From: an uncultured Eubacteriales bacterium
Lineage (GTDB): Bacteria > Bacillota > Clostridia > Oscillospirales > Oscillospiraceae
Length of the DNA stretch: 43,632 nucleotides
Direction of reading: 5' to 3'
NCBI GenBank assembly: GCA_900319275.1
Contig: ONNS01000013.1
Span: 1 to 43,632, forward strand
Positions within the stretch are counted from its first letter, which is position 1. Every line of letters begins with the position of its first letter. Positions 1-43,632 of this stretch are shown piece after piece. Position numbers and translations under genes: made by a program. Below the pieces are notes generated by a model. It worked only from the letters and a program-made list of their open reading frames with translations. It searched no databases and had not been told where the DNA came from.

Positions 1-52
1 TCCGATCCAGCTCCGCCAGAAAATCCTCGGGGGCGTTTGGGACATACCTCAT
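1..52 (-). CDS. Partial CDS, N-terminus only, unknown product
   Basis: A minus-strand start codon (CAT at 50-52 on the plus strand) is preceded by a good Shine-Dalgarno, GAGAGGTG, seven bases upstream. The frame stays open to the left edge and encodes a start MRYVPNAPEDFLAELDR. Too little is visible to assign a family. It lies on the far side of the integrase module, so it is probably mobile-element cargo, but it could be chromosomal if the element ends nearby. Confidence 0.5.
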   Translation of the reverse strand, partial: MRYVPNAPEDFLAELDR

Positions 53-398
53 GATTATCACCTCTCGGATAGTATGTCACCGACTGGGGCACAGTAACCG
101 TAGACGGTTGAGGAAAGACATAAATCAAAACGGAGAAGAACGATTAACAGAATCGGAAGATACTATCAGCATAAATAGATAACATCTATTACAAGAAAAC
201 GTCTTATTAATGCAGCTTATTGCAATTATATGGCATGATATATAACTTTTTCGCTGAAGATTCGGGATTTCCAAGTAAAAAGCCCATTGGAAACAGTACC
301 TGATACCTCTTCTATTTGGGGTAAACTCTTCTAATCTTATTAGATCTACAGATAGGGCAAGTAACTCTAAGTTCAGATAGTACAGCATCAAGGTCTCT
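53..398. other. AT-rich gap without a convincing gene
   Basis: This stretch is much more AT-rich than the rest of the window. An 88-codon minus-strand open frame (125-391) has no ribosome binding site and no recognisable motif. Together with the sigma fragment that follows, the region looks like decayed mobile-element sequence. Confidence 0.5.
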
Positions 399-566
399 AA
401 TTATGCAGTTATTAAAGAATACAGAGTCTTTTATTTTATGCGTTTTTTTAAGCAGCAGACGCAAAAGGAAATCGCCGATAGCATGGGTGTTTCTCAGCAG
501 GCTGTCGGAAAAGAAGAGAAAAAGGCGATAAAAATATTATGGGAGCTTTTGTCGAGTGGTTGTTAA
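399..566 (+). pseudogene. Truncated sigma-factor-like fragment (region 4 helix-turn-helix)
   Basis: The frame ending at TAA 564-566 encodes a segment typical of sigma-70 region 4: TQKEIADSMGVSQQAVGKEEKK, in which QKEIA and GVSQQAV form the helix-turn-helix. The resemblance continues upstream of the only ATG (438) as VFYFMRFFKQQ, which matches the helix preceding the HTH in small sigma factors of conjugative elements. The frame is closed by a stop at 378-380 and lacks region 2, so this is a 3' remnant rather than a full gene. If translated from 438 the product would be 42 residues. The 3' end coincides with a 35-bp tandem duplication. Confidence 0.55.
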
Positions 567-603
567 AAATATTATGGGAGCTTTTGTCGAGTGGTTGTTA
601 AAA
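529..603 (+). repeat. 35-bp tandem duplication (2.1 copies)
   Basis: 529-563 and 564-598 are identical 35-bp units, followed by five bases of a third copy. The first unit encodes the last residues (WELLSSGC) of the sigma-like fragment, and its stop codon lies at the start of the second unit. This is probably replication slippage or a local duplication. Confidence 0.9.
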
Positions 604-627
604 GCGCCTTTTTTATCTCTTCCTTAT

Positions 628-1190
628 ATGAGGGGACTTTTTATTCCTCACAAAAACTGAATATCCGGCAGCATAATAACATCAGCAAACGATGGAGCGA
701 TGAGGACGGTTCGCCAAGACCACCTGTGCAGGATTGCTTCTGCATCAAACGAAGACGATAAGGTGCATAGCGGTTAGACCGATCCAAAAGCGGCCCTGGC
801 AGGCCGTCTCGCAATGATATTGTTCGCCTACAATGGTACCCCTGCTCAGCCTCAGACTCAAGCAAAGGGAGCAGCTCGGAGAGAACCTCGGAGGGGTGAG
901 AGTCCCGGAGCGCGTTGCCAAACGCGGTTATGCTGTGCGCCCACGCCCGGGGAAGTAGTGTCGAATACGGGATAAAAGGCTGCCTGCAAATCGCAGACAG
1001 CCTACCAGTCCAACCCATATAGAGATTAGAGACTCGTCTTAATCGGCACAGAGGGCTTTTATTCTGCCAAAACACTGCAGCCGCAGCGACGAAAGGGGGA
1101 GGATATGAGCTTACGTACCCTCAGACTTCGGGGCATAGGTCAAGAAGTTTTTGTCCCGCCGCTTCACATGGGTGTGTAAGAAAGCTAACA
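628..1190 (+). ncRNA. Candidate large structured RNA upstream of xis/int
   Basis: About 560 nt without a plausible protein gene can be folded by eye into many strong helices. Listed 5' to 3': CACCT 721-725/AGGTG 761-765 enclosing GCAG 728-731/CTGC 740-743; CGGCC 791-795/GGCCG 802-806; ACCC 838-841/GGGT 894-897 enclosing CTGCTC 842-847/GAGCAG 869-874; TCCCGG 903-908/CCGGGG 947-952 enclosing CGCGTT 911-916/AACGCG 921-926 with a GCCA tetraloop; AGGCTG 977-982/CAGCCT 998-1003 enclosing CTGC/GCAG; CTTACGTACCC 1110-1120/GGGTGTGTAAG 1170-1180 enclosing GGGGCA 1130-1135/TGTCCC 1152-1157. Several pairs are G-T wobbles that would be A-C mismatches on the other strand, so plus-strand transcription is favoured. 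Nested multi-helix junctions suggest an ornate RNA of the size class of ROOL or GOLLD, which occur on phages and mobile elements; that assignment is inference. No group II intron domain V or reverse transcriptase is seen. The ends are approximate. Confidence 0.6.
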
Positions 1191-1218
1191 TAGATAATCA
1201 GAATGCGAGGATAGATAA

Positions 1219-1410
1219 ATGACTTACACTACTTTTGAACAGCTTCCTCTGGTAATGTCTGTTGAGCAGTTGGCAAAGGTTCTGGGCATTGGAAAAAACT
1301 ATGCTTATGAGCTCGTCCGCTGCGGTGCAATACAGAGTATTCGCGTCGGCCATCGTTTCCGTATTCCGAAGGAATCGGTCATAGCCTATATCAGCAATCC
1401 GCAAGATTGA
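1219..1410 (+). CDS. xis: Excisionase-family DNA-binding protein
   Basis: A 63-residue protein with a winged-helix HTH of the excisionase/MerR-like HTH_17 type: MSVEQLAKVLGIGKNYAYEL forms the recognition helices and VGHRFRIPKESVIAYI the wing. Such proteins act as directionality factors that bend attachment-site DNA and bias a tyrosine integrase toward excision. The ATG at 1219 follows GAGGATAG at a normal distance. It sits 55 bp ahead of the integrase in the same direction, the usual xis-int order of Firmicutes conjugative elements and prophages. The family is clear; its role as Xis for this integrase is inferred from position. Confidence 0.85.
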   Translation: MTYTTFEQLPLVMSVEQLAKVLGIGKNYAYELVRCGAIQSIRVGHRFRIPKESVIAYISNPQD

Positions 1411-1465
1411 CGAAGTTCAGCTTACACTGTAATATCAGGGCAGAGTTGAACAGGAAGGGGGCAGC

Positions 1466-2665
1466 ATGTCACGCACACCCAGCCGTGCCGCATCGGGCAC
1501 GGGTACAATTCGCAAAATTTCCGTCAATCAAAACGGGAAAAATTATACTTACTGGCAGGCAAGATACACGACCGGCTATGACCCGGGAAGCGGCAAACAG
1601 ATCCAGCGAACGATTACCGGAAAAACGCAAAAGGAAGTGAGCCTGAGACTTCGACAGCTCACCTCTGAGCTTGATCAAGGAACTTACATTGCGCCGAACA
1701 AAATCACTGTGAAGTCCTGGATGACGACATGGCAGGAAGAATACCTGCAGGACGTAAAGGATTCAACAGCTTATAAGTACAAAGTGGACATTGATAACTA
1801 TATCATTCCACGGCTTGGCGCAACAAAACTGGAGGATCTGGCTACTCCGCTGATTCAGCACTTCTACAACGAGCTGCTTCATCCTAAGAAGCCCGGCGCA
1901 AAGCCTCTGTCGGCTAAAACCGTCCGCTGCATTCACGGGATATTCCACTCGGCTCTATCCAAAGCAGTTCAGCTTGGATACATTCGGACAAACCCCAGCG
2001 ACGCTTGTGAGCTGCCGCGCGCTGTACGAAAGGAGATTGTACCTTTGGAGGATTATCAGATCGCAGAATTTCTGAAAGCCATTGACGGCCATGTTCATGA
2101 GTATCTGTATAAGATCACCATGTTCACCGGAATGCGCGAGGGCGAGGTTCTCGGCTTGACCTGGGACTGCATCAACTTTGAGCGCGGAACGCTGATCATT
2201 CGCCGTCAGTTGGTCCGAGATCGGCAAAAGGGTGGAGAATATCACTTCTCCACCCCGAAAAACGGCAAGATGCGCGTAATTGTTCTTGCTCCGACTGTTA
2301 TCGAATTGTTCAAGGCCCAGCAGATGAAACAGGCACTGATGATGCTGGATGTGGGGAAAAAATGGGAAAACAACAACCTGATCTTCACCAATCCAACCGG
2401 CGGTTACCTCTCTTACAGGACGGTTTACGATTGCTTCAAGCGTGTTATGGTCAAACTCGGCCTGCCGGATACCCGTTTTCACGATCTCCGTCACACTTAT
2501 GCCGTGGCTGCCATTAAGAGTGGGGATGACATCAAAACCGTTCAGGAAAACTTGGGTCACGCCACCGCAGCCTTTACGCTGGATGTGTATGGGCACGTTA
2601 CAAACCAGATGAAGCAGGCCAGCGCGAGCAGAATGGAACATTTTATTAGTACCGTTTCTTCCTGA
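1466..2665 (+). CDS. int: Tyrosine site-specific integrase
   Basis: A 399-residue integrase of the Tn916/phage type, with ATG at 1466 behind AAGGGGG. The N-terminal ~65 residues resemble an AP2-like arm-binding domain (NYTYWQARYTTGYD), followed by a SAM-like core-binding domain (residues ~70-170) and the catalytic domain. The catalytic set is visible: Arg ~224 in TGMREGEVLGL, His-x-x-Arg ~339-342 in HDLRHTYAV, a second His in LGHATAAF, and the nucleophile Tyr ~375 in TLDVYGHV. It cuts and rejoins the element's attachment sites by a 3'-phosphotyrosine intermediate. Its stop is 143 bp from the 3' end of tRNA-Val, the common target arrangement for this family. It appears intact. Confidence 0.95.
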   Translation: MSRTPSRAASGTGTIRKISVNQNGKNYTYWQARYTTGYDPGSGKQIQRTITGKTQKEVSLRLRQLTSELDQGTYIAPNKITVKSWMTTWQEEYLQDVKDSTAYKYKVDIDNYIIPRLGATKLEDLATPLIQHFYNELLHPKKPGAKPLSAKTVRCIHGIFHSALSKAVQLGYIRTNPSDACELPRAVRKEIVPLEDYQIAEFLKAIDGHVHEYLYKITMFTGMREGEVLGLTWDCINFERGTLIIRRQLVRDRQKGGEYHFSTPKNGKMRVIVLAPTVIELFKAQQMKQALMMLDVGKKWENNNLIFTNPTGGYLSYRTVYDCFKRVMVKLGLPDTRFHDLRHTYAVAAIKSGDDIKTVQENLGHATAAFTLDVYGHVTNQMKQASASRMEHFISTVSS

Positions 2666-2780
2666 TATTTCGCGCCTTTTACCGATCTCTAAAGGCTAAA
2701 AATAAGTAAAAAAACGGGCTTTGAAAAATCAGCCTCAACTTTCCAAGGCAAAAGAGGCTAATTTTACTGGAAATAAAGAA

Positions 2781-2806
2781 AAATCCGAACCTTTCGGTTC
2801 GGATTT
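2781..2806 (-). terminator. Intrinsic terminator of tRNA-Val
   Basis: AAATCCGAACC (2781-2791) pairs with GGTTCGGATTT (2796-2806) around a TTTC loop. Read on the minus strand it is followed by a T-rich tail and begins two bases past the tRNA CCA end. It may also stop plus-strand readthrough from the integrase. Confidence 0.85.
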
Positions 2807-2808
2807 TG

Positions 2809-2884
2809 TGGTGGACGATACAAGACTCGAACTTGTGACCTCCCGCACGTCAAGCGGATGCGCTACCAGCTGCGCCAATCGTCC
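2809..2884 (-). tRNA. tRNA-Val(GAC), CCA encoded
   Basis: The 76-nt minus-strand sequence folds into a perfect cloverleaf: 7-bp acceptor GGACGAT/ATCGTCC, D-stem GCGC/GCGC, anticodon stem TCCGC/GCGGG with loop TTGACGT (anticodon GAC at 2849-2851), T-stem ACAAG/CTTGT with loop TTCGAGT, discriminator A and encoded CCA. Anticodon GAC reads valine GUC. The 3' end faces the integrase, so this gene is the probable attB site; it remains intact after integration. A consensus promoter lies directly upstream. Confidence 0.96.
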
Positions 2885-2903
2885 AGGTCGCTTAGCAGGG
2901 TGT

Positions 2904-2932
2904 ATTGTACACGATAAAGCAAAAAAAGTCAA
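2904..2932 (-). promoter_or_regulatory. Sigma-70 promoter of tRNA-Val
   Basis: On the minus strand TTGACT (2927-2932) and TACAAT (2904-2909) are separated by exactly 17 bp. The predicted start is about 12 nt before the mature tRNA 5' end at 2884. Confidence 0.85.
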
Positions 2933-3364
2933 GCTGTTTTTCAAAAAAATCTCAGATACCGAATGGGACAGCGCGCCGGCGGCAAACGGGCGTATGAGAA
3001 GACAAAAGCCGAGAAACCGGAGCTGAGCCCGAAAAATGGCGAAAATCGGTGGATTCTACAATTCGTAGAGCCACTATTTTACAAATCTACACCCTGAAAG
3101 CCGGAAAGTATAGCGCAAAGGGCGGCCTGCGCCTTGCAAGAAGGGGGCGTTTCGTGGTATCCTATAAAGGCTGGGGGCGGCACCCGGCAAAGACCGCAGA
3201 AATCTCCCGTGCGCATTTCACATCTGCCGCGATCAACGAAAACGCAGCGCACAGGGGAAATGGATGCGTATGCGATCCGGCGGCCCGTTGGGGCGAGGAT
3301 CACACGCCGTCATCATACGATGGAAGCACAGCTTTCATAGGTTCACACAGGAGGCAACACAACC
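2933..3364. other. Intergenic region before degV
   Basis: No gene is supported: the open frames here overlap on both strands and lack ribosome binding sites. A possible degV promoter is TTGCAA (3134-3139), an 18-bp spacer and TATCCT (3158-3163), which would leave a ~195-nt 5' leader with no structure I recognise. Confidence 0.4.
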
Positions 3365-4324
3365 ATGTCTTTTATTGTTCTTTCCGATACCTCCGGCAAC
3401 ATCCCCAAGCGGCTGCTGGAGCAGTATAAGATCCCGGTGATCCCGCTGTCTTATTACATGGACGGCGTGGAGTACACCTGCACCGACGTCGAGGCCTTTG
3501 ACGGCGAGAGCTATTTTCGCGCGATGAAGGCCGGCAAGGTCGTCAAAACCAGCCAGGTCGGGCCGCAGAATTTTGCGGAGTTCTTCGAGCCGTGGCTGAA
3601 GCAGGGGAGAGACATCATCTTTATCAGTATGGCCGGAGGCATCAGCGGAACCTGCAATTCAGCGCAAATCGCGGCGGATATGCTGCTTGAAAACTATCCC
3701 GGACGCCGGATCGCCGTCATCGACACGAAGGGCGCGGCTCTGGGCGAAGGCTTCGTGGCGCTGAAGGCTGCCGAGCTGCGGGACGAGAATCTCGGCTTTA
3801 CCGAGGCGGTAGCCCGTCTCGAGCGGCTGAGCGAGCGGATGTGCAACGTTTTCACCGTGGACGACCTGATGTTCCTGCGGCGCGGCGGGCGCCTGAGCAA
3901 TCTGTCGGCCGTGGTGGGCACGGTGCTGAACATCAAGCCGCTTCTAAAGGGCGACGAGACCGGGCACATCGTGGCCTTTGCCAAGCTGCGCGGCCGCAAG
4001 AAGGCCATCGAGGCGCTTGCCGAGCGCTATGACGCACTGGTCGAGCGGCCGGAGCTGCAGCGCGTCGGCATCGTGCACGCCGGGTGCAAAGAGGACGCCG
4101 ATACGCTGGCAGCGCTGATTCAAAAGAATAAAGCACCCAAAGAGCTGCTCGTCGTGGGCTACGAGCCCGTCACCGGCAGCCACGTCGGCCCCGGCACGCT
4201 CGCGCTGTTCTTCGAGGGGCGCGACGATGTGCGCACCGCGATCGACAACGTCAAATCCACGCAGGACCGCCTGAAAACCGCGATCAGCAGCGTGAGGACG
4301 GCATTCAGCGGAAAAGAAAAGTAA
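3365..4324 (+). CDS. DegV family fatty-acid-binding protein
   Basis: A 319-residue DegV/FakB-type protein. These bind a long-chain fatty acid between two alpha/beta domains and present it to the kinase FakA for phosphorylation and entry into phospholipid synthesis. Family signatures: the N-terminal SDTSGNIP, ISMAGGISGTCNSAQIAADM around the carboxylate-binding loop, the DDLMFLRRGGRLSN segment and the C-terminal SHVGPGTLALFFEG. The ATG follows a strong AGGAGG. It is a single-gene unit ended by a hairpin at 4335-4382. No FakA homologue is in the window. The family is certain; the fatty-acid specificity is not visible. Confidence 0.93.
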   Translation: MSFIVLSDTSGNIPKRLLEQYKIPVIPLSYYMDGVEYTCTDVEAFDGESYFRAMKAGKVVKTSQVGPQNFAEFFEPWLKQGRDIIFISMAGGISGTCNSAQIAADMLLENYPGRRIAVIDTKGAALGEGFVALKAAELRDENLGFTEAVARLERLSERMCNVFTVDDLMFLRRGGRLSNLSAVVGTVLNIKPLLKGDETGHIVAFAKLRGRKKAIEALAERYDALVERPELQRVGIVHAGCKEDADTLAALIQKNKAPKELLVVGYEPVTGSHVGPGTLALFFEGRDDVRTAIDNVKSTQDRLKTAISSVRTAFSGKEK

Positions 4325-4334
4325 AATGATAATA

Positions 4335-4382
4335 AAAACGCTCTCTGAGGACAAGGATTCATCTGTCGTCAGAGAGCGTTTT
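4335..4382. terminator. Bidirectional terminator between degV and the GH36 gene
   Basis: AAAACGCTCTCTGA (4335-4348) pairs with TCAGAGAGCGTTTT (4369-4382); T-runs occur on both strands. It separates two convergent genes. Confidence 0.9.
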
Positions 4383-4393
4383 GCTTTATGGGA

Positions 4394-5983
4394 TCAGTCC
4401 GGTATACGCAGCTCGCGCTTCTCGCCGTCGAGACGGTAGGTCACTCTCAGCTCGCCGTCGGCGTGGACCTGGATGTCCTCGGCGTCACGGATGCGCAGCA
4501 GCTCGTCATAGAGCGCTCTCGCCTCGCCCGTATAGGCGGACATATCGTCGCTGCACAGCAGCACCCCGCCGAAGAGACTGTTGACCGTGGCGAGGATGCG
4601 CTTTTGCTCCATGGTCAGCTTGATGTTGTCCTCGCGCAGGAAGAAAACGTCCGGGTCGCTGAGATAGGCGCGGCCGTTGAGCTGGCGGCGGAAAATGCTG
4701 TTGCCGATGGCCTGACGGGTCGAGACGTGCTCGCGGTTCGTATGCTGCATCAGCCAGTTGCCGTTCCAGTCGAGCCCGACGTCACAGCTGATGCGGCAAT
4801 AGTCGACAAGCCCAAACGCGGGCATGACCGGCACGCCGCAGCCGAGGATCAGCTTGTCCCCGCAAATCCTGCGCAGCAGCTCCATCGCGCGGATCATGCG
4901 CCCGGCGCGGCTCTCGCGCTCGCTGCCGAAAGGCGCCGCGGCATAGAGAAAATCAAGCTTTACAAGGTCAAAATGCCACTCATTGAACACCTGATCGAAG
5001 ACCTTTTCGAGATACGCCATAAAATCGGGATTGTCGATATCGAGCGCATAAAAGCCGCCCCAGTTGCAGCCGCAGTACCAGGGTTCGCCATCCTGCATCA
5101 AAAACCAGTCGCGGTGCTCCCGATAGAGCTGCGAGCCCTTCTGCGCAACGAAGGGCGCCAGCCACAGCCCGGCCTTGAGACCTTTTTCGTGGATCGCGTC
5201 GGCAAAGGGGCGCAGCCCGTCGGGGAACTTTTTCGCGTCCGTACTCAGCCAGTCGCCGACAAAGGGCTCCCAGCCGTCGTCGATCTGGAAGAGGTCGCCG
5301 GGCTTTAGCACCTGAGCGCAGCCGTTGAGATCGTCCGTGATCGACTGGGCCGAGATGTCCTGATAGCGGTTATACCAGCTCGAATACCCGGCCAGGCGCT
5401 CGCGGGTGCGCGGCTGTACCCCCATCGCGGCAAACCAGCCGTCGAATACCGCGTCCTCACCGCCCTCGGCATAGAATAGATCGAAGGCCGCGTAATCGCC
5501 GCCGCAGAGGACGCCGGCGCAGTCGCGTTCGAGAGAGAGGACGCCTTTTTTCGCGTCATAGCGGAAAATCGTATAGCCGGGGCGCTCGTCCAGCGAACCG
5601 AGGAGCCGAAAGTGTTTCCCTCTGCGAAAATAGCACCAGCTCTCGCCGTGGGTCTGGCCGGGCTTGTCGGGGTAATAGAGAAAATGCTCGTCGCCATAGC
5701 GGTCCAGCCCGAAGTACCGAACGCCCTGCTTCGGCAGACGGCGCAGCGAGCGGATGCGGTCGCGCCGGCCGTATTCGGGGCAGTAGGTCCAGGTCTGAAA
5801 GCCGTTCATGAAAATCTTTTCATCGTCGTCGATCGCCAGGGGCAGCGAGGCCGTGACGGATGCGATCTGCCCCTCGGGCAGCGTCAGGTGCAGGCGCAGC
5901 AGTTTGTGAAAACCCTTGACCGTGCCGCTGTTTTCCCAGGGGCCCTCCGGCGTGTTGACCGCGATGCGGTATGTAAGTTCCAT
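4394..5983 (-). CDS. Alpha-galactosidase, GH36 (melibiase)
   Basis: A 529-residue GH36/GH-D clan alpha-galactosidase that hydrolyses terminal alpha-galactosides such as melibiose or raffinose-type sugars. Signatures: FQIDDGWEPFVGDW at the active-site entrance, VKLDFLYA carrying the catalytic nucleophile Asp, and CRISCDVGLDW carrying the acid/base Asp. It is shorter than the ~720-residue tetrameric GH36 enzymes, with a reduced N-terminal beta domain. The start at 5983 (MELTYRIAV) has a GAGGGAG ribosome binding site, whereas the in-frame upstream start would lie inside the preceding gene. No signal peptide is seen, so it should be cytosolic. It is the second gene of a two-gene operon, 17 bp after the GH2 gene. 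Confidence 0.9.
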   Translation of the reverse strand: MELTYRIAVNTPEGPWENSGTVKGFHKLLRLHLTLPEGQIASVTASLPLAIDDDEKIFMNGFQTWTYCPEYGRRDRIRSLRRLPKQGVRYFGLDRYGDEHFLYYPDKPGQTHGESWCYFRRGKHFRLLGSLDERPGYTIFRYDAKKGVLSLERDCAGVLCGGDYAAFDLFYAEGGEDAVFDGWFAAMGVQPRTRERLAGYSSWYNRYQDISAQSITDDLNGCAQVLKPGDLFQIDDGWEPFVGDWLSTDAKKFPDGLRPFADAIHEKGLKAGLWLAPFVAQKGSQLYREHRDWFLMQDGEPWYCGCNWGGFYALDIDNPDFMAYLEKVFDQVFNEWHFDLVKLDFLYAAAPFGSERESRAGRMIRAMELLRRICGDKLILGCGVPVMPAFGLVDYCRISCDVGLDWNGNWLMQHTNREHVSTRQAIGNSIFRRQLNGRAYLSDPDVFFLREDNIKLTMEQKRILATVNSLFGGVLLCSDDMSAYTGEARALYDELLRIRDAEDIQVHADGELRVTYRLDGEKRELRIPD

Positions 5984-6000
5984 GATAGTCACTCCCTCTG

Positions 6001-8334
6001 TTATGCCTTGACCGTGAAGGACACGGTCACGTCCGGACACTGCTCGGCGCTGATGCGGAGACTGGCCTTGCCGACCCTGCCGGTCGTGCGGACGTAGAGA
6101 CCCGTCATGCCGCCCTCGGCCGTGATTGTGCGGGGGCCGACGATCTCGATCGGGCCGCGGCTCTGTACACGCAGCGGCAGCTGGGCGTAGGGGGCCAGGT
6201 TGCCGTTGCCGTCGAGCACGCGGATGCGCACGGCGGCCATGTCGTAGCAGCTGCCCTCGGTGAGGTCGGCCGCACTCGGCGTGACCTCCAGCTGCAGCTC
6301 GCTGCTGGGGCAGAAGGTGCGCGAGAGGACGACGGTGCCGTCCTTTACGGCGTCAAAGCGCCAGACTGTGCTCGCACCGCCCCAGTTGCCGACGTACTTG
6401 CCGTAGAGCGCGTTGAACTCGCCGTAGCTCATGTGGTATTTTGCCAACGCAAAGCGCAGGATGGCCTTGTCGACCGCGGGGAGCTTGTCCGGGCCATTCT
6501 TTCCGGCGGCAACCAGGCAGCGGTGCAGCAGCGCGGCCTTGGGCTTTTCAAAACCCTCCTGGGTCTCCAGCAGCTCGCCGACCAGATCGTCCACCGTGAT
6601 CGGGCCGTGCTTCAGACCGTCCCAGCCCTCGCTGCGGTACGAGCGCACAAAGACGTCGTTTTTATAGAAGCGGACCTCGTCGGCGTTGGTGAATAGGGCC
6701 GGCGTGCCGAGCAGACCGCCGTTGAAGTCGCCGATGTCCATCGTCGAGCCGAGCTCCAGCACGGGGCGGGCGTCCCCCTGACTGGCATAGAGCGCGGCGG
6801 CAAGCTTGGGATTGCGGAAGGAATCGAGCACGCCGTGATAGCAGATGCGGTCGCCCGAGCCGAAATCCTTGTGCGTCGCGTAGTCAAACATGCACCAGCC
6901 AAAGCAGCCCGCGTGCTCGCCGTCGGCTGCGGCCGCACTCTGCACGCGCGCGTGGCGCAGGGCCTGCTCCTGGCGGCGTTCCCAGTTGTCACAGGGCTTG
7001 GTGGGGAACATGTGGCCGTTGCACTCGCTGATCAGCAGGGCCTTTGACATATCCGTCGTCACGTTGTCCTTCGGCCGACAGCCGGGATTCGTGCCGTCAT
7101 GGCTGAAGTCGTTATAGGCGTACACGTCCTCGAGCAGATGGCTCTTTAAGAGATAGCGCACGCCCGAGGTCGCCCGGCTTGGGTCGAGCTGATGGCAGAG
7201 ATCGTTGGTGCGCCGATACAGCTCGTCGTCGTCCTGACTCTCGTTGATGCGCACACCCCAGAGCACAATGCTCGGGTGATTGCGGTACTGCAGCACCATC
7301 TCACGGACATTCTCCACGGCCTGGTCCTTCCAGGCCGCGTTGCCGATGTGCTGCCAGCCCGGGATCTCGGTGAACACCATCAATCCAAGCCGGTCGCATT
7401 CGTCGATAAAATACTGGCTCTGTGGGTAGTGCGAGGTGCGCACGGCCGTGCAGGCGAGCTCTTCCTTGAGGATGCGCGCGTCCTCGCGCTGCAGCGACTC
7501 CGGCGCGGCGTAGCCGATAATGGGGTAGCTCTGGTGGCGGTTGAGGCCGCGAAGAAAGCTCTTCTTGCCGTTGAGATAAAAGCCGTCGGCCTTGAAGGCG
7601 AGCGTGCGGAAGCCGATCGCATGCTCGTGCGTGTCCAGCAGCGCGCCGGCGGCACTGTAGAGCTCGACGCGCAGGGTGTAGAGCTTGGGACAGTCGGGAC
7701 TCCAGGGGATGCAGCGCGGTACGCGGCAGCTGTAGCGGTCATGGCCGCGCTCCTCGACGAGCACACGCCTTTCGTCCAGCACCTGCAGCTTCGTCCAGCC
7801 ATAATCCCCGCGGATCGTGAGGCGCGCCTCCAGCAGGTCGAGCCCCGGCGTAAAGGCGAACACGTCCTCGAGATAGCTCTGCTCGCGCACGTCGAGCCAG
7901 ACATCGCGGTACACTCCGCCGTAGGTCAGATAGTCGATCACAAAGCCGAAGGGCGGAATGCTGCCGTTCTCGGTGGCGTCGAGCTTCACACACACGGTAT
8001 TTTCCCCGCCGCAGACCACGAGATCGGTGATCTCGACGCGAAAGGCTGTGTAGCCGCAGCGGTGCGTCGCGGCCTCGGTGCCGTTGATATAGACGGTGGC
8101 AATGTGGGCAGCGCCGTCAAATTGCAGGAACAGCCGTTTCCCGGCGTACTTCTCCGGGATGTCGAGCGCGCGGCGATAGCCGCAGACCGCGGCGTAGTCC
8201 TTCGGATCGGCGTAATGCAGGGGCAGCTCGCGGTTGGTGTGGGGCAGGCGCACGGCGGCGCCCTCTTCAAGCCCTTCGAGGAAAGCTTCGGACCAGGCTT
8301 CGACAAAGCGCCAGTCGTTGTTCAGACGGATCAT
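6001..8334 (-). CDS. GH2 family glycosidase (beta-galactosidase/beta-glucuronidase type)
   Basis: A 777-residue GH2 enzyme. Order: N-terminal jelly-roll sugar-binding domain (PHTNRELPLHY through the YINGTEAATHRCGYTAF motif), Ig-like domain, TIM barrel, then C-terminal Ig-like domains. VLWGVRINES carries the Asn-Glu acid/base and LISECNGH the nucleophile Glu. GH2 enzymes remove beta-galactosyl, -glucuronyl or -mannosyl groups; the substrate cannot be read from sequence, but coupling with an alpha-galactosidase favours a galactoside. The start at 8334 (MIRLNNDWRF) has AGGAGG; the in-frame upstream codons overlap the promoter region. There is no signal peptide. It is first in the operon. Confidence 0.9.
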   Translation of the reverse strand: MIRLNNDWRFVEAWSEAFLEGLEEGAAVRLPHTNRELPLHYADPKDYAAVCGYRRALDIPEKYAGKRLFLQFDGAAHIATVYINGTEAATHRCGYTAFRVEITDLVVCGGENTVCVKLDATENGSIPPFGFVIDYLTYGGVYRDVWLDVREQSYLEDVFAFTPGLDLLEARLTIRGDYGWTKLQVLDERRVLVEERGHDRYSCRVPRCIPWSPDCPKLYTLRVELYSAAGALLDTHEHAIGFRTLAFKADGFYLNGKKSFLRGLNRHQSYPIIGYAAPESLQREDARILKEELACTAVRTSHYPQSQYFIDECDRLGLMVFTEIPGWQHIGNAAWKDQAVENVREMVLQYRNHPSIVLWGVRINESQDDDELYRRTNDLCHQLDPSRATSGVRYLLKSHLLEDVYAYNDFSHDGTNPGCRPKDNVTTDMSKALLISECNGHMFPTKPCDNWERRQEQALRHARVQSAAAADGEHAGCFGWCMFDYATHKDFGSGDRICYHGVLDSFRNPKLAAALYASQGDARPVLELGSTMDIGDFNGGLLGTPALFTNADEVRFYKNDVFVRSYRSEGWDGLKHGPITVDDLVGELLETQEGFEKPKAALLHRCLVAAGKNGPDKLPAVDKAILRFALAKYHMSYGEFNALYGKYVGNWGGASTVWRFDAVKDGTVVLSRTFCPSSELQLEVTPSAADLTEGSCYDMAAVRIRVLDGNGNLAPYAQLPLRVQSRGPIEIVGPRTITAEGGMTGLYVRTTGRVGKASLRISAEQCPDVTVSFTVKA

Positions 8335-8382
8335 GGGTTTCTTCCTCCTGATGATGTTGTTGTGCTCTCTTTCTCTTAGCAT

Positions 8383-8411
8383 ATTGTATCATCCTTCCCG
8401 GTGTTTGCCAA
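8383..8411 (-). promoter_or_regulatory. Promoter of the GH2-GH36 operon
   Basis: Minus strand: TTGGCA (8406-8411), 17-bp spacer, TACAAT (8383-8388). No clear operator or cre site is visible around it. Confidence 0.8.
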
Positions 8412-8422
8412 CCGCTTTTCTC

Positions 8423-8451
8423 GTGACAAGTGCAGCGAAGCGTGATACAAT
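8423..8451 (+). promoter_or_regulatory. Promoter of the GNAT gene
   Basis: Plus strand: GTGACA (8423-8428), 17-bp spacer, TACAAT (8446-8451). It is divergent from the glycosidase promoter; the two -35 boxes are 11 bp apart. Confidence 0.7.
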
Positions 8452-8479
8452 CGGGGCATTATGAAAGGCTGTGATAGAT

Positions 8480-8947
8480 ATGATGATCCGAAGAGCCGAG
8501 CCGCGCGATCTCGCGGTCGTCGACCGCCTGCTCAGCCAGGTGCTGGCGATCCATGCGGAAATCCGCCCAGACCTCTTCATCCCCGGCACCCGGAAATATA
8601 CCGACAGCGAGCTTTTGACGATCTTTGCCGACGAGCGGAGCCCGGTCTTCGTGGCCGAGGACGCGGACGGTGTACAGGGCTATTGCCTCTGCCAGCTGCA
8701 GGAGCGCCGGGGACTCAACAATATGCCAGACGGGCGCGAGCTCTATATCGACGATCTCTGCGTCGATGAAGCGGCGCGCGGAAGGCAGGTCGGGCGGCAG
8801 CTGTACGACTATGTGTGTGCCTATGCCAAAAATCTCGGCTGCGGTGCGATTACGCTGAACGTCTGGGAGGGGAACACCGCCGCCCTGGCCTTTTATGAGC
8901 GCATGGGCATGACCGTGCGAAAAACCGTCATGGAGACAAAACTGTAA
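8480..8947 (+). CDS. GNAT family N-acetyltransferase
   Basis: A 155-residue GNAT protein that transfers acetyl from acetyl-CoA to an unidentified amine. The fold's hallmarks are present: strand beta4 YIDDLCVDEAARGRQVGRQL with the acetyl-CoA pyrophosphate loop (R-G-R-Q-V-G), then NVWEGNTAALAFYERMGM, the usual C-terminal motif. ATG 8480 was chosen because AAAGG sits 11 bp upstream; a GTG at 8471 would be too close to that site. It is a single gene with its own promoter. The substrate is unknown. Confidence 0.88.
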   Translation: MMIRRAEPRDLAVVDRLLSQVLAIHAEIRPDLFIPGTRKYTDSELLTIFADERSPVFVAEDADGVQGYCLCQLQERRGLNNMPDGRELYIDDLCVDEAARGRQVGRQLYDYVCAYAKNLGCGAITLNVWEGNTAALAFYERMGMTVRKTVMETKL

Positions 8948-8962
8948 GAGATTATATTTTTC

Positions 8963-8991
8963 TTGCTCTCGCGGCGCTGCCGTGGTATTCT
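8963..8991 (+). promoter_or_regulatory. Promoter of ddl
   Basis: TTGCTC (8963-8968), 17-bp spacer, TATTCT (8986-8991). The predicted start near 8998 means only the TTG at 9017 can begin the ddl coding sequence. Confidence 0.65.
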
Positions 8992-9016
8992 ATCCGAGTA
9001 TGGGAGGGAATCAGCT

Positions 9017-10090
9017 TTGAAAATTGTTGTTTTGGGCGGCGGCACCAGCACGGAGCGCGCCGTCAGTCTGGTAACGGCCACGTCGGTCTGCAAAGCGCTG
9101 CGGCGCCGCGGCCACAAGGCTATATTTGTGGATTTGTTTTTCGGTCTGGAAGGCTATCAGGGGCAGCTCGGGGAGATCTTCGATGCGCCCGACGGGCTCT
9201 GCGGCGAGGCGGCGATCGAGCGTGAGGCGCCGGATCTTGCCTCCATCCGCGCCAAACGCCTGGACAAAAGCCCCAGCCGCATCGGGCCCGGTGTGCTCGA
9301 GGTCTGCCGCATGGCCGACTGCGTTTTTCTCGGCCTGCACGGCGCTGACGGCGAGGACGGCAAGATCCAGGCCGCGCTCGATCTGCTGGGTGTGCCCTAT
9401 ACGGGCTCGAGCAGTCTGGGCTCGGCCATGGCCATGGATAAGGCTGTGGCCAAGCGCATCATGGAGTCCGCCGGTATCCGCACACCGAAATGGCAGGAGC
9501 TGACCATCCGGCGCGAGGAGATCGCCTCGCTCAGCGAGAGTCTGCCGGTGCCCTGCGCCGTCAAGGTCGTCGACGGCGGCTCGTCCATCGGCGTGAGTCT
9601 GCCGGATACGCGCGAAGAGCTGCGCGCGGCACTCGAAAACGTGCTGCGATACGGCAGCCGTGTGGTCGTGGAGGAGAAGATCGTCGGCCGCGAGCTGACC
9701 GTGCCGATCCTCGGCGAACGGGCGCTCTGCCCGATCGAGATCGTCCCGCCCGAGAGCGGGAAGTTCGATTACATCTCAAAATACCAGCCCGGCGCCGACG
9801 CTGCGAGCGAGATCTGCCCCGCGCCGATCCCCGCGGAGATCACCGAAGAGCTGCAGCGGGAAGCACTGCGGCTGCACAAGGCCCTTGGCCTGTCGGTCTA
9901 TTCCCGCGCCGATGTGATGCTCGATCGCGAGGGGCGCGCCTGGTTCCTCGAGGTCAACACGCTGCCCGGCATGACGCCGGCCAGCCTGATCCCGAAGGCC
10001 GCTGCGGTCGATGGGCTGAGCTATGAGGAGCTGTGCGAGCGGATCGTGCAGCTGTCTCTCGCACAGAGACAGAAAGAACGCTCTTGTTAA
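9017..10090 (+). CDS. ddl: D-alanine--D-alanine ligase
   Basis: A 357-residue ATP-grasp ligase that joins two D-alanines for the peptidoglycan stem peptide. Visible: the N-terminal VVLGGGTSTERAVSL substrate loop, YTGSSSLGSAMAMDK, the KVVDGGSSIGVSL ATP-grasp loop, EEKIVGRELTVPIL and the Mg-binding FLEVNTLPGMTPASL. The proposed start is TTG 9017, eight bases after GGAGGG; an upstream in-frame codon at 8963 lies in the promoter. Loop residues look like ordinary D-Ala ligases, with no van genes nearby, so D-Ala-D-Lac activity is not suggested. It is longer than ~305-residue Ddl forms because of an insert around residues 45-85. Confidence 0.93.
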   Translation: MKIVVLGGGTSTERAVSLVTATSVCKALRRRGHKAIFVDLFFGLEGYQGQLGEIFDAPDGLCGEAAIEREAPDLASIRAKRLDKSPSRIGPGVLEVCRMADCVFLGLHGADGEDGKIQAALDLLGVPYTGSSSLGSAMAMDKAVAKRIMESAGIRTPKWQELTIRREEIASLSESLPVPCAVKVVDGGSSIGVSLPDTREELRAALENVLRYGSRVVVEEKIVGRELTVPILGERALCPIEIVPPESGKFDYISKYQPGADAASEICPAPIPAEITEELQREALRLHKALGLSVYSRADVMLDREGRAWFLEVNTLPGMTPASLIPKAAAVDGLSYEELCERIVQLSLAQRQKERSC

Positions 10091-10097
10091 CAGATTC

Positions 10098-10128
10098 TTG
10101 ATGTATTGAGAACTCGTTGTGATAAAAT
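10098..10128 (+). promoter_or_regulatory. Extended -10 promoter for the 10180-12087 cluster
   Basis: TAAAAT (10123-10128) is preceded by TGA, giving an extended -10. A weak -35 (TTGATG, 10098-10103) lies 19 bp away. Confidence 0.5.
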
Positions 10129-10179
10129 AAAGCTGTGCTTTATGGAGGCACACGATTCTTTTTCGCAGGTGGATCAAAG

Positions 10180-10587
10180 ATGAGAGACCGCTTTTCTCAA
10201 TTTATGGTTGGCCGCCACGGCAACGATCAGCTGAATCTGTTCCTTCTGGCGGTTGACGCTGTGCTGCTGATTGTCGGCTCCGTGTTTGGCGGCAGCGCGG
10301 CGGGCCGCGTGCTGATGGCGCTGGCCTTTGCACTGCTGGCGGTAATCTATTTTCGGATGTTCTCCCGCAATACGGTCCGCCGTCAGGACGAGAACAGCAA
10401 ATACCTGCGCGCTCGCTACCGGGTGCTCGGCAAATACCGCTGCATCAGGGAACGCTGGGTACAGCGCAAGGACTATAAATTCTTCACCTGCCCGTCCTGC
10501 AAGGCCACGCTGCGCGTGCCGAGAGGGCAGGGGAGCATCAACATCGTCTGCCGCCAGTGCGGCGACTCCTTCAAGGGGAAGACCTGA
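10180..10587 (+). CDS. Small membrane protein with C-terminal zinc ribbon
   Basis: A 135-residue protein with two hydrophobic segments (residues ~18-33 and ~42-60), a basic linker rich in Arg, and a C-terminal zinc-ribbon: CPSC at 104-107 and CRQC at 124-127. I do not recognise a named family. The ATG at 10180 follows AGGTGG. Its stop TGA shares its A with the ATG of the next gene (TGATG), indicating translational coupling. It begins a three-gene unit with DUF5685 and J-domain proteins. The zinc ribbon should face the cytosol if the two helices form a hairpin with N and C inside; that is inference. Confidence 0.75.
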   Translation: MRDRFSQFMVGRHGNDQLNLFLLAVDAVLLIVGSVFGGSAAGRVLMALAFALLAVIYFRMFSRNTVRRQDENSKYLRARYRVLGKYRCIRERWVQRKDYKFFTCPSCKATLRVPRGQGSINIVCRQCGDSFKGKT

Positions 10588-11432
10588 TGTTCGGCTATCT
10601 CACGGCCGACCCTGCGCTGCTGACGCAGCAGGAGCTCGACCGCTACCGTGCCTGCTACTGCGGGCTCTGCCGTGCGCTGCGCGAGCGGCACGGCCAGCTC
10701 AGCCGCCTGACGCTGAGCTATGACATGACCTTCCTGGTGCTGCTGCTCAACTCGCTCTACGAGCCGGAGGAGCGGCAGGACACCGAGACCTGTATCGCCC
10801 ACCCGAGGACGCCTCGCGCCTGGTGGCGCAGCGAGTTTTCCGACTACGCGGCCGATCTGACCGTCGCGCTGGCCTATCTCAAATGCCGGGACGACTGGGA
10901 GGACGAGGGCAGCGGCGCGGCACTGGCCGAGTCCGCGGTATTAAAGCCCGCCTGGAACCGCGTAAAGGCATGCTGGCCCCGGCAGTGTGAGGCCATGGAG
11001 GCGGGCATCCGCGACCTGCGCGCCATCGAGCTCACCGGGCGCGAGCAGCCCGACGAGGCTGCGGCCTGCTTTGGCCGTCTGATGGGCGAGTGTTTTGTTA
11101 TCAAAGAGGACCGCTGGCGTCCCGCCCTATACGGTATGGGTGCGGCGCTGGGGCGGTTCATTTATATTCTGGACGCCTGCATGGATCTCGACAGCGACGT
11201 GAAGCGCGAGAACTACAATCCCTTCACAAGCCGCTGCGGCAGGGACAACGCGGCGTATTTCCGCAGTATTCTGCAAATGCTGCTGGCCGACTGCGTGCGC
11301 GAGCTGGATCGCCTGCCTTTGGTACAGGACGTGGGACTGCTGAAAAACATCGTCTGCGCCGGGCTCTGGACCGAGTTCAATAAAAAGTTTGGAAGCGAGG
11401 AAGGGACCGAAGATGGTTCAGGATCCGTATAA
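10587..11432 (+). CDS. DUF5685 family protein
   Basis: A 281-residue, largely alpha-helical protein of the DUF5685 family, whose function is unknown. The N-terminus carries a Cys cluster, CYCGLC (residues 23-28), followed by [17 protein letters not shown]. Near residue 195 is [20 protein letters not shown], an acidic DxxxDxxxD-like stretch ending in Asn-Pro; its shape recalls the second aspartate motif of squalene/phytoene-synthase-type all-alpha enzymes, a resemblance I cannot test here. AAGGGGAAG provides the ribosome binding site. It overlaps its upstream neighbour by one base and its downstream neighbour by 20 bp, so the three products are probably made together. Confidence 0.8.
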
Positions 11433-12087
11433 AACCCTCGGCGTGTCCCCGGACGCGAGCGACGAGGAGATCAAAAAAGCATACCGCGAGCTCGCCAAGC
11501 GCTACCATCCCGACCGCAACCCGAACAACCCCGCCGCGGCCGAAAAGATGAACGACATCAACGCCGCCTACGACATGATCAAGGACGGCAGCTATCAGCA
11601 GCAACAGCAGCAGGCGGCCTACGGTTACTCCCCCTACGGCGGCGCGTATCAGGAACAGCAGTACGACCCCTGGCAGGCCTATTACGGCCGCGCCTATCAG
11701 CGGCAGAGCCGCCAGAGCTACGAGCGCAGCGAGTACACCGCTGCGATGAGCTATATCCGCAACGGCATGTACCGCGAGGCGCTCAACGCGCTCAGCGGCG
11801 TGCCGATGAGCGAGCGCGACGGCAAGTGGTATTATCTCACGGCCGGGGCCAATATGTATCTCGGCAACAAGATCGCAGCGATCGACGCGGCCAGTCGCGC
11901 CTGCGAGATCGAGCCTGACAACGAGGAATACCGGCGGCTGCTCATGCAGCTGCAGTCCGGCGGCGATTACTACAACAACTACCGCACCGAATACCGCAGC
12001 GGTTTGAATACGAGCTGGCTGCTGGGGCTGTGCCTGGCCAACGCCTGTCTTGGACCGACCTGCGGCTTCCGCTTCTTCTGCTGTTGA
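11413..12087 (+). CDS. J-domain (DnaJ-like) protein
   Basis: A 224-residue protein with an N-terminal J domain (residues ~4-65) including HPD at 32-34, the motif that stimulates DnaK ATPase. A Gln/Tyr-rich linker follows (residues ~65-100), then TPR-like helices (residues ~110-185) and a hydrophobic Cys-rich tail ([14 protein letters not shown], then CGFRFFCC). It lacks the G/F and zinc-finger regions of true DnaJ, so it is a specialised co-chaperone. The ATG at 11413 lies inside the end of the DUF5685 gene behind GAGGAAGGG. Partnership with the two upstream products is inferred from overlap. Confidence 0.85.
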
Positions 12088-12145
12088 ATAACTGTACAGC
12101 CCCCTTACGGGATAAACAGGCAACAAAAAAGAAGGAGGCGGCGAT

Positions 12146-12370
12146 ATGCGTTTGTTCCGGAAAAAAGGGCCCGCGCCCATCCCGTATGACCGCGAGACGG
12201 CAGAGCCCGCCGTGCGCTCGAGCATCTGCACGGGCGAGCTGACTGTCGGCTTTGTCGACCGCCAGACCGGGCGCTTCCATGAATACGAGCTTGCCCACGA
12301 CGAGAACGACGTGGAGGTGTTTTGTCAGCGCGTCGGCATCGCGGCTAGCGAAATCAAACGGATATTCTGA
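12146..12370 (+). CDS. Small conserved hypothetical protein
   Basis: A 74-residue soluble protein beginning MRLFRKKGPAPIPYD and containing AVRSSICTGELTVGFVD and a C-terminal acidic helix. It resembles short clostridial proteins sometimes labelled aspartate dehydrogenase, a label not supported by any NAD-binding motif here. A full AGGAGG precedes the ATG. It is followed after 36 bp by the TSCPD protein. No function is assigned. Confidence 0.75.
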   Translation: MRLFRKKGPAPIPYDRETAEPAVRSSICTGELTVGFVDRQTGRFHEYELAHDENDVEVFCQRVGIAASEIKRIF

Positions 12371-12406
12371 GTGCGAATACAACCGGGAAATGAGGATAGA
12401 GAGAAC

Positions 12407-12670
12407 ATGATCGAAAAGATTTATCGCCCGAAGGGCACCTGCTCGACGCAGATCCGTCTCGCCATCGACGACGAGGGCATTCTGCGCAAGCTGGTATTTG
12501 TCAACGGCTGCCCCGGCAACACCGCCGGCGTCAGCAAGCTCGCCGTCGGCCGCCGTGCCGACGAGGTGGCGGAGCTGCTGCGCGGCACGCGCTGCGGTTT
12601 GCGTCCGACCTCCTGCCCCGACCAGCTCGCCCGCGCGATCGACGAGGCGCTCTCGGAGCTGAGGGCATAA
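12407..12670 (+). CDS. TSCPD domain protein (TIGR03905 family)
   Basis: An 87-residue protein matching the short stand-alone TSCPD family: YRPKGTCSTQIRLAID, FVNGCPGNTAGVSKL and the name motif TSCPDQLARAI. The domain also occurs at the C-terminus of some adenosylcobalamin-dependent ribonucleotide reductases, but the function of the stand-alone form is unknown. Four conserved Cys suggest metal binding. ATG 12407 follows GGATAGAGAG. Co-transcription with the preceding gene is likely. Confidence 0.88.
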   Translation: MIEKIYRPKGTCSTQIRLAIDDEGILRKLVFVNGCPGNTAGVSKLAVGRRADEVAELLRGTRCGLRPTSCPDQLARAIDEALSELRA

Positions 12671-12688
12671 ATGACATAAGCCCCAAGG

Positions 12689-12749
12689 ACAAGGGGACGG
12701 TTGTTTTGTCTGCGGAGAAAAACGAAAGACAAAAGAAGCGTCCCCTTGT
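12689..12749. repeat. Palindromic intergenic repeat, GGGGACG type
   Basis: ACAAGGGGACG (12689-12699) and TTTTGTCT (12704-12711) pair with AGACAAAA (12727-12734) and CGTCCCCTTGT (12739-12749), interrupted by a four-base internal bulge on each side. It looks like a dispersed palindromic element and may also act as a terminator between the TSCPD gene and the aminopeptidase. Confidence 0.8.
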
Positions 12750-12780
12750 TTGTTATACTGACTACATTCGGAGGAAACAT

Positions 12781-14010
12781 ATGAAAAAGACCGTATTGCG
12801 CAGTTATGCAAGACTGATCGCCCGTGCGGGCGTCAACGTGCAGAAGGGCCAGGAGGTGTTGATCCGCGCCGGCCTCGACCAGCCGGAATTTGTCCGGATG
12901 CTGGTGGAGGAGTGCTACCGCGCCAAGGCAAAACGGGTGCGCGTGGAATGGGACTATGAGCCGCTGCGGAAGCTCGACTACCGCTACTGCTCCCAGACCG
13001 CGCTCGCGACTGTGGAGGACTGGGAAAAGGCAAAGCTCGAGCACCGCGTTGAGGTGCTGCCCTGCACGATCTTCCTCGATTCTTTTGACCCCGACGGCAT
13101 GAAGGGCATCAACCAGGAGAAGATGGCAAAGGTCGAGCAGAAGCGCTTTCCGATCCTGAAGCCGATCTTTGACAGCATGGAGAATAAATATCCCTGGTGC
13201 ATCGCCGCCGTCCCCGGTGCGGCCTGGGCCAAAAAGATCTTCCCCGAGTTGCCGAAGGGCAAGGCCATGGAAAAGCTGTGGGAGGCGATCCTCTATACCT
13301 CGCGCGTCACCGAAGACCCCGTCGCCGCATGGGAGGCGCACAACGCCGAGCTCGAAAAGCGCTGCGACTACTTAAACGCGCTCGGCATCGCTGAGCTGCA
13401 CTATAAAGGCGACAACGGCACCGACCTGACCGTCGGCATGATCCCCGAGGCCATCTTCATGGGCGGCGGCGAGCGCACGCTCGGCGGCCAGTTCTTCAAT
13501 CCCAACATCCCCACCGAGGAGTGCTTCACGACCCCGATGCGCGGCAAGGCCGAGGGCATCGTCTATGCCACCAAGCCGCTGTCCTACTCGGGCGAGCTGA
13601 TCGAAAACTTTTCCGTCCGCTTTGAAAACGGCAAGGCCGTTGAGGTGCACGCCGAGAAAAACCAGGCGCTGCTCGAAAAGATGATCTCGATGGACGAGGG
13701 CGCGGCCTATCTGGGCGAGTGCGCGCTGGTGCCGGTGAATTCCCCGATTGCCGAATCCGCTCTGCTGTTCTACAACACCCTGTTCGACGAAAACGCCGCC
13801 TGCCATCTCGCGCTCGGCATGGGCTTTGCGAACACGATCCGCGGCTTCGAGAACAAGACGCTGGAGGAGTGCCGCCAGATGGGCGTCAACGACTCGATGA
13901 ACCACGAGGATTTCATGATCGGCTATGAAGGGCTGGACATCGACGCTCTGACGCGAGACGGCCGGACCGTCCCCATTTTCCGCCGCGGTAAGTGGGCGTT
14001 TGAGGTGTAA
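12781..14010 (+). CDS. Aminopeptidase, M29 family
   Basis: A 409-residue M29 metallopeptidase (aminopeptidase T/AmpS type), a two-metal cytosolic enzyme that removes N-terminal residues. The metal site region is recognisable: GGGERTLGGQFFNPNIPTEE, KAEGIVYATKPLSYSGEL, LGECALVP and LFDENAACHLALGMGF. The length is normal. ATG 12781 follows GGAGG. A palindromic repeat separates it from the preceding gene and a strong terminator follows at 14098-14135. Confidence 0.93.
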   Translation: MKKTVLRSYARLIARAGVNVQKGQEVLIRAGLDQPEFVRMLVEECYRAKAKRVRVEWDYEPLRKLDYRYCSQTALATVEDWEKAKLEHRVEVLPCTIFLDSFDPDGMKGINQEKMAKVEQKRFPILKPIFDSMENKYPWCIAAVPGAAWAKKIFPELPKGKAMEKLWEAILYTSRVTEDPVAAWEAHNAELEKRCDYLNALGIAELHYKGDNGTDLTVGMIPEAIFMGGGERTLGGQFFNPNIPTEECFTTPMRGKAEGIVYATKPLSYSGELIENFSVRFENGKAVEVHAEKNQALLEKMISMDEGAAYLGECALVPVNSPIAESALLFYNTLFDENAACHLALGMGFANTIRGFENKTLEECRQMGVNDSMNHEDFMIGYEGLDIDALTRDGRTVPIFRRGKWAFEV

Positions 14011-14097
14011 CGTATTATTTCGCAGAAACACAGTGCGATTCCGCAGGGGGGGGTTCGACACGCCCGGCGGGCATATAATCTGATTCCTAAGAAAAGT

Positions 14098-14135
14098 GGC
14101 GGATTTGCAGCATGATGAGTTGCTGCAAATCCGCC
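14098..14135. terminator. Bidirectional terminator between convergent genes
   Basis: GGCGGATTTGCAGCA (14098-14112) pairs perfectly with TGCTGCAAATCCGCC (14121-14135), with T-rich flanks on both strands. It serves the M29 peptidase and the convergent ATPase gene. Confidence 0.92.
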
Positions 14136-14167
14136 TTTAATATTTATAAGAGATGGGTCTGTACAGC

Positions 14168-15208
14168 CTATCGAAAGATACGCGCAACCGTCTCCTCGGT
14201 AAAAGCGGTCAATGCGGTGAAATCCACATGCGGGCGGTAGATACGCTCCAGTTCGTCGTGGAGGGCCTTGGCCGCCTCCAGCTTGGCAAGGGCTTCACCC
14301 GTGGCGGCGTCACGCGCCCGCAGACCCCGGCGGCGTTCCGCACGCGCCTCGGCCGAGAGAGCGTCCGCCGCCATCACATCCAGGCGCACATGGCGGCTCG
14401 CGGGCAGTACCCAATCCCCGGCGAGCAGGGCAAGACCGCTTTTTGGCAGCAGCAGCGCCTCGAGGCGCGATGGATCGAGCGGGTCGGGGCACACGATACG
14501 GTCTAGCCCGCGCTCCGCCGCCGCCCTTTCGGCGGCCTCAAGCGCGAGAGGCGCGAGGCCGAGCGCGTTGTCGAGACAGTAGGCCATCGGGCAGAGCGCC
14601 GCCACGGTCTCGCCAAGTCGGAGCCGCCCCTGGCAGCTGTTGGCGGACAGGTAGCGGCGGGAAACGCGGTTTTCACCGCCTTTTCCGCCGTGACGGTAAA
14701 TAAGCTGCGAGCCGCGCTCGCGCACGCTCTCGAGCAGCTGCGCCGGGACGGCCGGACGGCAGCCCTCGTCCAGCGCCGCCGCGGCGGCGAGATACGCGTA
14801 AGCCTGGCGATAGCAGCGCTTATGTGCCAGCGAAAGCTGCAGCAGCTGCTCGCGGTCCGCGGCCGGGAGCGGCGTGCCGACAAATTGAAACAGATCCACA
14901 TAGTCCCCGTCAGCCCCAAAGCGGCGCGGCTCGGTCACGTGCGGCGCGGTGCCGTCTACCCAGCCCTGACGAAGGGCGGGGAGGTACACCCCGTCGAGCG
15001 AGTCCGGATCGCCGGAGCAGACGATGTACTCCACCTCGAGCCCACGCCGCTCGGCCGCCGCTCCGATCGCGCGCATGAAGCCGGACTTCCCGCTGCCCGG
15101 GCCGCCCTTGATAACGTGAAGATAGTCGCCCTCACCGGCGCAAAAGCCGCTGTAGAGCGAGGCAAAACCGCCCCTGCTGTTGGCACCCAAAAACCATGTC
15201 GTTGTCAT
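14168..15208 (-). CDS. P-loop ATPase, PRK06851-like
   Basis: A 346-residue cytosolic protein with a Walker A, IKGGPGSGKSGFM, near residue 40, resembling the PRK06851 family of uncharacterised nucleotide-binding proteins. Other recognisable stretches are YIVCSGDPDSLDGVYLP and VYLPALRQGWVDGTAPH, which recur in the family. The start at 15208 (MTTTWFLGANSRGGFAS) has GGAGGTGAT; the open frame upstream is unrelated sequence. It appears monocistronic. The function is unknown; a role in sporulation or DNA metabolism would be speculation. Confidence 0.85.
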   Translation of the reverse strand: MTTTWFLGANSRGGFASLYSGFCAGEGDYLHVIKGGPGSGKSGFMRAIGAAAERRGLEVEYIVCSGDPDSLDGVYLPALRQGWVDGTAPHVTEPRRFGADGDYVDLFQFVGTPLPAADREQLLQLSLAHKRCYRQAYAYLAAAAALDEGCRPAVPAQLLESVRERGSQLIYRHGGKGGENRVSRRYLSANSCQGRLRLGETVAALCPMAYCLDNALGLAPLALEAAERAAAERGLDRIVCPDPLDPSRLEALLLPKSGLALLAGDWVLPASRHVRLDVMAADALSAEARAERRRGLRARDAATGEALAKLEAAKALHDELERIYRPHVDFTALTAFTEETVARIFR

Positions 15209-15309
15209 CCGATCACCTCCAGCTATTCTATGCCTGATGACAGGGATAGTGTGTGAAGCAGAGTGAAAACTATGTATAAAAGCGCCGCATCGCAGCGCGG
15301 AACAGAGAA

Positions 15310-15344
15310 AGCGCCCGGTTTTCGGAAATCGAAAACCGGGCGCT
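15310..15344 (-). terminator. Terminator of the DtxR-family gene
   Basis: AGCGCCCGGTTTTCG (15310-15324) pairs with CGAAAACCGGGCGCT (15330-15344), loop GAAAT, with a T-rich stretch on the minus strand. Confidence 0.9.
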
Positions 15345-15365
15345 ATTCTTTGATGTTTATTCAAC

Positions 15366-15737
15366 TTACAGGATCGTACTGACATGGCGGCAGAGGGCCT
15401 GGAAGGTCTCCTCGCTGAGATCGTGCTCGACCTTGCACGCGTCCTCGCGGGCGAGTGCTTCGTCAACGCCGAGCCGGGTGAAGAAATCCGTCAGCGTTTT
15501 ATGGCGGGTGTAAATACGGTCGGCAATCTCCATCCCTGACGGTGTCAGCGTGATGAAGCTGCTCTCGTCCATTGTGATATAGCCGTTTTCGCGCAGGCGC
15601 TTGGTGGCATAGCTGACGCTGGGCTTGGTGACGCCAAGAAGATTGGCCACATCGACCGAGCGGATAAAGCCGCGCTTCTCTTTAAGCATCAGCATGGCTT
15701 CCAGGTAATCTTCCGTGGACTTTTGTGAGTTCATCAT
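15366..15737 (-). CDS. DtxR/MntR-family metal-dependent repressor
   Basis: A 123-residue member of the DtxR family: winged HTH (STEDYLEAMLMLKEKR, DVANLLGVTKPSVSYATKRL) and a metal-binding dimerisation region (ADRIYTRHKTLTDFF, EDACKVEHDLSEETFQALCRHV) supplying Glu, Cys and His ligands. There is no C-terminal SH3-like domain, as in MntR. It is divergent from the feo operon, so an Fe(II)-sensing repressor of feo is likely; Mn(II) sensing cannot be excluded. Two adjacent ATGs (15737, 15734) are possible and neither has a strong ribosome binding site, suggesting low expression. A palindrome over its own promoter suggests autoregulation. Confidence 0.9.
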   Translation of the reverse strand: MMNSQKSTEDYLEAMLMLKEKRGFIRSVDVANLLGVTKPSVSYATKRLRENGYITMDESSFITLTPSGMEIADRIYTRHKTLTDFFTRLGVDEALAREDACKVEHDLSEETFQALCRHVSTIL

Positions 15738-15771
15738 AAGGGATGCACCGACTTTCTCAAATACTGCCTGT

Positions 15772-15811
15772 GTATATTGTATATACTAACATATTTGCCC
15801 GCGCTTGGCAA
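15772..15811 (-). promoter_or_regulatory. Promoter and candidate operator of the DtxR-family gene
   Basis: Minus strand: TTGCCA (15806-15811), 17-bp spacer, TAGTAT (15783-15788). The -10 box is overlapped by the palindrome GTATAT-TGT-ATATAC (15772-15786), a plausible autoregulatory operator. Confidence 0.65.
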
Positions 15812-15851
15812 GGAATATTCTGTGCATCATCGACTTGACTTAATTTCACCC

Positions 15852-15880
15852 TTGACAGAAAAAGGAGATAATGTTATACT
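15852..15880 (+). promoter_or_regulatory. Promoter of the feo operon
   Basis: TTGACA (15852-15857), 17-bp spacer and TATACT (15875-15880): a near-perfect sigma-70 promoter, with the predicted start near 15887. Confidence 0.88.
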
Positions 15881-15890
15881 GTGCAAGTGG

Positions 15891-15945
15891 TTAGAAAAGT
15901 CTAATTATTTTTTTACAAATCTAATTAGAACTATCTAATATTAGA
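15891..15945 (+). promoter_or_regulatory. Three palindromic operator candidates in the feo leader
   Basis: Three palindromes built from TTAGA/TCTAA half-sites lie just after the predicted transcription start: TTAGAAAAGTCTAA (15891-15904), TCTAATTAGA (15920-15929) and TCTAATATTAGA (15934-15945). Their position suits roadblock or occlusion by a metal-loaded DtxR-family repressor; the divergent regulator is the obvious candidate. Confidence 0.7.
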
Positions 15946-15976
15946 GAGCTTTGCTTAACAGAGAGGAGAGCGTGTG

Positions 15977-16189
15977 ATGATGCCACTGGTGCTGGCGGAA
16001 GCCGGAGAAGAAAACATCATCAGAAAGGTCGGCGGCAGCGCCGAGATGAAGCAGCACCTGGAGGACATGGGCTTTGTCGTCGGCGGCAGCGTTACGGTGA
16101 TGTCGGTCATCGGCGGCAACCTGATCGTCAAGGTCAAGGAGTCGCGTGTGGCCCTCAGCCGGGAAATGGCACAGAAAATCATGGTATAA
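15977..16189 (+). CDS. feoA: FeoA domain protein (first copy)
   Basis: A 70-residue SH3-like FeoA: MPLVLAEAGEENIIRKVGGSAEMKQHLEDMGFVVG with the FeoA hallmark LEDMGF, then VIGGNLIVKVKESRVALSREMAQKI. FeoA is a small cytosolic partner of the Fe(II) permease FeoB. The start at ATG 15977 follows GGAGAG; a GTG one codon upstream is less likely. It is the first gene of the operon and is separated from the second feoA by 228 bp of hairpin-rich sequence. Confidence 0.93.
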   Translation: MMPLVLAEAGEENIIRKVGGSAEMKQHLEDMGFVVGGSVTVMSVIGGNLIVKVKESRVALSREMAQKIMV

Positions 16190-16417
16190 AAATCAAATGC
16201 GAAACACGTTTCGCATTTGGTTACTCGCATATATCGCGCTTGGTGCGCGGGAGACGCACCAAGCTTGGTCGATGCGAGGGCTCGCTTGGCTCGCCTTAGA
16301 GTGTTTTTGAAGCGGCAAAGCTGCTTCAAAAACATATTTATATTCCCTTCGGGGAAATAAACCCGGCTTGCCGGCAGTTTTGCAAAAAACTCATAGTTTA
16401 AAGGAGAGTGTATCCGT
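16190..16417 (+). repeat. Hairpin-rich spacer between the two feoA genes
   Basis: There is no gene. Successive stems are AAATGCGAAA/TTTCGCATTT (16195-16218), CTTGGTGCG/CGCACCAAG (16239-16263) and TGTTTTTGAAGC/GCTTCAAAAACA (16302-16334), then a CCCTTCGGGG loop. None is followed by a long T-run. The region is probably an inserted palindromic repeat, with possible effects on mRNA processing between feoA and the rest of the operon. Confidence 0.75.
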
Positions 16418-16639
16418 ATGAAAACATTGAGAGACGTACCGATCGGAGAGACCGTCAAGGTCGTCAAGCTCCACGGCGAGGGCGCCGTGAAGCGCCGCAT
16501 CATGGACATGGGCCTGACAAAGGGCACCGAGGTCTATGTGCGCAAGGTCGCCCCGCTGGGCGATCCGGTTGAGATCACCGTGCGCGGCTATGAGCTGAGT
16601 ATCCGTAAGGTCGACGCGGACATGGTGGAGGTGCAGTAA
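16418..16639 (+). CDS. feoA: FeoA domain protein (second copy)
   Basis: A 73-residue FeoA: MKTLRDVPIGETVKVVKLHGEG, VKRRIMDMGLTKGTEVYV and GDPVEITVRGYELSIRK, a more canonical FeoA than the first copy. It lies one base before feoB and is preceded by GGAGAG, so FeoA2 and FeoB are surely co-translated. Two distinct FeoA proteins ahead of one FeoB is a common clostridial arrangement. Its partner is FeoB at the inner membrane face. Confidence 0.95.
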   Translation: MKTLRDVPIGETVKVVKLHGEGAVKRRIMDMGLTKGTEVYVRKVAPLGDPVEITVRGYELSIRKVDADMVEVQ

Positions 16640-16640
16640 A

Positions 16641-18920
16641 ATGGCAAATTCGATTCGTATCGCGCTCGCAGGCAACCCGAACTGCGGCAAAACGACACTC
16701 TTCAACGCCCTGACGGGCACACAGCAGTATGTCGGCAACTGGCCTGGCGTCACGGTGGAAAAGAAAGAAGGCAAGGTCCGCGGACAGAGCGACGTCCAGG
16801 TGACCGACCTGCCTGGCATTTATTCTCTCTCCCCCTACACGCTCGAAGAGGTCGTGGCCCGCAACTATCTGGTCGACGAGCGGCCGGATGTCGTGCTGAA
16901 TATTGTCGACGCGACGAACCTGGAGCGCAACCTCTATCTGACGACGCAGCTTGTCGAGCTCGGGATTCCGACGGTCGTGGCGCTGAACATGATGGACATT
17001 GTCCGCAAGAACGGCGACCAGATCAATACGAAGGAGCTTGCCCGTCAGCTCGGCTGCGAGGTTGTGGAGATCTCGGCCTTGAAAAACGAGGGCATCGACG
17101 CCGCCGTCCGCGCCTGCGTCAGCGCCGCGGGTGGCCGCATGGTCCCGCAGCACAGCTTTTCCGGCGCGGTCGACCACGCCCTGGCCCATATCGAGGAGGC
17201 GGCGCTCGACACCGTGCCCGAGGAGCAGAAGCGCTGGTTTGCCGTCAAGCTCTTCGAGCGTGACGAGAAGGTGCAGAACAAGCTGCAGCTCAGCGACAGC
17301 GTCAAAGCCCATATCGAGCAGGACATCCAGGCCTGCGAAAAGGAACTCGACGACGACAGCGAGAGCATCATCACGAACGAGCGCTATATTTACATCGCAG
17401 GCGTGATCAAGGCCTGCTATAAGAAAAAGAACAAGGGAGCCATGTCGACCTCGGATAAGATCGACCGCATCGTTACCAATCGCTGGCTGGCCCTGCCGAT
17501 CTTCGCGGTGATCATGTGGCTTGTGTATGCTGTCAGCATGGGCTCGTCCATTGCGGACGGCGGCATCGGTCTCGGCACCTTCCTGACCGACTGGGCCAAC
17601 GACGTGCTGGGCGGCGAATGGTTGACCGACGGCTCGCGCGCCCTGCTCGAGAGCTGGGGTACGGCAGACTGGCTGGTCGGACTGATCTCCGACGGTATTC
17701 TCGCCGGCGTCGGCGCGGTGCTCGGCTTCGTGCCGCAGATGCTCGTGCTGTTCCTGTTCCTCTGCTGCCTCGAGGACTGTGGCTACATGGCCCGTATCGC
17801 CTTTATCATGGACCGTATCTTCCGCAAGTTCGGCCTCTCCGGCAAGAGCTTTATCCCGATGCTCGTCGGCACCGGCTGCGGCGTGCCCGGCGTCATGGCC
17901 TCACGTACGATCGAAAGCGAGCGAGACCGCCGCATGACCGTCATGACGACCTGCTTCATCCCCTGCGGCGCAAAAATGCCGATCGTCGGCCTGATCGCCG
18001 GCGCCCTGTTCGGCGGCTCGAGTTGGATCGCCACCGGCGCTTACTTCATCGGTGTCGCCGCGATCATCGTCTCCGGCATCATGCTCAAGAAGACCAAAAT
18101 GTTTGCCGGTGATCCCGCGCCCTTCGTCATGGAACTGCCGGCCTATCATGTGCCGTCTCTCGGCAACGTGCTGCGCGGCACCTGGGAGCGCGGCTGGTCC
18201 TTCATCAAGCGCGCCGGCACTGTGATCCTGATCTCCTCGATCGTGCTGTGGTTCCTGCAGGGCTATGGCACCGTCAACGGCAAGTTCGGCAATGTCGACG
18301 CCCTCTACGAGGATGAGAGCATTGCGACCGAGTCCTATATCGAGACCAAGGCCCAGGAGATGGGCGTACCCGTGGAGGAAGTCACCGCCATGGACGATTC
18401 GATCCTCGCCGACGTGGCCCGCCCTGTGTCTGTGATCTTCAAGCCGCTGGGCTTTGGCTCCTGGCGTCCGACCGTTGCCACCGTCACCGGCCTGATCGCA
18501 AAAGAAGAGGTTGTCGGAACCTTCGGCGTGTTGTATAATTACGAGGCAGAGACCGAGGACGATGAGCTCGACGAAGAGGGCTCGCAGATCTGGACGAACG
18601 TTGCGGACGACTTTGGCAGCTTCTCCGGCGGCCACGGCAAGCTCGCCGCCTTCAGCTTCATGCTCTTCAACCTGCTCTGCGCCCCCTGCTTTGCGGCCAT
18701 GGGCGCGATCCGGCGCGAGATGAACAGCGCCAAATGGACCTGGTTTGCCATTGGCTATATGTGCGTGTTCGCCTATGCCATCGCACTGCTCGTCTGGCAG
18801 CTCGGTCTGCTGTTTGCCGGTGCGGTCAATGTGCCGGGGCTGATCGTGGCTGTCGCGCTGCTCGCTGTGTTCGGCTACATGCTGTTCAGGCCGTATAAAG
18901 AAAGCGTAAAACTCGCGTAA
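16641..18920 (+). CDS. feoB: Ferrous iron transport protein B
   Basis: A 759-residue Fe(II) permease. The N-terminal G domain has G1 GNPNCGKT (residues 11-18), the NWPGVTVEKKEG switch, G3 DLPGIYSL and G4 NMMD, followed by a helical GDI-like region and the membrane domain with the Gate motifs GCGVPGVMASRTIE and FIPCGAKMPI, whose Cys residues are implicated in Fe(II) passage. Length and order are typical. It lies directly downstream of feoA2 and upstream of two small accessory genes. Control is probably by the DtxR-family repressor at the upstream operators. Confidence 0.97.
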   Translation: MANSIRIALAGNPNCGKTTLFNALTGTQQYVGNWPGVTVEKKEGKVRGQSDVQVTDLPGIYSLSPYTLEEVVARNYLVDERPDVVLNIVDATNLERNLYLTTQLVELGIPTVVALNMMDIVRKNGDQINTKELARQLGCEVVEISALKNEGIDAAVRACVSAAGGRMVPQHSFSGAVDHALAHIEEAALDTVPEEQKRWFAVKLFERDEKVQNKLQLSDSVKAHIEQDIQACEKELDDDSESIITNERYIYIAGVIKACYKKKNKGAMSTSDKIDRIVTNRWLALPIFAVIMWLVYAVSMGSSIADGGIGLGTFLTDWANDVLGGEWLTDGSRALLESWGTADWLVGLISDGILAGVGAVLGFVPQMLVLFLFLCCLEDCGYMARIAFIMDRIFRKFGLSGKSFIPMLVGTGCGVPGVMASRTIESERDRRMTVMTTCFIPCGAKMPIVGLIAGALFGGSSWIATGAYFIGVAAIIVSGIMLKKTKMFAGDPAPFVMELPAYHVPSLGNVLRGTWERGWSFIKRAGTVILISSIVLWFLQGYGTVNGKFGNVDALYEDESIATESYIETKAQEMGVPVEEVTAMDDSILADVARPVSVIFKPLGFGSWRPTVATVTGLIAKEEVVGTFGVLYNYEAETEDDELDEEGSQIWTNVADDFGSFSGGHGKLAAFSFMLFNLLCAPCFAAMGAIRREMNSAKWTWFAIGYMCVFAYAIALLVWQLGLLFAGAVNVPGLIVAVALLAVFGYMLFRPYKESVKLA

Positions 18921-18932
18921 CAAGTATTGATG

Positions 18933-18958
18933 GCAGGGAGCGCATCTGCGCTCCCTGC
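18933..18958 (+). other. Perfect hairpin between feoB and the accessory gene
   Basis: GCAGGGAGCGCA (18933-18944) and TGCGCTCCCTGC (18947-18958) form a near-perfect palindrome with no T-run after it. It is likely an mRNA-stabilising or attenuating element rather than a full terminator. Confidence 0.65.
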
Positions 18959-18979
18959 GTATCCAAGGAGGCATGTTTC

Positions 18980-19186
18980 ATGCTCAGCTGGCTGTCCGCC
19001 AATTTGATCAATATAGTACTGATCGCCGTAATCGTGCTGGTCTGCTTTTTCGTGATCCGCGGCATGCTGCACGATAAAAAGGCAGGAAAAAGTGCCTGCG
19101 GCGGAAGCTGCGCCGGCTGTGCCGGCTGCGGTGCCGGGACAGGGGAGCGCCCCGTGCTTCATATCCCCGGGGAGGAGAACACATGA
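18980..19186 (+). CDS. FeoB-associated Cys-rich membrane protein
   Basis: A 68-residue peptide with one N-terminal transmembrane helix (INIVLIAVIVLVCFFVI) and a Cys-rich cytosolic tail, CGGSCAGCAGCG. This pattern defines the FeoB-associated Cys-rich membrane protein family, thought to assist FeoB, perhaps by handling Fe(II). AGGAGG precedes the ATG. Its stop overlaps the start of the HMA gene by four bases. Confidence 0.92.
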   Translation: MLSWLSANLINIVLIAVIVLVCFFVIRGMLHDKKAGKSACGGSCAGCAGCGAGTGERPVLHIPGEENT

Positions 19187-19437
19187 TTCAGACAACGGCA
19201 AAAATCGACGGGATGATGTGCTCGATGTGCGAAGCACATATCCAGGATGCGATCCGAAAAGCCTTCACCGTCAGGTCGGTCAAGGCCAGCCGCGCAAAGG
19301 GCGAGGCCGTGATCGTCAGTGAAGAGGCGATCAGTGAAGCGGCGCTGCACGCGGCCATCGACCCGACCGGCTACACGCTCGGTGCGGTCGTGTCCGAGCC
19401 CTATCAGAAAAAAGGCTTCTCTTTTTTCAGAAAATAA
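19183..19437 (+). CDS. Heavy-metal-associated (HMA) domain protein
   Basis: An 84-residue ferredoxin-like HMA domain: MIQTTAKIDGMMCSMCEAHI carries the GMxCxxC metal site, followed by KASRAKGEAVIVSEE and the C-terminal DPTGYTLGAV. Such domains bind Cu(I), Zn(II) or similar soft metals and pass them to transporters. Its translational coupling to the FeoB accessory gene suggests a role in metal handling for the feo system; the metal itself is not evident. It is the last gene of the operon. Confidence 0.9.
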   Translation: MIQTTAKIDGMMCSMCEAHIQDAIRKAFTVRSVKASRAKGEAVIVSEEAISEAALHAAIDPTGYTLGAVVSEPYQKKGFSFFRK

Positions 19438-19490
19438 ACAATTAGAGCTTGACAACAGAAGTTAAATATGTTAAACTTCTAATTGTCAAG
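19438..19490. promoter_or_regulatory. Inverted repeat with embedded promoter after the feo operon
   Basis: CTTGACAA and AGAAGTT (from 19448) pair with AACTTCT and TTGTCAAG (ending at 19490). Inside it TTGACA (19449-19454), a 17-bp spacer and TAAACT (19472-19477) form a good plus-strand promoter. The upstream ACAATTAGAG (19438-19447) can instead pair with part of the right arm, giving two exclusive folds. No credible gene follows on the plus strand. Confidence 0.5.
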
Positions 19491-19510
19491 AAGATCAGGT
19501 GAATGAAACA

Positions 19511-19530
19511 AGATCCCCCGAAGGGGATCT
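19511..19530 (+). terminator. Probable terminator of the feo operon
   Basis: AGATCCCC (19511-19518), loop CGAA, GGGGATCT (19523-19530), followed by a short T-containing stretch. Confidence 0.55.
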
Positions 19531-19644
19531 GCTTTCAGACTGTGAGTTAGAAAGCTCTAACCCTTTGCAGTCTCATATTCACTTGACGGACCCTCTCTAT
19601 TCTCCCTTTTCACCTCACTTCACTTCCATTACGCACACACAACG

Positions 19645-19683
19645 AAACGGCGCGCCTCCTCGGGACAAGGAGACGCGCCGTTT
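19645..19683. terminator. Terminator of the MBL/Rel/RecJ unit
   Basis: AAACGGCGCG (19645-19654) with CCTCCT pairs with AGGAG and CGCGCCGTTT (ending at 19683); T-runs occur on both strands. It lies 43 bp beyond the end of the minus-strand MBL gene. Confidence 0.88.
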
Positions 19684-19725
19684 TGTGTTCCTCTGACAGA
19701 AATGCCGCAGAGATCGTTGGCATTG

Positions 19726-20337
19726 TTATTTAACTTGCATGGCCTGGCGGCAGTAGTAGTTCATGTTGCGCTCGCGCACGAGTGTACTGGGTTCGTTGTG
19801 GCCGGGATAGACCTCGTAGTCGCCGGGGAGCGCGCAGAGCCGCTTGAGACTGCGCAGCATATCCTCGGTGCTGCTGCCCTCGAGATCGGTGCGGCCGCAG
19901 CTGCCGCGAAACAGCGTATCGCCCGTGAAGAGCGCCTCGCCGCAGCGCAGTGTCACGCTGCCGGGCGTATGGCCCGGTGTCTCGAGCACCTCAAAGCGCA
20001 GCGCGTCGACGCACACAACGTCGCCCTCGTGATACGGATGCCCCTCAGCGCCGAGCCGATAGGGGCGGCGGAGATCCCGCCCGCCGGTGTCGTCAGCCGG
20101 GTGCATGTAGACGGCCGCGCCGGTCTCCTCCCGGATCGCGTCGACGGCGCCGACGTGGTCGAAGTGGCCGTGCGTCAGCAGGATGACCTGGCAGTGCAGG
20201 CGGTTGTCCTCAAGATAGTCGAGGATCGTGTTGCTCTCGTCACCGGGGTCGATGACGGCACAGTTCAAGGTGTTTTCGTCGGTGACAACATAGCAGTTTT
20301 CCTCCAGCTGTCCGACGGGGATAGTTTTGATCAGCAT
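19726..20337 (-). CDS. MBL-fold metallo-hydrolase (glyoxalase II-like)
   Basis: A 203-residue metallo-beta-lactamase-fold hydrolase. The metal motif THGHFDHVGAVDAIRE (HxHxDH), VLETPGHTPGSVTLR and LFTGDTLFRGSCGRTDL supply the dinuclear site, and VYPGHNEPSTL supplies the last His. These proteins hydrolyse thioesters such as S-lactoylglutathione-like compounds, though the substrate is unknown here. GGAG precedes the start. It is the last gene of a block after rel and recJ, an order conserved in many Firmicutes. Confidence 0.92.
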   Translation of the reverse strand: MLIKTIPVGQLEENCYVVTDENTLNCAVIDPGDESNTILDYLEDNRLHCQVILLTHGHFDHVGAVDAIREETGAAVYMHPADDTGGRDLRRPYRLGAEGHPYHEGDVVCVDALRFEVLETPGHTPGSVTLRCGEALFTGDTLFRGSCGRTDLEGSSTEDMLRSLKRLCALPGDYEVYPGHNEPSTLVRERNMNYYCRQAMQVK

Positions 20338-20376
20338 AGTGTAATGGCTCCAATCATTTGATACAGGAAAGACGTA

Positions 20377-22704
20377 TTATCCGTTGCGACGGACCTCGAT
20401 CACACCGGGAATGTGGGCCAGGCGGCCCATGATGTAGCGCAGCTCGGCCGTATCCATGACCTCGAGCGTCACGGCGACCTGGGCAACACCCGAGACGTTG
20501 TCGCGGGCGTTGAGACTGCGGACCTTGGCGTTGAGGGCGTTGAGCACCGTGGCGATATCCATGACCAGACCGCCGCGGTCCTTCGAGGTCAGCGTGACGG
20601 TCGTGGTGTGGCTCTCGGTGATCTGTCTCGCCCAGCCGACCTTGATCCAGCGCCCGGCGTCTTCGGGGGCGTCCTTGCGCGAGGTGTAGTTGACGCAGTC
20701 TGTCCGGTGGATCGAAACACCCTGCCCGCGCGTGATAAAGCCGATGATGTCGTCACCGGGAACCGGTGTGCAGCAGCGGGAGAACTTCACAAGACAGTTG
20801 TCGATCCCGGCGACCAGCACGCCGTTGATGGGTTTCAGTTCTTTTTTTGCGGCCTGCTGTTCGCGGCGCTCGGCGGCCTCGGTGATCCGATCGAGCGTGG
20901 TCTTCTTCTCGTTCTTTGTGTGGCGCTCCAGCTCGTCGCGCAGGCGGTTCGCGGCGCGGACCGCTGTGAGACCGCCATAGCCGAGCGCGGCGTACAGATC
21001 GTCCACGCTCGAGAAGCTCAGCCGCTTGAGGATCGGGCTCACGATCTCTTCGGCGAGCGCAGCGTCGGGGTCGATGCCGTCGTGCTTGAACTCCTCCAGC
21101 AGCATCTCGCGGCCGCGGATCACGTTCTCCTCGCGGCGCTCCTTTTTGTACCACTGCTTGATCTTGGTGCGCGCCGAGTTCGACCGGGCGATATCCAGCC
21201 AGTTTCGCCCCGGACCGGGGGAGGACTTTGAGGTGCGGATCTCGACAATATCGCCGTTTTGCAGCGCATAGTCAAAGTTGACGATGCGCCCGTTGACCTT
21301 GGCGCCGACCATGTGGTTGCCGACGTCGGAGTGAATCGTATAGGCAAAGTCGATCGGCGTGGCGCCGGCCGGCAGGTTGATAACGTCGCCCTTCGGAGAA
21401 AAGACGAAGACCTCATCGGCGAACATGTCGATCTTCAGATCGTGGAAGAAGTCCGAGGCGTCAGACTCCTGCTGGCTCTCGAGCAGGCGGCGCACCCAGG
21501 CGAACTTGTCTTCGTCGCCGGTGCGCACTACGGCGCTGCCGCTGCCCATCTTGTACTTCCAGTGCGCGGCAATGCCGTATTCGGCCGTGTGGTGCATGTC
21601 CCAGGTGCGGATCTGCACCTCGAACGGGATGCCGTCCGAGCCGATGACCGTCGTGTGCACGCTCTGGTACATATTGGGCTTGGGCGTGGAGATATAGTCT
21701 TTAAAGCGGCCGGGGACCGGCTTGTACATATCGTGGATAACGCCGAGCACATTGTAGCAGTCCGGGATCGTATCCACGATCACGCGGAAGGCGCAGAGAT
21801 CGAAGATGCCGGAGATGTCGATCTTCTGGGCGTACATTTTGCGGTAAATGCTGTAGACGTGCTTGATGCGGCTGAAGATCGAGCAGTGGATCTGCTCCTC
21901 GTCCATACGCCGCTGGATCTGATTTTTGATCGAGACCATGAAGGCCTCGAGCTCGGGCATCTTTTTGTCGAGCGTGTGGGTGATCTCCTGATAGCCGGAG
22001 GGGTCGAGATACTGCAGGGACAGATCCTCCAACTCCCACTTGGCCTGCTGCATGCCGAGCCGGTGGGCGATCGGCGCGTAAATCTCCATGGTCTCGAGCG
22101 ACTTGCTGCGCTGCTTTTCGGGCGTCTGATAGGCCATGGTGCGCATATTGTGCAGGCGGTCTGCCAGCTTGATGAGGATCACGCGGATGTCCTTGGCCAT
22201 GGCCATGAGCATCTTGCGCAGATTCTCCATCTGCTCGTCTTCCTTGCTGGTATACTGCACGCGCGTCAGCTTGCTGACACCGTCGACGATGTCGGCCACG
22301 GCCGGACCGAAGGCCTTGGCCACGTCCTCCTTGGTCATGGGCGTGTCCTCGATCACGTCGTGCAGCAGTGCCGAGACGATCGAGTCCTCATCGAGCCCGA
22401 AGTCCACAGTGATATCGGCCACGGCGACCGGATGGGTCACATAGGGCGAGCCCTCCTTGCGCTTCTGACCGGCGTGGGCTGTCTTGGCGGTCTCGTAGGC
22501 ACTGCGGATGCGTTCGATGTCCATGCCGGGGCAGCTCTTGCGGATCTTTGCATCGAGCGCGGCAAACATCTCGTCCGGGTCGAGCAGCTTGTGTCCGTCA
22601 TCGGGGCCGGGGCGGCGCTCGGGACCCAGCACGGCTTGCCGGACTTCCTCGGGCACGCTGGCCGGGACGGTTTCACTGATTGTCGGAAGTTTGTTTTCGT
22701 CCAT
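20377..22704 (-). CDS. rel: Bifunctional (p)ppGpp synthetase/hydrolase (Rel/SpoT)
   Basis: A 775-residue stringent-response enzyme that makes (p)ppGpp from GTP or GDP plus ATP and degrades it. N-terminal HD hydrolase (HAGQKRKEGSPYVTHPVAVA, LLHDVIEDTPMTKEDV, RLHNMRTM), synthetase domain (DLCAFRVIVD, RFKDYISTPKPNMYQSVHTT, FEVQIRTWDMH), TGS domain (VFVFSPKGDVINLPAGATPI), zinc-finger-like and ACT domains at the end. The HD motif is intact, so hydrolysis should be active. The start at 22704 has GAGGATG; an in-frame upstream codon at 22737 would overlap recJ. It sits 34 bp after recJ. Confidence 0.95.
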   Translation of the reverse strand: MDENKLPTISETVPASVPEEVRQAVLGPERRPGPDDGHKLLDPDEMFAALDAKIRKSCPGMDIERIRSAYETAKTAHAGQKRKEGSPYVTHPVAVADITVDFGLDEDSIVSALLHDVIEDTPMTKEDVAKAFGPAVADIVDGVSKLTRVQYTSKEDEQMENLRKMLMAMAKDIRVILIKLADRLHNMRTMAYQTPEKQRSKSLETMEIYAPIAHRLGMQQAKWELEDLSLQYLDPSGYQEITHTLDKKMPELEAFMVSIKNQIQRRMDEEQIHCSIFSRIKHVYSIYRKMYAQKIDISGIFDLCAFRVIVDTIPDCYNVLGVIHDMYKPVPGRFKDYISTPKPNMYQSVHTTVIGSDGIPFEVQIRTWDMHHTAEYGIAAHWKYKMGSGSAVVRTGDEDKFAWVRRLLESQQESDASDFFHDLKIDMFADEVFVFSPKGDVINLPAGATPIDFAYTIHSDVGNHMVGAKVNGRIVNFDYALQNGDIVEIRTSKSSPGPGRNWLDIARSNSARTKIKQWYKKERREENVIRGREMLLEEFKHDGIDPDAALAEEIVSPILKRLSFSSVDDLYAALGYGGLTAVRAANRLRDELERHTKNEKKTTLDRITEAAERREQQAAKKELKPINGVLVAGIDNCLVKFSRCCTPVPGDDIIGFITRGQGVSIHRTDCVNYTSRKDAPEDAGRWIKVGWARQITESHTTTVTLTSKDRGGLVMDIATVLNALNAKVRSLNARDNVSGVAQVAVTLEVMDTAELRYIMGRLAHIPGVIEVRRNG

Positions 22705-22738
22705 GGTATCATCCTCACAGAGACGCGCGTCTATCACA

Positions 22739-24727
22739 TCAGAGTAGTTTTTGCATCAAGGGCGTGGCTGTCAGATCGGCCTTCTGATCAAGCTGCTGCC
22801 GCACGCCGCCGTAAACGGCGGAGAGCAGCCCGGCCTCGTGTAGCACGGCCAGACACAGACAATAGCGCTCGCTCTCCATCTTGGGGGGCTTCTGGGCCAG
22901 GATGGCGGCGAGGTCGTCACCGGAGCGGTAGTCCGGACTGTCGATCTGTCGCCAGACGCGGATGAAATCCGCGCGCTCCGGGCGATAGGGGGCGGCGGCC
23001 CAGAGATAGGCGGGGTCGCCGGAGAGAATATCGGCGCACAGCGCCTCGCTCTTGTGGCGGCGCATCGCCGTGATCAGCAGCTGCACCGAGCGCCGTCCGC
23101 GAAATTCGTTGAGCTGCGGTGAGAAGGCCACGTCCAGCCTGTCTCCGTCCGCAATGCCGAGCTCTTCGGCCGTGTGGCCAAAGAAAATGCCCTCGAACAC
23201 CTGCTGCCGCAGCTGCAGCTGCACGCGCAGATGCCGTCCGCCGCCCACGCCCCGGTGGCTGAGCAGCACCGCGCCGCTCAGACAGAAACTGGGCTTGGGG
23301 TTTTCACTGCCGTAGGGCTCGAGCAGGTCGAGACTCAGCACATTCTCCTCGCTGAGCAGCTCGCCGTCGCGGATCAGCAGGTCACACGCGATATCCGGCA
23401 TACGCTCGGGCCGGTGCTGCTGATAGTAGTCATTCAGCGCCGCACGGAAGGCGGGCACGTCCCGGCTGCGGAGCGTCAGCCCCGCGGCGAGTGCGTGGCC
23501 GCCGAAGCCTGTCAGCATATCCGAACAGGCCGAGAGCGCCTCGAACAGGTTGAAGCCGCCGTAGCTGCGGCAGGAGCCCTTGCCACTCTCACCCGACAGA
23601 CAGATCATGATGGCAGGCAGGGCATACTGCTCGGCCAGACGCGAGGCGGCAATGCCGATCACGCCCTGGTGCCAGCCCTCCTTGGCCAACACGATCGGGC
23701 CAGTGGGCGTTCTGCCTTCAAGCAGACGGTTGGCGTCGTTCCAGATCTCGGTTTCGATCTCCTGGCGGCGGCGGTTGAGCTCGCAGAGCTGACGGGCCAG
23801 GCGGCTGGCCTTGTCGGGACTCTCGGTCAACAGCAGATCAAGCGCGATCTGTGCCTGACCGAGTCGCCCGGCGGCGTTGAGACGCGGAGCCAGCCCAAAG
23901 CCGATCGAGGTAGCGGAGATCGCGCGGCCGCCGAGACCGGCCTCGCGCAGCATGGCGGCCATGCCAGGGCGTGGCCGGTCCTCCAGTGCGGAGATGCCCA
24001 TGCGCACCAGTGCGCGGTTTTCACCGATCAGCGGCATCACGTCGGCTACGGTGCCGACAGCGACCAGATCGGCGTATTGTTCCAGAATTGTCTCGGTATT
24101 GCCCTCGCAGGCGCAGGCGAGCTTCATCGCTACGCCCACACCGGCCAGCACCTGATTGGGATAGCTCTCGTCGGGCTGCTTGGGATCGACCACGGCCAGA
24201 GCGGGCGGCAGCTCGCCGCCGCACTCGTGGTGGTCGGTGATAATCATGTCGATGCCGAGCTGACGTGCATACAGGCACTCTTCGACGGCCGTGATGCCGC
24301 AGTCAACTGTGACGATCAGCTGAACGCTTTGCTCGTGCAGCGCGTCGACGGCGGAGGCGTTGACGCCGTAGCCCTCGGCGCCGCGGTCGGGGATGTAGGG
24401 GACAACGGTAAGCCCCTTGTGACGCAGGTAGTCTGTCAGCAGGGCGGTGGCGGTGATGCCGTCCACGTCATAGTCGCCGTAGACGGCGACGATCTCACGG
24501 TCGCGGATCGCACGCTGCAATCTGGCGGCAGCGCGATTCATGCTCTTCATGCGCAGCGGGTCGACCAGCCGCTCGGCGCCGGGGTTTAAAAGCTCGTCGG
24601 CGGCCGCGGCGGTGCGTATACCGCGCAGAGCCAGCACTGCGGCCAGCAGCGGGGTGTAACCGGCTTCGATCAGCTCGCGCGGCAGTTCCGGCTGCCGGTA
24701 CGGGATCTTCCACAGCTTCTCTCTCAT
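22739..24727 (-). CDS. recJ: Single-stranded-DNA-specific exonuclease RecJ
   Basis: A 662-residue 5'-3' ssDNA exonuclease acting in recombination and repair. DHH-family motifs are present: VAVYGDYDVDGITATALL, IVTVDCGITAVEE and MIITDHHECGG; the DHHA1 domain has GFGGHALAAGLTL; an OB-like region follows. A C-terminal clostridial extension of about 100 residues resembles the usual form. Two in-frame ATGs exist: 24745 has no ribosome binding site, so 24727 (MREKLWKIPY), preceded by GAGAG, is preferred. An AT-rich region upstream (TATAAT-like) probably holds its promoter. Confidence 0.94.
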   Translation of the reverse strand: MREKLWKIPYRQPELPRELIEAGYTPLLAAVLALRGIRTAAAADELLNPGAERLVDPLRMKSMNRAAARLQRAIRDREIVAVYGDYDVDGITATALLTDYLRHKGLTVVPYIPDRGAEGYGVNASAVDALHEQSVQLIVTVDCGITAVEECLYARQLGIDMIITDHHECGGELPPALAVVDPKQPDESYPNQVLAGVGVAMKLACACEGNTETILEQYADLVAVGTVADVMPLIGENRALVRMGISALEDRPRPGMAAMLREAGLGGRAISATSIGFGLAPRLNAAGRLGQAQIALDLLLTESPDKASRLARQLCELNRRRQEIETEIWNDANRLLEGRTPTGPIVLAKEGWHQGVIGIAASRLAEQYALPAIMICLSGESGKGSCRSYGGFNLFEALSACSDMLTGFGGHALAAGLTLRSRDVPAFRAALNDYYQQHRPERMPDIACDLLIRDGELLSEENVLSLDLLEPYGSENPKPSFCLSGAVLLSHRGVGGGRHLRVQLQLRQQVFEGIFFGHTAEELGIADGDRLDVAFSPQLNEFRGRRSVQLLITAMRRHKSEALCADILSGDPAYLWAAAPYRPERADFIRVWRQIDSPDYRSGDDLAAILAQKPPKMESERYCLCLAVLHEAGLLSAVYGGVRQQLDQKADLTATPLMQKLL

Positions 24728-24805
24728 AGTTATTTTTTCTCTCATTAATTTAATAATATATGATTATAACAAATCGGAAACAGGGATTCAAGACCCGGAT
24801 ACGAC

Positions 24806-24831
24806 AATTCCGCCCGGTGAGGGGCGGAATT
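24806..24831. terminator. Terminator-like hairpin upstream of recJ
   Basis: AATTCCGCCC (24806-24815) pairs with GGGCGGAATT (24822-24831), followed on the plus strand by TTG. It may end transcription of the minus-strand polysaccharide operon, but the T-run is on the plus strand, so the direction is unclear. Confidence 0.45.
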
Positions 24832-24833
24832 TT

Positions 24834-25169
24834 GTAACTGTTCAGCGCCAAGTGTGATTAAGTAAAGCGTAAATGCTCGTATATACGATAAAAGCTTGAA
24901 GTTTGCAACAATGCCTTCCCCTTGAGGGGAAGGTGGCGCGGCCCGTTCCTCGCCCTAAAGGACTAGCTTCGCGTCGCAAGGGCCGCGACGGATGAGGTGG
25001 AGTTTACCGGCTCTGAGTTAGCATTGTACTGGCGGCAGGGGTGACACCTCATCCGTCATCCAGCTTGCGGGGGACGCTGGATGACACCTTCCCCTCAAGG
25101 GGAAGGCATGGCCTGGCCTATCATTTTTCGTTTCTCTTAACATAATGACATTGAGGACTGAACAGTTAC
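24834..25169. repeat. Outer inverted repeat GTAACTGTTCAG around the MITE-like element
   Basis: GTAACTGTTCAG at 24834-24845 and its exact complement CTGAACAGTTAC at 25158-25169 flank the 24912-25108 element. The rest of the region between recJ and the glycosyltransferase holds no gene. Confidence 0.7.
24912..25108. repeat. MITE-like palindromic element A
   Basis: A 197-bp element with perfect 24-bp terminal inverted repeats (starting TGCCTTCCCCTTGAGGGG, itself a hairpin) and inner inverted repeats GACGGATGAGGTG/CACCTCATCCGTC. It consists of two copies of a ~65-bp unit in opposite orientation around a short spacer; a second arrangement of the same unit is at 35852-35981. No transposase is encoded, so mobility would need to be supplied in trans. 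Confidence 0.88.
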
Positions 25170-25192
25170 GCGGAATTTTGCCAGCTATCGTA

Positions 25193-26461
25193 TTATCCCT
25201 GTTCTCTGGCGCGTAGGCCCTCAATGATCGCGGCGGCTTTGCTGCTCCAGTCGTTAGCCCTCGCGTCACGGTCGAGCGCGGCGAGATAGTCGGCGTCGTT
25301 TCGCAGTGTGAGAGCGTGCTCAATCTGCGATATAAACGCTGCGTGGCTGTGTCCGATCAACACCGAGCGGTACTGTCGGCATTCGTCCATGTCGGTCGTG
25401 ACGATCGGCCGACCGAGCGCCATGTACTCGAAGAGCTTCACGGGACTTGTGGCGCGGGTGATATCGTTGATGAGAAAGGGGATCATCAGCACCGCGGCCT
25501 CATGTGCATAGTATTTGAGCACGCGGTAGTCCCGCGGACCGAGATAGTAGAGATCCGATACCGGGGCCGGCAGCTGCTCGTCGAAGCTCGTGTCGTACTT
25601 GAGCCCGATCAGCACCACGCTGTATCGTCCGGTCGCAGCGAGGCTGCGGACAAGGTCATAGTCAAACCAGCTCGCGAGCGCCCCGTAATAGCAGACGATC
25701 GGCTTGCCCTTTGCGAGGATGGAGAGGAACTCCGGCTCAAAGCTGTACCGATCAAAGCGGCGTAAAAACGCAAGGTCGACGCCGTTGGAGGCGAGCACGA
25801 GATTCTCTTCGCCGCGGCGGCGCAGCACATCCTGCCGCAGCCGCTCGGCCGTCACTACAACGGTAACGGCGCGGTGGGCCATGGCGTAGTCAAATTTTTC
25901 CGAGATCGCGCGCGGCAGCGCGGCCGTCCCGGCGAGCGCGGGGCTCAGATGGTCGATGTACTCATAGAGGATACCGCAGCCGCGCGCGGCATAGCGCGCG
26001 AGCGCACGCGCCGACAGCTTCCAGTCGGTCGAGTAGAGATCGATATAGCGCGGCAGCGGTTTTTTCTCAAGCGCATGCTCGAGAAAAAACCGGAGCAGCA
26101 GGTTGTTGAAATTGAAAAGCCACAGCCCCGGCGCGATCATACGCAGCGTGGCACAGCCGTCGGTGGCCGTCGTGACCTCGTAGAGCACCAGACAGCGCTG
26201 CCGCGCGAGCGCGTGCGCCATGTGCTGCGGCCGCTGAAAAAGCGGCACCGCATAGCCAAAGCTCGAGCGCCAGAGCAGTACACGGTCATAGTCCCCGGTG
26301 AGCATTTCTTCGATCGCCGCGCGATAGCGCCGCGGATGCAGCAGCACCGGGATGCTGAGCCGATCGAGGACGTTGGCGCGCAGCCATGCGAGCAGCTTCT
26401 GGCAAAAGCGCGCTGTGCCGTATTTCCGCCAGGCGCTCCACAGCTTGGTCAGATGTGTCAC
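25193..26461 (-). CDS. Glycosyltransferase (GT4-like)
   Basis: A 422-residue glycosyltransferase. The N-terminal half contains RSSFGYAVPLFQRPQHMAHA, and the C-terminal Rossmann domain carries SPVKLFEYMALGRPIVTTD, the nucleotide-sugar-binding E-x7-like motif of GT-B enzymes. There are no membrane helices. The proposed start is GTG 26461 (VTHLTKLWSAW) behind GGAGAAGG; its GTGA overlaps the stop of the upstream gene. It is the last gene of the polysaccharide operon. It transfers a sugar to a growing surface glycan; donor and acceptor are unknown. Confidence 0.85.
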   Translation of the reverse strand: MTHLTKLWSAWRKYGTARFCQKLLAWLRANVLDRLSIPVLLHPRRYRAAIEEMLTGDYDRVLLWRSSFGYAVPLFQRPQHMAHALARQRCLVLYEVTTATDGCATLRMIAPGLWLFNFNNLLLRFFLEHALEKKPLPRYIDLYSTDWKLSARALARYAARGCGILYEYIDHLSPALAGTAALPRAISEKFDYAMAHRAVTVVVTAERLRQDVLRRRGEENLVLASNGVDLAFLRRFDRYSFEPEFLSILAKGKPIVCYYGALASWFDYDLVRSLAATGRYSVVLIGLKYDTSFDEQLPAPVSDLYYLGPRDYRVLKYYAHEAAVLMIPFLINDITRATSPVKLFEYMALGRPIVTTDMDECRQYRSVLIGHSHAAFISQIEHALTLRNDADYLAALDRDARANDWSSKAAAIIEGLRAREQG

Positions 26462-27747
26462 GAGGCCTTCTCCTCCGCAGCGCGGTTCAAGCGGCGGGCG
26501 AGCGCGCGGGCAGCACGCATGCAGTCCTCCATCGAGCAGTAACACCAGCCGCCGTAGCGCCCGATCGTACAGATCCCGCCGAGGGCGAGCTCCCGCTTCA
26601 ACAGCCGCACGGCCGCTTCGCTCTCGGTGCTGATGTGGACGTAGGCCGGGTCCATCAGCAGCGCCTCGTGTGCGATCAGGGCGTTATCCGCCTGCACGAG
26701 CCCCTGGCGGCGCAGCGCGGCAAGTGCCTTATCCAGCTCCTGCTCCGCATCCACCGCGGCGCCGGCGGGAAAGCCGATCTCCACGTAGAGACTCATCCGC
26801 TCGCCGCCCTGGATATTGTCATAATAGCCGACCCGGTAAAAGCTGGCGTCGCCCTCCGGCACATACAGCCAATGCTCGCGCGTCAGCGGCCCCTTGTGTG
26901 CAAAGCCCAGATTGAGCACCAGCACCTTATTCCATGAGAGCGTATCGCCGATCGCGCGGTAGGGCTGGCCAGCGAGCAGCGGCAGGAAGCGGTTGAGCGG
27001 CGTCGTATTGATCAGCGTCCGATAGCGGTAGCGGTCCCCGGCACTGTCTTCGGCCAGATGGGCCTGCGCGTCCACGCACACGAGCGCGCGGCCGGTACGC
27101 ACACGCTCGCTCGGCAGCGTCCGGCTGAGCGCTTCGACAAAGGCACCGGCCCCGCTGCGCGGGTAGAGAAAGCGGCTGTTGTAGCTCACACGCTCCTCAC
27201 CGCGCAGCGCCGCGGCCAGCCCCGAGAGCTCGGCCGGCGGGAAGAAGCGCCCCATGGCGCCGGCATCGAGCGAGGAGAGCGGACAGGCGTAGAGCTTTTC
27301 ATTGTAGGGGCGCAGAAAGGTCTCGGTGATCGCGCGGCCGAAGCGTTCATACAGCATATCGAGAAAGCTGCCGGGCGCCGCCGTCTCCCGCCGGTCGAGG
27401 AGATCGGCGAGACAGGAGAGAAATTCATCCTTGGGCAGCTCGTGGATATGCGTCTGGAACGGGTAGTCGATCAGTCGGCCGCGATAGAGGATCTTCGTAC
27501 ATTTTTCGATCTCGAGCAGCTCGCCGGGGGCAAAGCAGGAGCGGAAGAACCGCTCCGCGGCGCCGTCACGAAAATGGAAAAAGTGCCCGGCCCAGTCCCA
27601 GACAAAGCCGTCGTGCCGCTGTGTGCGGCAGTAACCGCCGAGCGCCTTTTCACGCTCGAGCAGCAGCCAGTCCCCGCGCAGCGCTGCGGCGGCGCTTAAG
27701 CCAGAGACCCCGCCGCCGACGATCAGCGTATCGACCTTAACTTCCAT
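26458..27747 (-). CDS. UDP-galactopyranose-mutase-like FAD protein
   Basis: A 429-residue flavoprotein with an N-terminal FAD-binding Rossmann motif, DTLIVGGGVSGLSAAAAL, then LGGYCRTQRHDGFVWDWAGH, resembling the UDP-galactopyranose mutase/protoporphyrinogen-oxidase group found in glycan clusters. In this setting it probably modifies or isomerises a nucleotide sugar, such as UDP-Galp to UDP-Galf. It is longer than typical Glf (~370-390 residues), and the diagnostic Glf substrate-site residues cannot be confirmed by eye, so the reaction is uncertain. GGAGGT precedes ATG 27747, which lies inside the end of the upstream gene. Confidence 0.75.
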   Translation of the reverse strand: MEVKVDTLIVGGGVSGLSAAAALRGDWLLLEREKALGGYCRTQRHDGFVWDWAGHFFHFRDGAAERFFRSCFAPGELLEIEKCTKILYRGRLIDYPFQTHIHELPKDEFLSCLADLLDRRETAAPGSFLDMLYERFGRAITETFLRPYNEKLYACPLSSLDAGAMGRFFPPAELSGLAAALRGEERVSYNSRFLYPRSGAGAFVEALSRTLPSERVRTGRALVCVDAQAHLAEDSAGDRYRYRTLINTTPLNRFLPLLAGQPYRAIGDTLSWNKVLVLNLGFAHKGPLTREHWLYVPEGDASFYRVGYYDNIQGGERMSLYVEIGFPAGAAVDAEQELDKALAALRRQGLVQADNALIAHEALLMDPAYVHISTESEAAVRLLKRELALGGICTIGRYGGWCYCSMEDCMRAARALARRLNRAAEEKAS

Positions 27748-29011
27748 CGTTCAGTACCTCCCGTATCGTTTGATCGAGACACGCGGCCACACGGCGAGCG
27801 TCAAATTCTTCGGCGATCCAGTCCCAGTCTGCTTCAGCCTTTCTACCCTGGTACAGGATTTCATACAGGGCCTGCTTGATCTCGCCGACTGAAAAGCCGA
27901 CAGTCACCATACCCGCGCGCTCTAAACAGCGCGTCACGTCCCCGCGCGGCATGCCGATCGCAAACACCGGCACGTGCGCGCCGAAACAGTCGGCGAGCTT
28001 GGCGGCAAAGAAGACGTTTTCGTTCCATACCGCGCTGAGATCGGCGTCGATGTGGAGCGCCCAGTCGGCCGCGGCGAGCTGCCGCAGGCTGTCCAGATAG
28101 CCAGTCGGCGGCGAATAGCGGACGAGCCCGGTCAAACCGAGCCGCACGATCGCGGCGAGGTCGTGCTCGGCCATTGTGCCGTAGAAATCAAAGACCGCAC
28201 GCGCCGGGAGATCCGCGCAATCGGCCTTCAGCTCGGCGATCGCCTCGAGCAGAGGGGCGGCGCTGCGCTGCTCGTCGAGCGCGCCGGTGAACACAAAGCG
28301 TGTCGGCTCGCCGCTCTCTCGCCGGGGCAGTGCGTCATAGAGGGCGGGCTCGTAGCTGTGCCGCAGCAGCACGGCCTTTTGTCGCAGATGCTCCGGCAGC
28401 AGATAGCGCAGCTCTGAGCGGTTATTGACAAGGATGCGCTCGGCGCGCTGTACAGTCTGCTCTTCCAGGTCACCGAGTGCCTGTCGTTCCCGCACGGCGG
28501 TGCGGTGCCGCAGCAGCCAGAGCGCCTCGTGAACAAAGCGCCGCGGCGAGAGACGAAAGGAGAGCGGCGCCTTTCGATTTTTCATGCTGTCGAGTGACCA
28601 GGAGGAATACAGCGTCTCGTCGAGATGCCGGTAGGGATTGTCCTTGATCGGATCACCGAAGGAGGCCAGCCAGGGAACGGCAGGGAAGGTCTCCTTGATC
28701 CGCAGCCCGGCCGCGTGGCACTCGGGCGGCATCGAGCGGGTCATCACAAGGCTGTACGAGTCGGTGTGCGACTGGAAGTATCGGAAAGCCTCATCGGCAA
28801 AGGCCGACGGCGTGGAAGCATGCGCCTCGATCCGATGCACATTGTCTGTCTCCGGCAGCGCGGCCGAGCGCCCGTAGGACCACTGTTCGCAGGACGACTC
28901 GGTGAATACATCGTAGTGATATTGTGAACGGCCGAGTAGCTTGGCGGTGACCAGGCCCTCGGAGGAGTTGAGCGGCGGATAAAACCAGCTGACGACAAAA
29001 ATGCGTTTCAT
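27737..29011 (-). CDS. Glycosyltransferase family 4-like protein
   Basis: A 424-residue GT-B protein beginning MKRIFVVSWFYPPLNSSEG, the N-terminal strand and Gly-rich loop typical of GT4. The C-terminal half has RFVFTGALDEQRSAAPLLEA and the acidic donor-site region FAAKLADCFGAHVPVFAIG. The ATG overlaps the stop of the GT2 gene by four bases. It is probably cytosolic or membrane-surface-bound and acts in building the exported polysaccharide. Sugar specificity is unknown. Confidence 0.83.
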   Translation of the reverse strand: MKRIFVVSWFYPPLNSSEGLVTAKLLGRSQYHYDVFTESSCEQWSYGRSAALPETDNVHRIEAHASTPSAFADEAFRYFQSHTDSYSLVMTRSMPPECHAAGLRIKETFPAVPWLASFGDPIKDNPYRHLDETLYSSWSLDSMKNRKAPLSFRLSPRRFVHEALWLLRHRTAVRERQALGDLEEQTVQRAERILVNNRSELRYLLPEHLRQKAVLLRHSYEPALYDALPRRESGEPTRFVFTGALDEQRSAAPLLEAIAELKADCADLPARAVFDFYGTMAEHDLAAIVRLGLTGLVRYSPPTGYLDSLRQLAAADWALHIDADLSAVWNENVFFAAKLADCFGAHVPVFAIGMPRGDVTRCLERAGMVTVGFSVGEIKQALYEILYQGRKAEADWDWIAEEFDARRVAACLDQTIREVLNDGS

Positions 29012-30036
29012 AACGAACTCCCATGAAGCGTACGACGAAAATGGAGCAGCCGCGGCAGCACCCGGCGGCCCAGCAGCAGCGGTAGATAGCCCAGACGGCG
29101 GTAGATCCGAGGTTCTGTGTTCGTATCGGTGCGCCGGTAGATCTCGGGCGCCGTTTGCCGGAGGAACGCGTCAAAGTCCCGGCAGCGTCGAAAGGCCGCG
29201 AGCCGCCCGGGCATCCGCCGACAGAGGAGCTCGAGGTGTGTATAAGTCATCAGCGAGATGACGCGCTCGATGTAGTCGCGCGCAGCGGCGTTGAGCGTTG
29301 GACGCTGCGCGGCGTAAAAGTCGATCAGCGAGCGCAGCACCTGCTCGTGCTGGGGGATGTTTTTCAAAAACTGCGCCGGATCCATGCTCTGCCCAGTGCG
29401 GCCAATGAAATAGCGGTAGACGCTCTCGTTGATGAAGCGGACGCGCTGCACAAACGGGATCGGGAAGAGGATATACTGCATGTCAACATAGCTGCAGTGC
29501 TCGCTGAGCTGCAGACCGCAGCGGCGCAGCAGTTCGGTTTTCCATGTGGCGGCGGCCAGAGACACATAGGGCATCTCTCCCGTGAGATCGAGCTCGTCAA
29601 GCGCATAGCTGCTCTCGTCGGAGAGCGCGGCATAGCGCACGCACACGCGCTGCTTTGCGCAGTTGAATTCCTGCGTGTATGGCGTGACGATCAGATCCTC
29701 GTCACACTGCCCGAGCGCGTCCAGATATCGCAGAAAGGCCGGGGTGTCAAACCAGTCGTCGCTGTCGAGCACACGGAAATAGCGCCCCGAGGCGATGCGC
29801 AGCCCCTCGTTGACGGCGGAGCCGTGGCCGCCGTTTTCCTTGTCGATCACGCGCACAGTGCCCGGATAGCGGCGTGCGGCCTTCAGCAGGATCGAGACGG
29901 AGCTGTCCGTACTGCCGTCGTTTATCAGGATCAGCTCCAGCCGGTCAAGGGCCTCCGGCACCAGCACCGAGCGCAGACAGCGCGGCAGATAGCGTGCGGT
30001 GTTGTAGACCGGGACCACCACAGTGAGCAGCTTCAC
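29008..30036 (-). CDS. Glycosyltransferase family 2
   Basis: A 342-residue GT-A glycosyltransferase: VVVPVYNTARYLPRCLRSV at the N-terminus, ILINDGSTDSS and GHGSAVNEGLRIASGRYFRV, then the metal-binding DSDDWFD. The start is GTG 30036 with AAGGAGG at normal spacing. The leader contains a large heptamer repeat hairpin. It is the first glycosyltransferase of the operon, overlapping the next gene by four bases. It probably adds a sugar from a UDP- or GDP-donor. Confidence 0.9.
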   Translation of the reverse strand: MKLLTVVVPVYNTARYLPRCLRSVLVPEALDRLELILINDGSTDSSVSILLKAARRYPGTVRVIDKENGGHGSAVNEGLRIASGRYFRVLDSDDWFDTPAFLRYLDALGQCDEDLIVTPYTQEFNCAKQRVCVRYAALSDESSYALDELDLTGEMPYVSLAAATWKTELLRRCGLQLSEHCSYVDMQYILFPIPFVQRVRFINESVYRYFIGRTGQSMDPAQFLKNIPQHEQVLRSLIDFYAAQRPTLNAAARDYIERVISLMTYTHLELLCRRMPGRLAAFRRCRDFDAFLRQTAPEIYRRTDTNTEPRIYRRLGYLPLLLGRRVLPRLLHFRRTLHGSSL

Positions 30037-30051
30037 AGGTAGACCTCCTTT

Positions 30052-30166
30052 TTAGTGGTTAGTGGTTAGTGGTTAGTGATTAGTAATCAACAGCTTCCAC
30101 TAGCCACTAGCCACTAGTCACTAGCCACTAGTCACTAGCCACTAGTCACTAGCCACTAGTCACTAA
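30052..30166. repeat. Inverted heptamer repeat array
   Basis: Five TTAGTGG-type heptamers (30052-30086) face ten CCACTAG/TCACTAG heptamers (30097-30166) across a 10-bp spacer, so the two arms can pair over much of their length. The last heptamer supplies the stop codon of the ABC ATPase gene (30163-30165). The spacing is far too short for CRISPR. Confidence 0.92.
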
Positions 30167-30912
30167 CAACTACGCTCGTACTCTTCGCATATCTCGTCCG
30201 CCTCGCCGATGGCGCGCACGCGCCCGCCCTCGAGCCACAGTACACGGCTGCACAGCCGCCGGATCGAGGCTAAGGCGTGCGACACATAGAGTACGGTCGT
30301 CCCGCCGCCGATCAGGCGCAGCATCCGCTCCTCGCTTTTGGCCTGGAACGCCAGGTCACCGACCGACAGGATCTCATCGACGATCAGGATCTCCGGCTCA
30401 ACGACGGTGGCGATCGAAAAGGCCAGGCGCGCCGTCATGCCCGAGGAGAAGCTGCGCAGCGGGGCGTCAAGGAAGGGCTCGAGCTCGGAGAAGGCCACGA
30501 TCTCGTCAAAGCGCCGCACAAGAAAATCGCGGGAATAACCGAGGATCGCGCCGTTGAGATAGATGTTCTCCCGCGCCGTCAGATCGAGATCGAAGCCCGT
30601 GCCGAGCTCGATCATCGGGCAGACGGTGCCGCCGAGCACGATGCGGCCCTCGGTGGGCTTCAGCACGCCCGCCACCAGCTTCAGCAGTGTCGATTTTCCG
30701 GTGCCGTTCGGCCCGATCAGGCCGAGCACCTCGCCGCGGCGAACCGTGAAGTCCACATTCCGCAAGGCCCAGAATTCGGAAGCTTGTCGGCGCGCAGCGC
30801 GGCGGGCGGGGCTGAGTGCGTCGATAAAGGCCTGCTTGAGCGTTCCGCCGCCCTCCATTCCTCGCTGAAAACGCATGGATACGCCCTCGGCGCGGATCAT
30901 ATCGTCAGCCAT
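30163..30912 (-). CDS. Polysaccharide ABC exporter, ATP-binding protein (Wzt/TagH type)
   Basis: A 249-residue ABC ATPase: Walker A LIGPNGTGKSTLL, signature-region FSSGMTARLAFSIA, Walker B ILIVDEILSVGD with the switch segment LYVSHALASI. The N-terminal MRFQRGMEGGGTLKQAFIDAL extension and SEERMLRLI are typical of Wzt/TagH/RfbE exporters. The C-terminal glycan-recognition domain of long Wzt proteins is absent, so export need not depend on a modified chain end. ATG 30912 (MADDMIRAEG) has GGGGTG upstream; the ATG at 30924 has none. It pairs with the adjacent permease. Confidence 0.92.
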   Translation of the reverse strand: MADDMIRAEGVSMRFQRGMEGGGTLKQAFIDALSPARRAARRQASEFWALRNVDFTVRRGEVLGLIGPNGTGKSTLLKLVAGVLKPTEGRIVLGGTVCPMIELGTGFDLDLTARENIYLNGAILGYSRDFLVRRFDEIVAFSELEPFLDAPLRSFSSGMTARLAFSIATVVEPEILIVDEILSVGDLAFQAKSEERMLRLIGGGTTVLYVSHALASIRRLCSRVLWLEGGRVRAIGEADEICEEYERSC

Positions 30913-30923
30913 AGCGCACCCCA

Positions 30924-31715
30924 TTACATGTAGTAGTAGAATTTATCCTGGCTGCGCCGGAATACATGCAGACCGACAAGCAGCGTGCCCGCGGCTGAAA
31001 GAGCACAGAGCGCGAACTGTCCGGCCTCGGGCGTGCGGTGCAGCAGCAGGATCGTACGCGCAAAGCCGATGTACTGGGCGAGCGGGTTGAACGCAATCAC
31101 CGTTTGCAGCGGAGAGGGGAGGATCGAAACATCGTACATGATCGGCGTGAGATACATCCACAGCGTCAGCACGATGCCGTAGAGATAGACGATATCGCGC
31201 AGAAAGACCGCCGCGGCGGCCAGCAGCAGACCGACGCCCAGCGTGAAGACAAAGAGACAGCCAACGGCCCAGGGCAGATAGATATGCTGCCAGCAGAGCC
31301 CCGTGCCGGTCACGAGCAGCACCAGATACAGCGGCAGCAGACTGAGCAGAAAGTTGATGCCGCTGGACAGACACTTCGAGAGCGGGAACACGGCCTTTGG
31401 CACATAGACCTTGCCGATCAGGCTGGAATTGGCGAGTACCGAGCTCATGGCAAGATTGCTCCCCTCACTGAAATAGTTGTAAAATACAATTCCTGTCAGC
31501 AGATAGGCCACGTAACTGACGCCGCTCGCAGAGAAACGAAAGACGTTCGAAAAGACCAGCGACAAAATCGCCGTTGTCAGCAGCGGATACAGCAGGCTCC
31601 AGCCGACGCCGAGCACACTGCGCTTGTATTTCACTTTGAAATCGCGCAGCACCAGCTGCTGCAGCAAAAACGCATAGCGCGCCGATAGCGCGCCAAGCCG
31701 AGCGGCGAGACTCAT
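30924..31715 (-). CDS. Polysaccharide ABC exporter, permease (Wzm/TagG type)
   Basis: A 263-residue ABC-2 permease with about six membrane helices: RDFKVKYKRSVLGVGWSLLYP is the conserved N-terminal amphipathic segment and first helix, followed by VFSNVFRFSASGVSYVAYLL and FNPLAQYIGFARTILL near the C-terminus. With the ATPase it moves a lipid-linked or teichoic-acid-like glycan across the membrane. The ATG follows AAGGAG. It is the first gene of the operon; its stop overlaps an ATG of the ATPase frame. Confidence 0.93.
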   Translation of the reverse strand: MSLAARLGALSARYAFLLQQLVLRDFKVKYKRSVLGVGWSLLYPLLTTAILSLVFSNVFRFSASGVSYVAYLLTGIVFYNYFSEGSNLAMSSVLANSSLIGKVYVPKAVFPLSKCLSSGINFLLSLLPLYLVLLVTGTGLCWQHIYLPWAVGCLFVFTLGVGLLLAAAAVFLRDIVYLYGIVLTLWMYLTPIMYDVSILPSPLQTVIAFNPLAQYIGFARTILLLHRTPEAGQFALCALSAAGTLLVGLHVFRRSQDKFYYYM

Positions 31716-31910
31716 GAAACCACTCCTTTGTACCGGTAGCTTGCCCAGAAACAGGAAATTCTAACCCGGCGCGCGGCAATTGGCAGGGGCGAACACTTCA
31801 AATTACTGACAAATATTCATTTACAGAACGGCGAAAAGGCGAATATTCATAGTGCAAATGAATAATGCGTGAAAAACGAAAAAAATAAAGAATATTTTTT
31901 CATAAAACGC
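31716..31910. promoter_or_regulatory. Divergent intergenic region, polysaccharide operon promoter side
   Basis: No gene is present. On the minus strand a weak candidate (CTGCCA, 17 bp, TAGAAT) lies near the permease start; it does not meet consensus well, so regulation by an unseen factor is possible. The AT-rich half belongs to the plus-strand importer promoter. Confidence 0.3.
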
Positions 31911-31939
31911 TTGACAGATCCCTATACTTGTGCTAAACT
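31911..31939 (+). promoter_or_regulatory. Promoter of the amino-acid-type importer operon
   Basis: TTGACA (31911-31916), 17-bp spacer, TAAACT (31934-31939). Confidence 0.88.
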
Positions 31940-31993
31940 CACAACCGTTCCAGCAAAGAACTGGTAAAGTTCAATGAAAGGATTGTGAAAAAT

Positions 31994-32851
31994 ATGAAAA
32001 ACATGAAGAAATACTTGTGCGTTATGCTGAGCCTCATCATGGCTCTCTCACTCGGTGCTGCTGCTTTTGCAGCTGACGACACCGAGATCAGCACGGTCGT
32101 TCCCGGCAAGCTGACTGTGGCCACCAGCCCCGACTTTGCTCCCTATGAGTTCTATGCCGTGACCGACGGCGAGCCCCAGCTGGCCGGCTTCGATATGGCA
32201 CTGGCCCAGTACATTGCCGATTACATCGGCCTCGAGCTGGACGTGATCCCGATGGACTTTGACGGCGTTCTCAACGAGCTGGCCTCCGGCAACGTCGACC
32301 TGGGGCTCGCGGGCCTGTCCCCCGATCCCAAGCGTGCCGAGGCGATGGACTTCTCCGACGTCTACTATCAGGGCGGACAGTCCTTCGTCACCGTACAGAG
32401 CAAGAAGGATCAGTTCACTTCTCTCGACGACACCAACAAGGCGGAGCTCTCCATCGGCGCGCAGAACGGTTCGATCCAGATGGATCTGGCTACCCAGTAT
32501 TCCCCCGATGCCGACATCGTCACGCTGGTGAAGGTCACCGACATCATCACCGAGCTGCTGGCCGGCAAGCTCGACGGCGCCTACATCGAGACGGCTGTCG
32601 CCGAGAACTATGCCAAGAACTACCCCGACCTGGCCGTCGTGCTGGATGTACCCTATGAGTCCGAGGGCTCCGCGGTCGGCGTTGCGAAGGGCAACGAGGC
32701 CCTGCTCGCAAAGGTCAACGAGGCGGTTGCCGCCGCGCTGGCGGATGGCTCCATGGATAAGTTTGTTGCCGAGGCCAACGAACTCTCCACCGGCGAGGTT
32801 TATGAAGGCCTGCTGGAGAACATGGAAGCGGAAGCAGACAGCGCCGCATAA
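31994..32851 (+). CDS. ABC transporter substrate-binding protein (polar amino acid type)
   Basis: A 285-residue periplasmic-binding-fold protein. The signal sequence MKKYLCVMLSLIMALS ends in GAAAFA-AD, a type I signal peptidase site; no lipobox Cys is present, unusual for a Gram-positive binding protein. The mature part shows the SBP_bac_3 signatures LTVATSPDFAPYEF, AGFDMALAQYIADYIGLEL, GLAGLSPDPKRAEAMDFSDV and GAYIETAVAENY. It binds a small amino-acid-like ligand outside the membrane. ATG 31994 lies 11 bp after AAAGGA; the GTG at 31985 is too close. It is first in the operon. Confidence 0.9.
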   Translation: MKNMKKYLCVMLSLIMALSLGAAAFAADDTEISTVVPGKLTVATSPDFAPYEFYAVTDGEPQLAGFDMALAQYIADYIGLELDVIPMDFDGVLNELASGNVDLGLAGLSPDPKRAEAMDFSDVYYQGGQSFVTVQSKKDQFTSLDDTNKAELSIGAQNGSIQMDLATQYSPDADIVTLVKVTDIITELLAGKLDGAYIETAVAENYAKNYPDLAVVLDVPYESEGSAVGVAKGNEALLAKVNEAVAAALADGSMDKFVAEANELSTGEVYEGLLENMEAEADSAA

Positions 32852-32874
32852 GCACCGTCCAACAATCGGAACAG

Positions 32875-32901
32875 ACAGCGCCCTCAATCGGAGGGCGCTG
32901 T
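32875..32901 (+). other. Intraoperon hairpin between binding protein and permease
   Basis: ACAGCGCCCTC (32875-32885) pairs with GAGGGCGCTGT (32891-32901), with no T-run. This is the usual position for a 3'-end stabiliser or partial terminator that lets binding protein be made in excess of permease. Confidence 0.75.
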
Positions 32902-32932
32902 GTGCCGTGTATTTACTTAAAGGAGATTTTTC

Positions 32933-33634
32933 ATGCTGACAACCAAAGGCTTTCAGGCAGCATTTTCCTATTGGCAGCTGTTTTTGCAGGGCGTCGTGTG
33001 CACCGTATCGCTTTCGCTGCTCACGGTCATTCTCGGCTTCGTTTTAGCGCTGGTGCTGGCCATACTCCGTATGGGCAGGACGAAGATCCTGCGCGCGCTG
33101 GCGACGGCCTATGTCGAGCTTTTCCGCGCCACGCCCATGATCGTGCAGGTGTTTATCATCTACTATGTGGTGTTCAACGGCGTCAAGGTGCTGCCGGGGC
33201 TCAAGCTCTTTGGCTTTATCCGTTTTGACCGCTTTTTCCCGGCCGTGGTCGCCCTGGCGCTCAACTCCGGAGCTTATCTGAGCGAAATCATCCGCTCGGG
33301 TATCCAGTCGGTGGACGGCGGCCAGACCGAGGCGGCGCGCTCGCTGGGCCTGAACGCCGTGCAGACCATGCGCTTTGTGGTGCTGCCCCAGGCCATCAAA
33401 AATATCCTTCCGGCCATCGCCAACGAGTTTGTAACGATCATCAAGGAATCGGCCATCTGCTATACGATCGGCGTACAGGATATCATGTCGGCGGTCAACG
33501 CCGTCAAGGGCGCCACCTACCGCACCGGCGAGGCGCTGATCATTGCAACCGTGCTGTACTTCTGCCTGACCTATCCCACCAGTAAAATCATTGAACATTT
33601 TGAAAGGAAAATGCGCCGTGGCGACATCCGATAA
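32933..33634 (+). CDS. Amino acid ABC transporter permease
   Basis: A 233-residue HisM/GlnP-type permease. [20 protein letters not shown] is the N-terminal helix, [19 protein letters not shown] the second, and [23 protein letters not shown] the EAA loop that contacts the ATPase. AAGGAG precedes the ATG. It is a single permease, so presumably a homodimer. It overlaps the ATPase start by 17 bp. Confidence 0.94.
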
Positions 33635-34385
33635 GCTGATCCAGGTCAAGAACCTGAAAAAACACTATAACGAGGGCGTCATCAAAGCCATCGACGATGT
33701 GACAGTCGACATTAACCGGGGCGACGTGATGGTCGTCATCGGCCCCTCGGGCTCCGGCAAATCGACCTTTCTGCGCTCGCTGAACCTGCTGGAGGTGCCG
33801 GATTCCGGCTCGATCATTTTTGAGGGTGTGAACATCACCAAGCCGAATGGCCCTGACGGGAAGAAGCTGGATATCGACGTGCACCGCCAGAAGATGGGCA
33901 TGGTGTTCCAGCATTTCAACCTCTTCCCGCACAAGACGATCCTCGAGAATATGACGCTCGCGCCGATAAAGGTCCGGCATGTGCCCCAGGCCGAGGCCGA
34001 GGCGAAGGCCATGGAGCTGCTGGGCCGCGTGGGCCTTGCCGACCGCGCGAATGCCTACCCGATCCAGCTCTCCGGCGGACAGAAGCAGCGTGTGGCCATC
34101 GTGCGCGCGCTCGCGATGGAGCCCGACGTCATGCTCTTTGACGAGCCAACCTCGGCGCTCGACCCCGAGATGGTGGGCGAGGTGCTGGATGTCATGAAGG
34201 AGCTGGCCGCCGCCGGTATGACCATGGTGGTTGTGACGCACGAGATGGGCTTTGCCCGCGAGGTCGGCAACCGTGTGCTCTTCATGGCCGACGGCAAGCT
34301 GCTCGAGCAGGGCAGCCCCGAGGAGATTTTCGAGCATCCGCAGCATCCCCGCCTGAAAGACTTTTTATCGAAGGTATTGAGATGA
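33618..34385 (+). CDS. Amino acid ABC transporter ATP-binding protein
   Basis: A 255-residue importer ATPase: Walker [15 protein letters not shown]-loop [12 protein letters not shown], signature [15 protein letters not shown], Walker [15 protein letters not shown]-loop VVTHEMGFA. The start is probably GTG 33618 ([13 protein letters not shown]), nine bases after AAAGGA and inside the permease gene. The stop overlaps the ATG of the amidohydrolase (ATGA), so all four products are coupled. Confidence 0.95.
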
Positions 34386-35821
34386 GCGAGAAAAAACAGG
34401 CGGCGCTGGCCGCGATCGACGAACAGGCGGCAGTCTTTCAGACTGTCGCCGATCATATCTGGGAGCATCCCGAGCTGTCGCTCAAGGAGCACGACGCCGC
34501 GGCGACCTATATCGCAGCGCTCCGGGATCTGGGCTTTACGGTCACGGAGAAGCTCTGCGGCATCGACACGGCCTTCTGCGGCTCCTACGGCAGCGGAAAG
34601 CCCGTCATCGGCATCCTCGGCGAGTTCGACGCGCTCTCGGGTCTCAGCCAGAAGGCGGGGGCGACGGCGTGGGAGCCCGTCAGTCCCGGCGGCAGCGGCC
34701 ACGGCTGCGGGCATAACCTGCTCGGCGCGGGCTCGCTCGCGGCCGCGGTGGCGGTCAAGCGCTATCTCGAGCTGACCGGAGCGAGCGGTACCGTGATCTT
34801 CTACGGCTGCCCCGGCGAGGAGGGCGGCTCGGGCAAGGCCTACATGGCCCGCGACGGTGTGTGGAAGAGCCTGGACGCGGCGCTGTGCTGGCATCCCGCG
34901 GATGTCAACCAGGTCAAAACCGGCACCAACAACTCCTGCATCCAGGTGCTCTACCGCTTTCACGGCGTTGCGGCCCACGCGGCTGGGGCCCCCTTCAACG
35001 GGCGCAGTGCGCTCGACGCCGTGGAGCTGATGAACGTCGGCGTACAGTTTCTGCGCGAGCACTGCACCGACGACTGCCGCATCCACTACGCTATCACCGA
35101 TACCGGCGGTATCAGCCCGAACGTGGTGCAGGCCAGCGCCTCGGTGCTGTACATGGTGCGCGCCAACCGCGTCGCCGACACCGTAAAGCTGCAGGCGCGT
35201 GTGGATAAGATCGCCGAGGGCGCCGCGCTGATGACCGAGACAACGGTTGAGCGTGTATTCATCGACGGCACGGCCGATACGCTGCCGAACTTCGCGCTTG
35301 AACGGCTGCTGTATGACAACTTTGAGGCGGTCGGCGTCCCGAGCTATACCCCGGAGGAGAAGGCCTTCGCCGCCGCGCTGCGCGAGACCTATCCCCACGG
35401 GGTTGCTGTGGACGGCTGCGGGCCGCGCGCCGACGAGACGATCCGCGAGCAGGCACGCGCCCTGTCCGAGAACTATACCAAGCCCCTCAACGATTTTCTG
35501 CTGCCGCTCTATTCCGGAAACGTCTTCACACCGGGCAGCACCGATGTGGGGGATGTCAGCTGGCTGACACCGACCGCACAGATCAACGTGGTGACCTGGC
35601 CTGCGGAAGTGCCCGGACACAGCTGGCAGGTGGTGAGCTGCGGCAAGAGCAGCATTGCGTACAAGGGTATGCTCTGCGCGGCAAAGGTGCTGGCTGGCGC
35701 CGCGATCGACCTGCTGACGCAGCCCGAAGCGCTCGCAGCCGCCCGCGCGGAATTTGAAAAACGCGCGGCCGAGGGCTATACCTGCCCCATCGAGCCCGGC
35801 GCCGTGCCGATCGCGATATAA
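34382..35821 (+). CDS. M20-family amidohydrolase, AbgB-like
   Basis: A 479-residue M20D zinc amidohydrolase similar to p-aminobenzoyl-glutamate hydrolase subunit B. Metal-ligand motifs: [24 protein letters not shown] with the catalytic Glu pair, WHPADVN and [12 protein letters not shown]. It splits an N-acyl amino acid or aminobenzoyl-glutamate-like amide in the cytosol. No AbgA partner is present. Translational coupling to the importer implies that the transported molecule is its substrate; the identity is unknown. Length is normal and no lesion is seen. Confidence 0.9.
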
Positions 35822-35851
35822 TAAGGGGTAAAAATAGCACTGTAGTACTTT

Positions 35852-35981
35852 CCACCTCATCCGTCATCCGGCTTGCGTGAGACGCCGGATGCCACCTTCC
35901 CCTCAAGGGGAAGACTTGGATTCGCGGGATTCTTGGCTTCCCCTTGAGGGGAAGCTGTCGCGTCAGCGACTGATGAGGTGG
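35852..35981. repeat. MITE-like palindromic element B
   Basis: CCACCTCATC (35852-35861) and GATGAGGTGG (35972-35981) form the ends; CTTCCCCTCAAGGGGAAG and CTTCCCCTTGAGGGGAAG lie inside. It uses the same ~65-bp unit as element A but with the two copies turned inside-out. Confidence 0.85.
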
Positions 35982-36018
35982 TGTATACGCTGCATTAAGT
36001 TTTAAGTGTAACAGTGTA

Positions 36019-36276
36019 GTAGGGGCGGCTATGTGCCCGCAGGGCACGCAGTCAGCCGCCCGCGCGGTACAATTACATAACTAAATCCCCGCGCGCATGA
36101 GATGCGCGCATGCGAAATGCTGTTTCGCATGAAAAACACAGAATACTCTGTGTTTTTCGGGGATACCGTTGCAACGTCGTCTCCAGCTGACGCGCGTTGT
36201 GCGTCAGCTGCGGGCTATTGCCCGCTTACGTCCGCCAACGGCGGATCTGCGCCAGGCGGCTGATAGCCGCCCCTAC
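36019..36276. repeat. Palindromic element C with 13-bp terminal inverted repeats
   Basis: GTAGGGGCGGCTA (36019-36031) and TAGCCGCCCCTAC (36264-36276) bound a 258-bp stretch made almost wholly of hairpins, for example ATGCGAAA/TTTCGCAT, AAAAACACAGA/TCTGTGTTTTT, AGCTGACGC/GCGTCAGCT and TCCGCC/GGCGGA. No gene is present. Confidence 0.8.
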
Positions 36277-36343
36277 GATTGATTCGATTATTTGAGACAA
36301 GCACTTTCTCTGCATAATATCGCGGAAAATGGAGACAATAGGA

Positions 36344-36370
36344 TTAGCACTCAAAACAATCAAGTGCTAA
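36344..36370 (+). promoter_or_regulatory. CIRCE operator (HrcA site) of hsp20
   Basis: TTAGCACTC, nine bases, AAGTGCTAA: the CIRCE inverted repeat with one departure from consensus (A for G at the first base of the right half). It lies ~135 bp before the Hsp20 start, implying heat induction through HrcA. A weak promoter (TTCATA, 17 bp, TAAAAT) follows. Confidence 0.92.
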
Positions 36371-36503
36371 AGTTCATAGTTCGTTCATAATAATTGCTAT
36401 ATTTCTTAAAATTTGCGCTGTATATTATATACACGATGAAACGAGAAATAGAAAGGCTTCATCGAGAATAAAATTGTTAATAAAATTTTTGGAGGTATAT
36501 ATC

Positions 36504-36932
36504 ATGTTTGAACTGATTCCTTTTGGTCGTACACATACAAGCTTTGATCCTTTCCGTGAGCTCGACGAGATGGAGCGCGCCTTCTTCGGCAGCAACAACA
36601 ACGGCCGCGTCGCTTTCCGCACCGACGTGATCGACACCGGCGACGCCTTCAAGCTCGAGGCCGAGCTGCCCGGCTTCAAGAAGGAGGACATCAAGCTCGA
36701 CGTCGAGAACGACGTGCTGACGATCTCGGCCGAGCGCCACCTCGACAACGACGAGAAGAAGCCCAACTTCATCAAGCGCGAGCGCTTCTATGGCTCCTAC
36801 AGCCGCAGCTTTGATGTCAGCGGCATCCAGGTCGACGGTATCACGGCAAGCTACAACGACGGTATCCTCTCGCTGAACATGCCCAAGAAGGTCGAGACCA
36901 TGCCCGCCACGCGCCGCCTCGAGATCCAGTAA
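36504..36932 (+). CDS. Hsp20/alpha-crystallin small heat shock protein
   Basis: A 142-residue cytosolic holdase that binds unfolding proteins without ATP. The alpha-crystallin domain runs from about residue 35: TDVIDTGDAFKLEAELPGFK, DVLTISAERH, RERFYGSYSRSFDV and the GILSLNMPKK strand. The N-terminal FDPFRELDEMERAFF is typical. ATG 36504 follows GGAGG. It is monocistronic, with a CIRCE site upstream and a terminator downstream. Confidence 0.96.
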   Translation: MFELIPFGRTHTSFDPFRELDEMERAFFGSNNNGRVAFRTDVIDTGDAFKLEAELPGFKKEDIKLDVENDVLTISAERHLDNDEKKPNFIKRERFYGSYSRSFDVSGIQVDGITASYNDGILSLNMPKKVETMPATRRLEIQ

Positions 36933-36960
36933 TAGCACCAGTAAAACGGAATTACAGATG

Positions 36961-37005
36961 AAAACCCCGGTAAACCTTGTGTTTACCGGGGTTTTCCGTT
37001 ATAAT
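36961..37005 (+). terminator. Terminator of hsp20 overlapping the tatD promoter
   Basis: AAAACCCCGGTAAAC (36961-36975) pairs with GTTTACCGGGGTTTT (36981-36995), a strong terminator. Its right half also supplies a promoter: TTGTGT (36977-36982), 17 bp, TATAAT (37000-37005). Confidence 0.85.
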
Positions 37006-37035
37006 CGGGACAGAGAAGAATTGTGGAGGCTGCTT

Positions 37036-37794
37036 ATGTATTTTGACACCCATGCCCATTATGATGACGCAAAATTTGACGCGGACCGGGAGACACTGCT
37101 GCCGGCAGTCCACGACTTCGGCGTCGAATTCATTGTCGACCCCGGCTGCGACGAGGCGAGCTCGCGCGCGGCTATCGCGCTTGCGGAGCAGTACCCCTTT
37201 GTCTATGCCGCGGTCGGCGTCCACCCCGAGGAGCTGGAAGGCTGGCCCGGCAGCCTGGACTCGATCCGAGATCTGGCCTCTCACCCAAAATGCGTCGCCA
37301 TCGGCGAGATCGGGCTTGACTATTACTGGGACGACAGCCACAAAGAGGAGCAGAAGGCACTGTTTCGTGCGCAGCTCGAGCTTGCGATCGAGCTTGATAA
37401 GCCTGTCGTCGTCCACGACCGCGAGGCGCACGGCGACTGTTTTGCCATCGTCTGCGAATACCCCGATCTGCGCGGCGTGTTCCACTGCTATTCCGGCAGC
37501 GCCGAGATGGCGAAGGAACTTCTCAAACGCGGCTGGTATCTGGGCTTTGACGGCCCGGTGACCTATAAAAACGCCCGCAAGACGATCGAGGTGCTGGAGA
37601 TCACGCCGCTCGAGCGCCTGCTGATCGAGACAGACAGCCCCTATCTGAGCCCCGTTCCGCGCCGCGGGCAGCGCAACGACAGCCGCAACCTGGCATTCGT
37701 CGTGCAGAAAATCGCCGAGGTCAGGGGTCTCAGCGGCGAAGAGATCGCGCGCATCAGCCTGGAAAACGGAAAACGCTTGTTCGGCATTGTGTGA
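37036..37794 (+). CDS. tatD: TatD family hydrolase (metal-dependent DNase)
   Basis: A 252-residue TIM-barrel metal hydrolase with 3'-5' exonuclease activity in characterised members. Signatures: DTHAHYDD at the N-terminus (HxH), AIGEIGLDYYW, PVVVHDREAH, GVFHCYSG and LLIETDSPYLSP. ATG 37036 follows GGAGG; the in-frame codons upstream overlap the terminator. It is a single-gene unit. Length and motifs are complete. Confidence 0.95.
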   Translation: MYFDTHAHYDDAKFDADRETLLPAVHDFGVEFIVDPGCDEASSRAAIALAEQYPFVYAAVGVHPEELEGWPGSLDSIRDLASHPKCVAIGEIGLDYYWDDSHKEEQKALFRAQLELAIELDKPVVVHDREAHGDCFAIVCEYPDLRGVFHCYSGSAEMAKELLKRGWYLGFDGPVTYKNARKTIEVLEITPLERLLIETDSPYLSPVPRRGQRNDSRNLAFVVQKIAEVRGLSGEEIARISLENGKRLFGIV

Positions 37795-37803
37795 AACAGG
37801 TGC

Positions 37804-38091
37804 CTATAATAACAAATCAGTCCCCTACATGGAGACTGAATTGTTCAGCTTATCAAAAAAGCCTCGCAGAGTTTTTCGCTCGCAAGCGAAAAATCATTCA
37901 AATCGTTTTCTCCGGCGGCATGTACGTCGGAGAAAACACTTCTCAGCTCCGAAGTGTGCGAGTTGGCCGCTCACAGCGGACAACGAGTGCGCGCGCGGAG
38001 CTGTATCCCCGTCCGTCAAGAAAGTCCATAGGACTTTTTTGACGGTCTCAACAAATCAGTCCCCTTCAAGGGGACTGATTTGTTATTATAG
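37804..38091. repeat. MITE-like element D with 23-bp terminal inverted repeats
   Basis: Perfect 23-bp inverted ends at 37804-37826 and 38069-38091 bound a 288-bp hairpin-rich insert with no gene. The right end, with 38052-38083, forms a strong hairpin (AAATCAGTCCCC/GGGGACTGATTT) that can terminate both convergent genes. It overlaps the last codon and stop of the M18 gene. Inner stems 37872-37893 and 37905-37937 recur in variant form at 39449-39516. Confidence 0.85.
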
Positions 38092-39384
38092 CTCCACCCA
38101 CTCGCCTCTGGTGTGATACGAGCTGAGGTAGAAGGTTTTGGCCGCGCGCAGCAGATACTCGGTGTCGCGCGCACCGGCTGTCTCGTAGCTCGAGTGCATC
38201 GCGAGCTGCGCCAGACCGATATCCAGCGCCGGGATCGAGACGTGTGACAGGCTGATATTGCCCATCGTGGTGCCGCCGTGCAGATCGGGGCGGTTGGAGT
38301 AGCGCTGCGTCGGCACATCGGCGTGGCGGCAGACCTCCTGGAATACGGCCGCGGAAATGCCGTCGGTGATGTAGCGCTGATTGGCGTTGTACTTGAACAC
38401 GATGCCGCCGTTCATCACGGGGCGCTCGTTGCGATCGGCAAACTCGGGGTGGTTGGGGTGCACGGCATGCGCGTTGTCGGCCGAGACCATGAAGCTCCTG
38501 GCCAGCGCCGCGCGGTACGAGGCCTGATCGTGCCCGAGGCTGGCCCACACGCGGAACAGAACGTCATCCAGGAAGGTGGAATCGGCGCCCTGGCGGGTGT
38601 TGCTGCCCACCTCTTCGTTGTCCAGCGAGCAGTACACGGCGATGTTCGCCGGCGTCTCGGCCTGCAGGAAGCCCTGCAGACAGGCGTAGGCGCATTGCAG
38701 ATCGTCGAGCCGCGGCGCGGAGATGTATTCGTTTTCCGCGCCCCACTGCACGCCGGGCGTGCGGGTGTACAGGTTCAGCTCGCGCGAGATGATATCGCCC
38801 GGCTCGATGCCGAGCTCCGCGGCTACCAGCTCGTTGAGACCGGTTTTGATGTCGGCACTGCCGAAGAGCGGCAGCATATCGACATTAACGTTGTAGGCCT
38901 TAGCGTCGTTGGCGCTGCGGTCCATATGGATCGCGAGGTTGGGGATCAGCAGCAGATCGCGGTCGATGTTCACAAGCTTGAACACAATGCGATCACCCTC
39001 GCGCACGCCGACGCGCCCGGCCACCGAAAGCGGCCGGTCGAGCCAGGTGGCGCACAGCATCCCGCCGTATTTCTCCACACCCAGCCTCGTGTAGAGGCCG
39101 AGCGTCTTCTCCTCGCCGTCCATCTTGATCCGGAAGTTCGGCGAATCGACATGGGTTTCCATGATCTGAAAGCAGCGCGGCTGCGCAGGCAGCGAAAACG
39201 CCACGACGGAGGAGCTGTTGCGCACGACATAGTATTTTCCGGGAGCCTCCAGTGTCCAGTCCTCTTCTTCGTAGAGGCGCTTGAAGCCGTTCTCGGCGAG
39301 CGTGCGGCGGATGTTGTGGGCGGCGTGGTAAGAGGAGGGGCTTGCGTCGATAAAATCCAACAGTTTACGGTTGACCTGATCCAT
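38086..39384 (-). CDS. M18 family aminopeptidase
   Basis: A 432-residue zinc aminopeptidase that releases N-terminal, often acidic, residues. Motifs: IMETHVDSPNFRIK (the first metal His/Asp), YCSLDNEEVGSNTRQGADS with the catalytic Glu pair, DNAHAVHPNHPEFADR, and GGTTMGNISLSHVSIPALDIG near the end. AGGAGA precedes the ATG. Its final Leu codon and stop lie in the inverted end of a palindromic element, so the natural C-terminus may have been altered slightly by insertion. Confidence 0.94.
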   Translation of the reverse strand: MDQVNRKLLDFIDASPSSYHAAHNIRRTLAENGFKRLYEEEDWTLEAPGKYYVVRNSSSVVAFSLPAQPRCFQIMETHVDSPNFRIKMDGEEKTLGLYTRLGVEKYGGMLCATWLDRPLSVAGRVGVREGDRIVFKLVNIDRDLLLIPNLAIHMDRSANDAKAYNVNVDMLPLFGSADIKTGLNELVAAELGIEPGDIISRELNLYTRTPGVQWGAENEYISAPRLDDLQCAYACLQGFLQAETPANIAVYCSLDNEEVGSNTRQGADSTFLDDVLFRVWASLGHDQASYRAALARSFMVSADNAHAVHPNHPEFADRNERPVMNGGIVFKYNANQRYITDGISAAVFQEVCRHADVPTQRYSNRPDLHGGTTMGNISLSHVSIPALDIGLAQLAMHSSYETAGARDTEYLLRAAKTFYLSSYHTRGEWVEL

Positions 39385-39802
39385 GATTTCTCCTGAAGCT
39401 TTTTTAGTTTTATAATAAGGGGGAGTTCAGAGGGGGAACGCCTCTGATTTTTCGCCTCGCAAGGCGAAAACAAATTTAAATCTGTTTTTTCCGGGGACAG
39501 GTGCCTCGGAAAAAACTCTTCTCACGGTGCGCGTCCTCGCAAGTTCCGTATCGTCTCGCTTCCGTGTTGAGACACGAAAGCTCGCTCACTCCACTGCTCG
39601 TCCTTTACAAATTCAAAGCAGACGCTTTGAATTTGAGAGGAAAACGGAAGGAGCGGACAGGGAGCTTTCCCGGCTCTTACGAAAACCGGGGAAGCGGACT
39701 GGAGCGAGTTTCGTTTGACGATGCGAGGCGTCCCCCGCAAGCCGAGTGCGCGTAGCACCGTGCTTCTCTTTCTAACTGTTCAGCCCCCTAGGGGCTGAAC
39801 AG
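39385..39802. repeat. Hairpin-rich intergenic region with repeat copy related to element D
   Basis: No gene is supported. Stems: CAGAGG/CCTCTG (39428-39446), TTTTCGCCT-CGCA-AGGCGAAAA (39449-39470) and GTTTTTTCCG/CGGAAAAAAC (39484-39516). The last two match the arrangement in element D with compensated differences. The remainder, to about 39770, holds further imperfect palindromes. Confidence 0.7.
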
Positions 39803-39804
39803 TT
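39774..39804. terminator. AACTGTTCAG-type hairpin at the end of the ABC exporter operon
   Basis: AACTGTTCAGCCCC (39774-39787) pairs with GGGGCTGAACAGTT (39791-39804) and overlaps the stop codon of the ABC gene. It lacks a clear T-run on the minus strand. The AACTGTTCAG half-site recurs at 24836-24845 and 25158-25167. Confidence 0.65.
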
Positions 39805-41716
39805 ATTCAAGCTCAAACGCACCGGTATACAGCTGGTAGTAGGTGCCCTTTGCGGCGATCAGTGCGTCGTGACTGCCGCGCTCGATGATGCGGCCGTGGT
39901 CGAGCACCATGATGACGTCCGAGTTCATGACGGTCGAGAGGCGGTGGGCAATCACGAAGACTGTGCGGCCTTCCATCAGCTTGTCCATGCCGCGCTGCAC
40001 GATCGCCTCGGTACGCGTGTCGATCGAGGAGGTGGCCTCGTCGAGGATCATGACCGGGGGATCGGCGACAGCGGCGCGCGCGATCGCGATCAGCTGGCGC
40101 TGGCCCTGCGAGAGGTTTGCGCCGTTGTTCTGCAGCATCGTGTCGTAGCCCTGGGGCAAGCGCGTGATGAAGCTGTCCGCACCGGCAAGGCGCGCGGCGG
40201 CGCGGCAATCCTCGTCGCTGGCGTCCAGACGCCCGTAGCGGATGTTGTCCATCACGGTGCCGGTGAAGAGGTTGGTCTCCTGCAGCACCACGCCGAGCGA
40301 GCGGCGCAGATCCGATTTTTTGATCTTGTTGATGTTGATGCCGTCATAGCGGATCTTGCCGTCGGCGATGTCATAGAAGCGGTTGATAAGGTTGGTGATC
40401 GTGGTCTTGCCCGCGCCGGTCGCGCCGACAAAGGCGACCTTCTGGCCGGGCTCGGCGTAGACGCTGACATCGTGGAGCACCTGCTTCTCTCCGTCATAGG
40501 AGAAGTCGACGTTGACCATGCGCACATCGCCCCTGAGCGGTGTATAGGTCAGCGTGCCGTCGCCGTGCGGGTGGCGCCAGGCCCAGTGGCCGGTGCGCTC
40601 CGTGGTCTCGGTCAGCGTGCCGTCCTCGGCGATATTGACGTTCACCAGCGTCACATAGCCGTCGTCGGCCTCGGGTGCCTCGTCCATCAGGCGGAACACG
40701 CGGCCCGCGCCGGCGGCCGCCATGACGATCGAGTTGACTTGCTGGCCGAGCTGGTTGACGTTGCCGGTGAACTGCTTGACCATGCTGAGAAACGGGATCA
40801 GGATCGAGAGGTCAAAGGCCATGCCCGAGAGCGAAAGATTCTTCACGCCGCTGAGAATGAAGCCGCCGCCCACGAGAGCCAACACCACATACAGGATGTT
40901 GCCGATGTTCTGCATGATCGGCCCCATCGTCGAGGCGTAGGCGTGCGCCTTGAAGCTGTCGCTGAAAAGGGCGTCGTTGACACGGTCAAAGTCGCGGATG
41001 CTCTGCTGCTCGCGGCAGAAGACCTTGATGACCTTCTGGCCGTTCATCAGCTCCTGCACGGTGCCCTCGGTCTCGGCGAGAGACTTCTGCTGCCGGGCGA
41101 AATACTTGGACGAACCGCCGCCGAGATTTTTGACGACAAAGGTCATGGCGACAATCCCGACGCAGAGGATCAGCGTCATCCAGATGCTGAAATACAGCAT
41201 GATCGCGAAGACCACGAGCACGATCGAGCCGGCCTGCAACAGCGAGGGCAGGGATTGGCTGACCAGCTGGCGCAGCGTGTCAATGTCGTTGGTGTAGTGG
41301 GACATGATGTCGCCGTGCTTGTGCGTGTCAAAATAGCGGATCGGCAGATCCTGCATCTTGTCGAACAGCAGGCGGCGCAGCTTGTCGAGGAAGCCCTGGG
41401 TCATATAGGCCATCAGCTGCGTCTGTGCGACCGTGGAGGCCAGACTCAGCACATAGAGGATGACCAGCACAACAATGATCGGCGTGAGCTCGGCCTTGGC
41501 CGAGGCCCAGTCGCGTACGGCGTACCATTTTTCGATCACCGCGATGACCCGCTGGACAAACAGCGAGGGGATCGAGGAGATGACGGACGACAGCAGGGCA
41601 AGACCGAAGGTCAGCGGGGCCAGCACCGGGTAAAACTGAAACAGCAGCTTGACGGTGCGCGTGAGATTCGACATAGCCATGTCGCGGCCCGGTTTTCCGT
41701 TTTTGCGATCAGGCAT
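39803..41716 (-). CDS. ABC exporter, ATP-binding/permease subunit (catalytic half)
   Basis: A 637-residue type IV ABC half-transporter: six helices from the N-terminus (FYPVLAPLTFGLALLSSVIS onward), then a nucleotide-binding domain with Walker A VGATGAGKTTITN, Q-loop LQETNLF, signature LSQGQRQLIAIARA and Walker B VMILDEATSSID with the canonical Glu. An unusual insert of ~35 residues (ETTERTGHWAWRHPHGDG) sits between the two domains, as in clostridial homologues. ATG 41716 follows GGAGGTGA and overlaps the partner gene by eight bases. It works as a heterodimer with the next entry; the substrate (drug or peptide) is unknown. Confidence 0.94.
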   Translation of the reverse strand: MPDRKNGKPGRDMAMSNLTRTVKLLFQFYPVLAPLTFGLALLSSVISSIPSLFVQRVIAVIEKWYAVRDWASAKAELTPIIVVLVILYVLSLASTVAQTQLMAYMTQGFLDKLRRLLFDKMQDLPIRYFDTHKHGDIMSHYTNDIDTLRQLVSQSLPSLLQAGSIVLVVFAIMLYFSIWMTLILCVGIVAMTFVVKNLGGGSSKYFARQQKSLAETEGTVQELMNGQKVIKVFCREQQSIRDFDRVNDALFSDSFKAHAYASTMGPIMQNIGNILYVVLALVGGGFILSGVKNLSLSGMAFDLSILIPFLSMVKQFTGNVNQLGQQVNSIVMAAAGAGRVFRLMDEAPEADDGYVTLVNVNIAEDGTLTETTERTGHWAWRHPHGDGTLTYTPLRGDVRMVNVDFSYDGEKQVLHDVSVYAEPGQKVAFVGATGAGKTTITNLINRFYDIADGKIRYDGININKIKKSDLRRSLGVVLQETNLFTGTVMDNIRYGRLDASDEDCRAAARLAGADSFITRLPQGYDTMLQNNGANLSQGQRQLIAIARAAVADPPVMILDEATSSIDTRTEAIVQRGMDKLMEGRTVFVIAHRLSTVMNSDVIMVLDHGRIIERGSHDALIAAKGTYYQLYTGAFELE

Positions 41717-43451
41717 TGTCGTCACCTCCCTTGGTCTGCTGCTCATAGATCTCGCGGTAGATCTCGCTCGAGGCCATGAGCTCGGCGTGTGTGCCCCGAT
41801 CGACGATCTGTCCGTTGTCCATGATCAGAATCAGATCGGCGTCCTCAACCGAGGCGACGCGCTGGGCAATGATGATCTTGGTCGTATCGGGGATGTAGTT
41901 TTTAAAGCCTTGGCGGATCAGCGCGTCGGTACGGGTGTCAACGGCGCTGGTGGAGTCGTCCAGAATCAGGATCTTCGGCTTCTTCAGCAGCGCGCGGGCA
42001 ATGCACAGCCGCTGCTTCTGTCCGCCGGAGACGTTCGTGCCGCCCTGCTCGATTTTCGTCTCATAGCCGTCGGGGAAGGAGGAGACGAATTCGTCGGCCT
42101 GGGCGAGCTTCGCGGCCTCGATGATCTCTTCGTCGGTGGCGTTCTCGTTGCCCCAGCGCAGGTTTTCGGCGATCGTGCCGGAGAAGAGCTCGTTTTTCTG
42201 CAGCACCATGGCCACGGCGTTGCGCAGCGCGTGCAGATCGTACTCTCGCACGTCCACACCGCCGACCTTTACACTGCCGCAGCTGACATCGTAGAGGCGG
42301 GGGATCAGCTGCACCAGCGTGGATTTCGAGGTGCCGGTGCCGCCCAGAATGCCGACCGTAGCGCCGGAGGGGATATGCAGGTCGATGCCGGAGAGCGCGA
42401 AGTTCTTGGCGCTCTCGGAGTATTTGAAGGAGACGTCCGTGAAGTCGATCGAGCCGTCGCGGACCTCTTCCACGGCGTTCTCGGGGCTCGTCAGCGCGGA
42501 CTTCTCGTTGAGCACCTCGCAGATGCGGCGCGCGGCCTCGGCCGACATGGTCAGCATCACGTAGATCATCGAAAGCATCATCAGACTCATCAGGATCTGC
42601 ACGCCGTAGGACAGCATGGCCTGGATCTGGCCGATGTCGATGTAGGTGCCGCCGCTCGTCACGACGAGCTTGGCACCGACGGTCAGGATGAAGACCATGT
42701 TGAAGTGCATGCTCAGCTGCATGGCAGGGCTGTTGAGTGCCACCACGCGCTCGGCATAGGTGAAGTCCCGGCGGATCGCGTCGGACGAGGCGGCGAACTT
42801 CTGCTTCTCATATTCTTCGCGCGAGAAGCTTTTTACCACGCGCATGCCGCGCACGTTTTCCTCGATGCTCTCGTTCAGGCGGTCATATTTCTTGAACACC
42901 GCGCGGAAGGCCGGCATGGCCTTGCGGCCGATCATGATGAGCACAAAGGCCAGAAACGGGATCACGATGACGAAGGTCGTCGCGAGCGAGCCCGCCATGC
43001 GGTAGGCCGCAACGATCGAAAAGACGAACATCAGCGGCGCGCGCACGGCGACGCGGATCAGCATCATATAGGCCATCTGGACGTTCGAGATGTCGGTCGT
43101 GAGCCGCGTGACGAGCGAGGCTGTGGAGAACTTGTCGATGTTGGAAAACGAAAAGCTCTGCACCTTCTCAAATACGTCGTGACGGACGTTGCGGGCAAAA
43201 CCGGCCGAGGCCTTCGACCCAAAGTAGCCGCCGCCCGCGCCGCATAAGAGGCTCAGCATGGCCATCACGACCAGCACGACGCCGTCGTGGATCAGCATCT
43301 CCATCGGCATGTTGGCCTTGACGCCGTTGACGAGATCCGCCGTGCGAGTGGGAATCAGCACCTCGAGGATAACCTCGAGCACCATCAACAGCAAAACCAG
43401 GATACTCGGGAGCTTGAATTCCCGCACGCTTTTTCCCAGCGTTTTCAGCAT
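41709..43451 (-). CDS. ABC exporter, ATP-binding/permease subunit (degenerate-site half)
   Basis: A 580-residue half-transporter with six helices (LPSILVLLLMVLEVILEVLI onward), Walker A LGGTGTSKSTLVQ, signature NVSGGQKQRLCIARAL and Walker B ILILDDSTSAVD. Asp replaces the catalytic Glu after Walker B, and Walker A has TSKS instead of AGKS, marking this as the non-canonical half of a heterodimeric exporter. ATG 43451 (MLKTLGKSV) was chosen because AAGGAG lies seven bases upstream; the ATG two codons earlier is too close. It is first of the pair. Confidence 0.93.
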   Translation of the reverse strand: MLKTLGKSVREFKLPSILVLLLMVLEVILEVLIPTRTADLVNGVKANMPMEMLIHDGVVLVVMAMLSLLCGAGGGYFGSKASAGFARNVRHDVFEKVQSFSFSNIDKFSTASLVTRLTTDISNVQMAYMMLIRVAVRAPLMFVFSIVAAYRMAGSLATTFVIVIPFLAFVLIMIGRKAMPAFRAVFKKYDRLNESIEENVRGMRVVKSFSREEYEKQKFAASSDAIRRDFTYAERVVALNSPAMQLSMHFNMVFILTVGAKLVVTSGGTYIDIGQIQAMLSYGVQILMSLMMLSMIYVMLTMSAEAARRICEVLNEKSALTSPENAVEEVRDGSIDFTDVSFKYSESAKNFALSGIDLHIPSGATVGILGGTGTSKSTLVQLIPRLYDVSCGSVKVGGVDVREYDLHALRNAVAMVLQKNELFSGTIAENLRWGNENATDEEIIEAAKLAQADEFVSSFPDGYETKIEQGGTNVSGGQKQRLCIARALLKKPKILILDDSTSAVDTRTDALIRQGFKNYIPDTTKIIIAQRVASVEDADLILIMDNGQIVDRGTHAELMASSEIYREIYEQQTKGGDDNA

Positions 43452-43632
43452 AGACATTCTCCTTATGGTCACCTCTATAATCTCCTGCCCGGCGCTGCAC
43501 CGGATCTTTTGCCCCAGCTTTTTGTGCAAAAAATGAAGTGTACCCCATGTCAAGGACAATTTTGAATTTTAGGGGGTAAAAGAATCCCCCGGATATGGTA
43601 AAATGAAACTGCTTTCCCGCCGTGGAGGATAG
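43452..43632. promoter_or_regulatory. Divergent intergenic region at the right edge
   Basis: On the minus strand TTCAAA (43561-43566), 18 bp and TACACT (43537-43542) could drive the exporter operon. GGGGG/CCCCC (43572-43589) forms a small hairpin. On the plus strand, TAAAAT and a GGAGG at the very end (43624-43628) suggest that another gene starts just outside the window. Confidence 0.4.

Follow-up and report, generated by a model that had tools for sequence, protein, structure and literature searches.

Within the window (the whole stretch of 43,632 nucleotides that was analysed), the block at 628-1190 is followed downstream by an excisionase-like gene and an integrase gene, so that the mobile-element setting read by a first-pass annotation was found to be right (Table 1). 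Both frames are open. Upstream of the block lies a remnant of a sigma-like gene; its counterpart in L002, the best-scoring blastn relative, encodes a Sigma70_r4 protein (Pfam). As the gene is a remnant, the element may be decaying. A 35-nt tandem duplication at 531-600 overlaps the end of this remnant. The element appears to end beside a tRNA-Val gene which, judging from its position, is the probable attachment site. No second copy of the tRNA repeat was found in the genome and the other end of the element was thus not located, a weak result since the contig starts inside the element. A strong terminator-like palindrome is present on the minus strand at 2780-2807, between int and tRNA-Val.

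Table 1. Features of the RNA locus, in window coordinates.
Feature	Position	Strand	Details
Sigma-70 region-4-like gene remnant	423-560	+	46 residues aligned, 41% identity to L002 protein
Conserved RNA core P1-P11	661-975	+	Full-length R1 match, 315.4 bits, model 1-330 (by construction; the window belongs to the R1 seed)
P1, 5' strand	666-676	+	Counted 666-669 and 672-676; partners 936-939 and 928-932
P2 arm	685-827	+	P2 685-691/821-827 encloses P3-P6; 80.2-100% of cells paired per helix
P3	697-700/809-812	+	Within P2 arm
P4	704-714/770-785	+	Within P2 arm
P5	721-725/761-765	+	Within P2 arm
P5a	727-731/740-744	+	Within P2 arm
P6	790-794/803-807	+	Within P2 arm
pemK RNA segment (RF02913)	830-909	+	AAUGRUAC motif and P7-P9; 50.4 bits, cut-off 34.8
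Conserved joining motif ACAAUGGUAC	830-839	+	Aligns with canT AUAAUGAUAC
P7-P9 unit	842-906	+	P7 842-847/869-874, P8 875-881/887-893, P9 894-896/904-906; 95.7-100% of cells paired
P10, GCCA-capped hairpin	911-926	+	Both-side changes at all 5 counted pairs
P1, 3' strand	928-939	+	From homologue alignment
P11, covarying stem	946-971	+	946-949/968-971; 18-nt loop GGGRAGUAGUGUCGAAUA (950-967)
Hairpin GGCTGCCTGC..GCAGACAGCC	979-1003	+	Common to L002; at the place of P12 in many homologues
Excisionase-like HTH_17 protein	1219-1410	+	Next gene downstream; PF12728, 9.4e-11
Tyrosine integrase	1466-2665	+	PF00589, 1.7e-23
tRNA-Val	2809-2884	-	Beyond int

A covarying RNA core

The first-pass annotation had proposed a plus-strand structured RNA of about 560 nt from helices drawn on the single sequence. 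For the 563-nt block, the predicted folding energy was -180 kcal/mol, with -177.1 +/- 6.8 for its shuffles (z -0.43; 32 of 100 did as well), and its minus strand gave z -1.11 (16 of 100 as good). As neither strand surpassed its shuffles in stability, this list of helices was by itself no proof of an RNA. Homologues were then decisive for the claim: their alignment and the compensatory changes in it, and not the single-sequence fold, confirm that the block contains a conserved plus-strand RNA. By blastn in 99 genomes (own included), matches were detected in 13, own included, and most of the strong ones span approximately 653 to 971. The conserved fold extends over 661-975, and not over the entire 628-1190.

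The structure comprises 69 pairs in window coordinates; the count was made on 29 sequences whose MAFFT alignment was not fitted to it. These sequences were chosen for alignability from 83 dereplicated pattern copies among the matches listed, five of an initial 34 (L021, L023, L028, L036, and L109) being dropped for long insertions. In total, 93.6% of cells were paired versus 34.8-42.1% when partners were slid, a control which is somewhat flattering since the structure was drawn with these homologues in view. Both-side changes were observed at 51 of the 69 pairs (27.8 +/- 2.7 in shuffles). A nucleotide search and a helix covariation test, as the first-pass annotation had suggested in kind, did reveal covariation, 0.403 versus 0.175 +/- 0.007, with none of 500 shuffles as high. 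With a wider set of 30 distinct sequences including copies of the Tn916 family, 94.7% of cells were paired and 63/69 pairs changed on both sides, the alignment being model-fitted in that case. A free scan of column pairs on 94 sequences, also model-fitted, ranked at the top mostly the helices that had been drawn, and it added five pairs outside the model: 841-907 (100% standard), 850-868 (97%), 852-866 (95%), 945-972 (96%), and 683-836 (90%).

In this architecture, P1 encloses the P2-P6 arm, the AAUGRUAC joining strand, the P7-P8-P9 unit, and P10, and P11 follows on the 3' side. The joining strand is invariant at 832-835 (AAUG) and 837-839 (UAC) in the MAFFT alignment A2. P1 is the weakest part, with 89.7% (666-669/936-939) and 77.5% (672-676/928-932) of cells paired, and two outer pairs are mismatched in the window's own sequence. 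Drawn as a single helix 668-676/928-936, it fitted poorly (3 to 31 of 34 per pair in the 34-sequence MAFFT alignment) and was redrawn in two parts. As the P11 loop served as search pattern, the copies so collected were selected for its constancy; it varies among copies found via RF02913. In L138 (5488-5577), two copies of the P11 pattern stand 72 nt apart, and the RNA's 3' end is tandemly repeated there.

The fold first drawn is not that of the conserved RNA, from which the homologue-based structure differs. Its 6-bp stem capped by GCCA was recovered as P10 (911-916/921-926), of which the outer pairs were counted. The junction said to be enclosed by ACCC/GGGT has no consensus pair, and the covarying pair at that place is C841-G907. 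As for the 11-bp stem 1110-1120/1170-1180, the letters do pair, but it lies wholly inside a 75-nt segment (1108-1182), bounded by an 11-bp terminal inverted repeat, that is missing in L002. No second copy of this insert (about 1105-1185) was found in the genome, which gave only 15-nt chance matches, and a repeat family was rejected, weak partial matches being present in 2 of 59 other genomes.

The antisense frame at 641-1075 had been considered a by-product, and we reached the same view. Over 661-975, all 28 aligned homologues carry frame-breaking indels; 22 of them have no antisense frame open across the RNA and six have one. Substitutions by codon position were flat for L002 and L003 pooled (12.4/11.9/11.0%) and without third-position excess for all 28 homologues (27.3/33.3/26.9%). 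An antisense protein gene was therefore rejected, the frame being neither conserved nor synonymously biased.

Sequences flanking the core were also looked at. Upstream of AUAUC (600-660 region of the window), many homologues have a GUGAGGGG-type hairpin and a UUGAAAA element, an ACCG..CGGT hairpin is frequent, and L219 likewise carries UUUGAAAACUGAAUA. A stem of at least 5 bp ends upstream of AUAUC in 45/77 copies among the matches listed (shuffled mean 25, maximum 32). On the 3' side, many homologues show a strong hairpin after P11, named P12, whose strict form with the internal loop GAARCY/YYUUG was found in 44/141 copies among the matches listed. The hairpin at this place in the window has no U-tract.

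pemK RNA and the distribution of the family

The search against all Rfam models that the first-pass annotation had called for was run by cmscan on 400-1500 (4227 families, E <= 5). It returned no ROOL, GOLLD, OLE, HEARO, or group II intron but did return RF02913, the pemK RNA, together with P17 (E 3.8, far under its cut-off), a match due to chance. The suggested kinship with ROOL or GOLLD thus found no support there, and the RNA is not of an undescribed class as had been thought possible, since it groups with RF02913 and with canT of Tn916.

The pemK RNA was reportedly first described by Weinberg and colleagues in 2017, and Rfam types it as a cis-regulator. RF02913 has 61 model positions, whereas R1 matches approximately 250-450 nt, and in the window the pemK match is an internal piece of the 661-975 core. 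R1, which itself includes the pemK part, matched 29 of 29 other RF02913 loci tested (E <= 0.0011). A second model, R2, made from 681-829 (the 5' half) and without overlap with the pemK segment, matched beside 23 of the 29 loci at E <= 0.0013 and beside one more at 0.062; it missed five (L165, L169, L172, L174, and L180). These matches indicate that most of the loci tested hold a larger RNA, of which the pemK RNA is one piece. In the parts of the literature accessible to us, RF02913 is named as a structure benchmark or in a database update, and the pemK motif in work on decoy sequences. A literature search gave no paper joining pemK RNA or RF02913 to canT, which is not proof of absence as many journals are outside its coverage; the main text of the canT paper (PMC11658703), in the portion available, does not mention pemK or Rfam.

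The pattern from the most conserved part was found in at least 119 stretches of the genome collection and in 15 of viral contigs; two hits (L089 and L127) had no R1 match and were dropped as chance. Among the matches listed, R1 gave 94 over 97 sources and 55 over 54 sources, and nearly all records with the RNA are labelled Bacillota. Within genomes drawn from the phylum, R1 matches were present in 25/398 (own included) and 22/267 genera; RF02913 was present in 21/299 phylum genomes and in none of 14 control genomes. R1 also matches two MAG records whose labels place them outside Bacillota, L055 (Bacteroidales) and L032 (Paludibacteraceae), which may be binning errors. All six named records fetched, which carry TndX resolvase, other recombinases, or xis-int, contain the RNA, with RF02913 at or above cut-off (L235 exactly at it) and R1 at 33.9-108.6 bits.

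The gene setting was counted among the matches listed at 144 pattern sites in loci of at least 3 kb, a count that retains duplicates as well as the two chance hits. At 72 of these sites, the first upstream ORF is a member of the sigma-like cluster; at 22, no ORF lies within reach. On the downstream side, the first plus-strand ORF belongs to a serine recombinase cluster at 63/144, is PemK-like at 17, a tyrosine integrase at 15, another ORF at 30, and none at 19. Among the same matches, all 81 sigma-like cluster ORFs lie upstream of the RNA on the same strand. Pfam identified Sigma70_r4, Resolvase/Recombinase, PemK_toxin, and Phage_integrase in the scanned representatives.

Homology to canT and a proposed antiterminator function

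In the work of Wirachman and Grossman (2024, PMC11658703), canT is described as the 452-nt region between orf8 and xis in Tn916 and as a cis-acting processive RNA antiterminator, which works in one orientation and on transcription, with foreign promoters and terminators, requires no other Tn916 gene, is inactive in trans, and is inactivated by the canT(S3) substitution. We searched for the Tn916 excisionase family (PF09035) and obtained ten loci, four of which have both RF02913 and R1 matches. R1 matches two of these, L218 and L219, at 72.9 and 71.2 bits (rough E 1.1e-17 and 3.2e-17), and in both the gene order is sigma-like, orf8-like, RNA, xis, int. Over 460 nt, the L219 region matches pCF10 with 100% identity, and pCF10 is annotated as tet(M) .. 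sigma-70, HTH, RNA, excisionase, integrase. The Tn916-type element of pCF10 also carries Rfam SQ2397 (RF03532, cis-regulator of an HTH factor) at L231:2334-2563, directly upstream of the sigma-70 gene, and two Rfam RNAs thus flank its regulatory module.

The canT sequence (L231) fits 52 of 56 pairs (28-43% with partners slid). The published coordinates fit L219, where orf5 has 83 codons and codon 30 is GCA. Nucleotide 283 after the orf8 stop falls there on ATA at 1311-1313, the triplet with which the RF02913 match begins (base 1), and the published 162-nt deletion (229-390) corresponds to 1257-1418 and takes in the entire pemK match. The canT(S3) site is the first three bases of AUAAUGAUAC, aligned with window 830-832, and AUGRUAC is kept in 30 of 31 aligned rows, the exception being L220. 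Altogether, these results show that the window RNA and canT are homologues by sequence, by structure, and by gene position, and that an inactivating canT mutation coincides with the conserved motif. The window RNA has the RF02913 score, the P1-P10 fold with compensatory changes (P5a is missing in canT), the AUGRUAC motif, and a place between a sigma-like gene, here a remnant, and xis-int.

The simplest explanation would be a function shared with canT, as suggested by homology and one published mutation. We propose, with a probability of roughly 0.78, that the window RNA, situated in the xis-int leader, is an antiterminator of the widespread canT/pemK class in which P11 forms an additional hairpin on the 3' side. 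It would be produced at the start of the excision/integration transcript, would fold while leaving RNA polymerase, and once folded would act in cis, making that polymerase terminator-resistant. Transcription would pass the stop signals beyond the RNA and, after excision/circularisation, continue across the end junction to reach the genes of the opposite end. We infer antitermination by the window copy, its action on the polymerase, and this read-through route by analogy with canT; that P11 contacts the polymerase or a host factor is a guess. Among the matches listed, a terminator-like hairpin lies within 150 nt after P11 in 33/81 homologues, five mononucleotide shuffles giving 0-3; this would be expected of an RNA meant to overrun such hairpins. 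Several observations argue against the antiterminator reading: P11 is unaligned in canT; R2 misses L218 and L219 and four of the six named loci, reaching L234 and L235, which indicates that the 5' arm has diverged; the RNA is present in only four of the ten PF09035 loci; a sigma-like upstream ORF is found at half of the counted sites; the window's own is a remnant; the hairpin at 979-1003 lacks a U-tract; and a scan of loops 3-8 on the plus strand detected nothing terminator-like from the RNA to the int end.

Strong hairpins after P11 (mean -38.9 kcal/mol in 77 folded copies among the matches listed) and the leader position would also suit a riboswitch or attenuator in which P1-P11 responds to some signal and thereby controls formation of the 3' hairpin before the next gene; the P1 3' strand is able to pair with the 5' arm of that hairpin in some copies. 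However, for the one candidate pairing tried, own and swapped partners gave -8.17 and -8.17 kcal/mol (500 of 1000 permutations as good), a control blind to pairing conserved in all copies, and the P1/P12 pairing was left unsupported. Moreover, canT has just a small A+T-rich hairpin before xis and works on foreign promoters and terminators (PMC11658703), and we consider an attenuator unlikely. It is decidedly unlikely that the RNA is an intact-looking relic, inactive in a dead element: the remnant beside the tandem duplication, the 75-nt insert absent from L002, and, weakly as the contig begins within the element, the missing other end would fit a relic, but the RNA retains its helices and P11 loop, xis and int are open, and canT is independent of other Tn916 genes (PMC11658703). 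A trans-acting large non-coding RNA of the GOLLD or ROOL sort, to which size and mobile setting point, is very improbable given the Rfam result on 400-1500 at E <= 5, the position on the same strand just upstream of recombination genes at most neighbour-assigned sites among the matches listed, and the inactivity of canT in trans (PMC11658703). Finally, a DNA site (attachment or transfer origin), which adjoining recombinase genes might suggest, is hardly credible in view of compensatory changes over 14 helices with plus-strand G-U pairs allowed and of an orientation-specific canT acting on transcription (PMC11658703).

Beyond the antiterminator proposed for the window, we are on balance inclined to think that pemK RNA and canT would be one ancient class of processive antiterminators, serving across Bacillota in integration systems that are unrelated (tyrosine integrases, large serine recombinases, and PemK-linked modules) and whose genes would stay silent behind terminators until excision, with a large branch possibly making a second polymerase contact through P11 and its strongly conserved loop. 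An RNA family without assigned mechanism would gain a testable function, and canT, until now a single sequence whose fold was uncertain, gains a covariation-backed structure and many relatives. If true, mobile elements of Bacillota, among them those of Tn916 type with tetracycline resistance, would share a general level of control through terminator silencing and release by RNA antiterminators. To our knowledge, canT of Tn916 is the only class member that has been studied experimentally.

EAR is an Rfam family, and it differs from the window RNA in that the scan of 400-1500 at E <= 5 gave no match besides pemK and the chance P17. EAR, put, and conAn2 have in common with the proposed function RNA-based processive antitermination, as stated in the canT paper (PMC11658703). 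A relation to pLS20 antitermination was rejected on the absence of R1 and pemK matches in 50,000 of 65,774 bases, a scanned part which may not include conAn2. With canT, the differences are that P5a and P11 are not aligned there by R1, that the sequence of the 5' arm has diverged, and that the sigma-like gene of the window is a remnant. The two share the same gene position, a homologous P1-P10 core, the same AUGRUAC motif, and an overlapping meaningless antisense frame, orf5 in Tn916 and 641-1075 in the window.
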